Source of the DNA: Polynucleobacter sp. Latsch14-2
GTDB taxonomy: Bacteria; Pseudomonadota; Gammaproteobacteria; Burkholderiales; Burkholderiaceae
Reading direction: 5' to 3'
Assembly: GCF_018881925.1 (NCBI RefSeq)
Contig: NZ_JACVPL010000001.1
Location: 310,001-374,000 of the forward strand
DNA length: 64,000 nt
The translations under genes were made by a program, and so were the position numbers. Positions 1 through 64,000 of this stretch are shown here, in pieces. Positions within the stretch are counted from its first letter, which is position 1. Each line of letters begins with the position of its first letter. The notes below the pieces were generated by a model that was not told the DNA's origin, ran no database searches, and saw nothing but the letters and a program-made list of their open reading frames with translations.

Positions 1-1247
1 AACTCAATCTGCTCAAGACCATTAGAACCGCCCTCACTTAGCGGCACCAGGGCAATCTCTAATTGGCCGCCAGCCATGGATAAATCTTGCATTGCTTCAG
101 TAACGAGCTTGCTAAGATCAAGAGCTGCCTTGCTACGCTTCTGTGATAGTTGCTTTGCCAGTTTGAGGTAGACAACTTCTTCTTGTTTTACTTTTTCACG
201 CAAGGCGCCCATATTTTGGGAGGCACTGATGGCATCTAGTTGTTCGGTGGTTGCCAAAAGTAAGTTTGGAAGTTCATTGGCTTCGGTCCGGTATTTTCTG
301 GCGGCAGTATGCAAAGCCTGCATGCGCTCTTCGACTTGACCAAGACGCTCAGGGTCAAGGTCTAATTTTTGTAGGTAGCGATTGAGGGTATGTACCGCCT
401 CATCTACTTGAATCTGTGCCGACTCTAGAGACTGACTTACGTCAGTTAGTGCTGCATCATGTTGAGCTAAAGCACTCATGCTCGAACTGGCTTTAGAAAG
501 GGCGGATTCCACAGAACTCTCTGATTCGGATAAGACGTCAATTGCCTCTTGGCAGCCGCTCATAATCTTGGCGCCATTAGCAAGTCGCGCGTGCTCAGTT
601 TGAATATGATCCCATTCGCCTTCTTGTGGGGAGAGTTCGGTCAACTCTTCTAGTTGCCATTCAAGACGCTCGCGTTCTCGCTCAATGTCTTGACCGGCGT
701 TTTCAGCTTGTTCTAAAAGACGACGAGAGTCACTCAGACTCTTGAATGCTTGAGCTACTTCAAGAGCGGTCGGCAATAGCCCGGCATGTCGATCGAGCAG
801 TTCGCGTTGAGCGCCGCCCTTAAGTAGGAGTTGATGGGCATGCTGACCATGAATATCGACTAATTGGTCGCCAGCTTCACGCAATTGAGTGAGTGTTGCA
901 ACGCTGCCGTTAATAAAGGCGCGGCTTCGTCCTCCGCTTTCAATAGTTCGCTTGAGCAGTAGACTTTGGCCTTCATCTTCAAGCGGGAAGCCTTGTTCGT
1001 CAAGCCATAGATTGAAGTGTTCTATTTGCTGGGCGTCGATCCGAAAGAGGGCGCTGATTTCGGCGCGATTACTGCCTTCTCGAATTTGACTACTATCGGC
1101 ACGTTCGCCTAGAACCAAACCTATGGCATCAAGCAGGATAGATTTACCTGCCCCTGTTTCGCCGGTTAAGACAGTAAAGCCAGCAGCAAAATCGAGTTCG
1201 ATTTGATCAACGATGACAAAGTCACGGAGGGCAAGAGTTTGAAGCAT
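1..1247 (-). CDS. recN: DNA repair protein RecN, C-terminus beyond window edge
   Basis: SMC-like ATPase acting in recombinational repair of double-strand breaks. Reading the minus strand from the ATG at 1247 gives 415 uninterrupted codons that run off the left edge. The Walker A motif GETGAGKS lies at residues 29-36, followed by a long charged, glutamate- and glutamine-rich helical region typical of the coiled-coil arms. The C-terminal ATPase half (ABC signature and Walker B) is outside the window, so intactness cannot be judged. It starts 26 bases after the nadK stop on the same strand, so nadK-recN is a likely operon. A six-base-stem hairpin (1269-1284) overlaps the nadK stop codon. Identity is certain from the N-terminus. 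Confidence 0.95.
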   Translation of the reverse strand, partial: MLQTLALRDFVIVDQIELDFAAGFTVLTGETGAGKSILLDAIGLVLGERADSSQIREGSNRAEISALFRIDAQQIEHFNLWLDEQGFPLEDEGQSLLLKRTIESGGRSRAFINGSVATLTQLREAGDQLVDIHGQHAHQLLLKGGAQRELLDRHAGLLPTALEVAQAFKSLSDSRRLLEQAENAGQDIERERERLEWQLEELTELSPQEGEWDHIQTEHARLANGAKIMSGCQEAIDVLSESESSVESALSKASSSMSALAQHDAALTDVSQSLESAQIQVDEAVHTLNRYLQKLDLDPERLGQVEERMQALHTAARKYRTEANELPNLLLATTEQLDAISASQNMGALREKVKQEEVVYLKLAKQLSQKRSKAALDLSKLVTEAMQDLSMAGGQLEIALVPLSEGGSNGLEQIE

Positions 1248-1273
1248 GTATTAGCGTAGCAAAGAACTCGACA

Positions 1274-2179
1274 TCAGAATGTCGATGGGTACTCATTCCA
1301 GTGCAGTTTCTCGCGTAAGGTTTTGTAGTCACTATGGTTGCGAGGGTGCAGGAGGGTAATCGTTTTATCAGATTGGCGCACTTCGATCTTATCGCCAGAT
1401 TCCAAATTTGTTTGGGATTGCATGTCGAAATTTACAACTACTTCGCGACCATCAACCACCTCAATGCTCGTTACAGAATCTTGAGGTAATACGATTGGGC
1501 GATTTGATAGTGAGTGCGGCGCAATTGGGGCCAGCAAAATACCTGCAACGCGCGGATGCAAAATAGGCCCCCCGGCCGAGAGTGCGTAGGCAGTCGAACC
1601 AGTAGGTGTAGAAACAATTAAGCCATCGGAGCGCTGGTTGTACATGAATGATCCATTCACTTGCACCGCAAGCTCCACCATTCCAGAAATGCCAGAACGA
1701 TTAACAACAACATCGTTCAAGGCAAGAGCATGATTGATTACTTGACCATTACGAAGAACTACAGCATCCAATAAGGTTCTCGTATCTGCTTCGTATTCCC
1801 CGGCAATAATTTTTGGCAGAATGGTTTGGACATCTCCAATGGGAATGTCCGTCATGTAGCCAAGACGCCCCATATTGATGCCGACCAAGGGAACCTTGCT
1901 GCCGGCCAGTTGGCGACCAATGCCAAGCATTGTGCCGTCACCCCCCAAAACTACTGCAAGGTCAATTGCCCCGACAAAGTCTTCAATGCTTTTATTGGGA
2001 TATCCCTTGAGATTTAAATGGTTTGCGGTAGAGGTTTCAAAAAATACCTCGCACCCTAGGCTGGAAACCAGCTTAGCCAGCTCATTTAGGTGCTCCCCAA
2101 TCCCGTCGGACTGGTATTTGCCAACAAACGCAAGCCGGCTAAATGCCTTTTTGATGGAATTTGTGGATGGGCTTAACAT
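1274..2179 (-). CDS. nadK: NAD kinase
   Basis: Phosphorylates NAD to NADP in the cytoplasm, the only known route to NADP in most bacteria. The 301-residue product has the family signature GGDGT at residues 79-83 (catalytic Asp81), the following NMGRLGY segment and the later GSTAY nucleotide-binding motif; length is normal. I chose the ATG at 2179: the frame stays open upstream to 2254, but those extra 25 residues overlap the divergent hrcA start and look unlike the family. There is no Shine-Dalgarno sequence before this ATG, and a -10-like hexamer ends six bases upstream, so the transcript may be leaderless. Divergent from hrcA and likely co-transcribed with recN. Confidence 0.95.
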
Positions 2180-2185
2180 ATAACG

Positions 2186-2194
2186 ATTAAACCA
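2186..2194 (-). promoter_or_regulatory. Candidate extended -10 promoter of nadK
   Basis: On the minus strand TTTAAT (2191-2186) is preceded by TGG, giving the extended -10 form TGn-TTTAAT with five of six consensus bases. Six bases separate it from the nadK ATG, so transcription would start at or next to the start codon. I found no convincing -35 element. Confidence 0.3.
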
Positions 2195-2216
2195 TAGGCA
2201 TAAAATCCCTTCCACC

Positions 2217-3227
2217 ATGGATGATCGTTCCCGCGCTTTACTAAAAACCCTCATCGAACGCTATATCGAAGAGGGCCAGCCTATTGGCTCGCGCACGCTA
2301 TCCCGCTTTTCTGGTTTAGACCTCTCGGCCGCCACTATTCGAAACGTCATGTCCGACCTAGAGGATATGGGCTTGGTCACCAGTCCGCACACCTCGGCTG
2401 GACGTATTCCAACCCCCAGAGGTTATCGATTATTTGTCGATACCATGGTCACCATGCGCCCATTGGAGGAAATAGCTGCTCGTGAGGTTGAAAAAGGGTT
2501 GTTGCCGGACTCTCCCCAGCGGGTTTTGAGCTCAGCCGCTCAACTTTTATCCAATTTGACCCATTTTGCCGGGGTCGTCATGACGCCTAAGCGCGCTCAG
2601 GTGTTTAAACATATTGAGTTCCTACGTCTTGGTGAAGGCAAGATTCTCTTGATTGTGGTCACTCCAGAGGGGGATGTGCAAAATCGGATTTTGCCCACCA
2701 CTCAGGACTACACCCCAAGTCAGTTGATTGAGGCTGGTAACTTTATTAATACCCAATTTGCCGGCAAGAGTTTTGAGCATGTTCGGGCTCACCTCAAATC
2801 TGACTTAGATAATTTGCGTAGCGATATTGCTGGTTTGATGGCCTTGGCTTTGCAAAGTGGCGTGTCGGACTATGGCATGGGTCAAAGCGAGGTTGTGATG
2901 TCTGGCGAGCGCCGCCTGCTCAATGTGGGTGATTTAAGTTCGAACTTGGATAAGTTGCGCAAGATGTTCGATATGCTTGAACAAAAGTCTGTCTTGATGC
3001 AGCTCTTGGATGTGTCGAGTCATGCGGATGGCATTCAGATCTTTATTGGTGGCGAAAGTGATCTTTTGCCTTACGAAGATTTAGCTGTGATTAGTGCGCC
3101 TTACAGTGTTGACGGTCAAATAGTGGGAACGCTAGGTGTCATCGGCCCTACTCGCATGGCTTATGACAGAGTAATTCCGATTGTAGATATTACTTCCAAA
3201 TTATTGTCTGGCGTTTTAAGTTCTTAA
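2217..3227 (+). CDS. hrcA: Heat-inducible transcription repressor HrcA
   Basis: Repressor of class I heat-shock genes that binds CIRCE operators and is kept active by GroEL. The 336-residue protein has an N-terminal winged-helix region (about residues 1-80) followed by the GAF-like and dimerisation domains usual for HrcA; length is typical. The ATG at 2217 is 37 bases from the divergent nadK start. It is the first gene of the block hrcA-hemH-grpE-dnaK-dnaJ. I saw no CIRCE inverted repeat in this window: grpE and dnaK carry sigma-32 promoters instead, so HrcA targets (probably groESL) should lie elsewhere. A TAAAAT hexamer at 2201-2206 is a possible -10. Confidence 0.96.
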
Positions 3228-3281
3228 TTGCCTGCACGCTCAATGACATCATTTCAACAATTCTTTTAGAGACAAACTGCT

Positions 3282-4382
3282 TTGAACGAAAACCCACATT
3301 TACGCAGCACTAAGACGGCGGTGTTGCTACTAAACTTAGGAACACCTTCTGCGCCAACACCCAAAGCGGTAAGAGCTTATCTTAAGGAATTTCTTTCTGA
3401 TCCTCGTGTTGTAGAAATTCCTCGTGTGATTTGGTGGTGCATCTTGAATGGGATTATTTTGCCAATTCGCAGTGGTGCATCGGCAAAAAAATATGCCTCG
3501 ATTTGGCTGCCAAAACTGGGATCACCTTTAATGCACTACTCACGCTTACAAGCAAAAGCGCTTAGCGAGAGATTTGCCGCTCAAGGTCAAACAGTCTTGG
3601 TAGATTTGGCAATGCGTTATGGGCAACCATCCACTACCGAAGCCCTTAAAGCCCTTCAGGATCAGGGGATGGAGCGTTTGCTGCTATTGCCTTTGTATCC
3701 TCAGTACTCTGCAACGACAACAGCTTCGAGTTTTGATGAGGTCTTTAGAGTTTTGGGAACTTGGCGTAATCAGCCTGAATTGCGCTTGGTAAAGCACTAT
3801 CACGATCACCCTGCATACATTGACGCTTTGCGCGATCAAGTGATGAACGCATGGGACAAAGACGGTCGACCAGATTTTTCAAAAGGCGATCGTTTGGTTA
3901 TGTCGTTTCATGGCTTGCCTAAACGCAATTTAATGAAAGGCGACCCTTATCATTGCGAATGCCTTAAAACAGGACGCTTGCTTGGTGAGGCGCTTGGTTT
4001 AGTTGCCGAGCAATATCTGGTTACCTTTCAATCACGCTTTGGAAAAGCCGAGTGGCTCAAACCCTATACCGCCCCCACTATTGAGAAGTTGGCAAAAGAC
4101 GGCTGTCAGCGGATTGATATTTTCTGCCCTGGATTTCCGGCAGATTGCCTTGAAACCTTAGAAGAGATTGCAATGGAGGCACGGGAAATTTTCTTGGAGC
4201 ATGGTGGAAAAGATTACCGCTATATTCCTTGTCTCAATAGCAATCCAAAATGGATTGATGCTTTGGCTGAGATTGCCGATCAGCATTTATTGGGTTGGTC
4301 ATTGGGTGTTGAATCCGACGCTGAACTGACTTTGCGGAGCCAGCGCGCCAAAGCAGTAAAGTCTGGACTTGAAAATCCATAA
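3282..4382 (+). CDS. hemH: Ferrochelatase
   Basis: Inserts ferrous iron into protoporphyrin IX, the last step of protoheme synthesis. The 366-residue product begins with the family pattern AVLLLNLGTP and contains the conserved metal-binding histidine in SFHGLPKRN and the conserved glutamate in ETLEEI. The start is TTG at 3282; no ATG or GTG in frame gives the conserved N-terminus, and an AGAG stretch lies about 12 bases upstream. It sits 54 bases after hrcA inside the heat-shock block, an arrangement known from other betaproteobacteria. Its last codons contain the -35 element of the grpE heat-shock promoter. Confidence 0.96.
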   Translation: MNENPHLRSTKTAVLLLNLGTPSAPTPKAVRAYLKEFLSDPRVVEIPRVIWWCILNGIILPIRSGASAKKYASIWLPKLGSPLMHYSRLQAKALSERFAAQGQTVLVDLAMRYGQPSTTEALKALQDQGMERLLLLPLYPQYSATTTASSFDEVFRVLGTWRNQPELRLVKHYHDHPAYIDALRDQVMNAWDKDGRPDFSKGDRLVMSFHGLPKRNLMKGDPYHCECLKTGRLLGEALGLVAEQYLVTFQSRFGKAEWLKPYTAPTIEKLAKDGCQRIDIFCPGFPADCLETLEEIAMEAREIFLEHGGKDYRYIPCLNSNPKWIDALAEIADQHLLGWSLGVESDAELTLRSQRAKAVKSGLENP

Positions 4383-4395
4383 TCTGACCCCATAT
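4368..4395 (+). promoter_or_regulatory. Sigma-32 heat-shock promoter of grpE
   Basis: CTTGAAA at 4368-4374, a 13-base spacer and CCCCATAT at 4388-4395 match the sigma-32 consensus (CTTGAAA, N11-16, CCCCATnT) completely. The -35 box lies within the last codons of hemH. Transcription would start near 4402-4404, giving grpE a leader of roughly 37 bases. Confidence 0.85.
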
Positions 4396-4439
4396 TGCAA
4401 AGAAGTAGACCCCCCTTAAAGAAAAGTGAATTAGTTGCC

Positions 4440-4997
4440 ATGACACAAGAAAATCAACATTCTTCTGAAGATCAGTCCAAAGAACAGTTGGCGGGAGATC
4501 AGCAGGCCCAAGCTACAACTGAGCCAGAGCTCGCAGCCCAAACCCCTGAGCAAGTTATTGCCGATTTAAATCAGAAACTGGCCGAAATGCAGGATAACTA
4601 TCTGCGCGCCAAAGCTGAGGGTGAAAATATTCGTCGTCGTGCTGTAGAAGATATTGCGAAGGCGCATAAATTTGCGATTGAGGGTTTTGCAGAGAATTTA
4701 GTACCAGTTACGGATAGTTTGTACGCAGCCCTAAATGCTGAAGCGGTTGATGCGAAAGCCTTTAAGGAAGGTCTTGAGATCACGCTTAAGCAGTTGCTGA
4801 GCGCCTTTGAAAAAGGGCGCATGACTGAGATTAATCCTGCAGTGGGGGATAAATTTGACCCGCACCACCACCAGGCAATTGCTTCAGTTCCATCAGAGCA
4901 GGAACCCAATACCGTGGTCTCCCTTCTTCAGAGGGGGTACTCCATCTCTGACAGGGTATTGCGACCTGCTTTGGTGACGGTCAGCGCACCAAAATAA
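4440..4997 (+). CDS. grpE: Nucleotide exchange factor GrpE
   Basis: Releases ADP from DnaK and so drives the chaperone cycle. The 185-residue protein has a low-complexity Gln/Glu-rich head (about 1-35), a long heptad-rich helix (about 38-80) for dimerisation, and the C-terminal beta domain with FDPHHHQAI and the late RGY segment seen in GrpE proteins. The frame is open from 4395, but that upstream TTG lies inside the -10 box of the sigma-32 promoter, so the ATG at 4440 is the only start consistent with that transcript. Expression is expected to be heat-induced. A strong palindromic terminator follows, so dnaK is transcribed mainly from its own promoter. Confidence 0.95.
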
Positions 4998-5031
4998 GCC
5001 TTTTTGGCCTTTGAAAGGTCAAAAAACTCAT

Positions 5032-5055
5032 AAAAAGGCAGAATTCTGCCTTTTT
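5032..5055. terminator. Perfect palindrome, bidirectional terminator between grpE and dnaK
   Basis: A 24-base perfect palindrome: five A, then GGCAGA mirrored by TCTGCC, then five T. On either strand it is a GC-containing stem followed by T residues. Its left arm can also pair with a second copy of GAATTCTGCCTTT at 5071-5083, and GCCTTTTT at 4998-5005 can pair with AAAAAGGC at 5032-5039, so alternative folds are possible. Confidence 0.6.
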
Positions 5056-5067
5056 GCTCTTTGAGCT

Positions 5068-5095
5068 CTTGAATTCTGCCTTTCAGACCCCATTT
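5068..5095 (+). promoter_or_regulatory. Sigma-32 heat-shock promoter of dnaK
   Basis: CTTGAAT at 5068-5074 (one mismatch to CTTGAAA), a 13-base spacer, and CCCCATTT at 5088-5095 (full match). Transcription would start near 5102, leaving a leader of about 47 bases with the strong GGAG ribosome-binding site before dnaK. Confidence 0.8.
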
Positions 5096-5148
5096 ATTGG
5101 ATATCGATTTATAGCAATGACACAAACAATTTATTTTTTGGAGCAATT

Positions 5149-7080
5149 ATGGGAAAAATTATCGGAATTGACTTAGGAACCACGAACTCGTGCGTTTCCG
5201 TTATTGAAAACAATGCCCCCAAGGTTCTTGAGAACGCTGAGGGTGGTCGTACAACCCCATCCATCATCGCCTACATGGAAGATGGTGAAGTTTTGGTTGG
5301 TGCGCCTGCAAAGCGCCAGTCAGTAACCAATCCTAAAAACACTGTTTATGCAGTTAAGCGTTTGATGGGCCGTAAATTTACTGACGCTGAGGTTCAAAAA
5401 GATATTGGCCTCATGCCTTACGCCATCATTCAGGCGGATAACGGTGATGCATGGGTTCAGGCGCGTGATAAGAAGATGGCGCCGCAGCAAGTATCTGCAG
5501 AGATCTTGCGCAAAATGAAAAAAACCGCAGAAGACTATCTTGGTGAAGAGGTAACTGAGGCGGTGATTACTGTGCCTGCTTATTTCAACGATAGCCAACG
5601 TCAGGCGACCAAGGATGCTGGGCGGATTGCTGGCCTCGATGTCAAGCGCATCATCAACGAGCCAACTGCAGCTGCATTGGCATTCGGTTTGGATAAGCAA
5701 GACAAAGTAGACCGCAAGATTGCCGTGTATGACTTGGGTGGCGGTACGTTTGACGTATCTATTATCGAGATTGCTAACGTTGATGGTGAGAAACAGTTTG
5801 AAGTGCTCTCCACTAACGGCGATACCTTCTTGGGCGGCGAAGATTTTGACCAACGCATCATCGACTGGATCATTGCTGAGTTCAAAAAAGAGCAAGGTGT
5901 TGATTTGAGCAAAGACGTACTGGCATTACAGCGCCTGAAAGATGCTGCCGAAAAAGCCAAGATTGAATTGTCATCTGCGCAGCAAACAGAAATTAATTTG
6001 CCTTATGTTACCGCTGATGCCAGTGGTCCTAAGCACTTAAATCTCAAGTTGACTCGTGCCAAGTTGGAGTCATTGGTTGAGGAGTTGATTACTCGTACAG
6101 CAGGCCCATGCCTTACAGCAATTAAAGATGCTGGTGTAAATGTAGCTGATATTGACGACGTGATTTTGGTTGGCGGTCAGACACGCATGCCTGCAGTGCA
6201 AGATAAAGTAAAAGAAATCTTTGGCAAAGAGCCGCGTAAAGACGTTAACCCTGATGAGGCCGTGGCCGTTGGTGCTGCAATTCAGGGATCCGTGTTATCT
6301 GGCGATCGTAAAGATGTATTGCTTTTGGACGTTACCCCTTTGTCTTTGGGAATCGAAACCTTGGGTGGCGTCATGACCAAAATGATTCCGAAGAACACCA
6401 CGATTCCGACCAAGCATTCACAGGTCTATTCAACTGCGGAAGATAATCAACCTGCTGTAACGATTAAGTGCTTCCAGGGTGAGCGTGAATTGGCTGCGGC
6501 GAATAAGTTACTTGGCGAATTCAATTTAGAGGGTATTGCTCCAGCACAGCGTGGCATGCCGCAAATTGAAGTGACCTTTGATATTGATGCCAATGGTATT
6601 TTGCATGTCACCGCAAAAGATAAAACCACTGGTAAAGAAAATAAGATCACCATTAAAGCTAACTCTGGATTGACCGAAGAGGAAATTCAGCGCATGGTCA
6701 AAGATGCTGAAGCCAACGCCGCTGAAGATAAAAAGGTATTGGATTTGGTCACTGCTCGTAATACTGCAGATGCGCTGGCGCACTCCACTAAGAAAGCTTT
6801 GGAAGAGCATGGCGCAGGTTTAGAGGCTGCTGAAAAAGAGGCGATTGAGTCTGCCTTGAAAGAGTTGGATGAGGCTATCAAGGGCAGTGATAAAGCAGCG
6901 ATAGAAGCTAAGACTGAGGCGCTGGGTAAGGCAAGTCAGAAGCTAGGTGAAAAGGTGATGGCTGCAGAACAAGCCAAAGCTGGTGGCGCACAAGCTGCGG
7001 CTCCAGGTGGTGCACAAGCTGCAGCTCCTGATGCCGATGTAGTTGATGCCGACTTTAAAGAGGTTGACGACAAGAAGTAA
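5149..7080 (+). CDS. dnaK: Molecular chaperone DnaK (Hsp70)
   Basis: ATP-dependent chaperone for nascent and stress-unfolded proteins, working with DnaJ and GrpE. The 643-residue product opens with the Hsp70 phosphate-loop signature [10 protein letters not shown] and has the second signature [11 protein letters not shown] near residue 197, the linker region [12 protein letters not shown] near 392, the substrate-binding domain, and an Ala/Gly-rich tail ending in the acidic [14 protein letters not shown] typical of proteobacterial DnaK. The ATG at 5149 follows TTTTTTGGAGCAATT, a good ribosome-binding site. Preceded by its own sigma-32 promoter and followed by dnaJ. Confidence 0.99.
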
Positions 7081-7118
7081 TCGGAGTCATTCACCAGTTG
7101 TTTTGAAGTAACTAAATA

Positions 7119-7143
7119 ACAAGTCGGCCTCGTGCCGACTTGT
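7119..7143 (+). other. Perfect 10-bp hairpin between dnaK and dnaJ
   Basis: ACAAGTCGGC (7119-7128) pairs perfectly with GCCGACTTGT (7134-7143) around a five-base loop. No T-tract follows, so it is not a standard intrinsic terminator. It ends 28 bases before the dnaJ start and would suit a role in mRNA processing, 3'-end protection or partial attenuation that sets the DnaK:DnaJ ratio; this role is inferred. Confidence 0.5.
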
Positions 7144-7171
7144 GCCATTCAGGTTGTTGAGAGGAACAGTT

Positions 7172-8305
7172 GTGCCAAAAAGTAAACGCGATTATTACGA
7201 AGTACTTGGTGTGGCAAAGGGTGCTAGCGATGCAGAGCTAAAAACGGCTTATCGCAAATTGGCGATGAAGCATCACCCTGATCGCAACCCGGATAGCAAA
7301 ACTGCCGAAGCGCAATTTAAGGAAGTGAAAGAGGCCTATGAAACGCTGACAGACCCTAACAAGCGGGCAGCCTATGATCAATATGGCCATGCTGGCGTCG
7401 ATCCCTCAATGGGTGGTTTTGGAGGGGGTGGCTTTGGCGGTGGCGGTTTTGCAGATGCCTTTGGTGATATTTTTGGCGACATCTTTGGTCAGGGCGGGGG
7501 TCGCAATGCCGGTCCTCAAGTGTATAAAGGCGCTGATTTACGTTACAACATGGAGATCACGCTTGAGCAAGCGGCCGAGGGATACACTACTCAAATTCGT
7601 GTGCCGAGCTGGAGTAATTGCAAACCGTGTCATGGCACTGGTGCCGAGCCTGGTAGCAAGGCTGAAAAGTGTTCGACCTGTGATGGTCATGGTCAAGTTC
7701 GGGTCCAGCAAGGCTTTTTCTCTATGCAGCAAACTTGTCCTAAGTGTCGTGGCACTGGCGAGTACATTCCGAAACCATGTAAGACTTGCCATGGCAGCGG
7801 TAAACAAAAAGAACAAAAAACACTTGAGATCAAAATCCCCGCAGGGATTGATGATGGTATGCGCGTGCGTTCTGTTGGCAATGGCGAGCCTGGCATCAAC
7901 GGCGGCCCTGCCGGAGATCTCTATGTTGAGGTCAGAGTAAAGCCTCATAAGGTCTTTGAGCGTGACGGAAGTGATTTGCATGTACAGATGCCCATCTCTT
8001 TTGCAACTGCCACTATTGGCGGTCAGATTGAAGTGCCGACCCTTTCAGGGCGTGTGGAGTTCCCAATTCCAGAGGGAACGCAAACTGGGAAAACCTTCCG
8101 TTTACGTAATAAAGGCATCAAAGGCTTGCGTTCAGCAATTATTGGAGATCTATTCGTGCACGTGATGGTAGAGACGCCAGTGAAATTGACTGACGAGCAA
8201 AAGAGTCTGCTGAAGAAATTTGACGACAGCTTGCAGTCCGGTGGTGATAAACATAACCCTCATCAAAAGGGTTGGTTTGACGGCGTAAAGAGTTTCTTTA
8301 GCTAA
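7172..8305 (+). CDS. dnaJ: Molecular chaperone DnaJ (Hsp40)
   Basis: Co-chaperone that delivers substrates to DnaK and stimulates its ATPase. The 377-residue type I DnaJ has a J domain with HPD at residues 35-37, a Gly/Phe-rich region (about 75-110), four CxxCxGxG zinc motifs ([32 protein letters not shown]) and the C-terminal peptide-binding domain. The frame is open from 7142, but the GTG at 7172 gives the standard [10 protein letters not shown]-terminus and has GAGAGG seven bases upstream. It follows dnaK after 91 bases containing a strong hairpin. It converges on panB with only six bases between the genes and no obvious terminator. Confidence 0.98.
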
Positions 8306-8311
8306 CCAGAG

Positions 8312-9130
8312 TTAACCAGCAAAGCCGTGTTCAACCCCGGGAAACTTACCGGATCTAACTTCTCGAACATAGGCTTTGACTGCAGCCTCAATGGATGCGT
8401 GACCATCCATAAAGTTTTTAACAAACTTCGGTGGCTTTCCTGGGCTGATGCCCAACATATCCTGCAAGACTAAAACTTGTCCAGAGCAATCTGGACCCGC
8501 CCCAATTCCGATCGTGGGAATGGCGAGTGATTGAGTAATGAGTTTGCCTAGCGAAGAAGGTATAGCCTCTAGTACTAGCATTTGTGCCCCAGCTGCTTGA
8601 CATGCTAAGGCCTGGTCGTGCATCAGACTTGCAGAATCTTTTGATTTGCCCTGAACTTTATAGCCACCCAAGACATGAACGGACTGCGGCAATAAACCTA
8701 GGTGTGCACAAACTGGAACACTGCGCTCCACTAAATATCGAATAATGTCAATTTGCCAGTCTCCACCGCCTTCAAGTTTGACCATATCCGCGCCAGCGCG
8801 CACAAGTTCGGCGGCAGAGTCTAAAGCCTGAACTGGGTCGCCATAAGTGGCAAAGGGTAGGTCGGCAATAATGAATGCATGCGTATTTGAGCGAACTACA
8901 CATTCGGTGTGATAGGCCATTTGTTCAAGCGTAACGGGGGTGGTGCTAGAGTGGCCTTGAATCACATTGCCCAGTGAGTCGCCAATCAGAATGGTTTCGA
9001 TACCGCAACGATTTAATAGCGCAGACATGGTGGAGTCATATGCCGTTAACATCGAAATCTTCTCCCCAGCAGCATGCATGGCAAGAAGGTTGGAAATGGT
9101 GATTGGCTTATCGCCTTGTAAGTAGCCCAT
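8312..9130 (-). CDS. panB: 3-methyl-2-oxobutanoate hydroxymethyltransferase
   Basis: First committed step of pantothenate synthesis: transfers a hydroxymethyl group from methylene-tetrahydrofolate to 2-oxoisovalerate, making ketopantoate. The 272-residue TIM-barrel protein has the family blocks [30 protein letters not shown] and [12 protein letters not shown]; length is normal. ATG at 9130. panC and panD are not nearby. It is the last gene of the minus-strand series hda-HAD-pcnB-folK-panB, 17 bases downstream of folK, joining pantothenate and folate functions; the panB reaction consumes a folate cofactor. Confidence 0.97.
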
Positions 9131-9147
9131 GGCGAGAGTTTAATGAA

Positions 9148-9675
9148 TTAATGTGCGGTTTGGCTAGAAACGGTCTTTTCCCCGCAATTACAGTTACGGC
9201 AGGGGAGCTTTTCAATTCTTTGATGAGCTACTTGGGGTAAAAAGTGCTTTAGTTCCCCCAAATTAGGCAGGAAGAAATTTGGCGCAATCTCAAGTAGTGG
9301 GAGTAGCACAAAAGAGCGCTCGATGATGCGGGGGTGAGGTAAGGTTAATTCGGCGTCAGCTTGGGAAACCCCCTCAAACGACAAAATATCTAGATCCAAA
9401 GTCCGAGGTGCGTTGGCATAAGGACGCTCCCGACCAAATTCTTGCTCGACTGCTTGGCAAATGTGCAAAAGACCATACGGACTGAGTTCGGTCTCAATTT
9501 CAATGACGGCATTGATATAGTCGCCACCCTTGGCTTCCACAGGAGCACTTTGATAAAAACAACTTTTGGCCAAAATATGGAGTTCACAGCGTTGTGCAAG
9601 ACAAATGATTGCATCGGTAATGAGCTGACGTGTGTCGCCGATGTTGCCGCCAAATCCAATAAACGCCCGAGCCAT
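9148..9675 (-). CDS. folK: 2-amino-4-hydroxy-6-hydroxymethyldihydropteridine pyrophosphokinase
   Basis: Transfers pyrophosphate from ATP to the hydroxymethyl pterin, the step before dihydropteroate synthase in folate synthesis. The 175-residue product begins ARAFIGFGGNIGDT, the usual HPPK opening (most homologues have GSNLGD), and contains the conserved PRTLDLDILSF and LPHPRI blocks. I chose the ATG at 9675, with GGAAAC just upstream, over the in-frame TTG at 9690. The last 25 residues include a short Cys pair (CRNCNC) beyond the usual domain. Between pcnB and panB on the same strand. Confidence 0.95.
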   Translation of the reverse strand: MARAFIGFGGNIGDTRQLITDAIICLAQRCELHILAKSCFYQSAPVEAKGGDYINAVIEIETELSPYGLLHICQAVEQEFGRERPYANAPRTLDLDILSFEGVSQADAELTLPHPRIIERSFVLLPLLEIAPNFFLPNLGELKHFLPQVAHQRIEKLPCRNCNCGEKTVSSQTAH

Positions 9676-9728
9676 AAAGTTTCCAAACAAGATATAAAAC
9701 TACTTTACTGAAATTTTCCTAATCTTGC

Positions 9729-11135
9729 TTAGCTTGCTTCACCTTCAGCGGGTGAGGTGGCTTTGGGTTTTCTGCGACGACGCCTTTTGGCTGGCGAATT
9801 GGTATTGCCGCTGCCGGATTCATTTTTAGCGGCGGCCATTAAAGCCTCTTGCCCGGCAGGGTCCGCTGCGATAAAGCTTGTCCACCATTCGCCTAAAGCT
9901 GGATTTTGTTCCCCAGTAGCGCAGCGGAGCAACATGAAGTCATAGCCCGCCCTAAAGCGAGGCGACTCAATCAGGCGATAAGGGTAGCGACCAACTCGCT
10001 TTTCAAAGCGAGGTTGCATAGACCAGATTTCTCGCATATCACTCTCAAAGCGACGCTGAATCGTCATGCCGCTACTTTGGGTGGCGATCGTATCGTCCAT
10101 CGCGTCATGAAGCGCTGGAATATTCGATAGACCTTTGGCAGTGTTCTGCTTCCAGTTTTTCAGAAGATCAGGCCAGAGTAAGGTTGCAAAAAGGAAGCCG
10201 GCGGAAACACTCTTACCAGATTGGATGCGTTCGTCAGTATTGGCGAGCGCTAAGCGAACAAAATGATTGGCATCTTTAGAGCCTGTTTTTGTATCAAGGA
10301 TGTGGTCGAGCAGGGGGAGTAGACCATGGTGTAGTCCGGCATCGCGCAAGCCTTGAATGGCTGCCCAGGAATACCCAGACATTAATAGTTTGAGAATTTC
10401 ATCAAAGAGGCGAGCTGCTGGCACATCATGAATTAAATTACCAAGCTTGGCAATTGGAGCGCGCGTGGCAGCGTCTAAAGTAAATCCTGTTTTGGCAGCA
10501 AAGCGAATCGCGCGCAACATGCGAATGGGATCTTCGCGATAGCGTTTGGCTGGATCACCAATCATGCGTAATGTTTTCTTTTGCATGTCAGCCATTCCGC
10601 CGTGGTAGTCGAGTACTGTCTCGGTGGCTGGGTCATAGTACATGGCATTGATGCTGAAATCGCGACGTGCGGCATCTTCGTGTTGCGAACCCCAAACATT
10701 GTCCCGGAGGATGCGACCATTTTCTGCAAGATGGTCTCCTGCGTTATCCAGCAGGGCTCTAAAGGTTGAAACTTCAATTATCTCGGGCGCGCCTTTGCCG
10801 AAAAAGGTGACATGCACTATCTGAAATCGGCGACCAATGAGGCGCGCTTTGCGAAAGAGTTTTTGTACTTGGTCTGGGGTAGCGTTGGTTGCAACATCAA
10901 AATCCTTTGGGCCGATGCCAAGAGCCAAATCACGCACGGCACCACCTACGATAAAGGCTTCAAAACCAGCCTGCTGAAGTGTGTGCGTAACCTTAACTGC
11001 GTTTTTGGAAAGTAGGTGTGGATCGATGCGATGGGTTTTTTTGGGTACCCGCTTTGGCGCACCCGTGTGATTGGCTTGTGTGTGTCGATCCATGGGATCG
11101 CGACGCAAGATGCGCTTGATAAATTTAGTAATCAT
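9729..11135 (-). CDS. pcnB: Poly(A) polymerase I
   Basis: Adds 3' poly(A) tails that mark bacterial RNA for decay and helps control plasmid copy number in enterobacteria. The 468-residue protein has the class II nucleotidyltransferase head: GGAVRDL followed by the DFD metal-binding pair, the RDFSINAM block, the RMLRAIRFAAK region, and a strongly basic tail (KRRRRRKPK) that suits RNA binding and separates PcnB from CCA-adding enzymes. The ATG at 11135 overlaps the stop of the upstream HAD gene as ATGA, implying translational coupling. folK follows after about 50 bases. Confidence 0.95.
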   Translation of the reverse strand: MITKFIKRILRRDPMDRHTQANHTGAPKRVPKKTHRIDPHLLSKNAVKVTHTLQQAGFEAFIVGGAVRDLALGIGPKDFDVATNATPDQVQKLFRKARLIGRRFQIVHVTFFGKGAPEIIEVSTFRALLDNAGDHLAENGRILRDNVWGSQHEDAARRDFSINAMYYDPATETVLDYHGGMADMQKKTLRMIGDPAKRYREDPIRMLRAIRFAAKTGFTLDAATRAPIAKLGNLIHDVPAARLFDEILKLLMSGYSWAAIQGLRDAGLHHGLLPLLDHILDTKTGSKDANHFVRLALANTDERIQSGKSVSAGFLFATLLWPDLLKNWKQNTAKGLSNIPALHDAMDDTIATQSSGMTIQRRFESDMREIWSMQPRFEKRVGRYPYRLIESPRFRAGYDFMLLRCATGEQNPALGEWWTSFIAADPAGQEALMAAAKNESGSGNTNSPAKRRRRRKPKATSPAEGEAS

Positions 11136-11812
11136 GCAAACAATTCAAGAATAGGCCAATTGCGTTTGGCTGCTTCGTTACGAAGACGGGCGTCGGGATT
11201 TGTGGCAACAGGGTGGCTAACCTTTTCTAAAAGCGGTAAATCATTCATTGAATCTGAGTAAAAATAACTACGCGGCAATTGGTCTAGAGCAAGGCTCTGA
11301 GTAGCCAACCAATCATGCACCCTTTGGATCTTACCCTCGCGGAAGTTGGGAATGCCTTTTACCTCGCCCGTGAAGTTTGCTAGAGGATTATCCCCTGTCG
11401 TTGCCGGCTCGGTCGCAATAAGGTGTTCAATGCCAAAGCGCTCGACGATAGGGCGGGTGACAAAGCTATTGGTAGCGGTGACTACACAACAGAGATCCCC
11501 AGCATCCTGATGGCGCTTAACAAGATCTAATGCTTGTTGACGCAGTTGGCCATGAATAACTTCATTCATAAAGGCATCGTGCCATTCTTTGAGTTGAGCG
11601 CGTGAATGCTCGGAGAGTGGCTTTAAGGCAAAACGCAAAAATTCATGGATATCGAGTTTGCCATCTTTGTAGTCTTGATAAAACCGCTCATTTTGTTTCG
11701 CGTAATACTGACTATCAACTACTCCGATGCGGGCCAAGAATTGCCCCCACTCATAGTCGCTATCACAAGGCAAAAGGGTGTTATCTAAATCGAAGAGGGC
11801 GAGTTGAGTCAT
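11132..11812 (-). CDS. HAD-superfamily (subfamily IB) phosphatase
   Basis: Probable cytoplasmic phosphatase of the SerB-like HAD-IB group. The 226-residue product has motif I FDLDNTLL (DxDxT form with nucleophile Asp), motif II with Thr in VTATNS, and motif III/IV YSDSMNDLPLL near residue 190. The substrate is not evident. It is not clearly SerB itself, and proteins of this group next to pcnB-folK are common in betaproteobacteria. It overlaps the pcnB start by four bases and lies nine bases downstream of hda. Confidence 0.85.
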   Translation of the reverse strand: MTQLALFDLDNTLLPCDSDYEWGQFLARIGVVDSQYYAKQNERFYQDYKDGKLDIHEFLRFALKPLSEHSRAQLKEWHDAFMNEVIHGQLRQQALDLVKRHQDAGDLCCVVTATNSFVTRPIVERFGIEHLIATEPATTGDNPLANFTGEVKGIPNFREGKIQRVHDWLATQSLALDQLPRSYFYSDSMNDLPLLEKVSHPVATNPDARLRNEAAKRNWPILELFA

Positions 11813-11820
11813 TAAATATT

Positions 11821-12579
11821 TTATTTGGGCTGCAAGAGCTCACGCACTAGCGGCAAGGTGACGGCACGTTTTGTTTCTAGTGAATAAAAATCTAAAGCAT
11901 CCATTAAGGCCATTAAGTTTGGCATATCTCGATAAAAGCGATTTAACAACCAGGGCAGTACGTCGGCTGATAGCACGAGACCCCGCGCCTGTGCCGCCTG
12001 TTCTAAAGCCTGTATTTTCTCATCATCATCCAAAAGATGGGTCTGAAAGACTAAACCCCACCCTAGGCGGGTTCGGAGGTCTTCGCGGAGGTCTAAATTA
12101 GCAGGTGCTGCTTTACCGGCCATAAAGATATGGATCGCTTTGCTTGCTTGAACGCCGTTAAGAATGCGAAATAATGCGGCAACCAGGCGTTCATCTAAGC
12201 GGTCCACATCATCGACGGTAATGATAGAAGGCGTATCAAGATTGCTCAAGAAACTCATTTTTTCTTCGAGTCGCACCCAGGAAATTGGCTCGTTTGGGCT
12301 AAGACGAGAGCGTTCAATGCCCAGCTGCTCTGCTGCATTATTTAGAGCTGACAGTAGGTGACTTCGACCTGAGCCTTCCGCTCCCCACCAGTAAAGCCAG
12401 CGTTGATTTAAGGGGTTTTCTATGTCAGCACTAATTTTTTTGTGATTCCACTGGTCGACTAAATTCCGCAAATGGGTAATCAGCGCTAGATCCTTGCCAG
12501 GTAAAAAATTATCAAGTGTGGCTTTGGGGATGCGGCTAATATCAAGTGCAAATTGTCTCGGCAATGGAGTCTTATTCAT
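11821..12579 (-). CDS. hda: DnaA regulatory inactivator Hda
   Basis: DnaA-like AAA+ protein that, bound to the DNA-loaded sliding clamp, stimulates hydrolysis of DnaA-ATP and prevents re-initiation. The 252-residue product has a clamp-binding-like QFALDI at residues 9-14, a Walker A-type loop GAEGSGRS at 66-73, Walker B ITVDDVDRL, and the sensor 2-like FYRDMPNLMALM near the end. It lacks the DnaA C-terminal DNA-binding domain, which fixes the call as Hda rather than DnaA. Between an AI-2E-family permease gene and the HAD phosphatase, probably one operon. Confidence 0.9.
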   Translation of the reverse strand: MNKTPLPRQFALDISRIPKATLDNFLPGKDLALITHLRNLVDQWNHKKISADIENPLNQRWLYWWGAEGSGRSHLLSALNNAAEQLGIERSRLSPNEPISWVRLEEKMSFLSNLDTPSIITVDDVDRLDERLVAALFRILNGVQASKAIHIFMAGKAAPANLDLREDLRTRLGWGLVFQTHLLDDDEKIQALEQAAQARGLVLSADVLPWLLNRFYRDMPNLMALMDALDFYSLETKRAVTLPLVRELLQPK

Positions 12580-12590
12580 TACTACTTAGC

Positions 12591-13580
12591 CTACTTTTGG
12601 TACCAAGCGCTTTGGGTATAGCGTGACCAGGTGTATTTCACGAGCACTAGGCTGACTGCGCTAATGGGTAGAGCGAGCAACACACCAAAGAAGCCAAACA
12701 ATTTGCCAAACAATAACAAGGCGAACAGAACTGCCACGGGATGGAGGCCGATTCGCTCGCCAACTAAGCGAGGCGTGAGAAAGAAGCCTTCAAGAAATTG
12801 CCCAACCCCATAAACAATTAATACGCCAATCATGGCGCCGCCCGGACCAAATTGCAAAAGTGCCGACAGGACCGCCAGTGAGAGGCCGAGAGTAATTCCA
12901 ACGTAGGGAATCACAATCATGAGCGCTGTGAATACGCCTAAGGCAACTGCCCCCTGAACGCCAATAAGGCTCAAGCCAATACTATAAAAAATAGACATGA
13001 TGGATATAACAATGAGCATTCCTCTGAGATATTGAGAAAGCAAGCCATCGGTATGCATCGCGAGGTGATGAACGGTTTCTTGGGCCCGTTGAGGAACTAT
13101 TTGCTTAAGTAATGCGAAGAAGTGATCCCAATCGATCAGCAGATAGAACACCACAAACAAAATCAATACTGCATTCACAAAGCCAGCGATAACAGAACTT
13201 CCAGACATTAATACTGTGTCTAGGGTTGAGCTCATGAGTGCATCAGCGTTATCGTTAATATGCGCAGTGATTTTTTGAGTGACATTAGCCTTCAGATCAA
13301 TCCAATCAACATTGATGTGCAATTCAATGAGTTTTGGGCCCAACCAAGCTTGGGTATTTTGAATCCAACCCGGTAACTGCGTTTTGATGAGGGGGATTTC
13401 GTTTTTCAGCAGGCCGATAAATAGGGCTAGGATGAAAAAAACTAGCCCCAGGCCAATAATCATGGCGATCGCAGCTGAAGCGGTTCGAGGTACTTTTTTC
13501 CCTTGAAGCCATAGGCAAACTGGGCGCAGAGCATACGCCAGAATGAATGCAGTGAGAAAAGGAGTGAAAATTTCGGCCAT
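12591..13580 (-). CDS. AI-2E family transporter (PerM-like permease)
   Basis: Inner-membrane protein of the AI-2E exporter/PerM family, with about seven or eight hydrophobic segments. The 329-residue product opens directly with FTPFLTAFILAYALRP, the family's first conserved block, and has the later PYVGITLGL and GLHPVAVLFALLLFG regions. The N-terminus is slightly short for the family; an in-frame stop just upstream leaves the ATG at 13580 as the only standard start. Some family members act as Na+/H+ antiporters, so autoinducer transport should not be assumed. First gene of the series leading to hda, divergent from purM. Confidence 0.85.
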   Translation of the reverse strand: MAEIFTPFLTAFILAYALRPVCLWLQGKKVPRTASAAIAMIIGLGLVFFILALFIGLLKNEIPLIKTQLPGWIQNTQAWLGPKLIELHINVDWIDLKANVTQKITAHINDNADALMSSTLDTVLMSGSSVIAGFVNAVLILFVVFYLLIDWDHFFALLKQIVPQRAQETVHHLAMHTDGLLSQYLRGMLIVISIMSIFYSIGLSLIGVQGAVALGVFTALMIVIPYVGITLGLSLAVLSALLQFGPGGAMIGVLIVYGVGQFLEGFFLTPRLVGERIGLHPVAVLFALLLFGKLFGFFGVLLALPISAVSLVLVKYTWSRYTQSAWYQK

Positions 13581-13652
13581 GTTGCATGAATCCTCTAGAA
13601 TTCAATGATTCTACTGATCAAGTACCGTTTTTACTAATCTTCTACAGCTGCC

Positions 13653-14705
13653 ATGACCTCATCTACTAATTCTGCCTCGAAAGGCCTTTCCTACCGCGAC
13701 GCTGGCGTCGATATTGACGCCGGGGATGATTTGGTGGATCGTATTAAGCCTTTGGCCAAAAAGACCATGCGTGAGGGTGTATTGGCTGGCATTGGTGGTT
13801 TTGGGGCTCTTTTTGAGGTGCCTAAGCGCTATAAAGAGCCAGTCTTGGTCGCGGGTACTGATGGCGTAGGAACAAAGCTGAGGCTGGCTTTTGAATGGAA
13901 TCGTCACGACACCATTGGTCAAGACCTTGTTGCCATGAGTGTGAATGACATTTTGGTGCAAGGGGCAGAACCCTTATTTTTCTTGGATTACTTTGCCTGT
14001 GGCAAGCTGACGGTAGACATGGCAGCTACCGTAGTGGCTGGGATTGCTCGTGGTTGTGAGCTATCGGGCTGCGCCTTAATTGGCGGTGAGACCGCTGAGA
14101 TGCCTGGGATGTATCCTCCCGGCGAATATGATTTGGCTGGTTTTGCAGTCGGGGCGGTGGAAAAATCCAAAATCATTACTGGTGCAATGATTGTCCCCGG
14201 TGATGTTGTTTTAGCGATTGCTTCTAGCGGCGCCCATTCCAACGGCTATTCTTTGGTGCGTAAAATTATTGAACGCGCCGGTGCAAAGCCCACTGATGAC
14301 TTGGGCGGTCGCCCCTTAGGTGATGTCGTGATGGCCCCTACAGAAATTTATGTGAAGCCACTCCTAAAGTTGATCTCAGAAGTTAACGTCAAGGGTATGG
14401 CGCATATTACTGGCGGTGGTTTGGTTGATAACGTGCCGCGCGTACTTCCAGAAAATGTTCAGGCAGTTCTGCATCGAGATAGCTGGAAAATGCCAGAGCT
14501 CTTCCGCTGGTTGCAGATGAAGGGTGGAGTTGCTGATGCCGAGATGGTGCGCGTGTTTAATTGTGGCATTGGTATGGTGGTGATCGTCTCTGCAGATCAG
14601 GCGGAGACTGCTATCAAGTTACTGAACGGCCAAGGCTTATCAGCATGGACTGTTGGCGAAGTGCTTGAGCGTCCTAAAGACGCCCCACAAACAATAGTTA
14701 TCTAG
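13653..14705 (+). CDS. purM: Phosphoribosylformylglycinamidine cyclo-ligase (AIR synthetase)
   Basis: Fifth step of purine synthesis: ATP-dependent ring closure of FGAM to AIR. The 350-residue product has the PurM opening [12 protein letters not shown], the substrate block TDGVGTKL, the metal- and nucleotide-binding [11 protein letters not shown], and the HITGGGL segment; length is normal. ATG at 13653, 72 bases from the divergent permease start. Its TAG stop (14703-14705) and the miaA stop on the other strand share the palindrome CTAG, so the two convergent genes overlap by four bases. Confidence 0.97.
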
Positions 14706-15712
14706 CCTGCTTGAGCTAAAGTCTGCTTGCAGTAATCCAATGCTGCATTTAACTCGATTGGGTTAAAGGGATCAAAAGTATTTCTGCCGGCGATTGCTCT
14801 TAACCAAGTCAATTGTCTTTTGCCTAGTTGCCTTGTGGCTGCCAGAGCTTTGTAGCGCATTTGATCGTAATCGATTTGCCCAGCGAGATATTCCCAAACT
14901 TGTCGATAACCTACCGAACGGATGGCAGGTAAATCAGGATGGAGCGCAGGGTTAGCGCGCAGTCGCTCTACTTCTTCTATTAATCCGCTGCTGAGCATTT
15001 GATCAAATCGTCTTTCAAGATTGACATGCAATTTCGCGCGATCATTGGGTTCGAGTGATACCAGATTAATCCACTCAGGAATGTCTGATCCTTCTCTACC
15101 ATCTTCGCTAGGTGAGTCTGCCAGCAAGGTGGACATGGGCTTGCCAGTAATTTCATAAACTTCAAGCGCTCGTTGCACGCGTTGAGAGTCGTTAGGCATT
15201 AAGCGTGCCGCTGTAATGGGGTCAACCAACATCAATTGAGCATGCATTGCTGGCCAGCCTAGGACTTTGCCTTGAGTATCTAGGCGCTCACGAATTTCTG
15301 CATTAGCGGGCGGCAGGGAAGATAGACCATGCGCCCACGCGCGCCAGTACAGCATCGTCCCACCGACAACAATGGGGATATTGCCCCGGGTGCGTATTTC
15401 TTCACAGAGCTGCTTGGCATCATTGGCAAATTTTGCTGCCGAGTAAACCTCAGTTGGATCCAGAATGTCAATCAGATGATGAATCACCGTAGCTTGCTCT
15501 AGTTGGGTAGGTTTAGCGCTGCCAATATCTAAACCACGATAGACCAAAGCAGAATCCATGCTGATGAGTTCAATTGTCGCCCCAATAGATTTGGCATGTT
15601 CAGCAAGAGACATTGCGAGATGGGTTTTACCTGCGCCTGTGGGGCCCACAATACAGAGTATGGGCGGGTTAATCTGTGCAAGCGCAGGCTGAACGTAGGA
15701 TTCAGTTTGCAT
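14702..15712 (-). CDS. miaA: tRNA dimethylallyltransferase
   Basis: Transfers dimethylallyl to N6 of A37 in tRNAs that read codons starting with U. The 336-residue protein has the P-loop GPTGAGKT, the [18 protein letters not shown] segment and the GGTMLYWRA substrate channel block. The frame is open to a TTG at 15748, but the ATG at 15712 gives the expected N-terminal length. No Shine-Dalgarno sequence precedes it. A perfect TATAAT on the minus strand ends six bases before the ATG, so the mRNA may begin at the start codon. Convergent with purM, divergent from the DedA gene. Confidence 0.96.
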
Positions 15713-15718
15713 GCTTTG

Positions 15719-15748
15719 ATTATAAGAGCCTGTTAATATCCGCCTCAA
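15719..15748 (-). promoter_or_regulatory. Promoter of miaA, predicted leaderless
   Basis: On the minus strand: -35 TTGAGG (15748-15743, four of six), an 18-base spacer, and a perfect -10 TATAAT (15724-15719). With the usual 6-7 base distance, transcription starts at the miaA ATG (15712). The same bases read TATAAG on the plus strand (15721-15726) and could serve the divergent DedA gene. Confidence 0.55.
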
Positions 15749-15765
15749 GCTAATCGTTGGAGTAC

Positions 15766-16416
15766 ATGTTGATTGATGCCCTATTGCAAATAAGTGATTT
15801 ATTGCTACATATTGACCGCCACCTTGATGTGGTGATTCAGCAATATGGCTACTGGGCCTATGGTTTATTGTTTGCGATTATTTTTGCAGAGACAGGTTTG
15901 GTGGTCGCACCATTTTTGCCTGGGGACTCATTACTATTTATTGCAGGAGCCTATTGCGCCACTGAGCACTTTAATCTTTGGACTTTGTGCATTGGTTTGT
16001 TGTTTGCGGCTGTTGCTGGTAATACCGTGAACTATTTCGTTGGCCGTTGGATTGGCCATCGCGTATTTAGTAGTCAATCGCGCTGGATCGATCAGGCCGC
16101 CTTGCGTAAGACCCATTCTTTTTATGAAAAACATGGTGGCAAGACCATTATCCTGGCACGCTTCTTACCTATTATTCGAACGTTTGCACCATTTGTCGCT
16201 GGTGTATCGGAAATGAATTTCTCGCGCTTCCAGTTATTTAATATTACTGGGGCTGCGTTATGGGTATTCGGCCTAGTAGCAGCAGGCTACTTTTTTGGAA
16301 ATATTCCAGTGATTCGGGAGAACCTCAATATTATTGTTTTGGTTGGCATCGGCGCTGCTGCTGTCCCTATTGTGCTAGCGGCGCTATATAAATTATTTCA
16401 ACGCAAGAAAAAATAA
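15766..16416 (+). CDS. DedA family inner-membrane protein
   Basis: Polytopic membrane protein of the DedA/SNARE-associated family; members take part in membrane lipid homeostasis, and some in recycling of undecaprenyl phosphate. The 216-residue product has the family's FLPGDSLLFIAG and ARFLPIIRTFAPFVAG blocks and about five hydrophobic segments. The ATG at 15766 has GGAG five bases upstream and is preferred to the TTG at 15757. Divergent from miaA and convergent with the sirB1-like gene. The exact substrate cannot be told from sequence. Confidence 0.9.
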   Translation: MLIDALLQISDLLLHIDRHLDVVIQQYGYWAYGLLFAIIFAETGLVVAPFLPGDSLLFIAGAYCATEHFNLWTLCIGLLFAAVAGNTVNYFVGRWIGHRVFSSQSRWIDQAALRKTHSFYEKHGGKTIILARFLPIIRTFAPFVAGVSEMNFSRFQLFNITGAALWVFGLVAAGYFFGNIPVIRENLNIIVLVGIGAAAVPIVLAALYKLFQRKKK

Positions 16417-16460
16417 CGAGAAATAAGTCATAAGAAGGCCATAACAAAACTACGCTAGAT

Positions 16461-17303
16461 TTAGTGCAGCTTTGTTTGTCCTTCGAGCGTAGCAATATGC
16501 TCACGAATATCGCTGGCGTCTTCCGCGCCGGGGACTTCCTGAAGGTAGCGTTGCATATCTGCTAGCGCAGGACGCAGATATTCCAGCTGTGCAAAGATTA
16601 GGCCGCGATCGCGAATCTCTTCTGCTGAGTCTGGTAGGAGAATGACCAGTCGCTCCTGTACCCCAAGCAGTCGCTCCCAACGCTCATGCTCCGAGTAAAT
16701 CATTTTGAGATTTCTCAAGAAGCGCGAGAGAATTTCTCTTGGGCTTGAGGCGCGCAAGAAAAGATTCAATGGCAGACTCAGTTCGCCACGATAGCCCTTG
16801 GCATCAAGGTAGGGATCGAGCATCTCTTGTAGTTGATGCTTGGAAAGAGAGTCGCCGTTAAGTGGGTCCATGATGATTTCGCCCTGCTGCAAAGAGATGC
16901 GCATCATGAAATGATTTGGAAATGACACTCCACGAATCTTCAGGCCAATTTGCTGTCCCAGCTCCATCATCAAGATTGCCAAGGAAATAGGAATACCTCG
17001 GCGGTTCTCAATGATCTGATGTAGATAAGAGTTTTCGGGTGCATAGAAATCGTTTGGGTTAGGACCAAAGCCGAGTTCTGTATAAAAAAAATGTTTGAGA
17101 ATTTGTAGGCGCTGAATGGGTGCGGTATCTGCAGTGATGCGAGTTTTGAGTTTGGTGCCTAATTGATCAATCTGGTCTAGTACACCTTGGACATCCAAAT
17201 CTGGATAGGCATGCTGTGCTACTGCAATGGCCGCCTCGGTTAATGGGAGATGTTCATCTTCGGCAACTAAGGAAGTGAAATAGTCGAGCTGTTGTGTTGG
17301 CAT
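16461..17303 (-). CDS. SirB1 family protein (transglutaminase-like and TPR)
   Basis: 280-residue cytoplasmic protein of the SirB1 family, function not established. An N-terminal helical part is followed by a transglutaminase-like fold segment (RRGIPISLAILMMELG, then GVSFPNHFMMR) and a C-terminal TPR-like region (SAEEIRDRGLIFAQL). The place where transglutaminases carry the catalytic Cys appears as Ser here, suggesting a non-enzymatic fold, as in other SirB1 proteins. The frame is open far upstream (to 17570), but those 89 residues lie antisense-free inside murJ on the same strand and resemble nothing. The ATG at 17303 starts five bases after the murJ stop, so the two are probably co-transcribed. 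Confidence 0.85.
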   Translation of the reverse strand: MPTQQLDYFTSLVAEDEHLPLTEAAIAVAQHAYPDLDVQGVLDQIDQLGTKLKTRITADTAPIQRLQILKHFFYTELGFGPNPNDFYAPENSYLHQIIENRRGIPISLAILMMELGQQIGLKIRGVSFPNHFMMRISLQQGEIIMDPLNGDSLSKHQLQEMLDPYLDAKGYRGELSLPLNLFLRASSPREILSRFLRNLKMIYSEHERWERLLGVQERLVILLPDSAEEIRDRGLIFAQLEYLRPALADMQRYLQEVPGAEDASDIREHIATLEGQTKLH

Positions 17304-17308
17304 AAGTG

Positions 17309-18862
17309 CTATTTTGCATGACGCAGAAATTTTTGCCAGCGAATTCCAACAAGACCTAGGGTGGCAAAGTAAATGACTGCAGCCGCACTGAGCCAGCAAG
17401 CTAGCAAGCCAATTCGTATCCAAGGGTTTATTTGTAGGGCAATCCAATCGTGCGCGTTGGCTGCGTAGTAAAGCAACATGCCAAAAGGAATCAAGGCCAC
17501 ACACAGTTGCCCAAGATATTTGCCCCAGCTTGCATTGGGTAGCGCACCGCGCTTGCTTAGGCCAATCCACAGTAAGCTGGCATTAAGGCAGGCCCCAACA
17601 CCAATCGAAAGTGCAAGACCTGCATGCCCAAGCCAAGGCACGAAGACCAGATTGGCTAATTGTGTAACCACTAAAACAAGTAAGCCAATTTTGACGGGAG
17701 TGCGAATATCTTGCCGTGAGTAAAAACCAGGTGCTAGAATTTTTACGAGGATCAAGCCAATCAGACCAACGCCATAAGCAGCTAGGGCGCGTTGTGTCAT
17801 CAGTACATCGAGTGCATTGAATTTTCCGTAGTGATATAAAACTGCGGCAAGAGGCTCTCCAAAAATAAAGAGTGTTAATGCGCAAGGAGCGGCTAACAAA
17901 AAGGTTAGTTGCAATCCCCAAACCAGTAATTCCCCAGCATGCTTTAGATCATTTTGCGCATTTGCTTTACTCAGGCTGGGTAACAGTACGGTACCTAGTG
18001 CCACACCTAAAAGGGCGGTTGGAAACTCCATTAATCTGTCTGCGTATGACAGCCAAGAAACGCTCCCAGCAGGTAGGCGAGACGCAATGTTGGTATTAAT
18101 GATGAGGGAAATTTGGGCGACGGAGACGGCAAAGACTGCGGGACCCATGAGCTTGAGAACGCGCCTTGCCTCTGGATTGGCGGCGGCACGCTTTATGGCT
18201 CCAGGTAGTAATCCAATGCGCGGTAAGAGTCCTAAGCGAGCAAGTGCTGGAACTTGGATTGCTAGCTGCAAAATGCCACCCAAAAGAACGCCAATACTCA
18301 GGGCGTAAATTGGTTGCTCTAGGTGTGGCGCCAAAAAGACGGCGCTGCCAATCAGGGCAAGATTGAGTAAAACAGGGGTAAAGGCAGGAATAGCAAAGCG
18401 CTGAAAGGTATTGAGAATCCCTGCTGACAGGGAAACCATGGAAATTAACCCAATGTACGGAAACATGATGCGGGTCATGACAACGCTAGCTTCGTAGGTT
18501 GAACTACCCTTAAAGCCCGTAGCAATCACCAGGATCAATAAGGGGGCGCCGATGACCCCTAGAAGTACCGTGAGAAGCAAAGCCCAAAATAAGAGGGTAG
18601 CAACCGCATTTACGAGGATCTGAGCCTGTTTTTGATCCCCATTGCTGGAAATTTCTCCCAAAATTGGCACAAAAGCCTGAGAAAAGGCCCCTTCAGCAAA
18701 TAATCGACGTAATAAGTTTGGGAGCCTAAAGGCCACATTGAAGGCGTCCGTCCACTCTGAGGCCCCAAAGCTACGGGCAATCAAGGTCTCTCGGAGGAGG
18801 CCGGTGATGCGGGACAGCATGGTCAGGGAGCTAACTTTGGCGGCAGCGGAAAGCAGGTTCAT
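17309..18862 (-). CDS. murJ: Lipid II flippase MurJ (MviN)
   Basis: Moves the peptidoglycan precursor lipid II across the inner membrane; essential in most bacteria. The 517-residue product has about 14 hydrophobic segments and the characteristic N-terminus with SRITGLLRETLIARSFG and the FNVAFRLPNLLRRLFAEGAFSQ-type block (residues about 15-65). ATG at 18862, with AGGTG about 11 bases upstream. Divergent from rpsT, a neighbourhood common in proteobacteria. Likely co-transcribed with the sirB1-like gene. Confidence 0.97.
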   Translation of the reverse strand: MNLLSAAAKVSSLTMLSRITGLLRETLIARSFGASEWTDAFNVAFRLPNLLRRLFAEGAFSQAFVPILGEISSNGDQKQAQILVNAVATLLFWALLLTVLLGVIGAPLLILVIATGFKGSSTYEASVVMTRIMFPYIGLISMVSLSAGILNTFQRFAIPAFTPVLLNLALIGSAVFLAPHLEQPIYALSIGVLLGGILQLAIQVPALARLGLLPRIGLLPGAIKRAAANPEARRVLKLMGPAVFAVSVAQISLIINTNIASRLPAGSVSWLSYADRLMEFPTALLGVALGTVLLPSLSKANAQNDLKHAGELLVWGLQLTFLLAAPCALTLFIFGEPLAAVLYHYGKFNALDVLMTQRALAAYGVGLIGLILVKILAPGFYSRQDIRTPVKIGLLVLVVTQLANLVFVPWLGHAGLALSIGVGACLNASLLWIGLSKRGALPNASWGKYLGQLCVALIPFGMLLYYAANAHDWIALQINPWIRIGLLACWLSAAAVIYFATLGLVGIRWQKFLRHAK

Positions 18863-19022
18863 GAGCCGATTTTCACCTATTTATCGGACGACTGGGCTTT
18901 TTTGCCCCTTTAATGTAAAATCTTGGGTTTTGGTGGCTTGACATCTAAAGTTGCATGGATGGCTGTCCTCAAGTAGATTTTTAACTAATCGTATTTTGTA
19001 AATTAATAGGCAAGGTTTAAAG

Positions 19023-19289
19023 ATGGCCAATACCGCACAAGCGCGTAAACGCGCACGGCAGGCAGTAAAACAGAACGAACATAACTCCAGTTTGCGTTCT
19101 AAGCTTCGCACTTCCATCAAGGCAGTTCGTAAAGCAATCGAAACTGGTGACAAAGCAGCAGCAGCTAAGGTATTTGCGGCAACTCAAGCAACAATCGACA
19201 AGATTGCTGATAAGAAAATTGCGCATAAAAATACTGCATCACGTCAGAAATCACGTTTGTCTGCAGCTATTAAGGCTATGGCAGCGTAA
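19023..19289 (+). CDS. rpsT: 30S ribosomal protein S20
   Basis: Primary 16S rRNA-binding protein of the small subunit. The 88-residue, very Lys/Arg/Ala-rich helical protein begins [12 protein letters not shown] and has the [17 protein letters not shown] and [17 protein letters not shown] blocks; length is exact for the family. The ATG at 19023 follows a leader with AAGG about ten bases upstream. A monocistronic unit with its own terminator at 19334-19359. The 160-base interval shared with murJ must hold both promoters; I could not pick clear hexamers in it. Confidence 0.98.
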
Positions 19290-19333
19290 TTCTGTTTTTG
19301 TTTTAGGCTGGCAAGAGAGGGTTCTTGTCATAG

Positions 19334-19359
19334 CCCGCTCCTTATCAGGGCGGGTTTTT
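19334..19359 (+). terminator. Intrinsic terminator of rpsT
   Basis: CCCGC (19334-19338) pairs with GCGGG (19350-19354) across an 11-base loop and is followed by TTTTTG and more T. It lies 45 bases after the rpsT stop and just outside the 3' end of the convergent DUF3579 gene. Confidence 0.75.
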
Positions 19360-19363
19360 GTTT

Positions 19364-19678
19364 TTAGGCTTGGGTTTGTGGCTTGGGTTCGAATTCACAA
19401 GCCTCTTCGATTGGCAAGCTATTGTCTTTGGCAAAGTTCATGACAAAGTCGAGCGCTCGAGGATCAAGGTCGCCCAGTCTGGTGTCAATAACAACGCATT
19501 TCACTTTTGCAATGACAACGGGTCTGACATAAGGCGAGTAAGTGAAGCGGGGGTCTCCAGCATCACCTGGAGGGCGAAAGCTAGCCATGACCCCGCAAAG
19601 TCTTTCGGCCCAATCACTGGGGCGAAATGGTTTGCCAGAGGTGGTAATGCCTTGAATGAAAAGCTTTTTGTGGTTCAA
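19364..19678 (-). CDS. DUF3579 domain protein, function unknown
   Basis: Small soluble protein (about 104 residues) matching the DUF3579 family of betaproteobacteria, recognised by KPFRPSDWAERLCGVM, SPYVRPV, KCVVIDTRL and the FVMNFAKDN block. The start is uncertain. The frame is open to a TTG at 19798 and contains no ATG; the TTG at 19678 gives the conserved N-terminus just before LFIQGITTSG and is my choice, although I see no good ribosome-binding site. Convergent with rpsT and divergent from argF. The extra upstream residues are hydrophobic in part but unlike the family. Confidence 0.75.
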   Translation of the reverse strand: MNHKKLFIQGITTSGKPFRPSDWAERLCGVMASFRPPGDAGDPRFTYSPYVRPVVIAKVKCVVIDTRLGDLDPRALDFVMNFAKDNSLPIEEACEFEPKPQTQA

Positions 19679-19825
19679 GTGGGCGTAAACCGTAGTAAAA
19701 ATAAGTATTGCTAGACCCTCTAGCTTAACAGCGTGAGATGGTCGTAAGATGACTTTAGGAACTATTTTTGTGCAGTTGTATTCCCTTAAAAAATGCAAGC
19801 TAAAACTTTAGTAGAAAGCTCAACT

Positions 19826-20773
19826 ATGACTTCCTTGGCAAAACCTCAGTTGCCTGGTCAGGTAAAGCATTACTTGCAGTTTTCTGACCTGACCCGCCAT
19901 GAGTACGACTATTTGCTGAAAAGATCAGCTTGGCTCAAGGCTAAATTTAAGAGTTACGAAACTTGGCATCCATTGCATGACCGTACCTTGGCCATGATTT
20001 TTGAGAAACACTCAACTCGCACCCGTCTTTCATTTGAGGCTGGCATTCATCAGTTGGGCGGTCATGCTGTTTACCTCAATACCCGTGACACTCAGTTGGG
20101 TCGTGGCGAGCCTGTAGAGGATGCTGCTCAGGTCATTTCAAGAATGACTGACATCATCATGATTCGTACATTTGGCCAGGACATTATTGAGCGTTTTGCA
20201 GCGAACTCTCGCGTTCCAGTGGTTAATGGCTTAACCAATGAATTTCACCCATGCCAGGTATTGGCCGACATTTTTACTTATGTCGAGGCTCGTGGCCCGA
20301 TCCAGGGAAAAACGGTAGCATGGGTTGGCGATGCCAACAACATGGCTTACACCTGGATTCAGGCGGCAGAGTGCCTGGATTTTCAAATTCGCTTCTCAGC
20401 TCCACAGGGTTATCAGTTGGAGGGCGCACGTTTATCACCAATGGCTAAAAATTATTTGACTGTGTGTAACAGTCCAGAGGATGCGTGTCGTGGTGCAGAC
20501 TTGGTAACTACGGATGTCTGGACTAGCATGGGCTACGAAGATGAAAATACTTCCCGCATGAACGCCTTCAAAAACTGGATGGTCGATCAAGATCTGATGT
20601 CTTTAGCCAAGCCAGATGCGCTGTTTATGCATTGCTTGCCAGCGCATCGCGGCGAAGAGGTATCTGCTGAGGTGATTGATGGCCCCCAAAGTATTGTGTG
20701 GGAAGAGGCAGAAAATCGTTTGCATGTTCAAAAAGCCTTAATGGAGTTCTTACTCTGCGGCCGTTTAGATTAA
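19826..20773 (+). CDS. argF: Ornithine carbamoyltransferase
   Basis: Makes citrulline from ornithine and carbamoyl phosphate in arginine synthesis. The 315-residue product has the carbamoyl-phosphate site STRTRLSFE, the HPCQVLAD segment and the ornithine site HCLPAHRGEEV. I prefer the ATG at 19826 (N-terminus TSLAKPQLPGQ, with GAAAG nine bases upstream); an in-frame ATG at 19793 would add 11 residues. argG follows after 48 bases, so argF-argG is an operon for two consecutive steps. The argD gene lies separately at 44062-45255. Confidence 0.97.
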   Translation: MTSLAKPQLPGQVKHYLQFSDLTRHEYDYLLKRSAWLKAKFKSYETWHPLHDRTLAMIFEKHSTRTRLSFEAGIHQLGGHAVYLNTRDTQLGRGEPVEDAAQVISRMTDIIMIRTFGQDIIERFAANSRVPVVNGLTNEFHPCQVLADIFTYVEARGPIQGKTVAWVGDANNMAYTWIQAAECLDFQIRFSAPQGYQLEGARLSPMAKNYLTVCNSPEDACRGADLVTTDVWTSMGYEDENTSRMNAFKNWMVDQDLMSLAKPDALFMHCLPAHRGEEVSAEVIDGPQSIVWEEAENRLHVQKALMEFLLCGRLD

Positions 20774-20821
20774 GTAGTGTTGTTCTTATGAAGTCTTGTT
20801 AATTTTTATTGAATAGAAATC

Positions 20822-22051
20822 ATGTCTGATATCAAAAAAGCGGTACTGGCTTACTCTGGCGGTCTTGACACAAGCGTGATCTTGAAATGGCTTCAAGATA
20901 CTTATCAGTGTGAGATCGTAACTTTTACTGCCGATCTAGGTCAGGGCGAGGAGCTCGAGCCTGCCCGCGCTAAGGCTCTACAGTTTGGTATTAAGCCCGA
21001 AAATATTTTTATTGATGACTTGCGTGAAGAGTTTGTGCGCGACTTTGTATTTCCAATGTTCCGTGCCAATACAATATATGAGGGTGAATACTTATTGGGC
21101 ACCTCAATTGCCCGCCCTTTAATTGCAAAACGTCAGATTGAGATTGCTCGTCAGACTGGTGCGGATGCGGTATCTCATGGCGCCACCGGCAAAGGTAACG
21201 ACCAAGTACGTTTCGAATTGGGTTACTACGCACTTGAGCCGGGAATCAAAGTGATTGCCCCATGGCGTGAATGGGATTTGCTCTCACGTGAAAAGTTGAT
21301 GGCTTACGCAGAGAAGCACGGCATTCCAGTAGAAATGAAACATAAGCAAGGTGGCTCACCATATTCAATGGATGCTAACCTCTTACACATCAGTTACGAA
21401 GGTCGTCATTTGGAAAACCCAAATGCTGAAGCTGAAGAATCTATGTGGCGCTGGACTGTTTCCCCTGAAAGCGCCCCCGATGCCCCCGAGGTCATTGAAA
21501 TTGAATTCCGCGCTGGCGATCCAGTGGCGATTAATGGTAAGGCGTATAAGCCACACGATTTATTGGCAGAGTTAAATCGCCTTGGCGGTAAGCATGGTGT
21601 AGGACGCCTTGATTTGGTAGAAAATCGTTTTGTCGGTATGAAGAGCCGTGGTTGTTATGAAACCCCAGGCGGTACGATACTTCTAAAGGCCCATCGCGGC
21701 ATTGAGAGCATCACACTTGATCGCGAAGTAGCTCATTTGAAAGATGATTTGATGCCACGGTATGCAAGCCTGATTTATAACGGTTTGTGGTGGGCGCCAG
21801 AGCGCATTGCTTTGCAGACCTTAATTGATCACACTCAGCAGATGGTTAACGGCGTTGTGCGCTTAAAGCTTTACAAAGGCTCTGTATCCGTGATTTCTCG
21901 TGACTCAGCCAATACTTTATTTGACCAAACCATTGCAACCTTTGATGATGATGGCGGCGCCTATAACCAGGCGGATGCGGGTGGCTTTATCAAGCTCAAT
22001 GCATTGCGCATGCGAATTGCTGAGACAGCTAGACGCAAACGAGCCAAATAA
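20822..22051 (+). CDS. argG: Argininosuccinate synthase
   Basis: Joins citrulline and aspartate with ATP to give argininosuccinate, the step after ArgF. The 409-residue product has the ATP pyrophosphatase loop AYSGGLDTS near residues 10-18, the [13 protein letters not shown] block and the GCYETPGGT segment; length and architecture match the family. ATG at 20822; no strong ribosome-binding site is visible (TTGAATAGAAATC precedes it). Downstream, after 43 bases, comes the unrelated small enzyme gene ppnP, which ends in a strong terminator. Confidence 0.98.
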
Positions 22052-22094
22052 GACATCCAAAATAATTCAGTAAATCAGACTAGAAAGAATAAAA

Positions 22095-22400
22095 ATGCAA
22101 TTTGATCAGGTTTCCGTTGGTAAAAAAGCGAATGTTTTTTTTGACGGTAAGTGCGTTTCACACACTGTGACTTTGCCTAACGGCATTCGTAAGTCTGTGG
22201 GCGTGGTGTTACCAAGTACTTTACGTTTTGACTTAAGCACCAAAGAGATCATGGAGGTGGTTGACGGCAATGCCTTTGTCAGCATCAATGGCGCCCCTGA
22301 GCAAGAGTTCAAGGCTGGTCAAAGCTGGGAAGTAGAAAAGGGTGGTTACTTTATTATTCGTGCAGAGGCTCCAGTGCACTATGTGTGCCACTTTGAGTAA
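22095..22400 (+). CDS. ppnP: Pyrimidine/purine nucleoside phosphorylase PpnP
   Basis: Small cupin-fold enzyme (DUF1255, formerly YaiE) that cleaves nucleosides with phosphate to base and ribose-1-phosphate. The 101-residue product has the family pattern KANVFFDGKCVSH, LPNGIRKSVGVVLP and the ending FIIRAEAPVHYVCHFE. ATG at 22095 with AGAAAG upstream. It follows argG by 43 bases and may be read with it. The UUCG-loop terminator at 22425 closes the unit. Confidence 0.92.
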   Translation: MQFDQVSVGKKANVFFDGKCVSHTVTLPNGIRKSVGVVLPSTLRFDLSTKEIMEVVDGNAFVSINGAPEQEFKAGQSWEVEKGGYFIIRAEAPVHYVCHFE

Positions 22401-22424
22401 TCTGAAGTCTAATCGGGCAAGATT

Positions 22425-22446
22425 AACCACCTTCGGGTGGTTTTTT
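22425..22446 (+). terminator. Intrinsic terminator after ppnP (TTCG tetraloop)
   Basis: AACCACC (22425-22431) and GGTGGTT (22436-22442) pair around a TTCG loop, followed by four more T. This is a textbook strong terminator ending the argF-argG-ppnP region. Confidence 0.9.
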
Positions 22447-22472
22447 ATTTGGTTTAGTGTGAGAATTTGTTA

Positions 22473-23213
22473 ATGAAACTAATTCAGATTGTTATTACCT
22501 TTCTCATCTTTGCGACCTCTCCTGTGCGCTCTCAGGTTTTCGATGTTCCTTATCAGGGTGATGCACCAACCAGGACGCTATTAACTGCAACTCAGAATGC
22601 TAAGGCGGTGGTTTTACTCTTTCCTGGTGGCGGCGGTGTTTTGCGACTGCAGGATGATGGTTCGACAACAAACTTTCACACCTTTGTGAGATCGAAAAAC
22701 TTATGGGCTCAATATGGGATTGATTCTGTATTGGTCGATACACCTTACGACTTGGGTGCAGGCATGAGAAATTCTCGATCCATTAGGGATCATCAGCAAA
22801 GAATCTTCAATGTCGTTTCTTATTACAGAGAAAAGCTGAATCTACCCGTGTGGATTTTTGGGCATAGCATGGGAACAGTCAGCGTTACTGAGTTTGTAAA
22901 TGGCGGTAAGGATAAAGAGAAGCTCATTGCTGGGGTTATTGTTGCGGGCACATATCGGTCGGCAACAATCGATTCAGATGTTGGTGTTCCGGTATTGGCG
23001 ATTCACCATGTAAGTGATGGATGTGGCTCTACGCCCTTTGTTGCTTCTGAGCGAATGATTTCCAATCGCCCGAATAAATCAAGCGCTCAATTTATTCGGA
23101 TCGATGGCGGAGTCAGCGAAGGTGACGTTTGTGGCTCTATGGCTTATCACGGCTTTAATCAACGGGAAGCTGAGTTTGTTAAGGCCGCCGCCCAATTCAT
23201 TTTAAAAAACTAG
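22473..23213 (+). CDS. Secreted alpha/beta-hydrolase-like protein, function unknown
   Basis: A 246-residue protein with an N-terminal signal peptide (hydrophobic residues 5-15, likely cleavage near VRS-Q at 20-21). The mature part looks like an alpha/beta hydrolase: an oxyanion-hole-like FPGGGG at 50-55, the nucleophile elbow GHSMG at 130-134 (Ser132), a candidate acid Asp182 and a candidate His226. The only two cysteines, C184 in DGCGS and C220 in DVCGS, lie beside those last two positions and could form a disulfide in the periplasm. The ATG at 22473 gives a cleaner signal peptide than the TTG at 22467. Substrate unknown; neighbours give no hint. Confidence 0.75.
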   Translation: MKLIQIVITFLIFATSPVRSQVFDVPYQGDAPTRTLLTATQNAKAVVLLFPGGGGVLRLQDDGSTTNFHTFVRSKNLWAQYGIDSVLVDTPYDLGAGMRNSRSIRDHQQRIFNVVSYYREKLNLPVWIFGHSMGTVSVTEFVNGGKDKEKLIAGVIVAGTYRSATIDSDVGVPVLAIHHVSDGCGSTPFVASERMISNRPNKSSAQFIRIDGGVSEGDVCGSMAYHGFNQREAEFVKAAAQFILKN

Positions 23214-23224
23214 ATCCTGATGTC

Positions 23225-23677
23225 TTATCTTTTCGGTAAGCCTTGAATCAGAGTTCCCGGAACAATAACGCGGTCTGAAAACCATTGTTTATTCATTTCT
23301 AGAGCGTATCGAACTGCTGCTGTAGGGCAGTGATTATTAGTTGTCTCAGCCTGCATCTCGTCGATATTCACAATTTTTCCATCATCAGCAATGAAGGCAA
23401 TCGACAAAGGCAGCTTAGTATTTTTCATCCAGAAGCAATTACCTGCTTTTTGCTCGAAGATGAATAGCATGCCTGAATTTGTGGGCAAGTTGGCGCGATT
23501 CATCAGCCCAATTTCTCTCGCTTTGGGCGTGTCTGCTAATTCAGCCTGAATGCGATAGATGCCAGCCTTTAGTTCAATACTTGGCAAGCCGGTATTGACT
23601 TGTGCAAGAACGGGGCCCGCGGCACTAACTAAAGCGAGCGCAATCAGTGGGGGCAGGAATTTAAGTAATGTCATCAT
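23225..23677 (-). CDS. DUF192 family exported protein
   Basis: A 150-residue protein with a signal peptide (hydrophobic residues 5-24, likely cleavage after VLA near residue 25) followed by a single DUF192 domain, recognised by AREIGLMNR, GMLFIFE, FWMKNTKLPLSIAFI and NNHCPTAAVRYALEMN. The family's role is unknown. Tandem ATGs at 23677 and 23674 make the exact start ambiguous by one residue. It converges with the secreted hydrolase gene and lies 83 bases downstream of the cold-shock gene, which has its own terminator, so it may need a separate promoter. Confidence 0.88.
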   Translation of the reverse strand: MMTLLKFLPPLIALALVSAAGPVLAQVNTGLPSIELKAGIYRIQAELADTPKAREIGLMNRANLPTNSGMLFIFEQKAGNCFWMKNTKLPLSIAFIADDGKIVNIDEMQAETTNNHCPTAAVRYALEMNKQWFSDRVIVPGTLIQGLPKR

Positions 23678-23710
23678 GCGGTGAATTTTAATGGAGACAA
23701 ATTGCAGACG

Positions 23711-23742
23711 AAAAAAACCCCAGGAACAAGTCCTGGGTTTTC
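23711..23742 (-). terminator. Intrinsic terminator of the cold-shock gene
   Basis: On the minus strand AACCCAGGA pairs with TCCTGGGGTT around a short loop, followed by a run of T (the A-run at 23711-23717 on the plus strand). It begins 18 bases after the cold-shock stop codon. Confidence 0.85.
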
Positions 23743-23760
23743 CTAGTGATCTACAGACTA

Positions 23761-23964
23761 TTAAGCACCTTGGATATTGGTAGCTTGCTTGCCTTTAGGA
23801 CCTTGGGTAATGTCAAACGTTACCTTTTGGCCTTCTTTGAGGGTTTTGAAACCGCCCATTGTGATCGCGCTGAAATGCGCAAACAACTCTTCTTCACCAT
23901 CATCAGGTTTGATAAAGCCAAAACCTTTTGCATCATTGAACCACTTAACAATTCCGGTCGCCAT
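23761..23964 (-). CDS. Cold-shock protein (CspA family)
   Basis: Single-stranded nucleic-acid-binding beta-barrel that melts RNA secondary structure. The 67-residue protein has RNP1 [11 protein letters not shown] (about residues 13-23) and RNP2 LFAHFSAI (about 28-35); length is standard. The family has several paralogues, so I give no specific symbol. ATG at 23964. A TTGACA promoter about 110 bases upstream implies a long 5' leader, a hallmark of cold-inducible csp genes, but the paralogue could also be constitutive. Monocistronic, with its own terminator. Confidence 0.95.
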
Positions 23965-24074
23965 GCGAACTCCATTACATAATCTTAAAACAACCGTGAT
24001 GAGGGTGAATACTTTTTAATCAGTCTCGCTCTACAACACGCCTAAATAGGACTTCAAATAAAGCCTACCCCCCG

Positions 24075-24103
24075 ATTGTTTGCCCTTTATGGTGGGGTGT
24101 CAA
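24075..24103 (-). promoter_or_regulatory. Promoter of the cold-shock gene
   Basis: Minus strand: a perfect -35 TTGACA (24103-24098), a 17-base spacer, and -10 AACAAT (24080-24075, four of six). Transcription would start near 24068, giving a leader of about 104 bases. The rest of the 286-base interval up to clpS holds AT-rich tracts and a short CCCC/GGGG-flanked inverted repeat (CCCCAATATGGGG near 24157-24169), with no gene. Confidence 0.6.
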
Positions 24104-24250
24104 GGGGTTAAGTGCATATAGTTGTAGTTAGCCCCCCCTTTTTTTATCAAAAAATGCCCCAATATGGGGTAAATAAGGCTTTATTGCGTGATTTTTGCAA
24201 CATGTCACCTGTAAAGTTAACTTTCGCTATCTGTGTTTAGAATGTTTCTC

Positions 24251-24598
24251 ATGAGTCGTGCACCTAAAAACCCAACGGTTGGTAATCCCAATAACCCCAG
24301 CCTTGAAGACACTATCCTTCTTGAAAAGCAGGCCGAGAAGCTGAAGGCGCCTTCAATGTACAAAGTTTTATTAATGAATGATGACTACACTCCAATGGAG
24401 TTTGTTGTCATGATCATTCAGGAGTACTTTAATAAAGATCATGAAACGGCAACCCGGATCATGTTGCAGGTTCATTTGGTAGGCAAAGGCGTTTGCGGGG
24501 TATTTACCCGTGATGTTGCGGCTACAAAAGTGCATCAAGTTATCGAGCTCTCGCGTGAAGCGGGTCACCCACTACAGTGCACTATGGAGGAAGCATGA
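24251..24598 (+). CDS. clpS: ATP-dependent Clp protease adaptor ClpS
   Basis: Adaptor that hands N-degron (N-end rule) substrates to ClpAP. The 115-residue protein has a flexible Asn/Pro-rich head (about 1-30) and the folded domain with [16 protein letters not shown] and the [16 protein letters not shown] block. I chose the ATG at 24251 (start [10 protein letters not shown]); in-frame alternatives are the ATG at 24242 and GTG at 24233. No ribosome-binding site precedes any of them. A TAGAAT hexamer at 24238-24243 would place transcription at about 24251. The stop overlaps the clpA start as ATGA, so the pair is coupled. Confidence 0.93.
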
Positions 24599-26901
24599 TT
24601 GCCCAAGAATTAGAAGTAAGTTTGCATATGGCGTTTGTTGACGCAAGGGCTGCTCGACATGAATTTATTACGGTTGAACACTTGCTCGCATCGCTGTTGG
24701 ATAACGCCACCGCGGTAGAGGTATTGAAAGCGTGTGCTGTCAATATTGCCGAGCTGCGTGCACAGCTCAAGAATTTTATAAATGACAACACCCCAGTCGT
24801 TCCTGGAAATGACGAGGTTGACACGCAGCCAACACTTGGATTTCAGAGGGTAATTCAGCGCGCCATTATGCATGTGCAATCCACATCGAATGGCAAAAAA
24901 GAAGTGACTGGCGCCAATGTATTAGTTGCCATATTTGGCGAAAAAGATTCTCATGCGGTTTACTTCTTGCAGCAGCAGGGGGTAACACGTTTGGATGTAG
25001 TGAACTTTATAAGCCATGGTGTGCGCAAAGATCAGGCTGAGCAGGTTAAGCCTGCTGATGCTACGCAAGAAACTGAAGAATCAGCTTCCACTGGTAAAGA
25101 AAGCCCGCTGGACCAATACACGCAAAACCTCAATGCCCTGGCCCGCCAGGGAAAGATCGACCCTTTGATTGGTCGCGACAGCGAGGTGGAGCGAGTTGTT
25201 CAAGTGTTATGCCGTCGTCGCAAGAACAATCCTTTGTTAGTGGGCGAGGCTGGTGTTGGTAAGACGGCTATTGCTGAAGGCTTGGCATGGCGCATCGTAA
25301 AAGGGGATGTTCCTGATATTCTGGCTGATGCCACTGTCTATTCCCTGGATATGGGTGCACTCTTAGCCGGTACTAAATATCGCGGTGATTTTGAGCAGCG
25401 CCTAAAGAGCGTTCTCAAGTCTCTGAAAGATCATCCGCATGGCGTTTTGTTTATTGATGAAATTCATACCTTGATTGGTGCGGGTGCTGCATCTGGCGGA
25501 ACCTTGGATGCTAGCAATTTACTCAAGCCAGCCCTATCAAATGGTCAGCTCAAGTGTATTGGTGCAACCACCTTTACAGAATATCGCGGCATCTTTGAGA
25601 AGGATGCAGCTTTGTCACGCCGCTTTCAGAAAGTGGACGTAGTTGAGCCAACAGTAGATCAGACGGTACAAATTCTACGCGGCTTAAAGTCGCGCTTTGA
25701 AGAGCATCACAGTGTGAAATATGCTGCGGCAGCATTAGTTGCTGCTGCTGAACTCTCTGCTCGCTATATCAATGACCGCCATTTGCCAGACAAAGCAATT
25801 GATGTCATTGATGAGGCTGGGGCTGCGCAACGCATATTGCCAAAGTCTAAGCAGAAGAAAACAATTGGCCGCCCAGAGATTGAAGAAATCGTCGCCAAGA
25901 TTGCGCGCATACCGCCTCAGTCCGTCACTGTTGATGATCGTAGCAAGTTGCAAACCCTAGACCGCGATATCAAGAGTGTCGTGTTTGGCCAGGATCCTGC
26001 GATTGAGGCATTGGCTAGCGCCATTAAGATGACGCGCGCTGGTCTTGGAAAGATTGATAGGCCGATTGGCTCATTCTTGTTCTCTGGCCCAACGGGCGTC
26101 GGCAAGACTGAGGTGGCTAAGCAACTCGCTTATATTTTAGGTATTGAGCTCTTACGCTTTGATATGTCTGAGTACATGGAGCGTCATGCGGTCAGTCGTT
26201 TGATCGGCGCCCCCCCTGGCTATGTAGGCTTTGATCAAGGCGGCCTCTTAACTGAGGCTGTGAATAAGAAGCCACACTGCGTGCTCTTGCTTGACGAGAT
26301 TGAAAAAGCGCATCCAGATATTTTCAATATCCTCTTGCAGGTAATGGACCATGGCACTTTAACGGATAACAACGGTCGCAAGACGGATTTCCGTAATGTC
26401 ATCATTATCATGACCACAAATGCCGGCGCTGAAGCAATGCAAAAGTCCACAATGGGCTTTACAAATGTCCGCGAATCTGGCGATGAGATGGCTGACATTA
26501 AGAAATTTTTCACGCCCGAGTTCCGCAATCGTTTGGATGCCATTGTTTCTTTCAAGGCGCTTGATGAAACCATCATCATGCGTGTGGTTGATAAGTTCTT
26601 AATGCAATTAGAAGAGCAGTTGCATGAGAAAAAAGTAGATGCAACTTTTAGTGCTGCATTACGCGCTCACTTGGCGAAGCACGGCTTTGACCCTCTCATG
26701 GGTGCAAGACCAATGCAACGGATCATTCAGGATACGGTTCGCAAAGCCCTTGCTGATGAGCTACTTTTCGGTAAGTTAGCTCAAGGCGGTCATGTGGCTG
26801 TAGACGTTGATGCTGATGGTAAGGTTAAGTTGGATTTTGATGCACCAATCGCGCCAAGAAAAACGCTGAAGGCCGATGTAGCGCCTGCAGAAGAGATGTG
26901 A
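24595..26901 (+). CDS. clpA: ATP-dependent Clp protease ATP-binding subunit ClpA
   Basis: Hexameric AAA+ unfoldase that feeds substrates into ClpP. The 768-residue product has the Clp N-domain (about 1-145), a first AAA module with GEAGVGKT and a second with GPTGVGKT, both with Walker B acidic pairs ([15 protein letters not shown]). The ATG at 24595 has GGAGG four bases upstream and overlaps the clpS stop, whereas the frame is open from 24577. The ClpP-docking loop, IGL in E. coli, reads MGF here (in STMGFTNV). No M-domain is present, confirming ClpA rather than ClpB. A 16-bp hairpin terminator follows. Confidence 0.97.
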
Positions 26902-26921
26902 TTCGGTTTTAGCCGTGCTTA

Positions 26922-26958
26922 AAACATAAAAGACCACCTTGAGTGGTCTTTTATGTTT
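26922..26958. terminator. Long bidirectional terminator between clpA and dut
   Basis: A 16-bp perfect stem (26922-26937 with 26943-26958) and a five-base loop; the GC core GACCAC/GTGGTC is flanked by A-rich and T-rich arms, so it can terminate clpS-clpA on the plus strand and the ribF-to-dut operon on the minus strand. Confidence 0.85.
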
Positions 26959-26970
26959 ATGAGGGGCGAT

Positions 26971-27420
26971 TTAAGTTCTGCCAGTGCTGCCAAAGCCTCC
27001 TGCTCCACGACTGCTTTCGGTGAACTCTTCTACGACTTTAAGTTCTACTTGCATAACTGGCATGACCACTAGTTGAGCTAGGCGCTCCATGGGCTCTAGC
27101 TTGAAAGAAGTTGATCCACGATTCCAGGTGCTGACCATGAGTTGGCCTTGGTAATCTGAATCAATTAAACCCACCAAGTTGCCTAGGACGATGCCATGTT
27201 TGTGGCCAAGACCTGAGCGAGGGAAGATAAAAGCTGCGTAGCGCGGGTCTTCAACAAAGATTGCCAGGCCGGTAGGTACCAGTATGGTTTGTCCGGGCGC
27301 AATCTCAATGGTTTCATCAATGCAGGCACGAAGATCTAAGCCGGCGCTACCAGGCGTTCCATAGGCGGGCAACTGATCGCGCATACGTTCATCGAGGATT
27401 TTGACTTGAAGAGATTGCAT
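26971..27420 (-). CDS. dut: Deoxyuridine 5'-triphosphate nucleotidohydrolase
   Basis: Hydrolyses dUTP to dUMP, keeping uracil out of DNA and supplying thymidylate synthesis. The 149-residue trimeric dUTPase has the motifs [27 protein letters not shown], the RLAQLVV block and the C-terminal Gly-rich arm [13 protein letters not shown] at 27420. Last gene of the minus-strand operon, 46 bases downstream of coaBC; the dfp-dut pairing is conserved widely in proteobacteria. Confidence 0.97.
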
Positions 27421-27466
27421 GAGATTTCCTAAAGCTGGGAATATAAACTAAGGTAATGGAGTAAAT

Positions 27467-28678
27467 TTAAATTTTCTTGGCGACTATCTGAATGAGTTGC
27501 CGAGCGAGTTGAATTTTTTCAGCTTTGGCTATTTTCTTGCTACCGCTTTCATCGATGACCAGCAGTTGATTGAGATCGCTACCAAAGGTATCCGGGCCAA
27601 TATTACCAACTACCATTGGAATGTCTTTGCGCTTGCGCTTCTCATCGGCATGCTTTTCAAGATCAGTGGATTCGGCTGCAAAGCCAACGCAGTATGGATG
27701 TGGCTTACCGGCCTTAGTTTTTACAGTTTTTGCCACATCTAGGAGTATGTCTGGATTAGCAATAAATTCAAGATTTGGCGCTTGTTTACCTTGCCGCTTG
27801 ATTTTTTGCTTAGAGGGCTTGGCAATGCCCCAGTCAGCTACAGCAGCAACTGCAAAAAAAACATCGCAATCCATAGCGTTCATCGTGGCAGAATGCATTT
27901 CTTTTGCGCTGACGATATTGACACGAGTAATCTTACCGGTGGCCTCTAAAGGTGTTTTGAGATCGCAGGGACCGGCAATCAGATGCACTTGGGCGCCAGC
28001 CTCAACGGCAGCGCGGGCAATTGCAAACCCCATCTTGCCAGAGCTGCGATTGGTGATGCCGCGCACAGGATCAATTGCTTCAAAGGTGGGTCCAGCAGTA
28101 ATCAATACCTTTTTACCGGCAAGCAACTTTTTCTGAAAGAAGGCAACTATTTGTTCGGTAATTTCTGCTGGCTCAAGCATTCTGCCCATGCCGACTTCGC
28201 CACAGGCCTGGGCGCCAGCGGCGGGACCTAAAAGTGTAATCTGATCTTGCGCAAGACGTGTCACGCTTCTTTGGGTGGCAGCATGCTCCCACATCTGTTT
28301 ATTCATGGCAGGCGCTAATAGTAACGGACAGTCTCTTGCTAGGCAAAGCGTGGTCAATAAATCATCCGCTAGACCGAGGGAGAGTTTCGCCATGAGGTCT
28401 GCGCTGGCTGGGGCAATCAGAATTGCATCTGCAGCTCTAGATAGCTCGATATGCGCCATATTATTGGCAATGCTGCTATCCCATTGACTGGTGAAAACTG
28501 GGTTACCAGTGAGGGCTTGCATGGTGACAGGGGTCACAAACTGTTGCGCGGCCTCAGTCATAACCACCTGGACACTTGCGCCTTCTTGCATTAAGAGTCG
28601 AGCGAGTTCGGCGGACTTATATGCCGCAATCCCACCGGATATTCCGAGTACGATTTTTTTGTTCAAAAGTGATTGCAT
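27467..28678 (-). CDS. coaBC: Bifunctional phosphopantothenoylcysteine decarboxylase / phosphopantothenate-cysteine ligase
   Basis: Two consecutive steps of coenzyme A synthesis. The 403-residue product has the flavin-binding CoaC half (opening KKIVLGISGGIAAYKS and substrate motif PAMNKQMW near residue 120) and the CoaB half (ITAGPTFEAIDPVRGITNRSSG-type block near 190-215, then AVADW and the lysine-rich AKPSKQKIKR). ATG at 28678, nine bases after the lspA stop. With panB in the same window, two separate parts of the pantothenate/CoA pathway are seen. Confidence 0.96.
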   Translation of the reverse strand: MQSLLNKKIVLGISGGIAAYKSAELARLLMQEGASVQVVMTEAAQQFVTPVTMQALTGNPVFTSQWDSSIANNMAHIELSRAADAILIAPASADLMAKLSLGLADDLLTTLCLARDCPLLLAPAMNKQMWEHAATQRSVTRLAQDQITLLGPAAGAQACGEVGMGRMLEPAEITEQIVAFFQKKLLAGKKVLITAGPTFEAIDPVRGITNRSSGKMGFAIARAAVEAGAQVHLIAGPCDLKTPLEATGKITRVNIVSAKEMHSATMNAMDCDVFFAVAAVADWGIAKPSKQKIKRQGKQAPNLEFIANPDILLDVAKTVKTKAGKPHPYCVGFAAESTDLEKHADEKRKRKDIPMVVGNIGPDTFGSDLNQLLVIDESGSKKIAKAEKIQLARQLIQIVAKKI

Positions 28679-28687
28679 GGCGCCAGC

Positions 28688-29188
28688 TTAATGGGATTGA
28701 GGGGATTTGCCAAATGACTTACGCAACTCGCCTAAAACAATGAGCGCGGCACCTATGCAGATTGCACTGTCGGCAATATTGAAAGCTGGCCAGTGCCAGT
28801 TGCCGCAATGTAGGTCAATGAAGTCAACCACTGCGCCATACATTATGCGGTCTAAGACATTCCCGAGTGCGCCGCCCAAAATAAAGCTCAGGGCAATGGA
28901 GAGGAGGCTATCAGTTTGATTTTTGCGAAGTAGCCAAAGAATATAGAGGGAGGCTGCTAAACCGAGAATGGTAAAAAACCAGCGCTGCCAGCCAGAACTC
29001 TGTGCCAAAAAAGAAAATGCTGCACCTGGATTTAATAACAGCAACCAATTCATAAAAGGTAGGACTGTTTCAGGGACTCCAAATTGCAGATTACTCAGCG
29101 CCGACCATTTGCTGAGTTGGTCTAGCAATAACACCACAGAAGCTACTGCCAGAGAGCGCAGAAATATGAAGTTCACAGATTTGTTCAT
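28688..29188 (-). CDS. lspA: Lipoprotein signal peptidase II
   Basis: Inner-membrane aspartyl protease that cleaves signal peptides of lipidated prolipoproteins. The 166-residue product has four hydrophobic segments and both catalytic blocks: GNVLDRIMYGAVVDFID and FNIADSAICIG. ATG at 29188, 20 bases downstream of ileS. ribF-ileS-lspA is a classic conserved operon. A client in this window is the LivK-type lipoprotein at 39282. Confidence 0.97.
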   Translation of the reverse strand: MNKSVNFIFLRSLAVASVVLLLDQLSKWSALSNLQFGVPETVLPFMNWLLLLNPGAAFSFLAQSSGWQRWFFTILGLAASLYILWLLRKNQTDSLLSIALSFILGGALGNVLDRIMYGAVVDFIDLHCGNWHWPAFNIADSAICIGAALIVLGELRKSFGKSPQSH

Positions 29189-29208
29189 GAAGTTATATCA
29201 ATGTTTCT

Positions 29209-32070
29209 TCAGGCAAACAAACGGTGTTCGCCGCTCGCAAAAAGATTGCTGATGCAACGACTACACAATTCTGGATGTTCGGTATTGCTGCCAACGTCTG
29301 CTGTGTGATGCCAGCAGCGCCCACATTTTTTATACTGACTACCGCGAACTAGAACCTCTAAGCCAGCATTGCTTAACTCTATATTGGCGCTAGAGGTGAT
29401 AGTGACAAAGCGCAAGTCGTTACCCAATGAATGCAGGATTGCAAAGTCCGTATCACCTAATTTGATGGTGAGCTCTGCTTGTAGGGATGAGCCTACATTG
29501 CCTGCTTCACGTTCAATCTCAATGGCCTTGGTCACTTCGGAGCGGATCTCACGAATGCGATGCCATTTTTCTAGTAGTTGGGATGCTTGAGCAATTTCTG
29601 GGAAAGTGCCAAACTCTTCTATGAAGATAGACTCTGTCGGCTTCTCGTTAGACCCGTGGGGAAATGATTGCCAAGCCTCCTCGGCTGTGAAGGAAAGGAA
29701 GGGGGATAGCCACTTTAGCAAATTACGAGTGATGTGAAATAGTGCGCTTTGTGCAGCGCGACGATCTACTGAGTCAGGTGCACTGGTGTAGAGGCGGTCC
29801 TTAAGAATATCCAAATAAAAACCACCTAAATCCTCGGAGCAGAAGCTCAGCATGCGCGAAACTGCTGGCTGAAATTCATAAGCCTTGTAGTGGGCTTGAA
29901 TATCACTTTGGAGTTGATTTGCCAAGGCAACTGTATAGCGATCAATTTCCAGCCACTGATCTGTAGGCACTGCATTCTTGCTTGGATCAAAATCAGAAAG
30001 GTTGGCAAGAAGGAAGCGCAAGGTATTGCGAATGCGGCGATAACTTTCGGTAACCCGCTTAAGAATCTCATCGGAGATCGTCATCTCGCCGGAGTAATCA
30101 GTAGAGGCTACCCATAGACGAATAATTTCTGCACCTAGTTTGTCGGCGACTTGTTGTGGAGCAATGACATTGCCTACAGACTTGCTCATCTTGCGGCCTT
30201 GACCATCAACAGTAAAGCCGTGCGTTAATAGCGCTTTATAAGGGGGCTTGCCATCAAGCATGGCACCAGTTAGGAGTGAAGAATGGAACCAGCCACGATG
30301 CTGGTCAGAACCTTCTAGGTAAAGGTCTGCAAAACGACCATTGGGTGTTTCTGCTTCGGCAGTCAATAGCTCATTGCGATGTGAGCCACGAATGACATGC
30401 CAGTGGGTTGTGCCAGAGTCAAACCAAACATCAAGGGTGTCACGATTTTTTTCATATTGACTTGCTTCGTCGCCAAGCAGTTCTACAACTTCTAGTTTTT
30501 GCCAAGCTTCAATCCCCTCTTTTTCAACACGTTTGGCAATTTCTTCAAGGAGCTCAACAGTCCGCGGATGTGGCTCACCACTTTCCTTGTGAACAAAAAA
30601 GGCCATCGGCACGCCCCATTGACGCTGACGTGACAAGGTCCAGTCTGGACGATTAGCGATCATGCTATGTAAGCGTTGTTTGCCCCAAGCCGGGAAGAAC
30701 TCTGTGTTCTCAATTCCTGCTAAGGCGGTTTCGCGTAGGCTTGGATTGCCATCAGATGGTTTCTTATCCATGCTCGCAAACCACTGTGATGTAGCTCGAT
30801 AAATAATTGGCGACTTATGCCGCCAGCAATGCATATATGAGTGGGTGTAAGTCTTATCTCTCAGGAGGCTGCCAGCTTCGCGCATGGCTTCCACAATCTT
30901 CGGATTGGCTTTCCAGATGTATTCATTGGCAAAGAGTGGCAGCCAAGAAGCATAGACACCGTTACCCATGACTGGGTTGAGAATATCTTTATCAGCTAAT
31001 TGATGTGCTTTGCAGGATTTGAAGTCTTCTTCGCCATAGGCTGGAGCGGAGTGAACAATGCCTGTACCAGTATCTAGTGTGACGTACTCAGCGGTATAGA
31101 TAGGTGAAAGGCGACGGTAGCCTTCATGCAGATTTGCCAATGGATGCCAGAAGGAAATATTTTCCAATGATCGACCCAAACAAGTTGCAATCACTTTGCC
31201 TTCGAGGCCGTAGTCTTGCAAGCAACCCTCAACGCGGTCCTGAGCGAGGATCAAAAGTTTCTCACCGGCATCGACTAAGGCATACGTTAGCTCTGGATGA
31301 ACATTCATAGCTTGGTTAGCCGGAATAGTCCAAGGTGTTGTTGTCCAGATCACAATCTGACCAGGCTTATTAGGAAGCTCAGAGAGTCCAAATGCTTTGG
31401 CAAGTTGAGGGCGCTGCGTATCATCAAATGCAAAACCAACGTCGACAGTTGGATCTGTCTTATCTTGATATTCCACTTCAGCTTCTGCTAATGCTGAGCC
31501 ACAATCAAAACACCAGTTCACTGGTTTCAAACCACGGAAGACATACCCTTTTTCCCAAATCTTGCCTAAGGCACGAATTTCATCCGCCTCATTGCGATAG
31601 TTCATGGTCAGGTAAGGATTATTCCAGTCGCCTAGAACGCCCAGGCGCTCGAAATCAAGCTTTTGCTTATCTACCTGCACTTGTGCATAGGCACGCGCTT
31701 TGGATTGCACTTCTGCAGTAGGTAAATTTTTCCCAAACTGTTTTTCAATCTGAATTTCAATCGGCATACCATGGCAATCCCAACCAGGTACATACACAGA
31801 ATCAAAACCCAAGAGCCAGCGGGACTTCACAATCATGTCCTTGAGAATTTTATTTACGGCATGGCCAATATGAATATCGCCATTGGCATAAGGAGGGCCA
31901 TCGTGCAGGATAAACTTTGGTTGATTGGCATGTGCCGCACGAATCTTTTCGTAGAGCTTATTTTTCTGCCATTGCGCAACCCATTGGGGTTCGCGTTTTG
32001 CAAGATCGCCCCGCATCGGGAATGACGTGTCGAGAAGATTGACGGGATAAGAGTTTTCTTTTTCAGACAT
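29209..32070 (-). CDS. ileS: Isoleucyl-tRNA synthetase
   Basis: Charges tRNA-Ile. The 953-residue class I enzyme has HIGH at residues 67-70, the KMSKS loop (KMSKSVGN), an editing domain between them, and a C-terminal zinc ribbon with Cys pairs in CGRCWHH and CSRC. This C-terminal zinc finger and the length are typical of the bacterial type (IleS1). The frame is open to 32163 inside ribF; the ATG at 32070 gives the conserved N-terminus, and overlaps the ribF end by eight bases, implying coupling. Confidence 0.98.
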
Positions 32071-33013
32071 AGATTTTTTTCTGGAAATAATTTCTGGCGT
32101 GCTCTGCATCTGCTGCAATAGCTTGTGTAAGAGTGTCGAGGCTATCGTACTTTGCCTCATCACGAATTTTTTCTAAGAGTTCGACGGTAATAATTTTCCC
32201 GTAAACATCTTTTTGGTAATCAAAGATATGAGTCTCTAGCAGAACACGGCCTTCGTCTTCAACAGTCGGCCTTACACCAAGGCTAGCTACCGCAGGAAGC
32301 GGTTTATCAGCCAGTCCAATCACCTGAGCAGTAAAGATGCCGCTAGTCGCAGGCTTGCGGTGGTGTAGATGACTGGCAACCGCCAGATTCAAGGTTGGGA
32401 AGCCTAAGGTGCGACCCAACTGTTGACCATGAATAACATGCCCAGAAATGCCATAGTGACGACCAAGCAATTTATTTGCTTGGGACATATCGCCATTGGC
32501 AAGAGCTGTGCGTAGTGCTGAGCTAGAAATACGCTCACCAGATTCTTGAATGGTGTGAATACTAGAAACTTCAAAGCCATACTTTTTCCCGGCGGCTTTA
32601 AGGCTTGCAAAATTACCGGCGCGCTTTGCGCCATAGCAAAAATCATCACCAATCAAAATCCATTTTGCGTTCAGACGCTTTACTAGAATTTCAGTGACAA
32701 ATTCTTCCGGAGAGAGTTTGGCAAATGCGGCGTTGAAGTGCTCTACGACTACCCGCTCAATTCCGATATCAGCAAAGGCGGCTAACTTGTCACGTAAATT
32801 TAGAATGCGGGGTGGCGCTTGTTCTGGTGAGAAAAATTCTTTAGGGTGGGGTTCAAAAGTCATGACGCAGCTAACCAAACCTTTTTCTGTGGCACCCTTT
32901 TTCAGCTCTTCGAGCAGGGCGCGATGCCCCCTGTGCACGCCATCGAAATTGCCGATGGTTAAGGCACAAGCCGGTCCTGCAGAAAACTGGGTGGGGCCAC
33001 GGAATACGTTCAC
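32063..33013 (-). CDS. ribF: Bifunctional riboflavin kinase / FAD synthetase
   Basis: Makes FMN from riboflavin and FAD from FMN. The 316-residue product has the N-terminal adenylyltransferase domain with [12 protein letters not shown] near residue 21 and the [13 protein letters not shown] block, and the C-terminal kinase domain with [10 protein letters not shown]. The start is GTG at 33013. It leads the operon ribF-ileS-lspA-coaBC-dut. A perfect TATAAT on the minus strand (33044-33039) predicts transcription starting near 33032. Confidence 0.97.
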
Positions 33014-33038
33014 AAAATCGCTTTCAGGGTAGCCTTGA

Positions 33039-33046
33039 ATTATATT
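33039..33046. promoter_or_regulatory. Overlapping -10 elements of the divergent ribF and purN genes
   Basis: The block AATTATATT reads TATAAT on the minus strand (33044-33039, perfect, toward ribF) and TATATT on the plus strand (33041-33046, five of six, toward purN). The purN hexamer ends six bases before its ATG, so purN would be leaderless; ribF would have a leader of about 20 bases. No clear -35 on either strand. Confidence 0.45.
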
Positions 33047-33052
33047 GTGGGC

Positions 33053-33682
33053 ATGCCTTCTATCGTCACCTTAATCTCAGGCCGCGGATCTAATTTCGAG
33101 GCCATCGTCAAAATAGCCCAAAAAGAGCAGTGGCCAGTCAGGTTTGCCGGGGTAATCGCCAACCACTCAGCTGCTAAGGGCCTTGATTTTGCTCGCTCTC
33201 AGGGTATTCCGGCCTTCTCCATTGAGCACCGTGAGCATGCCACCCGAGAGTCTTTTGATGCAGCCCTCATTGCCAAGATTGATGAATTGGGTGCTGATTT
33301 AGTGGTTTTAGCTGGCTTTATGAGAATTTTGACCCCAGGCTTTATTCGTCATTTCGAGGGTAGATTGATCAATATTCACCCAGCCTTGCTCCCAGCTTTT
33401 CCTGGTTTGCACACCCACGAGCGTGCTTTAGAGGCCGGCGTGAAGGAGCATGGAGCCACTGTGCATTTTGTGACCGAAGGGGTTGATGAGGGCCCAATCA
33501 TCTGTCAGGCCTCTATTCCAGTGCTCGAGGGGGATGACGCCGGCACTTTGGCAACGCGCGTTTTGGCTGCAGAGCATCAGATTTATCCGCGGGCCGTAAA
33601 ATGGTTCCTTGATGGACGATTGCGAATAGAAGGTAATCAAGTGAAGCTTTCCCCCCCAGAGTCGCAATTATTTAAATTATGA
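33053..33682 (+). CDS. purN: Phosphoribosylglycinamide formyltransferase (GAR transformylase)
   Basis: Third step of purine synthesis: transfers formyl from 10-formyl-tetrahydrofolate to GAR. The 209-residue product has the opening VTLISGRGSNFEAI, the catalytic Asn-His-Asp blocks INIHPALLPAFPG and VHFVTEGVDEGPII. The ATG at 33053 is preferred to the TTG at 33035. No ribosome-binding site beyond a close GTGGG. It ends with ATGA overlap into the RsmB-type methyltransferase gene. purM, a later step of the pathway, is at 13653. Confidence 0.97.
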   Translation: MPSIVTLISGRGSNFEAIVKIAQKEQWPVRFAGVIANHSAAKGLDFARSQGIPAFSIEHREHATRESFDAALIAKIDELGADLVVLAGFMRILTPGFIRHFEGRLINIHPALLPAFPGLHTHERALEAGVKEHGATVHFVTEGVDEGPIICQASIPVLEGDDAGTLATRVLAAEHQIYPRAVKWFLDGRLRIEGNQVKLSPPESQLFKL

Positions 33683-35277
33683 GTAAAGAACGTTCATCCC
33701 GCGGAGCTGGCAGTAGCGCTAAATCTGGCTCCAGATCCAGCTCCAGCTCCAGACTAGGCCCTCAAAAAAGTTACGCTGCTAAATCAAGGGATCCACAACG
33801 CAGTACCGAGCGTCGCAATGCTAGTGGCAATCTTATTTCGCCTGTTGGGCAAAAGAATTTCTCCAACGCCAAGGCCTTGCCGCAACACGCGCTGCATTTA
33901 GAGCGCTTGCTTCCAGAGCTGTTGAGTTTTGAACAGCCAGCTGATCGGGTAGTGAGCCGCTATTTCCGCTCAGAGCCACAGCTCGGTAATCGAGATCGCG
34001 CCCTGATAGCTGAGAGCGCATTTGCTATTTTGCGTCGCAAGAACGAACTTTCTCAACTTGCCGTGAGCGGCGAAGGATCTCAAGCTAGACGCTTAGCCCT
34101 CTTGGGCTTGATGTCGGCCCTTACCGAGGGTGGACTTGGTTCCGCTAATCGCGCAGAGAGCGCAATCGCAGACTTGGCTCATGTTCTGAAGCCTGGCGAA
34201 TACGAATGGTTGCAACACGTATCGACTATTGATCGAGCTACCTTAAATCCACTCGTTCGCAACAATTTGCCTGAATGGCTTTGGGATGCATTTGGTAAAT
34301 ATCCTGGTGAAGGAGCGCGTGAGGAGCTTGCAAAGTCTTTAATGCAGCCAGCCTTACTTGATTTACGCGCCAACACCATGAAGACAACTCGTGAACAATT
34401 GCTTGCGGAGATGAATGCCTTAGGCGGACGCTATCAAGCTATTCCAACACCTTATGCGCCCGATGGTGTTCGCATCATGGGTAAGCCTGCTTTGCAGAAC
34501 ACCGTTGGCTTCAAAGCTGGCATGTTTGAAGTGCAGGATGAAGGCAGTCAATTGCTGTCCTATCTGCTTTCCCCTAAGCGTGGCGAGATGGTTGTCGACT
34601 TCTGTGCTGGTGCTGGCGGCAAGACTTTGGCCATTGGAGCACTCATGCGCTCTACAGGGCGTTTATATGCTCTTGATACATCAGAGCGTCGCTTGGCTAA
34701 CTTAAAGCCAAGGCAAGCCCGTAGTGGCCTCTCAAACGTACATCCCGTTTGGATTGACAGCGAGAACGATGCCAAGATCAAACGCCTAGCAGGAAAGATT
34801 GACCGAGTTCTAGTTGATGCCCCCTGTAGTGGTATGGGTACCCTCAGGCGCAATCCCGATCTTAAATGGCGTCAAACTCCAGCTGGACTTTTGGAGTTAA
34901 ACATAAAGCAAGCCAATATTTTGTCTTCAGCTAGCCGCCTACTTAAGCCTGGTGGCCGACTGGTTTATGCCACTTGTAGCCTTTTGCCCCAGGAAAATCA
35001 GGCCATTGCAGAAGCTTTTCTGTTGAAGCACCCTAATTTTGAGGTCGTTCCGGCAGCTGAAGTTTTAAAGCCCCTCTTTCCAAAAGAGGTATTGCCTATT
35101 GGCTGTAGCTCCGATAACCCTTGGTGGCAGTTATGGCCACATATTCATGGGACAGATGGTTTCTTCGGCGCTGTATTCCAACGGAAGGCATCCGCACCAG
35201 CGTTGGATGGCGATACAGTAGTGCTAAAAGAGAAAAAAGTGAAAGCGAAGAAGGTCGAGAAGGCTGAGAAGAATTAA
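33679..35277 (+). CDS. RsmB/NOP-family RNA m5C methyltransferase
   Basis: SAM-dependent methyltransferase that makes 5-methylcytosine in RNA; closest by architecture to 16S rRNA C967 methyltransferase RsmB, but target not provable here. The 532-residue protein starts with a Ser/Arg/Gly-rich tail (about residues 4-60, low complexity), then a NusB-like part, then the catalytic domain with the SAM-binding DFCAGAGGKT, DAPCSGMGT (first Cys) and YATCS (catalytic Cys), and ends in a Lys-rich tail. The ATG at 33679 overlaps the purN stop by four bases. The extended basic head is the unusual part. Confidence 0.88.
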   Translation: MSKERSSRGAGSSAKSGSRSSSSSRLGPQKSYAAKSRDPQRSTERRNASGNLISPVGQKNFSNAKALPQHALHLERLLPELLSFEQPADRVVSRYFRSEPQLGNRDRALIAESAFAILRRKNELSQLAVSGEGSQARRLALLGLMSALTEGGLGSANRAESAIADLAHVLKPGEYEWLQHVSTIDRATLNPLVRNNLPEWLWDAFGKYPGEGAREELAKSLMQPALLDLRANTMKTTREQLLAEMNALGGRYQAIPTPYAPDGVRIMGKPALQNTVGFKAGMFEVQDEGSQLLSYLLSPKRGEMVVDFCAGAGGKTLAIGALMRSTGRLYALDTSERRLANLKPRQARSGLSNVHPVWIDSENDAKIKRLAGKIDRVLVDAPCSGMGTLRRNPDLKWRQTPAGLLELNIKQANILSSASRLLKPGGRLVYATCSLLPQENQAIAEAFLLKHPNFEVVPAAEVLKPLFPKEVLPIGCSSDNPWWQLWPHIHGTDGFFGAVFQRKASAPALDGDTVVLKEKKVKAKKVEKAEKN

Positions 35278-35310
35278 AATGAAGCTTTAGACCTCCTGAG
35301 GAATCTCCTT

Positions 35311-36510
35311 TTGAATACAGCTTCAGTTTCCAGTTTTGACTTATTACTTAATTGGTTTGCTCACGGTTACTTAAGTTGGTCTTGGTGGCAAATTTTAGTT
35401 TTTACTTTAATTGCTACCCACATCACTATTGCTGGCGTGACCATCTTCTTACATCGCTGCCAGGCGCATCGCGCCTTAGACCTTCACCCCATTGCATCCC
35501 ATTTTTTCCGCTTTTGGCTGTGGCTCACAACCGGAATGGTAACCAAAGAATGGGCGGCAATTCACCGCAAGCATCATGCTAAATGTGAGACCGTTGATGA
35601 CCCACATAGTCCGCAAGTATTGGGTATCAAAACTGTCCTCTCTCGTGGCGCTGAATTGTACAAAAAAGAGGCTGGTAATTCAGAAACCTTAAGCAAGTTT
35701 GGGCATGGCACGCCAGATGATTGGATTGAGAATAATATTTATTCTCGGTTTTCTTGGCAGGGTGTTGCTTTGATGCTCATCATCGATGTGTTTTTGTTTG
35801 GTGGGATTGGCCTAACAGTGTGGGCAATACAAATGTTGTGGATTCCGATCACAGCTGCCGGCATTATTAATGGTATTGGACACTACTGGGGATATCGCAA
35901 TTACGACTGCGAAGATGCTTCGACTAATATTTTCCCCTGGGGAATTTTGATTGGCGGCGAGGAGCTGCATAACAATCATCACACTTTTGCTACGAGCGCC
36001 AAGCTTTCTAATAAATGGTACGAATTTGATATTGGCTGGCTCTATATTCAGATTATGAGTGCGATTGGTCTAGCCAAGGTAAAGAAGACTTCACCTAAAC
36101 CAGTACTCAGTGATCTAAGACCAGCAGACCAAGGGACTCTCGAGGCTGTCATTGCTAATCGCTATGAAATCATGGCCCGTTATAGCAAGACTTTGCGTAG
36201 CTTCTTTAGTAATGAAGTTCAACATATGCAAGTTTTGGCTTCCCACCTGAAAGATGCACGCACTTGGCTGGGCAAGGACGAGACCCGTTTAAGTGAAGAA
36301 GAAAAAGCAAAACTTGAAGAATTAATTGCCAGTAATGCACAGTTGCGTAAGATGATTGAGATGCGTCGTGATCTTCAGGCTATTTGGGGGCGCTCTAATG
36401 CAACTGGTGAGCAGTTGTTAGCGCAGTTACATGTTTGGTGTCAGCGTGCCGAGGACAGTGGTTTATCGAGTTTGCGTGACTTCTCTTTAAGATTGCGTCG
36501 CTACGCATAA
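35311..36510 (+). CDS. Acyl-CoA / fatty acid desaturase
   Basis: Membrane di-iron desaturase that puts a cis double bond into saturated acyl chains. The 399-residue protein has all three histidine boxes, HRCQAH near residue 50, HRKHH near 88 and HNNHH near 223, embedded among four hydrophobic segments, and the SCD/OLE1-type spacing. The last ~100 residues are a charged helical extension. The start is TTG at 35311 with GAGG about ten bases upstream; no closer ATG fits. Followed by a strong terminator. Likely to act in membrane fluidity control, by family knowledge. Confidence 0.92.
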   Translation: MNTASVSSFDLLLNWFAHGYLSWSWWQILVFTLIATHITIAGVTIFLHRCQAHRALDLHPIASHFFRFWLWLTTGMVTKEWAAIHRKHHAKCETVDDPHSPQVLGIKTVLSRGAELYKKEAGNSETLSKFGHGTPDDWIENNIYSRFSWQGVALMLIIDVFLFGGIGLTVWAIQMLWIPITAAGIINGIGHYWGYRNYDCEDASTNIFPWGILIGGEELHNNHHTFATSAKLSNKWYEFDIGWLYIQIMSAIGLAKVKKTSPKPVLSDLRPADQGTLEAVIANRYEIMARYSKTLRSFFSNEVQHMQVLASHLKDARTWLGKDETRLSEEEKAKLEELIASNAQLRKMIEMRRDLQAIWGRSNATGEQLLAQLHVWCQRAEDSGLSSLRDFSLRLRRYA

Positions 36511-36531
36511 TGTAGCCCAATCATCGACAAT

Positions 36532-36560
36532 AAAAAACCCGCTGAAGTAGCGGGTTTTTT
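36532..36560. terminator. Bidirectional terminator between desaturase and rpmG
   Basis: AAAAAACCCGCT (36532-36543) pairs perfectly with AGCGGGTTTTTT (36549-36560) around a five-base loop. T-runs on both strands allow it to end the desaturase transcript and the convergent rpmB-rpmG transcript. Confidence 0.9.
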
Positions 36561-36580
36561 ATTTGCTGCAAGTCAGTAAA

Positions 36581-36748
36581 TTACTTGAGCTTTGTTTCTT
36601 TATAAGCAACGTGCTTGCGAATGGTTGGATCGAACTTCATGATCTCCATTTTCTCAGGCTTTGTACGCTTGTTTTTTGAAGTGGTATAGAAGTGACCAGT
36701 ACCAGCTGATGACTCTAATTTGATTTTTTCTCTGCCGCCTTTAGCCAT
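36581..36748 (-). CDS. rpmG: 50S ribosomal protein L33
   Basis: Small protein of the large subunit. Translating the minus strand from the ATG at 36748 gives 55 residues beginning [20 protein letters not shown] and ending in the [11 protein letters not shown] tail, a clear L33. It lacks the four zinc-binding cysteines seen in the other L33 type, so it is the zinc-independent form. Twelve-base-scale spacing (11 bases) after rpmB with GGAG ahead of the start (TAAGGAGCACACAA) supports an rpmB-rpmG operon. Below 60 codons, so easily missed by length cut-offs. Confidence 0.97.
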
Positions 36749-36759
36749 TTGTGTGCTCC

Positions 36760-36993
36760 TTAAATTTCGCCGCGTGCACGAAGATCAGTCAAAACAGCAT
36801 CGATGCCATTTTTGTCGATTACGCGCAAACCAGCATTGGTTAAGCGCAAGCTAATCCAACGGTTTTCAGATTCAACCCAGAAACGGCGGTTTTGCAGATT
36901 AGGCAAAAAGCGACGCTTTGTTTTATTGTTTGCATGGGATACATTGTTGCCAACCATCGGCTTCTTCCCAGTGACTTGGCAAACTTTTGCCAT
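36760..36993 (-). CDS. rpmB: 50S ribosomal protein L28
   Basis: Large-subunit ribosomal protein. The 77-residue product begins [23 protein letters not shown] in pattern and has the NLQNRRFW and [16 protein letters not shown] blocks; length is standard. ATG at 36993, with GGAG eight bases upstream. First gene of the rpmB-rpmG operon, ordered as in most proteobacteria. Its promoter is the extended -10 at 37025. Confidence 0.98.
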
Positions 36994-37024
36994 GACGTGA
37001 CTCCATTAATTGCGAAAAAAGAAG

Positions 37025-37033
37025 ATTGTATCA
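37025..37033 (-). promoter_or_regulatory. Extended -10 promoter of rpmB-rpmG
   Basis: Minus strand TGA-TACAAT (37033-37025): an extended -10 with five of six core bases. Transcription would begin near 37018, giving a 25-base leader containing the GGAG ribosome-binding site. The -35 region is weak. The rest of the interval up to radC (37034-37140) is AT-rich with no further feature seen. Confidence 0.5.
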
Positions 37034-37140
37034 GGCTAAGCCCCATTTGATCCACCCCCAATGCGCTTTAGTTTTGGCTTGCGCTAGGTTAAATGCCAAT
37101 ATCAGCCTTAAATCAATCAATAAGTTAGTATTTACTATCA

Positions 37141-37833
37141 TTAATCATCATTGTTTATAAGACCTGAATCTGAAAATGAGAAAAATCCACTACCACTTAC
37201 AATGCAATGATCAAGGAGGGGGATATCGACCCATTGCAAGGCATTTTTCAGGGTTTGTGTAAGGTTTTGATCGGCTACGCTTGGAAGGGGGTTCCCGCTG
37301 GGGTGGTTATGGGCCACGATCATAGCGCTGGCATTCCTGGCTAATGCCTCTTTCAGGATTTCTCGGGGGTAGACTGCGGTCTGGGTAATTGAGCCCCTAA
37401 AAAGTTCCTGACACTCGATCAAGTGATGCCGAGAGTCAAGATAAAGGCATAAAAAGACTTCGTGGGGTAGGCGCCCAATTTTTGCCTGTAAAAACTCTCG
37501 GACATGCAATGGGGATAAAAAAATGGAGTCCTGGGCCAAGCCTTCCTCTAGACTCCGCTTCACTAGCTCGTAGGCTGCTTGTATTTGCGACCACTTCGAT
37601 AGGCCCATCCCATGGATTTGCGTCAACTCCTCTGGGCTGGAGTTCATTAATTTGGGCAGGCTTCCAAAATGATGCAGCAAGTCTTCAGCGAGGGCGACAG
37701 CAGATTTGCCTTGGACCCCAACCCTCAAAAAAATGGCCAATAACTCGGCATCACTTAAAAAAGCAGCTCCGTGAGCGCGGAGTTTCTCTCGTGGACGTTC
37801 TGTTTTGGGCCAATCCGAAATTGGGGAATGCAG
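37141..37833 (-). CDS. radC: RadC/JAB-domain protein, probable CTG start
   Basis: JAB/MPN metalloprotease-fold protein; despite the name, a role in DNA repair is not established. The product has an N-terminal helix-hairpin-helix part (SDAELLAIFLR, IHGMGLSKW) and the C-terminal JAB domain with the metal site HNHPSG and the later Asp in LLDHCIV. Family members normally begin just before SDWPxxERPREKL. Here no ATG, GTG or TTG lies near that point; a CTG at 37833 with GCGGAAA just upstream would give a 230-residue protein. The only ATG in frame, at 37992, adds 53 residues (SRSHHHRRRAV...) antisense to fkpB that look spurious. Confidence 0.85.
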   Translation of the reverse strand: MHSPISDWPKTERPREKLRAHGAAFLSDAELLAIFLRVGVQGKSAVALAEDLLHHFGSLPKLMNSSPEELTQIHGMGLSKWSQIQAAYELVKRSLEEGLAQDSIFLSPLHVREFLQAKIGRLPHEVFLCLYLDSRHHLIECQELFRGSITQTAVYPREILKEALARNASAMIVAHNHPSGNPLPSVADQNLTQTLKNALQWVDIPLLDHCIVSGSGFFSFSDSGLINNDD

Positions 37834-37851
37834 GGTTTCCGCAGGCCTAGA

Positions 37852-37857
37852 TACAAT
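37852..37857 (+). promoter_or_regulatory. Candidate -10 of fkpB-ispH, predicted leaderless
   Basis: TACAAT (five of six) at 37852-37857, six bases before the fkpB ATG at 37864. No ribosome-binding site and no convincing -35. It lies between the divergent radC and fkpB starts. Confidence 0.35.
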
Positions 37858-37863
37858 TACCTT

Positions 37864-38310
37864 ATGACTAAGCTTACGGTTTTGCCTAATTCCTATTTGA
37901 CCCTCAACTATCGGCTGACTTTGCCCAATGGGGAGGATTACATCAATACCTTTATTGACCGCCCTGCGACGGTGATGATGGGATCTGGACAATTTGCTCC
38001 TTGTTTTGAAAAAGTATTGTTGGGTTTGGGTGTAGGTGAAAAAAAGAACGCACTGCTTTCGCCTGAAGAAAGTTTTGGGGCACGTAAAGACGAGCTAGTG
38101 CAATGGGTGTCTTTGAATGCGCTGAAAGAGGGGCGCGATGATGATGTGGAATTTCATCCTGGAGATGTGATTGAGTTCAATGCTCCAGGCGGCGCTCAAT
38201 ATGCCGGCGTCTTGCAATCCATTAATGAGGAGGGTGCTTGGTTCGACTTCAATCACCCATTGGCCGGCAGGCCGGTGACCTTTGAAGCCCAAATTATTGC
38301 CATTCTTTAA
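37864..38310 (+). CDS. fkpB: FKBP-type peptidyl-prolyl cis-trans isomerase (FkpB/SlpA-like)
   Basis: Cytoplasmic prolyl isomerase with chaperone activity. The 148-residue product has the FKBP core split by the insert-in-flap domain: LTLNYRLTLPNGEDYINTF, the PATVMMGSGQFAPCFEKVLLGL segment, then PEESFGARK and FEAQIIAI at the end. The ATG at 37864 is chosen over the upstream TTG at 37771, which lies inside radC. ispH follows after six bases; fkpB-ispH is a conserved pair in proteobacteria. Confidence 0.93.
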   Translation: MTKLTVLPNSYLTLNYRLTLPNGEDYINTFIDRPATVMMGSGQFAPCFEKVLLGLGVGEKKNALLSPEESFGARKDELVQWVSLNALKEGRDDDVEFHPGDVIEFNAPGGAQYAGVLQSINEEGAWFDFNHPLAGRPVTFEAQIIAIL

Positions 38311-38316
38311 ATCAAC

Positions 38317-39258
38317 ATGAGCAATCAAGACACCGCAGAGATTTTGATGGCCCAGCCTCGTGGGTTTTGTGCGGGGGTGGATAGGGCGATCAATATTGTT
38401 AATGAAGCGCTGACGCGTTTCGGTGCGCCAATTTATGTGCGCCATGAAATTGTGCATAACGTATATGTAGTTAACGAGTTGCGTGAGAAGGGTGCGGTCT
38501 TTGTAGAGGAGTTGCATGAAGTTCCTAAGGGCGGAATTGTGGTGTTTAGTGCCCATGGAGTGTCTCAAGATGTGCGTAGGGATGCTGAAGCGCGTGGTCT
38601 GCAGATATATGACGCAACCTGTCCCTTGGTGACTAAGGTGCATCTCGAAGTCGTCAAGATGTGCAAAGATGGCTTTACTGTGTTGATGATTGGTCATGCG
38701 GGACATCCTGAAGTCGAGGGCACGATGGGCCAAGTGAAAGAGGGTGTATTTTTGATTGAGAGGGTGGCTGATGTAGCAGGCTTGCCTTTTGCGGCGGATG
38801 AAAAAATAGCGTTTGTAACGCAAACCACTCTTTCTGTGGATGAAACAAAAGAAATTGTTAAGGCACTTACCGAAAAGTTTCCCAAGATTGTTCAGCCTCG
38901 CAAGCAAGATATTTGTTATGCCACTCAGAATCGTCAAGATGCTGTGAAATTTATGGCACCTCAGGTCGAGATAGTGATTGTGGTCGGGAGTGCGATGAGC
39001 TCTAACTCCAATCGCTTGCGAGAGTTAGCTGAAAAATTGGGCGTGCCTTCCTACATGGTGGATGCGCCGGAGCAGTTAAAGCCGGAATGGTTTGTGGGTA
39101 AGAGAAGGGTGGGATTAACTGCAGGGGCTTCTGCTCCTGAGAGTTTGGCTCAAGCCATCGTTAACCGTATCCAAGAATTCGGTCCTAGACAGGTTCGCAA
39201 CCTGGATGGTGTTGTAGAGGACGTAATATTTTCATTGCCTAAAAACTTAGTGATCTAA
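38317..39258 (+). CDS. ispH: 4-hydroxy-3-methylbut-2-enyl diphosphate reductase
   Basis: Last step of the MEP isoprenoid pathway, producing IPP and DMAPP with a [4Fe-4S] cluster. The 313-residue product has the cluster cysteines in PRGFCAGVDRA (C18), DATCPLV and DICYATQNRQ, and the conserved HEIVHN and SAHGVS blocks. ATG at 38317. It is the second gene after fkpB. DMAPP made here is also the substrate of MiaA (14702-15712). Confidence 0.98.
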   Translation: MSNQDTAEILMAQPRGFCAGVDRAINIVNEALTRFGAPIYVRHEIVHNVYVVNELREKGAVFVEELHEVPKGGIVVFSAHGVSQDVRRDAEARGLQIYDATCPLVTKVHLEVVKMCKDGFTVLMIGHAGHPEVEGTMGQVKEGVFLIERVADVAGLPFAADEKIAFVTQTTLSVDETKEIVKALTEKFPKIVQPRKQDICYATQNRQDAVKFMAPQVEIVIVVGSAMSSNSNRLRELAEKLGVPSYMVDAPEQLKPEWFVGKRRVGLTAGASAPESLAQAIVNRIQEFGPRQVRNLDGVVEDVIFSLPKNLVI

Positions 39259-39281
39259 AGTATTTACAGAAGGAGTTGTGG

Positions 39282-40463
39282 ATGAGTAATGCAAAAACAA
39301 AATTGCTTAATAGCGCACTAGGCGCGTCAGTCGCAACATTGCTAATGCTCAGCGGCTGTGGAAGGGACGGAGATAAAGCTGCTGCAATTCCTAGCGATGC
39401 TACAGAGGTCAAGATTGGCCATGTTGCACCATTGACTGGGCCGATTGCACACTTGGGTAAAGATAATGAAAATGGCGCACGACTTGCTTTGGAGGAGATC
39501 AATAAGGCAGGTCTTATTATCGATGGCAAAAAAGTCGTTTTGACTTTAGTGCCTGAGGATGATGCAGAGGATCCAAAAACAGCAACCCAAGTTGCCCAGA
39601 AATTAGTTGATGAAAAAGTCGTCGGCGTTGTTGGGCATTTGAACTCTGGTACTAGTATTCCGGCATCCAAAATTTATAGCGATGCCGGTATTACTCAAAT
39701 CTCTCCATCATCTACCAATCCTGACTATACCAAGCAGGGCTTCAAAACAACGTACCGCTTAGTAGCGACTGATGCGCAACAAGGCCCGGCTTTAGCTAAC
39801 TATGTAACAAAAACCTTGCATGCAAAAACGGTTGCCATTGTTGATGACTCTACTCAGTATGGCAAAGGTTTGGCTGATGAGTTTGAAAAAACGATCAGAG
39901 CTGCCGGTGTCCAGGTGGTTACTCGTGAGGCTAGCAATAACAAGGCCACGGACTTCAAGGCGATTTTGACTAAAGTGAAGGGCACTAAACCCGATGTCAT
40001 TATGTATGGCGGCATGGATGCAACCGGCGGCCCATTAACTAAGCAAGCGGCCGAACTCGGAATTGTTGCAAAAGTGGTTGGTGGTGATGGTATGTGTACG
40101 GAAAAATTAGCTGAGCTTGCCGGTGATGCAGTGGTCAATGTAGTTTGTTCTGAAGCTGGCATGGCTCTTTCGAAAATGGCGCAAGGCGCCGACTTCCAAA
40201 AGCGCTACAAGGCACGCTTTAATTCTGAAGTGCAAATTTATGCGCCATTTACCTATGATGCTGTTTATGTTTTGGTTGATGCAATGAAGCGTGCAAACTC
40301 TACCGATCCTGCGAAAATTTTGAGCACAATGCCAGGCACTAAAATGACTGGCCTGGTCGGTAATATTGCCTTTGATAACAAGGGTGATATGAGAGAAGGC
40401 ATTATTACCTTGTACGACTTCAAAGACAAAAAGAAATCGGTTCTTGATATCGTGAAGATGTAA
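39282..40463 (+). CDS. Branched-chain amino acid ABC transporter substrate-binding lipoprotein (LivK-like)
   Basis: Periplasmic binding protein of a high-affinity transporter for branched-chain or related amino acids. The 393-residue product has an N-terminal lipoprotein signal with lipobox LSGC (Cys26), then a type I periplasmic-binding fold opening VKIGHVAPLTGPIAHLGKD and the SSTNPDYT ligand-contact region. The ATG at 39282 with AGAAGGAG six bases upstream is preferred to the TTG at 39276. The true ligand is not provable. A terminator-like hairpin separates it from livH, so it is probably made in excess over the membrane parts. Confidence 0.92.
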   Translation: MSNAKTKLLNSALGASVATLLMLSGCGRDGDKAAAIPSDATEVKIGHVAPLTGPIAHLGKDNENGARLALEEINKAGLIIDGKKVVLTLVPEDDAEDPKTATQVAQKLVDEKVVGVVGHLNSGTSIPASKIYSDAGITQISPSSTNPDYTKQGFKTTYRLVATDAQQGPALANYVTKTLHAKTVAIVDDSTQYGKGLADEFEKTIRAAGVQVVTREASNNKATDFKAILTKVKGTKPDVIMYGGMDATGGPLTKQAAELGIVAKVVGGDGMCTEKLAELAGDAVVNVVCSEAGMALSKMAQGADFQKRYKARFNSEVQIYAPFTYDAVYVLVDAMKRANSTDPAKILSTMPGTKMTGLVGNIAFDNKGDMREGIITLYDFKDKKKSVLDIVKM

Positions 40464-40477
40464 GAGGCCTTAACTAC

Positions 40478-40503
40478 AACAGCACCGAGGGTGCTGTTTT
40501 TTT
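40478..40503 (+). terminator. Intrinsic terminator within the liv operon
   Basis: AACAGCACC (40478-40486) pairs with GGTGCTGTT (40490-40498) around a GAG loop, followed by T residues to 40503. It lies 14 bases after the binding-protein stop and 40 before livH; partial termination here would lower expression of the permease genes. Confidence 0.8.
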
Positions 40504-40542
40504 GACCTCATGTAGCTCTTTATTTAACTACTCATTGAATCC

Positions 40543-41478
40543 ATGGACATTCTCCTTCAGCAGATTATTAATGGCTTAGTGCTTGGTAGCATTTATGCCC
40601 TGATCGCTTTGGGTTACACCATGGTGTACGGCGTACTTGGGATTATTAATTTCGCCCATGGTGAAGTGCTGATGATTGGTGCGATGGTCTCCTTGTCTTT
40701 GCTGCGCTTGATTCTGAGCCTTACTGCTGATCTACCAGGATGGCTAACGCTCTTAATTATTTTGCCGGTAACGATGGCGGTCTGTGCTGCCCTCAGTTAT
40801 TGGATTGAGCGAATCGCCTACCGTCCATTGCGTAATGCCCCACGCTTAGCCCCCTTGATCTCCGCTATTGGAATGTCTATTCTGCTACAAACCATTGCGA
40901 TGATGATTTGGTCGCGCAATCCCATGACTTATCCACAATTGCTGCCATCTAGCCCTATCGAAGTTTTTGGTAGCGGTGCAACCATTACTGGCAAGGAGAT
41001 TGTCATCATTGCGGTTGCGCTACTGGTGATGTGTGGTTTATTGTTCTTGGTGGAAAAAACAAAGCTAGGTAGAGCCATGCGCGCTACGGCTGAGCAAACG
41101 CAAATCGCAGCATTGATGGGGGTCAATCCTAATCGTGTGATTTCCATTACCTTTATGTTGGGCGGCGCCTTAGCTGGTCTTGCTGGTGTAATGATTGCGA
41201 GCAACTACGGCAACGTGCATTTCTATATGGGATTTATTCCAGGTCTCAAAGCCTTTACTGCCGCTGTCTTAGGGGGGATTGGAAATTTACAAGGTGCTAT
41301 GTTGGGCGGCCTGCTTTTGGGATTAATTGAGTCCTTGGGCGCTGGCTATATTGGTGACTTAACTGGAGGCGTTTTTGGCTCGAACTATCAGGATATCTTC
41401 GCTTTTCTCGTGCTGATCTTGGTTTTGGTGCTGCGTCCTACGGGATTGCTTGGCGAGAAAGTGTCTGATCGTGCTTAA
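40543..41478 (+). CDS. livH: Branched-chain amino acid ABC transporter permease (LivH)
   Basis: One of the two transmembrane subunits of the transporter. The 311-residue product has about eight hydrophobic segments and the LivH patterns QQIINGLVLGSIYALIALGYTMVYG (split here over residues 5-30) and GRAMRATAEQTQIAALMGVN near residue 180, the coupling helix that meets the ATPases. ATG at 40543. It overlaps livM by eight bases. Confidence 0.94.
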   Translation: MDILLQQIINGLVLGSIYALIALGYTMVYGVLGIINFAHGEVLMIGAMVSLSLLRLILSLTADLPGWLTLLIILPVTMAVCAALSYWIERIAYRPLRNAPRLAPLISAIGMSILLQTIAMMIWSRNPMTYPQLLPSSPIEVFGSGATITGKEIVIIAVALLVMCGLLFLVEKTKLGRAMRATAEQTQIAALMGVNPNRVISITFMLGGALAGLAGVMIASNYGNVHFYMGFIPGLKAFTAAVLGGIGNLQGAMLGGLLLGLIESLGAGYIGDLTGGVFGSNYQDIFAFLVLILVLVLRPTGLLGEKVSDRA

Positions 41479-42553
41479 TCGCCACAGGCAGAACCGTCAA
41501 TCTACCTATTTGTGGCTCGGAGCACTTGCACTCATTTTGCTTCCTTGGGTTATTGGGGCAAGTGGTGGTAACTATTGGGTTCGGGTTTTGGATTTTGCTT
41601 TGCTCTACATTGTTTTGGCTTTGGGTCTTAATGTTGTCGTAGGCTTTGCCGGTTTACTGGACTTAGGTTACATCGCTTTTTATGCATTGGGTGCTTATAG
41701 CTATGCTTTGTTGGCTTCCCCACATTTACCGCAACATTTTGAATCCATTGCCGCAGTCTTTCCAGCAGGCATGCATTTTTCACCTTGGTTTGTTGCAGTA
41801 TTTGCCATTATTTTGGCTGCTTTATTCGGTATCATTTTAGGTCTGCCTACCCTGCAGTTGCGAGGCGATTACCTGGCTATTGTGACTTTGGGTTTCGGAG
41901 AAATTATTCGTATCTTTATGAATAATCTTGATCGCCCGCTGAACCTGACTAATGGTCCCAAGGGTATTACAGCAATTGATCCAATTCAGTTATTCGGTAT
42001 TAATTTTGCCAAGACCTTGGATTTGGGTTTTATCAAGATGCCAGGCTTGTATCTTGTGTTTTATCTTTTTGCATTACTGGCTATTGGCGTGGCAATAGTT
42101 TGCTTGCATTTACAAAATTCCCGTATTGGTCGTGCGTGGGTTGCCATTCGTGAGGATGAGATTGCCGCTAAGGCCATGGGCATTAATACTCGCAATATGA
42201 AGTTATTGGCTTTTGCGATTGGCGCTTCATTTGCTGGTATTGCTGGCGTACTCTTCTCTGCTTTTCAGGGCTTTGTCTCGCCTGAGTCATTTACGCTTTG
42301 GGAATCGATTGTGGTGTTGGCGATGGTAGTTTTGGGTGGAATCGGGCACATACCTGGAGTGATCCTAGGCGCCATCTTATTAGCGGTATTTCCTGAGGTT
42401 TTGCGTGGTGTGGCACAACCTGTGCAGAATTTTCTATTTGGTCAAGTCCTAGTTGATGTCGAGGTGATTCGTCAATTGATCTATGGCTTGGCTTTAATTC
42501 TGGTCATGCTGTATCGCCCTGGCGGCATTTGGCAGAAGCGGAGTTCATTATGA
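41471..42553 (+). CDS. livM: Branched-chain amino acid ABC transporter permease (LivM)
   Basis: Second transmembrane subunit. The 360-residue product has about ten hydrophobic segments, the LNVVVGFAGLLDLGYIAFYALGAY region and the coupling block GRAWVAIREDEIAAKAMGIN. The GTG at 41471 is chosen: it overlaps the livH stop and has GAGAAAG upstream; the TTG at 41450 is farther in. The stop overlaps the livG start as ATGA. Confidence 0.93.
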   Translation: MLNRHRQNRQSTYLWLGALALILLPWVIGASGGNYWVRVLDFALLYIVLALGLNVVVGFAGLLDLGYIAFYALGAYSYALLASPHLPQHFESIAAVFPAGMHFSPWFVAVFAIILAALFGIILGLPTLQLRGDYLAIVTLGFGEIIRIFMNNLDRPLNLTNGPKGITAIDPIQLFGINFAKTLDLGFIKMPGLYLVFYLFALLAIGVAIVCLHLQNSRIGRAWVAIREDEIAAKAMGINTRNMKLLAFAIGASFAGIAGVLFSAFQGFVSPESFTLWESIVVLAMVVLGGIGHIPGVILGAILLAVFPEVLRGVAQPVQNFLFGQVLVDVEVIRQLIYGLALILVMLYRPGGIWQKRSSL

Positions 42554-43317
42554 CTTTGCTATTGGATGTCGCAGACGTGTCTAAACGTTTTGGTGGTGTG
42601 CAGGCCTTGGAGAATGTCGGCCTGCAAGTTCCACACGGATCGATTGTGGGCTTAATTGGCCCTAATGGTGCCGGTAAGACCACTTTCTTTAATGTAATTA
42701 CTGGCCTCTACCCTGCTGATGCCGGTATCTTTTTATTCGATGGGTTGCCCTATTCCCCAGAGTCTGTTGCTAAAGTCACTAAAGCTGGATTGGCTAGAAC
42801 ATTCCAGAACATTCGGCTCTTTGGTGAAATGACTGTTCTTGAAAATGTGATGGTGGGTTGCCATTGCCGATCTAAGGCTGGACTACTCGGTGCCATATTT
42901 CGATTTCCATCTACTAGGCGAGAGGAGTCGGCTATTCGTCAAAAATCACTTTCATTGCTGGCGTATGTTGGTTTGAGTGAGTTTGCACAAATGCAGGCGC
43001 GCAACCTGTCTTACGGTCATCAGCGGCGTCTTGAGATCGCTCGAGCCTTGGCGACAGAGCCGCAACTCTTAGCCTTAGATGAGCCTGCTGCGGGTATGAA
43101 CGCCACTGAAAAATTAGAGCTTCGTCAGCTGCTCTTACGTATTCGGACGGATGGCATCACGATCTTGCTGATTGAGCATGATGTTAGTTTGGTGATGGGA
43201 ATCTGTGACAGCTTGACTGTCTTAGACTATGGCAAGGTGATTGCTACAGGTAAGCCAGCAGATGTGCGCACTCATCCAGAAGTCATTCGTGCTTATCTTG
43301 GTCAGGGGGCTGTGTAA
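42550..43317 (+). CDS. livG: Branched-chain amino acid ABC transporter ATP-binding protein (LivG)
   Basis: First of two ATPase subunits on the cytoplasmic side. The 255-residue product has Walker A GPNGAGKT (about residues 37-44), the Q-loop in ARTFQNIRLF, the ABC signature LSYGHQRRLEIARAL and Walker B LLALDEPAAGMN, with the LivG-specific long C-terminus. The ATG at 42550 overlaps the livM stop by four bases. Confidence 0.96.
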   Translation: MTLLLDVADVSKRFGGVQALENVGLQVPHGSIVGLIGPNGAGKTTFFNVITGLYPADAGIFLFDGLPYSPESVAKVTKAGLARTFQNIRLFGEMTVLENVMVGCHCRSKAGLLGAIFRFPSTRREESAIRQKSLSLLAYVGLSEFAQMQARNLSYGHQRRLEIARALATEPQLLALDEPAAGMNATEKLELRQLLLRIRTDGITILLIEHDVSLVMGICDSLTVLDYGKVIATGKPADVRTHPEVIRAYLGQGAV

Positions 43318-44036
43318 TGACTTCTTCTCCCATTTTAAAAGTGCAGAATTTGAAAGTGGCTTACGGCGGTATTAACGCTGTTAAGGGAATTGATTTTCAG
43401 GTGGGAGAAGGTGAGTTAGTCGCCTTGATCGGCGCGAACGGAGCGGGCAAGAGTTCCACACTTAAGGCGATTGCCGGATTGCTCAGCCCAGCAGCTGGTG
43501 AGGTGGAATTTAATCGGCAGCAGACAAAAGCCATGCCTGCATATGAATTGGTCAAGCTAGGCTTAGGTTTGGTTCCTGAAGGTCGTGGTGTTTTTAAGCG
43601 TATGACTATCTTAGAGAATTTACAGATGGGCGCATTTCTTAAGGTTGATGCCAAGGCATTTGAGCATAAGTTGGAAGAAGTCTACTTCTACTTCCCAAGA
43701 TTAAAAGAACGTGTGCATCAGTTAGCGGGAACCTTATCCGGTGGTGAGCAACAGATGGTGGCGATGGGTAGGGCAATGATGGCTGAGCCCAAGTTATTGT
43801 TGTTAGATGAGCCGTCTATGGGTTTGTCGCCCATCATGGTCGAGACCATCTTTGATGTGATTCGTAATCTTGCCCATAAGGGCATGACAATACTTTTGGT
43901 CGAACAAAATGCACGTTTAGCACTGCAAATGGCTGATCGAGCCTATGTAATGGAAAGTGGTTTGATTACGCTGAGTGGCGCAGGCAAAGTGCTTTTGCAA
44001 GACCCACGCGTAAGGACTGCTTATTTAGGTGAGTAG
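43317..44036 (+). CDS. livF: Branched-chain amino acid ABC transporter ATP-binding protein (LivF)
   Basis: Second ATPase subunit. The 239-residue product has Walker A GANGAGKS, the LVPEGRGVFKRMTILENL segment, the signature LSGGEQQMVAMGRAM and Walker B LLLLDEPSMGL. Its ATG at 43317 shares a base with the livG stop (TAATG), so translation is coupled. This ends the complete five-gene transporter set; no terminator was seen before the convergent argD. Confidence 0.96.
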   Translation: MTSSPILKVQNLKVAYGGINAVKGIDFQVGEGELVALIGANGAGKSSTLKAIAGLLSPAAGEVEFNRQQTKAMPAYELVKLGLGLVPEGRGVFKRMTILENLQMGAFLKVDAKAFEHKLEEVYFYFPRLKERVHQLAGTLSGGEQQMVAMGRAMMAEPKLLLLDEPSMGLSPIMVETIFDVIRNLAHKGMTILLVEQNARLALQMADRAYVMESGLITLSGAGKVLLQDPRVRTAYLGE

Positions 44037-44061
44037 GCGGCCTAGTTATCGGCTGATGGGC

Positions 44062-45255
44062 TCAGACTACTTGCTTTAACAATTCACGCAAGATGCTGCA
44101 CATCTGACGAATTTCATCATCAGAGACATTGAGTGCCGGCATAAAGCGCAATAGATTCGGTCTTGGTGAGTTAATGAGCAAACCTTCTGGGCTGCGATCA
44201 CGCGCTAGGTCTACCAATTTTCCACCAACGTCCTTGCTAAGCATGAGGGCGCGTAAGAGACCCTCGCCACGTTCGCCTTTAAGACCAAATTCTTCAGAGA
44301 GAGCAAGGAGTTCAGAGCGCAGTAATTGGCCTTTGGCTTTGACGGAGTCTAAAAACCCTGGGGCTAATAGTTGCTCAATTACGCTAATGCCAACTGCAGT
44401 CATTAATGGATTGCCATTGTAAGTGCCGCCTTGGTCGCCAGGAACAAAGCAAGCGACTGCATCCGTTGCCATGAGTGCTGCGAGTGGCACGCCCCCACCA
44501 ATACCTTTTCCTAAGGTCATGATGTCAGGCTCAATGCCGTAATGCTGATAAGCAAATAGAGTGCCTGTGCGACCGCAGCCTGCTTGCACCTCATCGACGA
44601 TCAGGAGGATATTATTTTCTTTGGTGAATTTGCGCAGGCTTGTCATAAATTCTGCGCTGGCTGGAATGACGCCGCCTTCGCCTTGAACAGGCTCAATCAT
44701 GACTGCCACAGTTTTATCCGTAACCAGTTTTTTGACTGAGTCCAAATCATTAAGGTCTGCCTTGGGAAAGCCTGAAACTTGTGGGGCAAACATAGTGTCC
44801 CAGCCCGGCTTACCAGAGGCGCTCATGGTGGCAAGTGTACGACCATGAAAGCTGTGATCAAAAGTGATAATTTCAAAAGCGCCAGACTTATTAAGTTGAC
44901 CCCATTTACGTGCCAACTTAATGGCACCTTCGTTTGCTTCAGCACCGCTGTTAGCAAAGAAAACTTTATCAAAGCAGCTATTGTTTGTCAGTAGATTCGC
45001 AAGGTGAATCATCGGCTCGTTGTAGAACGCCGGGCTTGGATTAATGAGTTTCTTGGCTTGGGCATTGATCGCTTCAATCATGCCGGGGTTGCCATGCCCC
45101 AGGCAATTGACCGCCCAGCCTTGCAAGAAGTCCAAATAGCGCTTGCCGTTGTTATCCTTTAACCATGAGCCTTGCCCCTCAACCATGACCAATTCAGGTC
45201 TTTGGGTGATGAACATGATGGAGCGGGAATCTACGGACTGGGCTGGCTTATTCAT
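44062..45255 (-). CDS. argD: Acetylornithine aminotransferase
   Basis: PLP enzyme that converts N-acetylglutamate semialdehyde to N-acetylornithine in arginine synthesis; may also act in lysine synthesis. The 397-residue class III aminotransferase has the FFANSGAEANEGAIKLARK block, the FHGRTLATMSASG segment, the PLP-contact VDEVQAGCGRTG and the LGKGIGGGVPLAA lysine loop. The ATG at 45255 is preferred to the upstream TTG at 45273. Separate from argF-argG in the same window. The next gene upstream on this strand encodes a flavin reductase, 42 bases away. Confidence 0.92.
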   Translation of the reverse strand: MNKPAQSVDSRSIMFITQRPELVMVEGQGSWLKDNNGKRYLDFLQGWAVNCLGHGNPGMIEAINAQAKKLINPSPAFYNEPMIHLANLLTNNSCFDKVFFANSGAEANEGAIKLARKWGQLNKSGAFEIITFDHSFHGRTLATMSASGKPGWDTMFAPQVSGFPKADLNDLDSVKKLVTDKTVAVMIEPVQGEGGVIPASAEFMTSLRKFTKENNILLIVDEVQAGCGRTGTLFAYQHYGIEPDIMTLGKGIGGGVPLAALMATDAVACFVPGDQGGTYNGNPLMTAVGISVIEQLLAPGFLDSVKAKGQLLRSELLALSEEFGLKGERGEGLLRALMLSKDVGGKLVDLARDRSPEGLLINSPRPNLLRFMPALNVSDDEIRQMCSILRELLKQVV

Positions 45256-45297
45256 TCTGATAACTGTCTGCAACGGTTAAATGGAGAAAGGAATTTA

Positions 45298-46335
45298 TTA
45301 TCCCGCAAGATCTGCTGCGCTAGTAAAGGAATCTGAGAAGAATTCTTCCTCGGGCAGATGACATTGTGACGAAAGGTCCTGGCGTGCAGCATTGACCATT
45401 ACTGGAGCTCCACAAGCGTATACCTGGAAGTTTGTGAGGTTTGGATGGTCAGCCATGACGGCGTGATGAACAAGGCCGCTACGACCGTTCCAGGCGTCTT
45501 CAGGAAGCGCATCAGAAATCACCGGGATATATTTAAAGTTAGGCAAGTCTTTGGCCCACGCCTCACATAGGTTGTTCAGGTAGAGATCGCTCGGTCGGCG
45601 TCCTCCCCAATAAAGGGAGATCGGCTTTTGAATCTTTTTCGCCTGCATTTGTTCGATGATGGATTTAATCGGGGCAAATCCAGTGCCAGCCGCCAAGAAG
45701 ATAATCGGCTTCTTAGAGTCCTCTCTTAGGAAGAAGCTGCCTAGCGGGCCTTCAAAACGCAGAATATCTTTTTCTTTCAGCGCTGGTTCTTTTGCCCCAA
45801 AGACAAAATCGGTAAAGAGTCCGCCTGGTAGATGACGAATATGCAGCTCTAGGGGGCCCTCTTGCTCAGGCGCATTGGCAATCGAGTATGCCCGGCGTTG
45901 ACCATCTTTGAGTAGAAACTCTAGATACTGGCCTGCTAAGAACTGAAAGCGCTCAGAAGCGGGCAACTGCAGTTTCAGAATAGCCACATCGCTGCTGGGT
46001 TTGGTGATGGTATTCACACGACATGGAACTTTACGAATGGCTATATCTCCTGACCCTTGGACTTCCCGAGCCTCAATAAGCAAGTCTGACTGAGGGTGGG
46101 CGCAGCAAAATAAAGTAGAGCCAGCAGTTTCATCAGCACGTGACATGGCGCTTTCGCTATGCTGGCCATGGGTAACTTGACCCTCTAGGACTTTGCCTTT
46201 GCAAGATCCGCAGGCACCATTTTTACAGCCATAAGGCAGGTTGATATTTTGGCGCAGAGCAGCCTCTAGGATGGTTTCATCCTGATTTACAGTAAATTGT
46301 TTGCCGCTCGTTTTGAGCGTGACTTGGTAGGGCAC
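45298..46335 (-). CDS. 2Fe-2S ferredoxin / FAD-NAD(P)H oxidoreductase fusion
   Basis: Single-chain electron-transfer reductase. The 345-residue product has an N-terminal plant-type ferredoxin domain with Cys37, Cys42, Cys45 and Cys77, then an FAD-binding domain with RAYSIAN and an NAD-binding domain with AAGTGFAPIKS. The layout matches the family often labelled CDP-6-deoxy-3,4-glucoseen reductase, phenol hydroxylase reductase or similar; no terminal oxygenase is adjacent, so the partner is unknown. The GTG at 46335 with AAGGAACGAGA upstream is preferred to the TTG at 46350. Divergent from the epimerase-like gene. Confidence 0.85.
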   Translation of the reverse strand: MPYQVTLKTSGKQFTVNQDETILEAALRQNINLPYGCKNGACGSCKGKVLEGQVTHGQHSESAMSRADETAGSTLFCCAHPQSDLLIEAREVQGSGDIAIRKVPCRVNTITKPSSDVAILKLQLPASERFQFLAGQYLEFLLKDGQRRAYSIANAPEQEGPLELHIRHLPGGLFTDFVFGAKEPALKEKDILRFEGPLGSFFLREDSKKPIIFLAAGTGFAPIKSIIEQMQAKKIQKPISLYWGGRRPSDLYLNNLCEAWAKDLPNFKYIPVISDALPEDAWNGRSGLVHHAVMADHPNLTNFQVYACGAPVMVNAARQDLSSQCHLPEEEFFSDSFTSAADLAG

Positions 46336-46362
46336 TCTCGTTCCTTTCAATAAATCATTACG

Positions 46363-47277
46363 ATGTTACTTATGCAATCTTTTGGTAAACCTCGAATCCT
46401 GATCATAGGCTGTGGCGACATTGGTCTCAGAGTAGCTCAGCAGCTCTGTCGGAGCTATCGCGTTTTTGCTCTAACGTCACAGCAAAGCCGTTTTCAGGAG
46501 TTAAGGGGGCTTGGTATCACTCCTATTTTGGGGAACTTAGATAAGCCAGAGAGTCTCTGGCGCTTAAGTGGTTTGGCGGAAACCGTGATTCATTTAGCTC
46601 CACCCCAAAATCAAGGTCATCGTGATAGCCGAACCCGTAACCTGATCCGAATTTTAGCCCAAGGACCTGCCAGCATCAGGCGCCTTATTTATGTGAGCAC
46701 CACTGGGGTCTACGGCGATCATCAGGGCGGTCGCGTATCTGAAATAACGCCAGTAAACCCCCAAAGCGAGCGTGCTAGACGCCGAGTGGATGCGGAGCAT
46801 GTCTTACGTTTATGGGGCCCTGCCCACGGGGTTGCAATCACTATTTTGCGAGTGCCTGGTATTTATGCCGAGAATCGCCTCCCGATTGAACGTTTACAAG
46901 CAAAGACACCAGCGTTATTAGCGCAGGAGGATGCTTTTTCCAATCATATTCAGAGTGATGATTTGGCTCGCTTGGTTTGTGCTGCGGTATATCACGGTAA
47001 ACCCCAGAGAATCATCAATGCCTGTGATGGTGGTGAAACTAAGATGGGCGATTACTTTGATGAGGTGGCAGATGCATTTGGTTTGGAGCGCCCTAAACGC
47101 ATGTCCGGGGCTCAATTGCAGAAAATAGTCAGCCCAATGTTGTGGTCGTTCATGCGTGAATCTAGGCGCGTAACCAACACTCGACTGCCCGAGCTCAAAA
47201 CCCCACTACGCTATCCCAGTGTGAGAGTATTTTTGAAGACTATTTCCAGGAGTCCTTCAGACCAACAGAGCGATTGA
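46363..47277 (+). CDS. NAD(P)-dependent epimerase/SDR-like protein (YeeZ-type)
   Basis: Extended short-chain dehydrogenase fold, cytoplasmic, substrate unknown. The 304-residue product (301 if the ATG at 46372 is used) has the Rossmann motif IIGCGDIGLRVAQ, a VIHLAPP segment and YVSTTGVYGDHQGG where classical members have the catalytic Ser/Tyr, matching YeeZ-like proteins. No strong ribosome-binding site is visible. Its last 38 bases overlap the convergent glnS gene, so the two stop regions are antisense to each other. Confidence 0.82.
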   Translation: MLLMQSFGKPRILIIGCGDIGLRVAQQLCRSYRVFALTSQQSRFQELRGLGITPILGNLDKPESLWRLSGLAETVIHLAPPQNQGHRDSRTRNLIRILAQGPASIRRLIYVSTTGVYGDHQGGRVSEITPVNPQSERARRRVDAEHVLRLWGPAHGVAITILRVPGIYAENRLPIERLQAKTPALLAQEDAFSNHIQSDDLARLVCAAVYHGKPQRIINACDGGETKMGDYFDEVADAFGLERPKRMSGAQLQKIVSPMLWSFMRESRRVTNTRLPELKTPLRYPSVRVFLKTISRSPSDQQSD

Positions 47278-49012
47278 AGACTGGCTTGCCTGGCTTGGAA
47301 TCGGATTGGTCCGCGACAAAATAGCCGTGACGTTCAAACTGAAAGCGATCTTCTGCTTTGGCATCTTTCATGCAGGGCTCTAGGTATGCGGTAATTATTT
47401 TTTTGGAGTTTGGATTAATCGCATCCAAGAAGTTCTTATCGCCGCTATCAGGGTGCGGGTCGGCGAAGAGATGGTCGTAGATGCGTACTTCAGCAGGAAT
47501 AGCTTCAGCCGCACTCACCCAATGAATATTGCCTTTAACTTTGTAATTATTTGACCCTGCCGTACCGCTCTTGCTATCGGGAAAGTGAGTTGCATTGACT
47601 TGGATGATATTGCCAGACGCATCACTCTCAAAGCCCGTGCACTCGATAACGAAGCCATGGCGTAGACGAACACGACCACCAGGCTGATCGCCGATTGGTG
47701 GATATAGCCTGAAGAATCCCTTAATAGGTTCCTTCATAAAGTCGTCTGCTTCAATCCACAACTCACGGGTGAAATTGAATTCACGATTACCCCATTCAGG
47801 ATGCTGAGGATGGCGGGGTGCTGAACAGGGCTCGCTAGTTGCGCCATCAAAATTTTCAATGACTAGTTTGAGGGGTTTGAGTACGGCAGTAGCCCGTGGT
47901 GCTCTAGCTTCTAGATCATCGCGCAAGGCTTGCTCCAGCGTGCTCATATCAATCCAGCTATCTGCTTTCGAGACTCCAATGCGTTCACAGAACAAACGAA
48001 TACTTTCTGGGGTGTAGCCTCTACGACGTATGCCTACTATGGTTGGCAAACGCGGGTCATCCCAACCCTCGACATGATTCTCTTCCACCAGTTGCAGCAA
48101 CTTACGTTTACTGGTGATGGTGTAAGTTAAATTGAGGCGGGCGAATTCATATTGATGCGGCACCGGGTTCTTGAAGATGCCCAACTCTCTTAATGAGCTC
48201 ACAATCCAGTCATAGAGTGGGCGATTATTTTCAAACTCTAAAGTACAGATCGAGTGCGAAACATTCTCTAGTGCGTCAGAAATACAGTGGGTGTAATCGT
48301 ATAAAGGATAGATACACCACTTGCTGCCAGTGCGATGATGAGCGGTATGCCGAATGCGATAGACGACTGGATCACGCATGACAATATTGGGGTGCGCCAT
48401 ATCAATCTTGAGGCGCAGAACATGTTCCCCATCTTGAAATTTACCATCACGCATCTCGCGAAAGAGTGTCAAATTTTCTTCTGGTGTGCGGGCGCGGTAG
48501 GGGCTATTTTTTCCAGCTTGCCCAAAGTTGCCGCGATTGGCGTGAATGTCATCAGCACTTTGGCTGTCAACATACGCCTTCCCATTTTGAATCAGAATTT
48601 CAGCAAACTCATACAGGCGATCAAAGTAATCGCTGGCGTGATAAAGGTGATCTCCCCAGCTAAATCCTAGCCATTTCACAGCATCCAAGATACTGTCGGC
48701 GTACTCAATGTCCTCTTTGACAGGGTTGGTGTCATCCAGGCGCATGTTGCAACGGGCGCCACCTGGCAATACGTTGTAGTCAGCCGCTAGACCAAAGTTC
48801 AGGCAAATACTTTTGGCGTGACCAATATGCAGATAGCCATTAGGCTCCGGTGGAAAGCGGGTAATGATTGATGGAATAGGTAAATTAGCCAAATCAGTCC
48901 GCTGGTTAAAGGCGCCGCTTGCTAAGTCATGATCAATGATCTGACGTAAAAAATTGGAGGGCTCGGCTATTGCGCCGGGAGCTGCTTTGGATGGTTTGCT
49001 ATCTTGGGACAT
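47240..49012 (-). CDS. glnS: Glutaminyl-tRNA synthetase
   Basis: Charges tRNA-Gln. The 590-residue class I enzyme has HIGH at residues 62-65 within PPEPNGYLHIGH, the RLDDTNP block, the KMSKS-equivalent ITSKRKL, and the two-barrel anticodon-binding C-terminus. Presence of GlnRS means charging by direct route. The ATG at 49012 gives the expected N-terminus; the frame is open to 49060. No ribosome-binding site; a TACAAT on the minus strand ends six bases upstream. Converges with and overlaps the SDR gene by 38 bases. Confidence 0.97.
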   Translation of the reverse strand: MSQDSKPSKAAPGAIAEPSNFLRQIIDHDLASGAFNQRTDLANLPIPSIITRFPPEPNGYLHIGHAKSICLNFGLAADYNVLPGGARCNMRLDDTNPVKEDIEYADSILDAVKWLGFSWGDHLYHASDYFDRLYEFAEILIQNGKAYVDSQSADDIHANRGNFGQAGKNSPYRARTPEENLTLFREMRDGKFQDGEHVLRLKIDMAHPNIVMRDPVVYRIRHTAHHRTGSKWCIYPLYDYTHCISDALENVSHSICTLEFENNRPLYDWIVSSLRELGIFKNPVPHQYEFARLNLTYTITSKRKLLQLVEENHVEGWDDPRLPTIVGIRRRGYTPESIRLFCERIGVSKADSWIDMSTLEQALRDDLEARAPRATAVLKPLKLVIENFDGATSEPCSAPRHPQHPEWGNREFNFTRELWIEADDFMKEPIKGFFRLYPPIGDQPGGRVRLRHGFVIECTGFESDASGNIIQVNATHFPDSKSGTAGSNNYKVKGNIHWVSAAEAIPAEVRIYDHLFADPHPDSGDKNFLDAINPNSKKIITAYLEPCMKDAKAEDRFQFERHGYFVADQSDSKPGKPVFNRSVGLKDSWK

Positions 49013-49018
49013 GCTGCC

Positions 49019-49024
49019 ATTGTA
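49019..49024 (-). promoter_or_regulatory. Candidate -10 of glnS, predicted leaderless
   Basis: Minus strand TACAAT (49024-49019, five of six) with six bases to the ATG at 49012. Weak or absent -35. The upstream neighbour on this strand, tctA, ends in a terminator, so glnS needs its own promoter here. Confidence 0.4.
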
Positions 49025-49041
49025 GAGAAAAGCCTTTGCCC

Positions 49042-49073
49042 ATAAAGAAAAAGCCCGCAAACTGCTGCGGGCT
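49042..49073 (-). terminator. Intrinsic terminator of tctB-tctA
   Basis: Minus strand: AGCCCGCA (49073-49066) pairs with TGCGGGCT (49059-49052) around a six-base loop, followed by TTTTTCTTT. It lies 24 bases after the tctA stop. Confidence 0.85.
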
Positions 49074-49096
49074 CGTTTCTACTAAGGCTTTGAAGA

Positions 49097-50599
49097 TTAA
49101 TCTTCTACGAAAGCCTCTTCGCGGGTTTTCTTAACCGCTGGCAACGCCACGATCACCACCAAGAGGGCTGATGCAATCAGCAATCCAAGGGAGAGTGGGC
49201 GAGTCAGGAAGGTTGTGAAGTCACCACGGGAGAGCAACAAAGCGCGACGGAAGTTCTCCTCCATCATTGGCCCAAGAACGAAACCGAGGAGCAATGGAGG
49301 GGGTTCGCAACCGAGTTTGAAGAACAGGTAGCCGATCAAGCCAAAAGCTGCGGTTACATAAACGTCAAATACGGTGTTGTTCACGGTGTATACGCCGATA
49401 CAGCAGAACACCAAAATCGCTGGATACATGAAGCGATAAGGAATCTTCAGGAGCTTGACCCAAATACCAATCAAAGGCAAGTTCAAGAGAATCAACATCA
49501 CGTTACCGATCCACATGGAAGCGATCAGACCCCAGAACAAGGCTGGGTTGCTTGTCATTACCTGTGGGCCTGGCTGAATGTTGTGAATAGTCATCGCGCC
49601 AACCATCAGTGCCATCACAGCGTTTGGTGGAATACCCAAAGTCAGCAATGGAATAAACGATGTTTGAGCAGCAGCATTATTAGCAGACTCTGGGCCTGCT
49701 ACACCCTCAATTGCGCCTTTACCAAACTCATGACTGTATTTAGAAGATTTCTTTTCAACAGAATAAGCACCAAAAGCAGCCAAGGCAGCACCGCCGCCTG
49801 GCAAGATACCCAAGATCGAACCAATCGTCGTACCGCGCAAGATGGAAGGAATCATGCGCTTCACGTCTTCCTTAGTAGGAATCATAGTGGTCATCTTATT
49901 GAGGAAGCCTTCGTCCTCATCGGTCTTCTCAAGGTTATTCATGATCTCTGCAAATCCGAATACGCCCATCGCAACAGCAACGAAGCCGATACCATCACTT
50001 AATTCAGGGATGTCAAAAGCATACCGTGATACGCCAGAGTTAACGTCGGTTCCGATTAGTCCCATTAACAAGCCTAATACGATCATGCCGATTGCTTTAA
50101 CCAATGAGCCGGAGGCAAGAACCACTGCACCAATTAACCCTAATACCATTAGGGAGAAGTATTCAGCAGGGCCAAATTTAAATGCCAGTTGGGAGAGTGG
50201 CGCAGCAAAGGCCGCTAAAACGAGTGTAGCTACGCAACCTGCAAAGAATGAGCCCATACCAGCGGTAAAGAGAGCAACGCCCGCTCGACCGTTTCGGGCC
50301 ATCTGATAGCCATCAATCGCCGTCACCACCGAGGAGGTTTCACCTGGGATGTTGAGCAAAATCGCAGTGGTGGAGCCGCCGTACTGGGAGCCGTAGTAAA
50401 TACCAGCCAACATGATCAATGCGGCAATTGGAGGCAAAGCATAGGTTGCTGGCAAAAGCATCGCAATCGTTGCAATTGGGCCAAGACCAGGAAGAACGCC
50501 GATCAAGGTGCCAAGTACGCAACCAATCAGGCAGTAAAGAAGGTTTTGCAGCGTAAACGCTGTATCGAAACCGAGGGCTAAATTAGCAAATAAGTCCAT
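49097..50599 (-). CDS. Tripartite tricarboxylate transporter permease, large subunit (TctA family)
   Basis: Large membrane subunit of a binding-protein-dependent secondary transporter for tricarboxylates or other organic acids. The 500-residue product has about 11-12 hydrophobic segments and the family signatures GVLPGLGPIATIAML near residue 34, YYGSQYGGSTTAILLNIPGE near 68, and the second GILPGGGAALAAFGAYSVEKK near 263. ATG at 50599. Follows the small subunit gene by 19 bases. No binding-protein gene (tctC/Bug) is adjacent, so substrate cannot be guessed from context. Confidence 0.95.
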   Translation of the reverse strand: MDLFANLALGFDTAFTLQNLLYCLIGCVLGTLIGVLPGLGPIATIAMLLPATYALPPIAALIMLAGIYYGSQYGGSTTAILLNIPGETSSVVTAIDGYQMARNGRAGVALFTAGMGSFFAGCVATLVLAAFAAPLSQLAFKFGPAEYFSLMVLGLIGAVVLASGSLVKAIGMIVLGLLMGLIGTDVNSGVSRYAFDIPELSDGIGFVAVAMGVFGFAEIMNNLEKTDEDEGFLNKMTTMIPTKEDVKRMIPSILRGTTIGSILGILPGGGAALAAFGAYSVEKKSSKYSHEFGKGAIEGVAGPESANNAAAQTSFIPLLTLGIPPNAVMALMVGAMTIHNIQPGPQVMTSNPALFWGLIASMWIGNVMLILLNLPLIGIWVKLLKIPYRFMYPAILVFCCIGVYTVNNTVFDVYVTAAFGLIGYLFFKLGCEPPPLLLGFVLGPMMEENFRRALLLSRGDFTTFLTRPLSLGLLIASALLVVIVALPAVKKTREEAFVED

Positions 50600-50618
50600 T
50601 TTTCAGAGTCCTGGTCCG

Positions 50619-51104
50619 TTAGTTTTGTAGAAAGATTGGAAGTAATGGGAACTGAAGTTTCAGACCCAAAACAAACACGGAATATGTAAATACGATGAGG
50701 AAGGTGGCGTTTACCAGGGTGCCTTTCCAATGGAATTCGTGACTAGCGCTGGCAGACATAAATACCAAAACCGCTACAGCCACAATGAAGCCCATCGTTG
50801 GTAATAGAACTCCGTAAAGGATAACCGACCCAGTAATAAGGGCAATGATTCTCCAGTTAAAAGCAGGAATCTTTTCAATAGCTGCCTTAGCGCTCAGTGA
50901 CTTAATAAAAATCAGCAGACCAAGGGCTGTCATGAGTAAGCCTAGCCAGAATGGGAAGTAGCCAGGACCCATTTTGGCGGCAGTACCCATTTGGTATTGC
51001 AAAGCTACAACGGTAAAGAAGAGGCCGATGATCATGTACATGATCCCTGCGCCAAAATCTTTTTGATTGCGTATTTTCAACTTGCGCTCCTTGTTTATCG
51101 ACAT
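50619..51104 (-). CDS. Tripartite tricarboxylate transporter small subunit (TctB family)
   Basis: Small membrane subunit partnering TctA. The 161-residue product has four hydrophobic segments and the TctB patterns GPGYFPFWLGLLMTALGL near residue 45 and a final hydrophobic hairpin. The ATG at 51104 is preferred to the in-frame TTG at 51125. First gene of tctB-tctA, divergent from alaS with 102 bases between starts. Confidence 0.88.
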   Translation of the reverse strand: MSINKERKLKIRNQKDFGAGIMYMIIGLFFTVVALQYQMGTAAKMGPGYFPFWLGLLMTALGLLIFIKSLSAKAAIEKIPAFNWRIIALITGSVILYGVLLPTMGFIVAVAVLVFMSASASHEFHWKGTLVNATFLIVFTYSVFVLGLKLQFPLLPIFLQN

Positions 51105-51169
51105 TTTTGCCGATTTATTTATCAATGTTGAGCGATTGTAAGGCAGAAATGGGGGGTCTTGTCTAGCGT

Positions 51170-51198
51170 TTGCCCTAGCCTGGTGCCAATGCGATAAT
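51170..51198 (+). promoter_or_regulatory. Promoter of alaS, predicted leaderless
   Basis: -35 TTGCCC (51170-51175, four of six), exact 17-base spacer, -10 GATAAT (51193-51198, five of six). Transcription would start about 7-8 bases on, at or beside the alaS ATG (51207). No ribosome-binding site is present in the remaining bases. Confidence 0.5.
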
Positions 51199-51206
51199 TA
51201 TTAGCT

Positions 51207-53831
51207 ATGAAAGTCTCCCAAATTCGCCAGGCTTACCTGGACTTCTTTGCCGCAAAAGGCCACCAAATCGTCCCTTCTAGCCCTGTGGTTCCGGGTGATG
51301 ACCCCACACTCCTCTTTACAAATGCGGGGATGAACCAGTTTAAGGATGTATTTCTGGGCTTTGATAAGCGCCCTTATACCCGTGCCACGACTGCTCAGAA
51401 ATGCATTCGTGCTGGTGGAAAGCACAATGACTTGGATAACGTGGGCTATACGGCTCGCCACCATACCTTTTTTGAGATGCTGGGAAATTTCTCTTTTGGG
51501 GACTATTTTAAGAAAGATGCCATTCAATTTGCCTGGGATTTGCTAACCGAAGTATTTAAGCTCCCCAAGGAGAGGCTCCTAGTCACGGTTTATGCCGAAG
51601 ACGAAGAGGCGTATGCCATTTGGAAGGACCAAATTGGGGTTCCCGCTGATCGCATTATTCGGATAGGCGATAACAAAGGCGCACGCTATGCTTCCGATAA
51701 TTTTTGGATGATGGGCGATACAGGCCCGTGCGGCCCTTGTACTGAGATTTTTTATGATCATGGCGAGCATATTCCTGGCGGCCCTCCTGGCAGTCCAGAT
51801 GAAGATGGTGATCGCTTTATTGAGATTTGGAACAACGTGTTCATGCAGTACAACCGCGATGAAGCGGGCAATATGCATCCCTTGCCTAAGCCAAGCGTTG
51901 ATACCGGCATGGGCCTTGAGCGTATTGCTGCAGTTTTGCAGCACGTTCACTCAAACTATGAGATCGACCTCTTCGTTAATTTATTGAAGGCTGCCAAAGA
52001 GGCAGTAGATGCTGCTGGCGGTGAAAACTGCGATGCCGAAAGCCCGTCACTTAAAGTCATTGCCGACCATATTCGAGCGTGTAGTTTTGTAGTAGTAGAT
52101 GGCGTGATCCCTGGTAATGCTGGTCGTGGCTATGTTCTGCGCCGTATTGCTCGTCGTGCGATCCGTCATGGTTATAAATTGGGTGCGCGCAAACCATTCT
52201 TTTATCAACTGGTTCCAGCGCTCGTTAAAGAAATGGGTGAAGCGTATCCAGAACTACGTGCCGCGCAAGATAAGGTTGGAGAAGTGCTTAAGCAAGAAGA
52301 AGAACGCTTCTTTCAGACAATTGCTAATGGTATGGAAATATTGGAAGGCGCTTTGGCCGGCGGTGCAAAAGTCGTCGACGGAGAAACTGCATTCCGTTTA
52401 CATGACACCTTTGGCTTTCCATTGGATTTGACGGCGGACGTTTGCCGTGAGCGTGACGTTACTGTAGATGCGCAGGGTTTTGAAGTGGCAATGCAAAAAC
52501 AGCGCGACCAAGCTAGGGCTGCAGGCAAGTTTAAAGTTGCCCAAGGCTTGGAGTACTCGGGTAAGCCTACGCAATTCCATGGTTATGACAGCCTTAAGCA
52601 CACGGACGCAAAAATTACCGCCTTATATCTAGATGGCTCATCAGTCTTGTCGATCAAGGCCGGTGACGCAGCAGTGGTGGTGTTGGATAACACCTCCTTT
52701 TATGCAGAGTCTGGTGGCCAGGTTGGAGATCAAGGCGAGCTACGCAATGACGGTGCGCGTTTTACAGTGGAAGACACCTTCAAAATTCAAGCGGATGTAT
52801 TTGGTCATCAAGGTGAGGTGGCTGAAGGGGAGCTTAAGGTGGGTGATTCCATCAATGCTCTGGTCGATGTTCAGCAAAGAACAGAGACAATGCGCAACCA
52901 TAGCGCAACCCATATTCTTCATAAAGCATTGCGTGAGGTCTTGGGCGACCATGTTCAGCAAAAGGGCTCTTTGGTCGACTCGAGTAAAACCCGTTTTGAC
53001 TTTACTCATAACGCACCCATTACTACTGCCCAGATTCGCCAAGTGGAAGATATTGTCAATCTTGAGATTTTGACCAATGCCGCAACTTCAGCAAAAGTAA
53101 TGTCTTTAGATGACGCACAAAAGACTGGCGCAATGATGTTATTTGGTGAGAAGTACGGCGATGAGGTAAGGGTACTCGAGATTGGAAGCTCTAAAGAGCT
53201 TTGCGGTGGTACGCACGTTGAGCGTACTGGCGACATTGGCAGCTTGAAGATTGTTTCTGAGAGTGGTGTAGCAGCTGGTATTCGTCGCGTTGAGGCTGTG
53301 ACAGGGCAAAATGCTTTGCATTTCTTGCAAGATCTAGAAGACAAGATTAACGAAGCCGCTGCTGTACTCAAGACTCATCCTGGAGATCTAGTGAATCGCG
53401 TGACACAGTTGCAAGAAAGCTTGCGCCAAGCTGAGCGCGAGTTAGAAAAGGTCAACTCTAAATTTGCAGCTAGCCAAGGGGATGAATTGGCTACCCAGGC
53501 CGTGGATGTGAATGGTATTAAGGTATTAGCTGCGCGCTTAGATGGTGCCGATGCGCAAGTCTTACGAGAAACCATGGATGCACTCAAAGTAAAACTCAAG
53601 ACTGCGGCCATTGTGTTGGCTTCGGTGCAAGGTGAGAAGGTCAGTTTAGTTGCTGGTGTGACTGCCGATGCGATTGGTAAGGTGAAGGCTGGCGATCTTG
53701 TAAATTTTGTTGCTTTGCAGGTGGGTGGTAAAGGTGGTGGCAAAGCGGAAATGGCAATGGCCGGAGGCAATAATCCTGCAGCTCTAGGCGCAGCTTTAGC
53801 GGGTGTAAAAGATTGGGTTGCTAGCAAATGA
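51207..53831 (+). CDS. alaS: Alanyl-tRNA synthetase
   Basis: Charges tRNA-Ala and edits mischarged Ser and Gly. The 874-residue class II enzyme has the N-terminal aminoacylation core ([23 protein letters not shown]-type block near residues 23-45), the editing domain with HSATHILH and CGGTHV zinc ligands, a coiled-coil linker and the C-terminal DHHA1-type [18 protein letters not shown] at 51207. The stop overlaps the start of the TusA-like gene (ATGA). Confidence 0.98.
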
Positions 53832-54073
53832 CCGATATCAGCAACATCGCATTTAACGCAGAGGTAGACGCTATTGGCATGAACTGCCCTCTCCCTATTT
53901 TGCGCACCAAGAAAGCTTTAGCAACGATGCAGTCAGGCGAGGTATTAAGAATTAAAGCTACTGACTCAGGTGCTGCTCATGACTTCCCTGCCTTTGCTAA
54001 ACAGACAGGGAATGAGTTGATTGCCACCGCGAATGAGGGCAATGTCTTGGTTTTCTTCCTAAAGAGAAGATAG
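53828..54073 (+). CDS. TusA/SirA family sulfurtransferase-like protein
   Basis: 81-residue protein of the SirA/TusA/YeeD fold with the signature [15 protein letters not shown] holding the single conserved Cys (about residue 19), the sulfur-carrying residue in TusA. TusA relays sulfur for tRNA thiouridylation, and other family members serve different sulfur transfers; which applies here cannot be told. Coupled to alaS by a four-base overlap. Convergent with galU, five bases away. Confidence 0.88.
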
Positions 54074-54078
54074 ACCGC

Positions 54079-54963
54079 TTAGCCTAAAGAGCGACTCTTT
54101 AAGTAAGCAGCAAAATCTTCTTTCACTTCTGGGTGACGCAAAGCAAATTCCACAGATGCTTTGAGATAGCCCAGCTTGCTTCCGCAGTCATAGCGAACGC
54201 CATCGTATTCATAAGCAAATACAGGCTCTTCTTTTAACATGGCGGCGATAGCGTCAGTGAGCTGAATTTCTCCGCCGGCTCCTGGCTTCAGGTTCCGGAT
54301 ATGAGCAAAGATATTCGAAGATAAGACATAGCGACCCACTACCGCTAGATTAGAGGGGGCATCTTTGGGTTGGGGTTTCTCGACCATGCCATTGAGCCTG
54401 TAAATTCCTTTGGCCACTTCATTTCCGGAAACGATGCCATAAAAACTACTCTTAGCTGGATCAATCTTTTCTACCGCCAATACTGAACCATTTTGCTCAT
54501 CAAAGACTTTAAGCATTTGCTTGAGCACTGGTGGTTGCCCATCTAATAAATCATCGGCCAGAATAATGGCAAAGGGTTCATCGCGCACCAATTTCTCGGC
54601 ACACAAAACGGCATGACCTAGGCCCAGAGCCTCTGGTTGGCGAACATACACACAATCAACATGGCTGGGTTTGACGCTGCGAACAATTTCCAGCAATTCT
54701 TTTTTGTTCTTGGCTTCTAGCTCGGCTTCCAATTCATAGGCTTTATCGAAATGGTCTTCAATCGCGCGCTTACTGCGACCGGTGACAAAAATCATTTCAG
54801 TAATGCCTGCGGCAATCGCCTCCTCAACTGCATACTGAATCAGCGGCTTATCAACTACATTGAGCATTTCTTTGGGGCTAGCCTTGGTGGCTGGCAAGAA
54901 GCGGGTGCCAAGGCCAGCAACTGGAAAAACTGCTTTTGTGACGGCTTTGGTTGATAAAGGCAT
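54079..54963 (-). CDS. galU: UTP-glucose-1-phosphate uridylyltransferase
   Basis: Makes UDP-glucose for polysaccharide and lipopolysaccharide precursors. The 294-residue product has the nucleotide-binding opening [23 protein letters not shown], the [13 protein letters not shown] block and the later GEIQLTDAI segment; length is standard. ATG at 54963 with GGGAT seven bases upstream. It lies 37 bases downstream of valS on the same strand and may be read with it. Confidence 0.97.
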
Positions 54964-55000
54964 ATTGATCCCAATCGTTTTTAGTGTTTGCTTTTAGGTT

Positions 55001-57892
55001 TTACTTGAGGCGCTCTAATTGTGCAATAAGCTTCTCGTGATTTTGTTCGAACCCTGCCAATCGTTGTTTTTCCTGTGCTACAACTTCTTCTGGAGCGCGA
55101 GCAACAAAGCTTTCGTTAGATAATTTGCCGCGGGCCTTGGTGATTTCATTGGCTAAACGCTCAATTTCTTTGCTAAGTCTAATTCTTTCTGCCACTACAT
55201 CAACTTCAATTTTGAGTAAGAGTTTAAGGTCGCCAACTAACGCAATTGGTGCGTCTGGAGCATCTTTTTCTAAAGCGGATTCATCGTTGTAGATTTTGAC
55301 TTCAGACAGTTTGGCTAAAGCGGTGAGGTAGGGGGTGGCTTGCCTGAGGAATGCTTCAGGACCAGTAATCCAAAGCGGTACTTTATTTCCAGGGGGGACT
55401 TGCATCTCCCCACGCAGGTTTCTACAGGCATCCACAATGGCTTTAATTTGAGCAACCCATGCTTCACTCTGTTCATCTAGCTTGTCTGGCTGGGAAACTG
55501 GGTAGGGCTGCAGGGCAATAGTTTGCTTTTCTTGCTTGGCAAGCTCTTTTCCTGATATTGGTGCAACGGTTTGCCAGAGCGTTTCAGTAATGAAGGGAAT
55601 GAGTGGGTGAGCCATCCGCAAGATGGTTTCCAATACGCGCAACAAAGTACGACGTGTTGCACGTTGCTGGGCTGGAGTACCAGTCTGTAGCTGAACTTTA
55701 GCAAGCTCAAGGTACCAATCGCAATATTCATCCCAAACAAATTGATAGATGCTCGAGGCAATGTTATCAAAGCGATAGTTTTCAAAACCTTTGGCTACAT
55801 CTGCCTCAGTTCTTTGAAGTAGGGAAACAATCCAACGATCAGCAGGGGAAAAATCTAAGTAGCCATCTGCGCCACATTGATTATCGCAAGGGGCAAAACC
55901 GTTTTCTTCATCACCGCCAGGACAGTTCATGAGAACGAAGCGGGTGGCATTCCAGAGTTTGTTACAGAAGTTGCGATAACCTTCACAGCGTTTCTGGTCA
56001 AAGTTGATATTGCGACCTAGCGAAGCAAGCGAAGCAAATGTGAAGCGGAGAGCATCAGTGCCAAATGCAGGAATACCTTCCGGGAATTCCTTTTTAGTTT
56101 TCTTACCAATGCTTTCAGCTTGTTTTGGGTTCATCAAGCCAGAAGTTCTTTTATTGACTAGTTCTTCAATCTTGATGCCGTCAATCAGGTCAATCGGGTC
56201 CAAGGTGTTGCCTTTGGACTTGCTCATCTTCTGGCCTTCAGAGTCTCGTACTAAACCATGAACGTATACGGTATGAAATGGCACCTTGCCGGTGAAGTGG
56301 CAGGTCATCATTACCATGCGCGCCACCCAGAAGAAGATGATGTCAAAGCCAGTGACCAATACAGACGAGGGTAAAAAGTGCTTGAGTTCGGGCGTCTGTT
56401 CTGGCCAGCCCAACGAGCTAAATGGTACGAGTGCTGAGCTAAACCAAGTATCGAGTACATCAGGGTCACGAATTAGGGCGCCACTATAGCCAGCAGCTGT
56501 AGCCTTAGTTTTTGCTTCCTCTTCAGATCGCGCCACAAAGATTTGACCATCTTCTGCATACCAAGCAGGGATTTGATGGCCCCACCATAGTTGGCGTGAG
56601 ATACACCAGTCTTGAATATTCTCGAGCCATTGAGTGTAGGTGGTAATCCAGTTTTCAGGGACAAGTTTGATATCGCCTTTGGTTACTGCGTCTAATGCAG
56701 CGCCGGCGATTGATGAGCCTGGCTGATACTGATTGTCAGGACTTGGTTTAGACATAGCTACAAACCACTGATCTGTGAGCATTGGCTCAATGATTGTCTG
56801 TGTGCGGTCACCGCGCGGCACCATCAATTTATGAGGCTGTACTTTTTCCAATAGACCAGCAGCATCCAAATCGGCAACAATTTGTTTGCGGGCTGCAAAA
56901 CGCTCCATGCCTTGGTACGTAGACGGGGCATTCTCATTAATCTTTGCATCCAGGGTCAAAATATTAATGAGTGGTAATTGGTGGCGTTGACCTACTGCAT
57001 AGTCATTGAAGTCATGCGCGGGAGTCACTTTTACAACCCCAGTACCAAAGTTCAAATCAACATAGTCATCTGCGATGATTAGAATCTCGCGATTGCAGAG
57101 TGGCAAGTGCACCGACTTGCCAATCAGGTGCTTATAGCGTTCATCTTCAGGATTGACCATCACGGCTACGTCACCCAATAAGGTTTCTGGGCGAGTAGTT
57201 GCAACTGTTAAATGCCCAGAGCCATCCGCGAGTGGATAGCGGATGTGCCACATCGAACCATCTTCTTCCTCACTAACAACCTCGAGATCAGAAACTGCAG
57301 TACCTAGAACAGGATCCCAGTTCACTAAACGTTTGCCACGGTAAATGAGCCCCTGCTCATGGAGGCGCACAAACACCTCAACCACGGCCTTGGACATTTT
57401 GCTATCCATCGTGAAATATTCGCGGCCCCAGTCAATGGAGGCGCCTAGACGACGAATTTGGCGAGTAATGGTCGAACCAGAGCTCTCCTTCCACTCCCAA
57501 ACCTTTTCTAGGAATTTTTGGCGCCCTAAATCGTGGCGAGAAACTTTTTGTGCATCGAGTTGGCGTTCAACGACAATTTGAGTGGCAATGCCAGCATGAT
57601 CTGTGCCGGGGACCCACAAGGTATTTTTACCAGACATACGGGCATGACGGACCAGACCATCCATGATTGTTTGGTTAAAGGCGTGACCCATATGCAGGGT
57701 GCCAGTCACATTGGGTGGCGGTAGCTGAACACTAAAGTCAGCCTTGCCTTCATCAAGGGAGGCTGTGGCAATGCCTCTATTTTCCCATTCAGGCACCCAA
57801 TGGGCTTCTATGGGGGCGGGTTCATAGGATTTAGCAAGCTGGTCCGCGGGACTGCTTGCTGGAGAATTGGGGGTATTCGAAGCATTTGGCAT
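55001..57892 (-). CDS. valS: Valyl-tRNA synthetase
   Basis: Charges tRNA-Val. The 963-residue class I enzyme has HMGH at residues 67-70 after PPPNVTGTL, the KMSKSKGN loop, an editing domain between them and a C-terminal coiled coil ([16 protein letters not shown] region) that contacts tRNA. The ATG at 57892 is chosen over a TTG at 57901. A Ser/Pro/Asn-rich head of about 20 residues precedes the domain. Divergent from uvrD with only 24 bases between starts, sharing one palindromic -10 block. Confidence 0.98.
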
Positions 57893-57900
57893 AAGAGGCA

Positions 57901-57910
57901 AATTATAATT
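57901..57910. promoter_or_regulatory. Palindromic -10 block shared by valS and uvrD
   Basis: AATTATAATT is its own reverse complement and reads TATAAT on the plus strand (57904-57909) and on the minus strand (57907-57902). uvrD starts seven bases after its hexamer, and valS nine bases after its own, so both mRNAs would have no leader or two to three bases only. Neither strand shows a good -35. Confidence 0.5.
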
Positions 57911-57916
57911 GGCACG

Positions 57917-60313
57917 ATGTACTCAGACTTGCTCGCGAACCTCAACCCAGAACAGCGCGAGGCAGTGACCCTCCCGCCCGTAAATGAAAATGGCCAGGCC
58001 CAATCAGCCTTAATTTTGGCTGGGGCAGGGAGCGGCAAAACCCGCGTCCTCACTACCCGTATAGCCTGGCTGATCCAAACTGGACAAGTTTCGCCGATTG
58101 GGGTCTTGGCGGTAACCTTTACAAATAAGGCTGCCAAAGAGATGATGTTGCGCCTTAGCGCCATGTTGCCTATTAATACTCGAGGTATGTGGATTGGCAC
58201 TTTTCATGGCCTTTGTAACCGTTTATTGCGCGCACATCACAAAGAAGCCGGTTTACCCTCCACATTTCAGATATTGGATACCCAAGATCAGCTATCAGCC
58301 ATCAAGCGCCTTTTGAAGGGTTTGAAGGTCGATGATGAGAAGTATCCACCCAAGCAATTGCAGTATTTCATTGCGCATGCCAAAGAACGTGGTCTGCGCG
58401 CCCGTGAGTTGGATTCGGGGGATGACTTTCAGGCCAAGATGGCTCAACTCTACGAAGCCTACGATGCACAGTGTCAACGCGAGGGTGTAGTGGATTTTGC
58501 AGAGCTCTTATTACGTAGTTATGAGCTGCTTAAGCATAGTGAAGCCATTCGAACGCATTACCAAGAGCGTTTTCGCCACATTTTGATCGATGAGTTTCAA
58601 GATACCAATGCACTTCAATATGCCTGGTTAAAGCTACTTTCTGGGCATGACGCCATCAAGTCCAATGTGAGTGGTGCCGGCACTAGTGCCGTCTTTGCTG
58701 TTGGCGATGACGATCAGAGTATTTATGCCTTCCGTGGCGCTGATGTAGAGAACATGCGTCTGTATGAAAAACAATTTCATCCGATGATGGTAAAGCTTGA
58801 ACAGAACTATCGATCGCATGGCCATATCTTAGATACGGCCAATCATCTGATTGCAAACAATACCGAGAGGTTGGGCAAGAATTTACGCACTGATGCTGGT
58901 CATGGCGAACCAGTGCGGATTTACGATGCCGCTAGTGATCACGCTGAAGCAGCTTGGCTGGTTGATGAAATCAAGGCCTTAGTTAATAGCGGCATTAAGC
59001 GTACCGAAATTGCTTTGCTATACAGGAGTAACGCGCAGTCACGCATCATTGAGCATGCCTTGTTCTCGGCAGCCATCCCTTATCGCGTTTATGGTGGTTT
59101 ACGATTCTTTGAGCGCGCAGAAATTAAACATGCGCTGGCGTATCTACGCCTTTTAGAAAATCCAAATGACGATACTTCTTTCTCGCGAGTTGTGAACTTT
59201 CCAACTCGAGGTATTGGAGCGCGTTCGATTGAGGCTCTACAAGATGAGGCAAGGGCTCAGCAATGCTCTTTATATTTAGCGGCCACCACTTTAACTGGAA
59301 AAGCCGGTACATCACTGAGCGGCTTTGTACGTTTGGTTGATCACATGCGTGAGGCAACACGTCACAATACTTTGCCTGAAACTGTCGAGTTTGTGATTCA
59401 AAATAGCGGCTTAATTCAGCATTATTTGACGGAGCGTGAAGGTCAAGATCGCGTAGAGAACTTGCAGGAACTTGTCAATGCTGCAACCGCTTTTATTGCT
59501 GAAGAGGGTTACGGTCAGGATGCTGCTGCAGCGATGTTGCCTGGTGAAAATGAGCCTGGCGTGGTGGAGGTTTCACCTTTGGCTGCCTTTTTATCGCATG
59601 CCTCTTTAGAGGCGGGCGACAATCAAGCTCAAGCCGGACAAGATGCCGTGCAGTTAATGACGGTGCATTCGGCTAAAGGGCTCGAATTTACTTCCGTCTT
59701 CATTACTGGTTTGGAGGAAGGCTTATTCCCGCATGAAAATAGTGTGAATGAACTGAATGGCCTAGAGGAAGAGCGACGCTTAATGTATGTTGCGATTACG
59801 AGAGCAAAAGAGCGCTTGTACCTCTCTCATACACAATCACGCATGCTCCATGGGCAGGTGCGCTACAACATGCCATCCCGATTCTTAGAAGAGTTGCCAG
59901 CCGACTCGCTCAAATGGCTTACTCCAAAAGCGAAGGATGCTCGCTGGGGTGGTGGTAGAAGTTCTGGATCAACTTGGCAAGATGGCTACACTCGCCAACG
60001 TGAGTATGAATCTAACGACTTCTTTGATTCTGGTAACGAGCGGCAGCAAGTACGACATCAAACTTATGGCCAGGCGCCTACTAGAGCGGGGCGAGTGGGC
60101 TCTGCTTCAACAGTGGTGCAAAGGCTTGCTTCACCCCCACGCGGTAACTATCCATTCACAATTGGGCAAAATGTATTTCATACAAAGTTTGGCGAGGGAC
60201 GCGTTACCGGTCTAGAAGGCAATGATACTGATGCGCGCGCCCAAGTTAGCTTTAAGCGACATGGTGTGAAATGGTTGCAACTGAGTATTGCTAAGTTGAG
60301 CGCGATTGACTGA
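57917..60313 (+). CDS. uvrD: UvrD/PcrA-type DNA helicase
   Basis: Superfamily 1A 3'-5' helicase in nucleotide-excision and mismatch repair and in clearing stalled RNA polymerase. The 798-residue product has the P-loop GAGSGKT at residues 36-42, motif [23 protein letters not shown], the QNYRS block, and motif [14 protein letters not shown], with a C-terminal Tudor-like segment ([16 protein letters not shown]) known in UvrD/PcrA to bind RNA polymerase. The linker near 690-760 is Arg/Gly/Ser-rich. The ATG at 57917 is right; the frame is open from 57800 only because it runs antisense to valS. Convergent with the BPSS1780-type gene. Confidence 0.94.
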
Positions 60314-60318
60314 TTGCC

Positions 60319-61101
60319 TTAGGCGGACAGCGAAGATTCCTCTTTGTCTGCAAAGCATGCCTTCCAGGTAGCAAAGAAAGAGCAGTGCATCACCGTAAGT
60401 CCCGCCATTGAGAGCGGGGCGATGATGAATGAAGCTACTTGGCCGAGATCGATTGCATCAAATGCGGCTCCAACCACTAGCGGAATCGCAACCAAGGCTA
60501 TGCTCCAGATGGCGAGATATAGTAAGAACGCGCCACGATTAGTCCAGCAGGCGAGGCAGCTGGAGAATAGAGCTTGAGGAACAGACATATCCTCCCAGGC
60601 AACCAGTATTGGCGAGAACCACATCAGCATGGCAACAGGAATATACAGGATGGCGCCGAAAAATAAGAGTAAATAAATTTGGCGAATAGCTTCAGGAGTG
60701 ATGGGCTTTTCACTCATTACTAGAGGAAGCAACAACTCAAAATCAACTAGCCCGCTGAGTGCAAAACTCAAAATCAGAATAAGTGCAGCATATACCAAGC
60801 CTAACTGTAGGATTCTTTTGCGAACCAGTACCGTTGATTGCAGTGCTGCCAAATACACTAGAGGGCGGATGCGCTCCTTTTGAATGGCTTGGCGGCAGGC
60901 CGTCATAAAACCAACCGAGAGGGTCGGAGTTAGAACTAATACCGCAAAGACTCCAATCACTGGCACGAGTACTGCAAGCTGTGCCACAAACACATACATA
61001 AAAACTAACATTAAAAATCCAACGGGGCTCTGCTTAAATAGCCAAATGCCTTGGCGGATCCAGGTATAGCCATCGGCGGGGGTGACTGAGTTGAGTTTCA
61101 T
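60319..61101 (-). CDS. BPSS1780-type inner-membrane protein, function unknown
   Basis: 260-residue polytopic membrane protein with about six hydrophobic segments and a short soluble head (WIRQGIWLFKQSPVGFL) typical of the BPSS1780 family of Burkholderiales. The family has no assigned role. ATG at 61101 overlaps the thrB stop by four bases (ATGA), so it is translated with thrB. Convergent with uvrD, five bases away. Confidence 0.82.
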   Translation of the reverse strand: MKLNSVTPADGYTWIRQGIWLFKQSPVGFLMLVFMYVFVAQLAVLVPVIGVFAVLVLTPTLSVGFMTACRQAIQKERIRPLVYLAALQSTVLVRKRILQLGLVYAALILILSFALSGLVDFELLLPLVMSEKPITPEAIRQIYLLLFFGAILYIPVAMLMWFSPILVAWEDMSVPQALFSSCLACWTNRGAFLLYLAIWSIALVAIPLVVGAAFDAIDLGQVASFIIAPLSMAGLTVMHCSFFATWKACFADKEESSLSA

Positions 61102-62075
61102 ATAGCTTTACGACTTAAGAGAATATGCTCAAAATGGCTTGGGTCATGGGGCGTTAGCATCTGAGCATCGCGAGGCAAATAAAAATCCCATAGTCGAGAG
61201 ATCCAGAAGCGTAATGCGGCTGCACGCAGCATCATTGACCAACTAATTTTTTCAGCTTCAGTGAGTGGTCGCACCGATTGATAGGCTTCCATAAGCGCAC
61301 TGAGGCGAGCAGGATCTAAATCTTTTTTATTGCTAGCTAAGCACCAGTCATTGACGGTGACCGCTAGATCAAAGAGCCATTTATCTGTACCCGCAAAATA
61401 GAAATCAAAAAAACCGCCCAAACGATCTTTGGACGAGTCTTGAGATTCCTGAGGGTTAAATAAGACATTGTCTCTAAAGAGATCGCAATGACTTGCACCT
61501 TGCGGCAAGGCGGCATATTGATTTGAGGCAAAAAACTGTTCTTGAGCGACTAATTCAGTGGTGAGCAGGTTTTTTTGGTATTCATTTAAGTGCGCAATTA
61601 CCTGAGGTACTGCTTCTTTCCACCAAGTAAGGCTACGTAAATTGATTTGCGCCCCGGGAAAGTCTGCGCCTGCTAAATGCATTTTTGCAAGCATCTCACC
61701 TACCAATGCACAATGATTCGTTTTGGGTTCTAACCTGGAAAGCCCCGGGAGCTTGCTAACAATAGCTGCGGGCTTGCTTTGGAGGGAAAATAAAATGGCA
61801 CCATCCCTATTTGCAATTGGCTTTGGTACAGGAATACCTTTATCTGCCAAGTGACTCATGAGCTCAAGGTAATAGGGAAGTTGCTCTGCAGTTAATCTTT
61901 CAAAGATGGTTAAAACAAACTCTTGTTTCTTGCCATCAAGATTGGTATCTAGGAAAAAATTGGAGTTTTCAATGCCGCCATGGATACCGCGCAGGCTGCT
62001 TGCTTGCCCAATGTTGAAGTCTCGCGCAATCCAGTCGGAGATATCGCCAAGCTCGATCGGGGTAAATACAGCCAT
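61098..62075 (-). CDS. thrB: Homoserine kinase, APH-fold type
   Basis: Phosphorylates homoserine on the way to threonine. The 325-residue product belongs to the aminoglycoside-phosphotransferase-like homoserine kinases of betaproteobacteria and pseudomonads, unrelated to the GHMP-type E. coli ThrB. Visible motifs are the nucleotide loop GGIENSNF, the catalytic HCDLFRDN and the metal site FDFYFAG. ATG at 62075. Middle gene of DUF2782-thrB-BPSS1780, divergent from polA; that context is conserved in related genomes. Confidence 0.92.
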   Translation of the reverse strand: MAVFTPIELGDISDWIARDFNIGQASSLRGIHGGIENSNFFLDTNLDGKKQEFVLTIFERLTAEQLPYYLELMSHLADKGIPVPKPIANRDGAILFSLQSKPAAIVSKLPGLSRLEPKTNHCALVGEMLAKMHLAGADFPGAQINLRSLTWWKEAVPQVIAHLNEYQKNLLTTELVAQEQFFASNQYAALPQGASHCDLFRDNVLFNPQESQDSSKDRLGGFFDFYFAGTDKWLFDLAVTVNDWCLASNKKDLDPARLSALMEAYQSVRPLTEAEKISWSMMLRAAALRFWISRLWDFYLPRDAQMLTPHDPSHFEHILLSRKAI

Positions 62076-62078
62076 AAA

Positions 62079-62492
62079 TTATTGAATAGGAATGCTAATA
62101 CTTGGTACGCTAAGGAGGTTGCCTTCGCCAGATTGGGCGCCCGGTTTCACTGAGTCGGGGGGCGACATTTCATAGGTAGTTAGTCTGGTTTTAACCTGCA
62201 CCTGCGTTGGGCTATTGGCGTCTTTATATTCGGTTACTTCGGTGCCGTTGCCATCTTTAAAGTTATAACTAGGTTTACGCATTTCTGGGGTATTCATGAC
62301 TCCAGAAGGGCTCATTGTGGGGGCAAGGGGCTGATTATTAATTTGCTGAAGTTCGGAGGGGCTCAGGGCTTGGCTAGAGTTTTGGGCGGCAGTAGTGCCG
62401 CTACCCAATATGCCAAAAGTTATGAAAAAGCTTGTTAAAACAAGGGCCTGGCGCCAAGAGCGGCCAAATAATTTGGTAAGAGCATGCATCAT
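62079..62492 (-). CDS. DUF2782 family exported protein
   Basis: 137-residue protein with an N-terminal signal sequence (hydrophobic residues about 16-35, likely cleavage near TAA-QN) and a C-terminal DUF2782-like domain recognised by GNGTEVTEYKD and VKTRLTTYEMSPP. Function unknown; members are usually found beside thrB and polA, as here. The middle is Ser/Pro/Gln-rich. Tandem ATGs at 62492 and 62489 leave a one-residue ambiguity; AGGTG sits seven bases upstream. thrB follows after three bases. Confidence 0.78.
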   Translation of the reverse strand: MMHALTKLFGRSWRQALVLTSFFITFGILGSGTTAAQNSSQALSPSELQQINNQPLAPTMSPSGVMNTPEMRKPSYNFKDGNGTEVTEYKDANSPTQVQVKTRLTTYEMSPPDSVKPGAQSGEGNLLSVPSISIPIQ

Positions 62493-62558
62493 TTTTCACC
62501 TTTTTAGCCCCACTCTAGATCGGTTCCTAAACCAGACCCGTGGGAAGTTAGCAACTAG

Positions 62559-62568
62559 ATTGTACGAT
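62559..62568. promoter_or_regulatory. Candidate overlapping -10 elements of DUF2782 and polA
   Basis: The bases ATTGTACGAT read TACAAT on the minus strand (62564-62559, five of six) toward DUF2782-thrB, and TACGAT on the plus strand (62563-62568, four of six) ending six bases before the polA ATG. The polA side is weak; -35 elements were not convincing. Confidence 0.3.
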
Positions 62569-62574
62569 TGCGGT

Positions 62575-64000
62575 ATGACTAAACATAGACTCTTGTTGGT
62601 AGACGGCTCTAGCTACCTCTATCGCGCCTTCCATGCCATGCCAGACCTCAGAAATGGGGATGGAGACCCAACTGGTGCCATCTATGGGATGGTCAATATG
62701 ATGCGTAGGGCTAGATCAGAGCTCAAAGCTGACCATATTGCCTGCGTTTTTGATGCCAAAGGGAAGACTTTTCGGGATGAAATGTATTCCGAGTACAAGG
62801 CGCATCGCTCTCCAATGCCTGAGGATTTGGTAAAGCAAATCGAGCCCATTCATGCAATGGTGAGGGCTTTGGGTTGGCCAGTATTGATGGTTTCTGGAGT
62901 TGAGGCTGATGATGTGATCGGTACCTTAGCTTGCCAGGCAACGCAGGCTGGCTGGGAAACAATTATTTCTACTGGTGATAAAGATTTAGCGCAGCTCGTG
63001 AATTCATCGGTAACTTTGATCAACACCATGACCAATGAAAAACTAGATATCAACGGCGTGATCGAAAAATTTGGGGTGCCACCCGAACGCATTGTTGATT
63101 ATTTATCCATTATTGGCGATGCTGTCGACAATGTGCCTGGCGTTCCTAAGGCCGGACCCAAGACTGCCAATAAATGGTTAGCAGAGTTTGGCGATCTCGA
63201 TAGTTTGATGGCCAATGCTGACCAAGTGAAAGGCGTGGTGGGTGAAAATTTACGGGCTAGCTTAGAGTGGCTTCCTCAAGCGCGTCAGTTGATCACGGTC
63301 AAAACAGATTGCGATTTAAATCCACATATCCTGGCTTTGGATGAGCTGCATGCAAAGCCTGAAGATGCTCCACTGTTGCGCGAGTTATTTGAACGTTATG
63401 CATTTAAGACATGGTTGCGTGACGTAGAAAAACAGCTGGCTAACCCTAACACTCAGTCAGAGCAAGCAGATGCAGTCTTTGATTTAGCTGGCAGCCCATT
63501 GCCCGGAATCTCCCCAAATGAATTGGCTGCAAAAAAATCACGAGAGATTGCGACAGCACCAACAACGACCTTATCTCAGACTACAACCGACTTAAATGAT
63601 GCTATTGAGCGTCACTATGAATGTGTAGTTGATGAAGCGAGTTTGGAGCGGTGGTTAAAAAAGATTGCAGATGCACCCTTAACTGCAGTGGACACCGAGA
63701 CTACTGGTTTGGATGCCCTCGCTGCAGAGCTAGTGGGCATTTCTTTATCAGTCAAACCAGGTGAGGCTTGTTATATTCCCGTGGCCCACCGCAATGGCGA
63801 AGTGCAGTTAGATCGCAATCTGGTTTTGGCACGCATGAAATCTTGGTTGGAAAGCACCTCTCATTTAAAAGTTGGACAAAACTTAAAGTACGACAGTCAT
63901 ATCTTTGCAAATTACGGCATTACCTTAGGTGGCATTCAGTTTGATACTTTGCTCGAATCATATGTGCTTGAATCCCACCTGCCTCATAACATGGATAGCC
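62575..64000 (+). CDS. polA: DNA polymerase I, C-terminus beyond window edge
   Basis: Repair polymerase that removes RNA primers and fills gaps. The 475 visible residues hold the 5' nuclease domain (LLLVDGSSYLYRAFHAMPDL start, EADDVIGTLA, STGDKDLAQLV, GDAVDNVPGVPKAGPKTA) and the first part of the 3'-5' exonuclease with Asp373 and Glu375 in AVDTETTGL, and Asn/Asp in QNLKYDSHIF, so proofreading looks intact. The polymerase domain is outside the window. ATG at 62575; no ribosome-binding site is visible. Divergent from DUF2782-thrB. Confidence 0.97.
   Translation, partial: MTKHRLLLVDGSSYLYRAFHAMPDLRNGDGDPTGAIYGMVNMMRRARSELKADHIACVFDAKGKTFRDEMYSEYKAHRSPMPEDLVKQIEPIHAMVRALGWPVLMVSGVEADDVIGTLACQATQAGWETIISTGDKDLAQLVNSSVTLINTMTNEKLDINGVIEKFGVPPERIVDYLSIIGDAVDNVPGVPKAGPKTANKWLAEFGDLDSLMANADQVKGVVGENLRASLEWLPQARQLITVKTDCDLNPHILALDELHAKPEDAPLLRELFERYAFKTWLRDVEKQLANPNTQSEQADAVFDLAGSPLPGISPNELAAKKSREIATAPTTTLSQTTTDLNDAIERHYECVVDEASLERWLKKIADAPLTAVDTETTGLDALAAELVGISLSVKPGEACYIPVAHRNGEVQLDRNLVLARMKSWLESTSHLKVGQNLKYDSHIFANYGITLGGIQFDTLLESYVLESHLPHNMDS

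Follow-up and report, generated by a model that had tools for sequence, protein, structure and literature searches.

In the 64-kb stretch of Polynucleobacter DNA analysed here (the window, taken as a whole), the genes valS and uvrD lie back to back, with start codons at 57892-57890 on the minus strand and at 57917-57919 on the plus strand, and a perfect inverted repeat stands in the short gap between them. The features of the locus are as follows.

55001-57892, minus strand: valS, valine--tRNA ligase, 963 aa (ORF list, in which the frame opens at an in-frame TTG at 57901, and family profiles)
57879-57888, plus strand: expected uvrD -35 site, in valS codons 2-5; none found, the commonest best hexamers being GAGGCA/GAAGCA (spacer 19)
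57892-57895, minus strand: predicted valS mRNA start, leader of 0-3 nt (from the sequence)
57893-57916, both strands: gap of 24 nt between the divergent valS and uvrD start codons, 0-16 changes per column
57901-57910, both strands: AATTATAATT, perfect inverted-repeat palindrome
57902-57909, both strands: 8-bp core ATTATAAT, TATAAT on each strand (sequence and genus census)
57902-57907, minus strand: predicted valS -10, TATAAT, 9 nt before the ATG (consensus and spacing)
57904-57909, plus strand: predicted uvrD -10, TATAAT, 7 nt before the ATG (consensus and spacing)
57916-57917, plus strand: predicted uvrD mRNA start, leader of 0-1 nt (from the usual step of 7-8 nt between -10 and +1)
57917-60313, plus strand: uvrD, DNA helicase II, 798 aa (ORF list, frame open from 57800, and best family, below the curated cut-off)
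57923-57932, minus strand: expected valS -35 site, in uvrD codons 3-6; none found, the commonest best hexamer being GTCTGA (spacer 15)

The valS product scores above the cut-offs of both NF004349 and TIGR00422, and the best families of the helicase are TIGR01075 uvrD (940.5 bits, curated cut-off 1144.45) and PRK11773 (912.2 bits, curated cut-off 965), neither score reaching its cut-off. Gap columns were aligned on the core without gaps; fourfold sites, with which their changes are to be compared, average 43. A first-pass annotation of this DNA had proposed a palindromic -10 shared by the two divergent genes, a 24-base gap, and start codons 7 and 9 bases from TATAAT. Gap and spacings (7 nt for uvrD, 9 nt for valS) agree with the sequence, and the palindrome is borne out at 57901-57910, where the two TATAAT hexamers of the core overlap by four bases (TATA) and the 10-mer ends 8 nt from the valS start codon and 6 nt from that of uvrD.

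Conservation and rarity of the palindrome

The genus sample comprised 186 genomes, one per species, and 183 were readable at the locus; left out of the census were G099 and G199, in which valS was unmatched, and locus L252 of G079, which had been picked by the palindrome without a valS start. Exactly one ATTATAAT lies between valS and uvrD in all 183 readable loci, and the full 10-mer is present in 176, the remaining seven lacking one outer base. The first-pass annotation had named conservation in related genomes as a check; the 183/183 count provides it. Its refuting case, a close relative with the gene pair intact but the palindrome lost, was also sought, and for the 8-bp core it was found in 0/183 loci of the genus. 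On a 180-tip tree, from which L228, L243 and L256 are omitted (uvrD missing, short or interrupted in the available stretch), the nine columns 57901-57909 show 0 parsimony changes, against a mean of 43.4 and a minimum of 19 at 45 fourfold columns of uvrD on the same tree, although the zeros at 57902-57909 repeat the census because the core was the alignment anchor. The short row L243 is misplaced in columns from 57921 on, and no figure depends on those columns.

Elsewhere the core is rare. Across 61 genomes, ATTATAAT has a median of 3 copies per genome and a total of 197, compared with 1507 for the reversed control, and in 18 of the 61 its sole copy is the one in the valS/uvrD gap. TATAAT itself occurs 145 times in the genome vs 1077 for its reversed control, so that the core is scarce as the hexamer is, which fits a signal for RNA polymerase. 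By the listed open frames, none of the three further copies of ATTATAAT in the genome falls in a short gap of divergent genes. The 10-mer AATTATAATT is single-copy in the window (shuffled windows: mean 0.12, at least one copy in 11/100 shuffles) and has 2 copies in the whole genome vs 5 for the reversed control. Taken together, the absence of change in nine columns and the rarity of the core elsewhere argue that both halves of the palindrome are under strong selection; since a one-way promoter would need only one half, their joint conservation counts in favour of a two-way promoter.

Predicted starts, leaders and -35 regions

By the usual 7-nt step from each -10, the two predicted start sites would lie 21 bp apart. 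The uvrD start follows the core by 7 nt in 150/181 genus loci; 19 loci also have an in-frame TTG or GTG closer to the core (0-4 nt downstream of it), which this count did not take as the start. When five Shine-Dalgarno 4-mers were sought within a 14-nt stretch, none was found before uvrD in this 7-nt class (0/150), and 17 of the 31 loci with a leader of 21-25 nt had one; these 31 form one clade (support 0.985), the joining of which to a leaderless clade has a support of 0.693. Before valS, the same test gave 0/183. The valS start lies 8-9 nt from the core in 170/183 loci, somewhat longer than is usual for leaderless genes. In the window it is 9 nt from the -10, and the usual start position has no purine: between 4 and 10 nt after the -10 the sole purine is the first base of the ATG, 10 nt away. 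The pattern TATAAT-N6-ATG stands at uvrD in 26/80 loci, and the genome has 21 copies of TATAAT-N5-8-ATG vs 4 of TATAAT-N5-8-GTA; reversed controls of these patterns are higher (52 and 85) because TATAAT is rare overall, which makes ATG vs GTA the only fair comparison. With starts 7 and 9 nt after the -10 and no Shine-Dalgarno match, both the valS and the uvrD mRNA probably have little or no leader. This probable lack of leaders is a point absent from the first-pass annotation.

That annotation had also placed both -35 regions inside the coding sequence of the opposite gene. The expected sites do fall there, but they hold no match: no TTGACA-like hexamer was found on either side of the palindrome, and the mean score was below that of random positions, as judged by matrix scoring of related loci, whose counts are not independent. 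Two -35 boxes within the opposite coding sequences find no support in these scores and were rejected. A TG extended -10 is likewise absent in both directions in the window, so that neither element can account for the strength of the promoter, a point against it. A promoter scan of 57600-58250 found no promoter-like pair at the expected valS or uvrD -35 sites and a single pair at 58118-58146 (plus strand), inside uvrD and in the same direction, from where neither gene's start could be served; shuffled sequence yields 0.8 such pairs. Because synonymous variation in uvrD codons 2-12 is low in all three groups, low variation there was rejected as proof of an upstream element of valS.

Interpretation and origin

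Outside the genus, 21 loci of the same family have uvrD divergent beside valS, and two separate -10 boxes were found in 21/21: an ATTATA towards valS and a TATAAT towards uvrD, with 16-240 bp between them; 0/21 were fused. In 20/21 the TATAAT precedes the aligned uvrD start by 22-87 nt (in L307 by 405 nt), and 41/57 family and order relatives have the one-way form ATTATA in the 200 nt before their aligned valS. Since the pair is kept elsewhere without a shared -10, the shared box is a trait of the genus, and it looks like a fusion of two -10 boxes in the Polynucleobacter ancestor. The idea that the fusion cost the promoters their -35 boxes is unsupported, given that the family promoters also lack good -35 matches (at most 3/6 in 20/21, for each gene). 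A plasmid search covered 24 records, and among the matches listed, the match to valS spanned only about one third of the query, too little to be of use.

Several other explanations were weighed. The palindrome might serve as an operator at which a dimeric regulator controls both genes, with promoters lying elsewhere or merely coincident. Operators commonly take the form of a perfect inverted repeat such as this 10-bp one, set between divergent genes, and synonymous variation in uvrD codons 13-24 is low in the main clade only (0.316 vs 0.49), a possible sign of another control site. However, the conserved core consists of exactly two -10 hexamers, each with a counterpart in other genera, the symmetry in the window stops at the 10-mer (57900 A vs 57911 G), and the core shares the scarcity of TATAAT, which fits a polymerase signal. 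The E. coli-type LexA box has the consensus CTGT-N8-ACAG; scored against this consensus, no box with two or fewer mismatches lies in 57893-57916, the nearest listed being at 57839-57854 (two mismatches), and the window contains fewer such boxes than expected by chance (154 vs 246). We consider an operator very improbable, and a LexA box for SOS control of uvrD was likewise rejected, none lying in the gap within two mismatches.

Transcription might alternatively start at the palindrome in a single direction, the other gene being leadered and served by a promoter inside its neighbour. The missing -35 match on both sides and the rather long distance from the valS -10 to its ATG speak for this arrangement, which nevertheless appears very improbable given the invariance of both halves, the single scanned pair that is useless for either start, and the lack of Shine-Dalgarno 4-mers before valS and before uvrD of the 7-nt class. 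As for chance combined with shared ancestry in the absence of selection, all 183 loci do come from one genus, but nine unchanged columns against fourfold sites that never fall below 19 changes in effect refute it, and its probability is negligible.

We therefore favour, with a probability of roughly 0.8, a single bidirectional sigma-70-type promoter that is near-leaderless both ways, mutually exclusive in its use, and derived from a fusion in the Polynucleobacter ancestor. With a TATAAT on each strand of ATTATAAT, the one -10 would accept RNA polymerase in two orientations; one orientation would yield uvrD mRNA and the other valS mRNA, from starts about 21 bp apart, and both messages would begin at the start codon or within about 3 nt of it. 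Competition for the same melted DNA would follow from this geometry, one bound polymerase presumably shutting out the other. The fusion would most simply have been a deletion between the shared TATA cores of the two boxes, and the fused arrangement would have stayed unchanged since that ancestor. Two-way activity, start sites, leaderless translation, exclusion and deletion are all steps that we infer. A stronger version, in which a one-step TATA-core deletion kept both boxes perfect and the leaderless either-or transcription of valS and uvrD on each chromosome copy was itself selected, seems unlikely. In that version the choice would amount to a fixed coupling between protein-synthesis capacity and the supply of a repair helicase.

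Bidirectional promoters are reportedly common, which raises the question of whether their symmetry is selected or a by-product of the -10 sequence. The valS/uvrD box would be a clear single case of selected symmetry, with both halves unchanged in all 183 readable genomes and the core scarce elsewhere in the 61 sampled. Moreover, the self-complementary TATA gives every pair of back-to-back -10 boxes a short direct repeat, and such promoters may arise simply by a deletion at this repeat that joins the boxes and leaves both undamaged.

Comparison with known promoters

The literature within coverage, which leaves out most subscription journals, offered nothing nearer to this arrangement than the papers cited here: for divergent valS/uvrD it deals with other subjects, and for leaderless genes with a bidirectional promoter it offers an archaeon and a broad review. 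The main text of PMC3160421 does not contain the word Polynucleobacter, nor does that of a Polynucleobacter transcriptome paper (PMC7522526) contain "transcription start". In leaderless (TA-led) bacterial genes, the -10 box precedes the start codon by about 12 bp and a Shine-Dalgarno sequence is lacking (PMC3160421, BMC Genomics 2011). Both valS and uvrD resemble them in lacking a Shine-Dalgarno match and in the position of the second -10 base (12 nt before the ATG for uvrD, 14 nt for valS), but differ in having two starts that face away from one box. The back-to-back valS/uvrD promoters of other family genera share the genes, the orientation and both -10 sequences with Polynucleobacter, whereas their boxes are separate and leaders are present.

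The closest known kind is the symmetric -10 bidirectional promoter of Warman, Grainger and colleagues, defined, in the parts of their papers available, by a start separation of 7-25 bp and favouring gaps between divergent genes in Salmonella chromosomes (PMC12825309, PMC10268837). In E. coli, the preferred separations are 10, 18 and 23 bp, and basal transcription of five tested promoters was too low for polymerases to compete (PMC12825309, accessible part). The valS/uvrD box is alike in presenting, in a gap of divergent genes, one -10 sequence that either strand can supply, at a predicted separation within the defining range. It differs in that the predicted 21 bp is not among the preferred E. 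coli distances, that perfect TATAAT hexamers share four bases, that messages on both sides are predicted to be leaderless or near-leaderless, and that it is fixed in a genus between two housekeeping genes. On the best reading, it would be a symmetric -10 bidirectional promoter of this known kind, unusually compact and genus-fixed.

The valS-uvrD gap and its palindrome

The palindrome AATTATAATT lies at 57901-57910, its sole copy within the 64 kb, and occurs twice in the whole 2.34-Mb genome, the copy between valS and uvrD included. Its 8-bp core, ATTATAAT, gives TATAAT on each strand, with TATA common to both hexamers, and is placed as follows.

57893-57916, intergenic gap from valS ATG to uvrD ATG, 24 nt, with AATTATAATT inside
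Left edge of gap, minus strand, valS start codon ATG
Right edge of gap, plus strand, uvrD start codon ATG

The hexamer stands 7 nt from the uvrD start codon and 9 nt from that of valS. The first-pass annotation had described a 24-base gap between these divergent genes, a perfect TATAAT on both strands and start codons 7 and 9 bases from it, all of which agree with these positions. Gene identities come from family models; for the helicase, uvrD was the best family, at a score under the curated cut-off of that family, and among the matches listed, UvrD of the window is 97-88% identical to its nearest named relatives, all Polynucleobacter (L064-L066, L068), on which the genus assignment to Polynucleobacter is based.

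Conservation and scarcity of the motif

AATTATAATT is present somewhere in 183 of the 186 genus genomes. The valS-uvrD locus was obtained for 184/186 (G099 and G199 were without a valS match), and one locus, L252 from G079, was left out of the census because it had been picked by its palindrome and was without a valS start. Each of the remaining 183 loci has exactly one ATTATAAT between valS and uvrD, as the full 10-mer in 176 and as the variant AAATTATAATG in seven, so the palindrome, whose conservation in relatives had been proposed as a check, is kept at its core throughout; a divergent uvrD adjoins in 182/183, the exception (L243) lying at a contig end. A uvrD tree covering 180 loci of the genus gives, by parsimony, no change in the nine columns 57901-57909, 2-16 changes in each of the remaining gap columns, and a mean of 43.4 (minimum 19) in 45 fourfold columns of uvrD. 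Because the eight core columns served as alignment anchor, the zeros there restate the census, which was itself unanchored, so that a locus lacking the core would have been scored as 'none'.

The core is scarce elsewhere, with four copies in the window's own genome versus 42 for the reversed control, and 197 versus 1507 (median 3 versus 20) in 61 genus genomes. It is single-copy in 18 of these 61, where it must be the valS-uvrD copy, since all 18 are in the census. Judged by open frames, none of the three other copies in the window's own genome sits between divergent genes that are separated by a short gap; one (L324, near 1501; G000:C7:2695) falls within a long open frame, repetitive and rich in Gly/Thr/Ser, whose sequence suggests a surface or autotransporter protein. 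Across both strands of this genome, TATAAT itself occurs 145 times versus 1077 for its reversed control, about seven-fold rarer, a scarcity that is avoidance of the perfect -10.

Separate boxes in other genera

Outside the genus, 72 of 74 Burkholderiaceae genomes had a valS match, and 33 loci were examined, at least one for each of 23 genera. uvrD is divergent from valS within a stretch of about 1 kb in 21/33, and in all 21 the valS-side box, ATTATA, is distinct from the uvrD-side box, TATAAT, the two lying 16-240 bp apart. This TATAAT lies 22-87 nt upstream of the aligned uvrD start in 20/21; at L307 the distance is 405 nt, with a doubtful assignment to uvrD. Twelve of the 21 loci have boxes that read ATTATAA (valS) and TTATAAT (uvrD), hence TTATAA in both, so that a deletion between them would leave ATTATAAT; we infer such a deletion as the origin of the shared box. 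The genus member L037, in which 35 nt separate the valS ATG from the fused box, a length similar to that of the leaders in several family members (e.g., L294, L295, L302), may represent an early stage of the fused arrangement.

Two of the 21 family loci (L310, L313), both from one other genus and with reduced genomes of about 1.2 Mb, carry ATTATAAT at the valS box and a second, separate uvrD -10 55-56 bp from it, and L059, one of 24 order relatives, none of which was found with uvrD adjoining valS, also has ATTATAAT at valS. Symmetry alone can thus arise without sharing; among the genus, family and order loci compared, a box common to both genes occurs only in Polynucleobacter.

Promoter elements, leaders and predicted operation

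The suggestion that the -35 regions fall inside the opposite genes is not supported. A clear -35 hexamer at spacers of 15-19 is absent in both directions, with mean scores of -1.2 for uvrD (183 loci) and -1.0 for valS (182 loci) versus 0.38 for 1826 positions drawn at random from these loci, and matches reach 4/6 at best (14 loci for uvrD, four for valS). A general promoter scan returned no promoter pair at the gap. With no -35 found, the promoter is -10-only by sequence. AT-rich sequence near -18 can compensate for an absent -35, according to the available text of PMC12825309; none is evident at the valS-uvrD gap. Further upstream of the valS -10, by about 45-80 bp, uvrD codons 13-24 (57953-57988) show low synonymous variation in the main clade of 150 genomes (12 codons, 0.316 versus 0.49 for later codons matched by amino acid), and variation there is not low in 32 other genus or 21 family loci.

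The uvrD start was assigned to whichever ATG or GTG lay closest to the beginning of the alignment while keeping a distance of 5 nt or more from the core. By this rule uvrD begins 7 nt past the core in 150/181 loci, with a Shine-Dalgarno 4-mer in 0/150, and 21-25 nt from it in 31/181, with one in 17/31; if the 5-nt limit is dropped, 19 loci have an in-frame TTG or GTG that is nearer. The valS start, taken as the in-frame ATG nearest the core, lies 8-9 nt away in 170/183 loci, and no Shine-Dalgarno 4-mer precedes valS in any of the 183. TATAAT-N5-8-ATG was counted 21 times versus four for the same-letter control TATAAT-N5-8-GTA; the reversed controls of these two leaderless patterns (52 and 85) exceed the motif counts because TATAAT itself is scarce.

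Among the matches listed (best 80 uvrD loci), 26 have TATAAT-N6-ATG and seven TATAAT-N7-ATG, L064-L068 within the latter. valS was not found in the 1.5-kb flank of any of the other 28 (L070-L075, L077, L079, L082, L083, L086, L087, L090, L091, L093, L094, L096, L104, L106, L109-L111, L114, L116, L122, L126, L127, L135); a uvrD of leaderless type is thus not peculiar to Polynucleobacter, and predicted leaderless uvrD may be widespread. Non-Polynucleobacter genera with TATAAT 6 or 7 nt before the uvrD ATG include Collimonas, Herminiimonas, Massilia, Duganella and Janthinobacterium, among others.

RNA polymerase would take the same -10 in either orientation, and the uvrD or valS mRNA would begin at, or just ahead of, its start codon. 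The two orientations would be mutually exclusive because both need the same melted bases, and the effect on output would hinge on occupancy; in five E. coli bidirectional promoters tested, the basal level was too weak for competition (PMC12825309, available text). Regulatory coupling of the two genes would explain the arrangement no better than simple compaction of a small genome would. RNA-seq of P. asymbioticus reports UvrD at +1.29 fold following radiation treatment (PMC7522526, available text), and 'transcription start' does not occur in the main text of that paper as available.

The literature search, within the text available, returned no work on the valS-uvrD pair or on bacterial leaderless bidirectional promoters. 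The earlier statement that bidirectional promoters with a symmetric -10 are known in bacteria is correct, as the available text of PMC12825309 and PMC10268837 describes an established class. For that class, start sites are described as preferring distances of 18, 10 and 23 bp; the distance predicted for valS-uvrD is 21.
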